Below, piece after piece: positions 1-5,604 of a stretch of DNA of 5,604 bases; the stretch's first letter is position 1, and every line of letters starts with the position of its first letter. This DNA comes from an uncultured Erysipelotrichaceae bacterium (GTDB lineage Bacteria; Bacillota_I; Bacilli_A; RFN20; CAG-826). Under the pieces are notes generated by a model. The model had not been told where the DNA came from. It was given only the letters and a program-made list of their open reading frames with translations, and ran no database searches. The stretch lies in assembly GCA_902782395.1 (NCBI GenBank), contig CACZNF010000047.1, positions 1 through 5,604 on the forward strand, written 5' to 3'. Made by a program: the position numbers and the translations under genes.

Positions 1-293
1 ATATCAACGCCTACTTCAGAAGTGGATACCGCCATGACGATATAATGACCAGAATGAGAGATATTAAAATATGGGCCATTTTCAAAGAATGGTTTCCCAT
101 TATTGTTTTTAGATAATGTTTCTTCAGATAATGCATTCTTCAAATATGAAGAAATAATCGAACGATCTTGATCAACTTCTTGCTTAAATGAAGAAGCGAT
201 TTGCTTTTGTTCTTCGTTGATATTTTTCAAAAGAAATGAACGGTGTTTTCTCGCCAAATCTACATTGACGACATATAAGTTAACGTTTTCCAT
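1..293 (-). CDS. Sfp-type 4'-phosphopantetheinyl transferase, N-terminal part (gene runs off the window)
   Basis: This enzyme family moves the 4'-phosphopantetheine arm of coenzyme A onto a serine of acyl carrier or peptidyl carrier proteins in the cytoplasm. Translating the minus strand from the ATG at 293 gives 97 codons without a stop up to the window edge. Family marks appear in the expected order: GKP at residues 66-68, FNISHS at 76-81 and VGVD at 94-97. The Asp at 97 corresponds to the first Mg-binding Asp of Sfp-like enzymes. The second half, with the W/FxxKE motif, lies outside the window. The first 60 residues are helical and charged, as is usual for the poorly conserved N-terminus. 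The gene is divergent from malQ. Its start has no good Shine-Dalgarno sequence; GGTGG lies 12 bases upstream, which is too far. Whether it serves fatty-acid ACP or a secondary-metabolite carrier cannot be told from here. Confidence 0.88.
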   Translation of the reverse strand, partial: MENVNLYVVNVDLARKHRSFLLKNINEEQKQIASSFKQEVDQDRSIISSYLKNALSEETLSKNNNGKPFFENGPYFNISHSGHYIVMAVSTSEVGVD

Positions 294-299
294 ATTTCT

Positions 300-308
300 A
301 TTATGCCA
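300..308 (-). promoter_or_regulatory. Putative extended -10 element for the PPTase gene
   Basis: The minus strand reads TGGCATAAT here, matching the TGn plus TATAAT extended -10 pattern with one mismatch. Only six bases separate the hexamer from the ATG at 293, so a start site seven bases downstream would fall on the A of the start codon. No convincing -35 is visible. The assignment is inferred from sequence only. Confidence 0.4.
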
Positions 309-331
309 CCAATAAGGAAGAAGATACCCCT

Positions 332-345
332 TTTTTATATAAAAA
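332..345. repeat. AT-only 14-bp perfect palindrome between the divergent PPTase and malQ genes
   Basis: TTTTTATATAAAAA is its own reverse complement and sits near the middle of the 73-bp divergent spacer. It could act as an A-tract/UP-like element for one or both promoters, or as a symmetric operator. In an AT-rich genome a palindrome of this simple composition can also arise by chance. Confidence 0.45.
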
Positions 346-366
346 GAATAGAGTAGACTATTTTCT

Positions 367-1737
367 ATGAAAAAAGAAAAGATTGGTGTTTTACTTCCAG
401 TATTCTCTCTTCCAGGAGACCATGGTATCGGTGATTTCTCTCATTACGCTTACCAATTTATCTCATGGCTTAAAGAACACCATTATAGATACTGGCAAAT
501 ATTACCTTTAAATCCAGTTGGTCCCGCTAATTCGCCATACATCACAGTGTGTAGTGAAGCGATTGATGTTCGTTACATCTCTTTAGAAGATTTAGTGGAA
601 CGTGGTTTATTAAATAATGTTCCAAATCACCACGCTAATGCTAATCGAGTGGACTATGGTGATACTTTAAGTTTTAAAGAAAAATACTTAAGACGTGCAT
701 ATAAAAACTCCAAGATTTCTCTTAATTCATTTAAGAAAAACAATCCATGGGTAGAAGCCTATGCTAAATATTTAGTTTTAAAAACCATCAATGATAACAA
801 ACCTTGGAATGAATGGATTATTACTAAAATCCCAAGCTTTGCTAATGATGAAATTAACTTCCATATTTGGTGTCAATATATTGCCTTAGATCAATGGAAC
901 AACATCAAGAAATTCGCTAATAAGAATAAAGTGAAGATTATCGCCGATTGTCCATTCTACGTTGGCCTTGATAGTGTGGACTGCTACATGAATAAAGATG
1001 AATTTATGTTGGATGAACACTATAACCCAACAGTGGTTTCTGGTTGCCCACCAGATGCTTTCTCAGATGATGGTCAATTATGGGGTACACCAATTTATAA
1101 CTTTGAAAAGATGAAAGAGAACAATTATAAGTTCTTAATCGATAGAATTACTTGCTTAGCAAGCAGAGCGGACATTCTCCGTTTAGATCACTTCCGTGCC
1201 TTTGACACATATTGTGTCATTCCAGCGGGAGATGAAAACGCTAGACGTGGTGAATGGAAAGTCGGTCCAAGAAATGAATTCTTTGACGCTTTGTACGCTA
1301 GAGAACCAAATATCAAAATTATCGCGGAAGACCTTGGTCTTCTCTTCGATAGTGTGCATGAACTAAGAGATTATTATCATCTACCAGGTATGCGTGTTAT
1401 CCAATTCTGTGCTTTTGAAACACTAGAGGAAAACGATAATATCATCCTTTACCCAGGTACACATGATAATCAAACCTTATATGGTTGGTTAAAGTGCTTA
1501 TCTAAAGAACAGAAAGATATTTTAAGAAAAGAACTACATCATCCTAAAGATTTATACGGCGCTTTATTCGCTGAGATCTGGAATATGACAAGTTTAATCA
1601 CCATCTTCCCAATGCAAGACTTATTAAAATTAGACGATACCGCCAGAATAAATCACCCTGGAACAGTAGGGGAACATAACTGGACATTCAAGTTTAAAAA
1701 CATGAATTTCTTAGAAACTGTCAAATATGGTCACTAG
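367..1737 (+). CDS. malQ: 4-alpha-glucanotransferase (amylomaltase, GH77)
   Basis: MalQ cuts an alpha-1,4-glucan and transfers the piece to the 4-OH of another glucan or glucose, in cytoplasmic maltodextrin and glycogen metabolism. The 456-residue product carries the GH77 marks in order: SLPGDHGIGD (14-23), LPLNPVG with NSPY (46-58), PPDAFSDDGQLWGTP (228-242), RLDHFRAF (272-279) with the nucleophile Asp274, AEDLG (320-324) with acid/base Glu321, and GTHDN (364-368) with Asp367. The C-terminal ARINHPGT...NW block (426-439) is present. It is somewhat shorter than the roughly 500 residues common for bacterial amylomaltases, mainly after that last block, but no catalytic part is missing. No maltose or glycogen gene adjoins it here. 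The ATG is followed at once by the family's N-terminal strand. No Shine-Dalgarno is evident; weak -10-like TAGAGT (349-354) and TAGACT (354-359) lie just upstream. Confidence 0.96.
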   Translation: MKKEKIGVLLPVFSLPGDHGIGDFSHYAYQFISWLKEHHYRYWQILPLNPVGPANSPYITVCSEAIDVRYISLEDLVERGLLNNVPNHHANANRVDYGDTLSFKEKYLRRAYKNSKISLNSFKKNNPWVEAYAKYLVLKTINDNKPWNEWIITKIPSFANDEINFHIWCQYIALDQWNNIKKFANKNKVKIIADCPFYVGLDSVDCYMNKDEFMLDEHYNPTVVSGCPPDAFSDDGQLWGTPIYNFEKMKENNYKFLIDRITCLASRADILRLDHFRAFDTYCVIPAGDENARRGEWKVGPRNEFFDALYAREPNIKIIAEDLGLLFDSVHELRDYYHLPGMRVIQFCAFETLEENDNIILYPGTHDNQTLYGWLKCLSKEQKDILRKELHHPKDLYGALFAEIWNMTSLITIFPMQDLLKLDDTARINHPGTVGEHNWTFKFKNMNFLETVKYGH

Positions 1738-1752
1738 TTTGACAGTTTTTTT
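1715..1752 (+). terminator. Rho-independent terminator of malQ, overlapping its coding end
   Basis: A perfect 11-bp inverted repeat, AAACTGTCAAA (1715-1725) and TTTGACAGTTT (1738-1748), has a 12-base loop and runs into a seven-T tract (1746-1752), then GTTTT. The left arm is inside the last codons of malQ and the TAG stop (1735-1737) is in the loop. Confidence 0.9.
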
Positions 1753-1799
1753 GTTTTGTATCTTTTGGCCTGGCGATTGGTTCTTTCCAGTTTTTGGTA

Positions 1800-1808
1800 T
1801 GTTATAAT
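1800..1808 (+). promoter_or_regulatory. Extended -10 promoter element of the phosphoesterase lipoprotein operon
   Basis: TGTTATAAT is a perfect extended -10 (TGn followed by consensus TATAAT at 1803-1808). Nine bases separate it from the ATG at 1818, so transcription would begin around A1815 and leave almost no 5' leader. No clear -35 is seen, which extended -10 promoters can tolerate. The rest of the 80-bp gap after malQ holds only the terminator tail and no recognisable operator. Confidence 0.7.
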
Positions 1809-1817
1809 TTGGACACT

Positions 1818-2798
1818 ATGAAAAACAAAATTACTGCATTGGCGTTTATTTCTTTGTTGGCTTTAAGTGCCTGCGGGACAAAGAATTATAAGCCTCAAGA
1901 TTACATCCTTGAAATGAACTACAAGGATGATTTCCGCATTTTACAACTAACAGACATCCATCTCTCTGATAAGGATGATCAAAAAACACAATTCAAGTTC
2001 ATGGATTTGCTTTATAAGGACGCGAATAATCCTGATCTTGTCGTGGTCACCGGTGACTTATTCACCTTCGCAAGCAAGAACACTGCGAAGAGCTTATTAA
2101 AATATTTTGATGACAAAGGTGTCCCATGGAGTGTTTGCTTTGGTAACCATGATGAGCAATGCTATTTCTCAGTGGATTGGTTAACCAAAACCCTTTCTGA
2201 ATATGGCTCAAACTGCTTATTCAAAGACTTACAAGACGATAAAGTTAATGGTAATTGCAACTTTGCGATTAACTTAATGAAAGATGGTAAAGTTCATGAT
2301 CAATTATTTGTCATGGATAGTAACCGTTATGACTTTAATTTCTCACAATTTGGTTATGACTGCTTCAAGCAAGATCAAATTGATTGGTATGAAAGCGTTG
2401 TTAAGTACACTAAAGAACAAAATGGTGGTGAAACCGTTAATTCCTTAATGTTCTATCACATTCCATTACCAGAAGTTAATGCCGCTTGGGATGAAGCGAA
2501 AAAAGATGACAAAGTCATTTATGGCGAAAAAAGAGAAGCTTCTTGCTCCCCAGACCATGACTATGGTTTCTTTAATAAAATTAAAGAATTAGGCTCCACA
2601 AAAGCGATGTTCTTTGGTCACGACCACATCAACAACTTTGAAGTTGATTATCAAGGTGTGAAGTTCTGCTACGGCATTAAATCCACTGACCGTATTTATC
2701 ACGATAATGATATGCTTGGTTGCCAAACCATCACCATCCATAATGACCATTCATTAACTATTGATAGATACTATCATACATACGCGGAGGTGAAATAA
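1818..2798 (+). CDS. Lipid-anchored calcineurin-like metallophosphoesterase (Dcr2/purple-acid-phosphatase-like)
   Basis: This is a two-metal phosphoesterase predicted to sit on the outer face of the membrane. The 326-residue product starts with a lipoprotein signal: a short positive N-terminus (MKNK), a hydrophobic stretch (5-16) and lipobox LSAC with Cys19. The mature part has the full calcineurin-like set: DIH (46-48), GD (79-80), GNHD (109-112), His214 in FYHIP and GHDH (267-270), so all metal ligands are present. The spacing, and phrases such as LQLTDIHLS and VPWSVCFGNHDE, resemble the Dcr2-like branch. The substrate cannot be inferred. A TTG at 1794 would add eight codons, but that extension would run through the -10 box and spoil the short signal peptide start, so ATG 1818 is preferred. 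It is the first gene of an operon with the membrane protein one base downstream. Confidence 0.93.
   Translation: MKNKITALAFISLLALSACGTKNYKPQDYILEMNYKDDFRILQLTDIHLSDKDDQKTQFKFMDLLYKDANNPDLVVVTGDLFTFASKNTAKSLLKYFDDKGVPWSVCFGNHDEQCYFSVDWLTKTLSEYGSNCLFKDLQDDKVNGNCNFAINLMKDGKVHDQLFVMDSNRYDFNFSQFGYDCFKQDQIDWYESVVKYTKEQNGGETVNSLMFYHIPLPEVNAAWDEAKKDDKVIYGEKREASCSPDHDYGFFNKIKELGSTKAMFFGHDHINNFEVDYQGVKFCYGIKSTDRIYHDNDMLGCQTITIHNDHSLTIDRYYHTYAEVK
2786..2792 (+). promoter_or_regulatory. Strong Shine-Dalgarno site for the downstream membrane protein
   Basis: GGAGGTG lies nine bases (counted from GGAGG) before ATG 2800, inside the last codons of the phosphoesterase gene. It is the only strong ribosome binding site in the window and shows that the organism's ribosomes do use SD pairing. 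The position suggests that translation of the two genes is coupled. Confidence 0.85.
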
Positions 2799-2799
2799 T

Positions 2800-3681
2800 A
2801 TGAGTAAGAAATTCTCTTTGATTGCTTTAGCAATTATTGCCGTTCTCGGCTCATTAATGGCCTTTGCGGCATCTAACTTATTCTTTACAGACGTTCCATA
2901 TTTTGGTCCACATATTATGGATACTGCAATCTTCTTAAGTTTCACCGCTTTATTATTCGGTGCTTACTTTGTAATAGGCGCGATGTATATTGTGCGTTCA
3001 TATTTAAAGCCAAACATTCGTAAGAAAATGTCTAAGACATACTTAAAGACCACAATGGTTTTAGCGGGTTTAGGCTTTGTTTTTGCTATTCTTGCTGCTG
3101 TTATTAACTATAACGGTAACTTCCTTGCATCCGCTCCATTCCCAGGATTCATTGTCCTTATGATGGTGGCCCACTTATTAGTGTTAGGTGGTTCAATATT
3201 CGCTTTCTTAAAACCTGTTAAGGCTTTACCAGAAGATACAGAGGAGTTTAAAGTTGGCGCCAAACACGTCTTCTTCACTATGGGTTGGTTCTTATTTACC
3301 GCTTTAGCGTTTAACCGTTTCGGTGCATTCTTAACCATGCCAATCTATGTGGAATTAAGAAACTTCTACCAAACAGTCTTCTTCTATTTATTCTTATTAG
3401 TGCCAATGGCGATCTTAGTAAAAAAAGTCTTCGACGTCTTTGAACTAAAATTAGATAGATTTATCTACGTGATTATTTTATTCGCTATTAACTTAGTTTT
3501 ATTCATAGTGGTGGCGATTATTGGTTTAAACGATACAACATTCGTTTCTTCCTTATCACCAGCTATGCCACTTGAAAGATTAGCGGCAAAACCAGTGGAA
3601 ATCATTATCCACTTTGCGTCACAATTCGGCATTTTACTCGCTTGGTTAATTAGAGAAATTAAAGCGAAGAAGAACGCTTAG
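2800..3681 (+). CDS. Hypothetical multi-pass membrane protein, operon partner of the phosphoesterase
   Basis: I do not recognise a family for this 293-residue protein. Hydrophobic stretches suggest about eight spans, near residues 5-28, 42-66, 84-103, 116-136, 155-172, 190-208, 221-243 and 265-285. Short charged connectors (KPNIRKKMSK at 70-79, the acidic PEDTEEF around 144-150, and a lysine-rich tail) fit an inner-membrane protein. There is no cleavable signal, no ATPase motif and no obvious catalytic motif. It starts one base after the phosphoesterase stop with a strong Shine-Dalgarno sequence, so the two are very probably made together. A role supporting, anchoring or supplying substrate to the surface phosphoesterase is inference from context only. 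Its 3' end overlaps the convergent bioY gene by 23 bp. Confidence 0.85.
   Translation: MSKKFSLIALAIIAVLGSLMAFAASNLFFTDVPYFGPHIMDTAIFLSFTALLFGAYFVIGAMYIVRSYLKPNIRKKMSKTYLKTTMVLAGLGFVFAILAAVINYNGNFLASAPFPGFIVLMMVAHLLVLGGSIFAFLKPVKALPEDTEEFKVGAKHVFFTMGWFLFTALAFNRFGAFLTMPIYVELRNFYQTVFFYLFLLVPMAILVKKVFDVFELKLDRFIYVIILFAINLVLFIVVAIIGLNDTTFVSSLSPAMPLERLAAKPVEIIIHFASQFGILLAWLIREIKAKKNA
3588..3613 (-). terminator. Possible weak terminator for bioY inside the membrane-protein gene
   Basis: Read on the minus strand, a 6-bp stem AGTGGA/TCCACT (arms 3613-3608 and 3599-3594, loop of eight) is followed by GG and then TTTT (3591-3588). It lies 46 bases past the bioY stop. The stem is short and the T run is interrupted from the stem, so this may be chance. 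Confidence 0.3.
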
Positions 3682-4186
3682 GTAAAAGCGAAACCACGAG
3701 TACCGCGATAATAATCTTCGCGATATCAAAAGGTATATAAGGCACTACTGCAATAAGTAGTGCTTTTTGTATATTAAGTTTTAAATATAAGGCTAAGAAA
3801 GTAGTGCCAATGGCGTAGCACACTAATAAACCAACGACGCAAGCAATTGCCATACGAATGAATTGGTTTTTGATTGGTAATTTATTTAAAAAATAAAGTG
3901 GAATAACTAAAACCACAAAAGAGATAACGAAACCAAATGTTGGAGTAACACCTGCGGTAAAGCCTGCATAGACAGGAATTAATAAACCGATAGCGAGATA
4001 TAAACCAGTCACAATAACGGCGTCAATTACGGAAACAGAAGTAAGACCGATGATAAAGACCATTAATAACTGTAAAGAGACTTTGATGTTATCCCCTAAT
4101 GGGAGAGAGAACATACCAATGACGCATAGTAATGCAAGCATTACAGCGTTTCTAGCCATTCTAACAATCTGCTTCTTTTTATCCAT
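3659..4186 (-). CDS. bioY: Biotin transporter substrate-binding subunit BioY
   Basis: BioY is the membrane S-component that captures biotin, working alone or with a shared ECF energizing module (EcfA/EcfT); no such module is in this window. The 175-residue product is almost entirely hydrophobic with about six spans. Family landmarks are IKVSLQLLMVF (34-44, the 'v.tlQ.l.v' block), the loop PVYAGFTAG (71-79) followed by TPTFGF (81-86, in place of the usual GPTGGY), and PYIPFDIAK (149-157) with the conserved Asp-Lys near the last span. The length is slightly short of the usual 180-200. No BirA-type GTTAAC palindrome is visible upstream, so regulation is unclear. The start at 4186 has no well-placed Shine-Dalgarno; GGGG is 15 bases away. 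The gene is convergent with the membrane protein and divergent from the SWIM gene. Confidence 0.9.
   Translation of the reverse strand: MDKKKQIVRMARNAVMLALLCVIGMFSLPLGDNIKVSLQLLMVFIIGLTSVSVIDAVIVTGLYLAIGLLIPVYAGFTAGVTPTFGFVISFVVLVIPLYFLNKLPIKNQFIRMAIACVVGLLVCYAIGTTFLALYLKLNIQKALLIAVVPYIPFDIAKIIIAVLVVSLLPKRSSSL
3742..3768 (+). terminator. Rho-independent terminator of the phosphoesterase operon, embedded in bioY
   Basis: A perfect 8-bp stem GCACTACT (3742-3749) / AGTAGTGC (3756-3763) with a six-base loop is followed by TTTTT (3764-3768), then GT. It lies 60 bases past the operon's stop codon and entirely within the antisense bioY coding sequence, where the same bases encode KALLIAVV (bioY residues 141-148). 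On the minus strand the stem lacks a T tract, so it is directional. Confidence 0.8.
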
Positions 4187-4195
4187 ACCTGAAAC

Positions 4196-4201
4196 ATTCT
4201 A
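4196..4201 (-). promoter_or_regulatory. Putative -10 element of bioY
   Basis: The minus strand reads TAGAAT (one mismatch to TATAAT), ending nine bases before ATG 4186. TTCACT, a four-of-six match to the -35 consensus, lies 16 bases upstream. A start site seven bases after the hexamer leaves a leader of only a few bases. Inferred from sequence. Confidence 0.4.
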
Positions 4202-4251
4202 CCCCTTTTTGTAAAATAGTGAACGATTTTATGTATTGTTTTTTGATGTTT

Positions 4252-4260
4252 TGATATAAT
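4252..4260 (+). promoter_or_regulatory. Extended -10 promoter element of the SWIM-domain gene
   Basis: TGATATAAT is a perfect TGn plus TATAAT element ending 11 bases before ATG 4272. A start site near 4267 would give a leader of about five bases. AAGGG (4262-4266) could look like a weak Shine-Dalgarno, but with this promoter it would lie at or before the transcript start. TAAAAT at 4212-4217 is a weaker alternative -10 that would include it. Confidence 0.65.
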
Positions 4261-4271
4261 TAAGGGTACGT

Positions 4272-5604
4272 ATGGCGGTTCGTTACTTAATACTCAAACA
4301 CCTTTCGCTCGGATATGGTGTGTTACTCAAAAGAGAAAATGGTGATTTAGGCCATGTTTATTTCGCTGACACTAAATCCACCAAACAAGTTCTTTTATCA
4401 CATCCAAATTTAATGGTTGCCGATAATATCACCCTTTCTAAGTTTGTCTCTTTAGGACTTTATGAAGGATTATTTGATAACGCCACTAAAGCGAAAGCGA
4501 TGGAATATCTTAACGGCGCAATTAAAGATATGCACTTAAGTGAGAATGAATGCTATGGCAAGATTGAAGGCACTAAAGAATATGCTTTTAGAATTGTTGT
4601 GGATTCTAATTCCTTTATTACCTTAACTTGCTCTTGTCCAGTCGGTGGTGCGTGTAAGCATTTATACGCTGTTTTATTAACGATGAAAAAGCTCCTTGAT
4701 CCAAAAGGTGAAAAGGTCATGCCTAATATCGCTAGTAATGAAAAAACATATAAAGATCTTTTAGAAAGATACCTCTATCTAAGAGGGGGAGATAACATTC
4801 CTCTAGTGAGCAAGCTCTCTTATCAAATTAGAGGCTTTGAACAATGCCAAAAGTTCGTCGAAGAAGTATTACCTTATTATCAAAGAGGTCAATATAAGGT
4901 GAGAACAGTTAATGATATTCTCGCACCTTTATTCTTTAATGAACAAAACGTTAATAATTTCCAAAAGATTTTAGAAACCGCGAACGATAATATTAAAGCC
5001 ATGCTTTTAGAAGCGGACAATGTCTTCCAAACATTGAATGAAGAACTCGAAAAGAGAAGGGGTGTGACTAGAAAAGCTAATCTTTATAACATCTTATTAG
5101 CCCCTAACTGTGACGCTTTAATTGAGTTATTAAAACACGCGGAAGATAACTATTCAGAAGAAAGAATAGCGAGCCAAGTGATGATGGAATACTTGAAGTA
5201 TCAAGATCTAACCATCGAACAAATTGCTGCGCTTAAAGGCTCCTATTTATTCCAAATGAATCACCGTTATTACATGCAAGATTTATTCGCTTCTCCAGCG
5301 AAGAATAGATTAAGTATTTATTTATTACTTTTTGATGAATTACCACTTGATGAAAATAAGATTAGACAAATACCTTTAGAGTATTTCTTAAAGGTTTCTC
5401 CATATAGTAACGATAAAACCAGATATGTCCAAATCGTGCACGCTAATTACGGAAGTGTGAAAGAAGAAGACTATCCTTTAGTGAGTGAGTTACTTATCGG
5501 TGCGGCTTTGCAACACGATTATTTAGATGAAAGAACAATTCGCTTAGCGATTGAACTTAGTAAGAAGATTCCTCAAGGTTCATTTATTAGTGAACTAGTG
5601 GATA
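4272..5604 (+). CDS. SWIM zinc-finger protein, N-terminal 444 residues; probable SNF2-type helicase (gene runs off the window)
   Basis: The frame stays open from ATG 4272 to the window edge. An in-frame TAA at 4257-4259 limits upstream extension. Residues 119-133 (TCSCPVGGACKHLYA) form a SWIM zinc finger, CxC-x5-CxH, with ligands Cys120, Cys122, Cys128 and His130; such fingers bind nucleic acid or protein. Ahead of it, residues 8-48 follow an H..lGyGvl....g...VyF.d...Kqvll...L pattern, resembling the small beta-barrel (DUF3553/CarD-like) modules of DNA-associated proteins. Residues 155-444 are largely charged helical sequence with no Walker A or DEAD-type motif. In Firmicutes a SWIM finger followed by a long helical region commonly precedes a SNF2 ATPase domain, which here would lie beyond the window. 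That completion is inference; the SWIM call itself is secure. The gene is divergent from bioY. Confidence 0.85.
   Translation, partial: MAVRYLILKHLSLGYGVLLKRENGDLGHVYFADTKSTKQVLLSHPNLMVADNITLSKFVSLGLYEGLFDNATKAKAMEYLNGAIKDMHLSENECYGKIEGTKEYAFRIVVDSNSFITLTCSCPVGGACKHLYAVLLTMKKLLDPKGEKVMPNIASNEKTYKDLLERYLYLRGGDNIPLVSKLSYQIRGFEQCQKFVEEVLPYYQRGQYKVRTVNDILAPLFFNEQNVNNFQKILETANDNIKAMLLEADNVFQTLNEELEKRRGVTRKANLYNILLAPNCDALIELLKHAEDNYSEERIASQVMMEYLKYQDLTIEQIAALKGSYLFQMNHRYYMQDLFASPAKNRLSIYLLLFDELPLDENKIRQIPLEYFLKVSPYSNDKTRYVQIVHANYGSVKEEDYPLVSELLIGAALQHDYLDERTIRLAIELSKKIPQGSFISELVD

Follow-up and report, generated by a model that had tools for sequence, protein, structure and literature searches.

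Genes and start signals in the window

The window, meaning the whole stretch of 5,604 nucleotides analysed here, comes from an uncultured Erysipelotrichaceae bacterium that is probably rumen-dwelling. Its genes and signals are collected in Table 1. Two pairs of first genes are divergent, with 73 bases between the ATGs of PPTase and malQ and 85 bases between those of bioY and the SWIM gene. The terminator-like hairpin after malQ suggests that the phosphoesterase gene, whose product has a lipoprotein-signal-like N-terminus (LSAC), opens its own transcription unit. The membrane protein gene matched no Pfam family at E <= 0.001, and no Rfam family reached its gathering score within the window.

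Table 1. Features of the window in order of position
Feature	Position	Strand	Details
Phosphopantetheinyl transferase (PPTase) gene, 5' part (cut by window end)	3..293	-	Pfam PF22624, E 1.6e-06
Putative PPTase promoter	294..308	-	TGG (306-308), -10 CATAAT (300-305), 6 bases (294-299), ATG (291-293)
malQ promoter candidates	349..366	+	TAGACT (354-359, spacing 7), TAGAGT (349-354, spacing 12)
malQ, 4-alpha-glucanotransferase (GH77)	367..1737	+	Pfam PF02446, E 1.8e-124
Terminator-like hairpin, then T-run, 3' of malQ	1713..1751	+	1701-1765 folded, -15.9 kcal/mol
Putative phosphoesterase promoter	1800..1817	+	TGT (1800-1802), TATAAT (1803-1808), discriminator (1809-1814), predicted leader (1815-1817)
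Calcineurin-like phosphoesterase gene	1818..2798	+	Pfam PF00149, E 1.2e-12
Shine-Dalgarno (GGAGG) of the membrane protein gene inside the operon	2786..2790	+	ATG at 2800
Predicted membrane protein gene, gene 2 of phosphoesterase operon	2800..3681	+	
bioY, biotin transporter component	3659..4186	-	Pfam PF02632, E 4.5e-21
Putative bioY promoter	4187..4201	-	-10 TAGAAT (4196-4201), 9 bases, ATG (4184-4186)
Conserved TTTTTTGATGTTTTG	4239..4253	+	Runs into SWIM-gene -10
Putative SWIM-gene promoter	4252..4271	+	TGA (4252-4254), TATAAT (4255-4260), discriminator (4261-4266), position 7 to ATG (4267-4271)
SWIM zinc-finger gene (cut by window end)	4272..5604	+	Pfam PF04434, E 2.1e-05

An earlier note on this DNA had claimed that the five first genes carry -10-like hexamers 6-12 bases before the ATG and no strong Shine-Dalgarno, and that the operon-internal gene is Shine-Dalgarno-led. 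All of this was found. The minus strand has TGGCATAAT with a spacing of 6 bases to the PPTase ATG, and TGTTATAAT and TGATATAAT lie upstream of the phosphoesterase and SWIM-gene ATGs at spacings of 9 and 11 bases, respectively. No Shine-Dalgarno was observed 3-13 bases before the ATG at four of the five first genes. The PPTase gene has GGTG 13 bases before its ATG; this motif falls in the promoter, 5' of where the RNA is expected to begin. The GGAGG of the membrane protein gene ends 9 bases before its ATG, and GCGGAGGTGAARTAAT was retained in each of the 6 other distinct upstreams listed for its orthologs.

The start codons used here are predictions, and real promoters might be followed by translation from downstream Shine-Dalgarno-led codons, which would make the leaders longer than they appear. 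We consider this hardly credible. Over their first 50 codons, none of the five first genes has an in-frame ATG, GTG or TTG preceded by a Shine-Dalgarno-like motif, and the N-termini are conserved in relatives with the same ATG. In-frame stops lie 15-18 bases 5' of the malQ, bioY and SWIM ATGs (18 for malQ), and malQ has no alternative start within 50 codons. AUG is the start codon of all five genes and, in relatives, of 58 of the 59 family-collapsed first-type genes with a hexamer at spacings 6-11.

Conservation of hexamer and spacing among orthologs

The hexamer was scored in distinct upstreams of each window gene and its orthologs as at least a 5/6 match to TATAAT located 4-13 bases before the ATG; ortholog hits below 45% identity were left out. 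It was present in 12/12 upstreams of PPTase, 7/7 of the phosphoesterase gene, 13/13 of bioY and 15/15 of the SWIM gene, while shuffled sequences for these four genes gave mean frequencies of 0.10-0.15 (maxima 0.38-0.57). The Shine-Dalgarno-led membrane protein gene had such a hexamer in 0/6 upstreams. The spacing was also kept: 6 bases in 10 of 12 PPTase upstreams (7 in one, and a tie between 6 and 9 in L005), 9 in 7/7 for the phosphoesterase gene, 10 in nine, 9 in three and 13 in one for bioY, and 11 in 13 and 10 in two for the SWIM gene. Orthologs conserving both hexamer and spacing showed about 52-97% protein identity.

The situation of malQ was less clear. Only about 2 of 19 upstreams passed the 5/6 test (0.11 versus a shuffle mean of 0.19), partly because these 19 include distant Shine-Dalgarno-like relatives; at 4/6 or better, the frequency was 0.68 versus 0.50 in shuffles. 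TANACT, rather than TAGAGT, is the conserved malQ candidate; its spacing is 7 in each of the seven distinct upstreams of close relatives and 8-9 in three others (L010, L009, L025). It had been suspected that the three imperfect hexamers of the window could be chance matches. Two of the three, those of PPTase and bioY, are conserved.

Identity was further compared along the promoters. For hexamer, discriminator and leader it was 1.00, 0.81 and 1.00 in the phosphoesterase gene and 0.89, 0.53 and 0.90 in the spacing-10 group of bioY; in the SWIM gene it was 1.00 for the hexamer, 0.60 for the discriminator and 0.91 from position 7 to the ATG. In all three genes the 3-5 bases from the expected RNA start to the ATG are more conserved than the preceding six bases, although conservation of the last bases before the ATG could also reflect start-codon context.

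Streptococcal promoters can be multiple, and the near-ATG promoters may be secondary to a distal promoter that supplies the main, leadered mRNA. The sequence is compatible with this arrangement and does not argue firmly against further upstream promoters with longer leaders at these genes. However, the short gaps of the two divergent pairs and the hairpin preceding the phosphoesterase gene leave little room for distal promoters, and we regard a distal main promoter as very unlikely.

Start signals in related genomes

Stretches of five relatives provided 701 first-type and 363 operon-internal genes. Contig-edge genes, genes with less than 70 bases upstream and 41 homologs of the window genes were removed before counting, as were ortholog pairs with identity above 97% or below 35% or coverage below 70%, and the stretches L039 and L155 (overlapping L001 and L006). 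Early crude counts without confirmed starts were weak; the later counts used ortholog-confirmed starts and all-gene Markov expectations. Of the 701 first-type genes, 92 had a -10-like hexamer at spacings of 5-11 bases to the start (45.5 ± 6.9 expected), with 45 at spacings 6-7 (12.7 expected). In contrast, only 3/363 operon-internal genes had a hexamer at 5-11 (18.8 expected), and the outgroup G013 was at expectation (10/211 versus 10.0). A free-spacing EM on the 701 genes placed 69.5 members at 5-11, versus 16.5-33.9 in five shuffles; on the single genomes G001 and G010 it did not exceed their own shuffles.

Several other counts gave little or no signal. In a raw survey of 59 relatives, TGNTATAATN{5,9}ATG occurred 779 times versus 780 for spacing 13-17 (complete per-genome counts), which indicates that exact TGNTATAAT strings alone do not reveal the class. 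Among conserved families, 13/90 had a hexamer at 5-11, which was not above the leadered spacings (14) but exceeded the 4 in the valley between the two. One-per-family counts against the density at spacings 20-60 were weak (9 versus 5.3, 5 versus 4.8, 4 versus 3.4).

These data also bear on the possibility that the hexamers are chance matches in AT-rich DNA, with real promoters farther upstream and the genes leadered yet without a Shine-Dalgarno. AT-rich DNA alone would give about 45 of the 701 first-type genes such a hexamer, the raw pattern counts have no spacing excess, and malQ is not above shuffles. On the other hand, hexamer and spacing are kept in four of the five genes across 7-15 distinct upstreams, and hexamer frequency is doubled at first-type and depleted at operon-internal genes. 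An explanation by chance is thus improbable in our view, to about the same degree as a distal main promoter.

Shine-Dalgarno-like motifs were found in 311/701 first-type and 236/363 operon-internal genes. The near-ATG -10 is therefore a minority mode and not, as the earlier note had it, the rule for first genes, and its presence at five of five first genes in the window is a local cluster. Two other expectations held in the stretches of the five relatives: operon-internal genes are mostly Shine-Dalgarno-led, and a positional -10 peak exists at first genes with none at internal ones. A 16S match was obtained in only one of 13 genomes. The 16S rRNA of the relative G009 has the 3' end ...GGATCACCTCCTTTCT, so the Shine-Dalgarno route exists here as well.

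After family collapse (501 first-type genes), spacings 6 and 9 were over-represented (23 versus 4.7 and 18 versus 4.6), whereas 7, 8 and 10 were at background. The two peaks share a frame with TAT AAT, so miscalled starts could have produced them. This coding contamination was rejected: in 399 genes with an in-frame stop at most 45 bases upstream the peaks stayed (26 and 17 at 6 and 9, versus 1-9 at 5, 7, 8, 10 and 11), and hexamers at spacings 13-45 had no frame preference (83, 78, 76). At spacing 6 a pyrimidine precedes the ATG in 35/35 genes (29/29 family-collapsed), compared with 0.76 of Shine-Dalgarno-led and 0.66 of other first genes, as would be expected if transcription began at the A of ATG. 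Behind hexamers at spacing 19-40, the Y-R initiator step showed no enrichment (0.29 and 0.28 versus 0.26 background), so in these genomes it is no strong general mark of promoters.

The spacing peaks, and predicted leaders that are more conserved than discriminators, raise the idea that these rumen Bacilli have two discrete ultra-short leader classes, of exactly 0 and about 3 bases with selected short words (ACU, GGUU, AGGU), and are not simply leaderless. We offer this tentatively and think it rather unlikely. That 3-base leaders are mainly R-Y-Y was not established (9/18 versus 63/219 Shine-Dalgarno-led genes, P 0.067).

A putative leaderless start mode and its known counterparts

Taken together, we estimate a probability of roughly 80% that the five window promoters place their -10 near the start codon and give mRNA leaders of 0-5 bases, that is, leaderless-type starts beside Shine-Dalgarno-led genes. 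A presumed sigma-A-type -10 box would lie close to the start codon in all five (malQ least surely), and RNA polymerase would initiate about 7-8 bases after the box. The predicted leaders are 0 bases for PPTase, whose RNA start would be the A of ATG, and for malQ, and about 3-5 bases for the other genes: 3 (ACT) for the phosphoesterase gene, about 3 for bioY and about 4 for the SWIM gene. An mRNA with such a leader cannot carry a Shine-Dalgarno. Ribosomes would most likely bind the 5'-terminal or near-terminal AUG through the known leaderless pathway. In the same genomes, genes inside operons and many of the remaining first genes use the Shine-Dalgarno. The proposed leaders of 0-5 bases, with lengths deduced from sequence, are well supported for PPTase, the phosphoesterase gene, bioY and the SWIM gene by conserved hexamer and spacing, and more weakly for malQ.

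The earlier note considered this mode notable in a low-GC Firmicute, but it is already documented in Streptococcus, Lactococcus and Mycoplasma. According to the available text of the streptococcal reports, leaderless starts account for 8-9% of mRNAs or operons in S. agalactiae, S. pyogenes and S. pneumoniae, and 54 leaderless genes, 81% of the S. pyogenes set, are common to S. agalactiae (PMC4448216, PMC6431027, PMC6212727). These low-GC Firmicutes resemble the present case in a minority mode beside Shine-Dalgarno-led genes, ATG starts, the conservation of many leaderless genes between species and, in S. agalactiae, extended -10 promoters. In contrast, RNA starts in the streptococci were mapped, in S. 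agalactiae about 90% exactly at the A of AUG, whereas ours are predicted; the second cluster at spacing 9, suggesting leaders of about 3 bases, and the different, uncultured lineage also set our case apart from streptococci.

As far as the available text of Zheng et al. 2011 goes, computed leaderless genes occur in 56/209 Firmicutes genomes (mean 4.2%), with a mean of 18.3% in Mycoplasma (PMC3160421). Similar to our promoters, Lactobacillales and Mycoplasma have TAtAAT near the start, with TG before the signal in low-GC genomes, strong in Lactococcus (PMC3160421). A -10 box directly before the start codon is also shared with Actinobacteria (about 20% of genes) and Deinococcus-Thermus (about 40%), which have TAnnnT and high GC (PMC3160421), whereas the mode is a modest minority here. 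The available text of that study contains no mention of the present lineage, and no earlier report of leaderless starts in these rumen Bacilli came up in the literature searched. Our reading would add an uncultured group of rumen Bacilli to the lineages with this known minority mode, and it warns that predicting starts from Shine-Dalgarno motifs may put those of such genes in the wrong place. If true, the 6/9 spacing pattern would bear on how ribosomes treat a 3-base leader versus none.

The SWIM-gene upstream is also conserved beyond its -10 region. The 12 bases preceding TGn have an identity of 0.95 among ortholog upstreams, and the 5 copies of TGATGTTTTGNTATAAT in 1.64 Mb of five relatives are the SWIM upstream of each relative.

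Transcription units and start codons in the window

The window's six genes include two divergent pairs, with ATG-to-ATG gaps of 73 bases (PPTase/malQ) and 85 bases (bioY/SWIM), and a terminator-like hairpin between malQ and the phosphoesterase gene, so five genes plausibly open transcription units. The earlier note had placed a -10-like hexamer ahead of each of them, and all five were found. The membrane protein gene and bioY are convergent, and their ends share 23 bases.

Features of the window (spacing, bases between -10 hexamer and ATG)
Feature	Strand	Position	Spacing	Remark
Phosphopantetheinyl transferase (PPTase) gene	minus		6	cut
malQ			7 (or 12)	divergent partner of PPTase
Calcineurin-like phosphoesterase gene			9	
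Membrane protein gene	plus			follows phosphoesterase gene
Overlap of gene ends		3659-3681		membrane protein gene and bioY
bioY	minus		9	divergent partner of SWIM-domain gene
TTTTTTGATGTTTTG		4239-4253		ahead of SWIM-gene -10
SWIM-domain gene		4272-5604	11	cut

No downstream in-frame start with a Shine-Dalgarno (SD)-like motif was observed in the first 50 codons of the five genes. In-frame stops lie 18 bases upstream of the ATG in malQ and 15 bases in both bioY and the SWIM gene. PPTase has a GGTG 13 bases ahead of its ATG, within the promoter, and the phosphoesterase gene has two upstream in-frame TTG codons, both without SD.

Conservation of the hexamers

A single malQ scan of GTDB genomes gave 25 loci. 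The closest, with malQ at 93%, came from a MAG that bears the label uncultured Erysipelotrichaceae RUG14382, and many others from MAGs labelled rumen, reticulum or omasum Bacilli, hence the description "rumen Bacilli". Ortholog upstream regions were compared with the window and scored, and distinct upstreams were counted. A hexamer matching at least 5/6 positions was present in 12/12 upstreams of PPTase (spacing 6 in 10, a 6/9 tie in one, 7 in one), and hexamers were likewise found in 7/7 of the phosphoesterase gene (all at 9), 13/13 of bioY (10 in nine, 9 in three, 13 in one) and 15/15 of the SWIM gene (11 in thirteen, 10 in two), the last set extending to relatives at 56 and 60% protein identity. 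The shuffle means for these four genes were 0.10-0.15. The SD-led membrane protein gene had a near-ATG hexamer in 0/6 upstreams. For malQ, 7 distinct close upstreams have TANACT at spacing 7 and three more have it at 8-9; by the 5/6 test its 19 upstreams were no better than shuffles, and 6/19, from distant relatives mostly at about 50% identity or less, had no such hexamer. Relatives of malQ at about 50% identity (L013-L019, L024) lack TANACT at the equivalent place, and several carry SD-like AAGGA, GAGG or GAGGG instead.

If RNA starts about 7-8 bases past the hexamer, transcription would skip the six bases directly downstream of that hexamer. In the three genes whose hexamer-ATG gap exceeds six bases, mean pairwise identity of these six bases versus the following bases up to the ATG was 0.81 versus 1.00 (phosphoesterase), 0.53 versus 0.90 (bioY) and 0.60 versus 0.91 (SWIM). 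This pattern fits a conserved mini-leader nearest the ATG; start-codon context, rather than a mini-leader, could also conserve the bases just before the ATG.

TTTTTTGATGTTTTG showed an identity of 0.95 over 12 bases, matching the promoter's own conservation, and within the sampled stretches it adjoins TATAAT at the SWIM gene alone. It may be the target of a regulator or serve the promoter as an upstream element. The SWIM-domain gene belongs to a narrowly distributed family: of 59 related genomes searched, 14 have near full-length relatives and another 4 give no more than weak partial matches.

Near-ATG hexamers across relatives

Genes in the relatives' stretches were called from codon usage alone, leaving SD and -10 information unused. 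Five relatives (G001, G002, G003, G005, G010) were pooled, 41 window homologs were removed in the whole set, first-type genes were defined as divergent or >25 bases behind a same-strand gene, and expected counts came from a first-order Markov model. In this test, of the kind that the earlier note had asked for, a -10-like hexamer at spacing 5-11 was enriched in first-type genes (92/701 versus 45.5 ± 6.9 expected), including divergent genes alone (40/204 versus 15.5), and was depleted in close internal genes (3/363 versus 18.8). The surplus over expectation is thus about 7% among first-type genes and 12% among divergent ones. SD-like motifs occurred in 311/701 first-type and 236/363 internal genes. 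Some excess was seen in G011, whose malQ is about 50% identical (17/135 versus 9.3), and none in the outgroup G013 (10/211 versus 10.0). A raw pattern count over 59 relatives showed no excess (779 versus 780).

Free-spacing EM returned the motif TGaTATAAT. At spacings 5-11 its expected membership was 69.5, versus 16.5-33.9 in five shuffles; further from the ATG the profile fell to a valley and rose again to a second hump at spacings 19-32. EM on the single genomes G001 and G010 did not exceed shuffles.

Among 501 family-collapsed genes, spacing 6 was found in 23 versus 4.7 expected (P 1.3e-9) and spacing 9 in 18 versus 4.6 (P 2e-6). Counts dipped in between, to 6 and 5 genes at spacings 7 and 8; spacing 10 had 2, and spacing 11 had 8 (P 0.09). 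Coding contamination as the source of the spacing pattern was tested and rejected. At spacing 6, a pyrimidine preceded the ATG in 35/35 genes (29/29 collapsed) versus 0.76 in SD-led first genes (P 3.5e-4); at spacing 9, positions 6/7 formed a Y-R step in 9/18 versus 0.26 for 1,425 TATAATs (P 0.025). Hexamers at spacing 19-40 were followed by no Y-R enrichment, which weakens the initiator line of evidence.

With ortholog-confirmed starts, 13 of 90 families, each with at least two confirmed first-type members, placed the hexamer at 5-11 in two members or more; the count was 4 at 10-16 and 14 at both 16-22 and 18-24, the latter two being ordinary leadered promoters. A Pfam scan of one representative from 12 of the 13 gave a VTT membrane protein, PD-(D/E)XK nuclease, GNAT, NUDIX, a small kinase-like P-loop protein (Zeta_toxin/AAA_18, weak), ABC ATPase, GdpP-like phosphodiesterase, PTS EIIB, YlbF, PP-loop with GNAT, HAD hydrolase and one without family, with no obvious common function among the 12. 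In the G013 ortholog of the ABC ATPase gene (L121) the start is leadered with GAGGTG, while G001 (L046), G003 and G010 have a near-ATG -10, a putative start-mode switch between relatives.

Relation to known leaderless genes

The earlier note considered leaderless starts notable for a low-GC Firmicutes-like genome, but published work already reports them at 8-9% in three streptococci. In S. agalactiae, 8% of mRNAs (78) have leaders <5 bases, and 90% of these begin at the A of AUG (PMC4448216); in S. pyogenes the share is 8.6% (67), 54 of them common to S. agalactiae (PMC6431027); in S. pneumoniae 70/768 operons (9%) are leaderless, with efficient translation in a reporter test (PMC6212727). Among the best 10 and best 8 literature matches on leaderless starts in Erysipelotrichaceae or in a rumen/metagenome context, no paper dealt with this lineage. 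Since leaderless mRNAs are documented in other Firmicutes, the near-ATG -10 starts here, with RNA starts that we infer, are a real but ordinary case of a known mode. The computation of Zheng et al. (2011) found leaderless genes in 56/209 Firmicutes genomes, including Lactobacillales and Mycoplasma, with TG preceding the box in low-GC genomes (PMC3160421). About nine leaderless genes each are reported for Mycoplasma gallisepticum and Mesoplasma florum.
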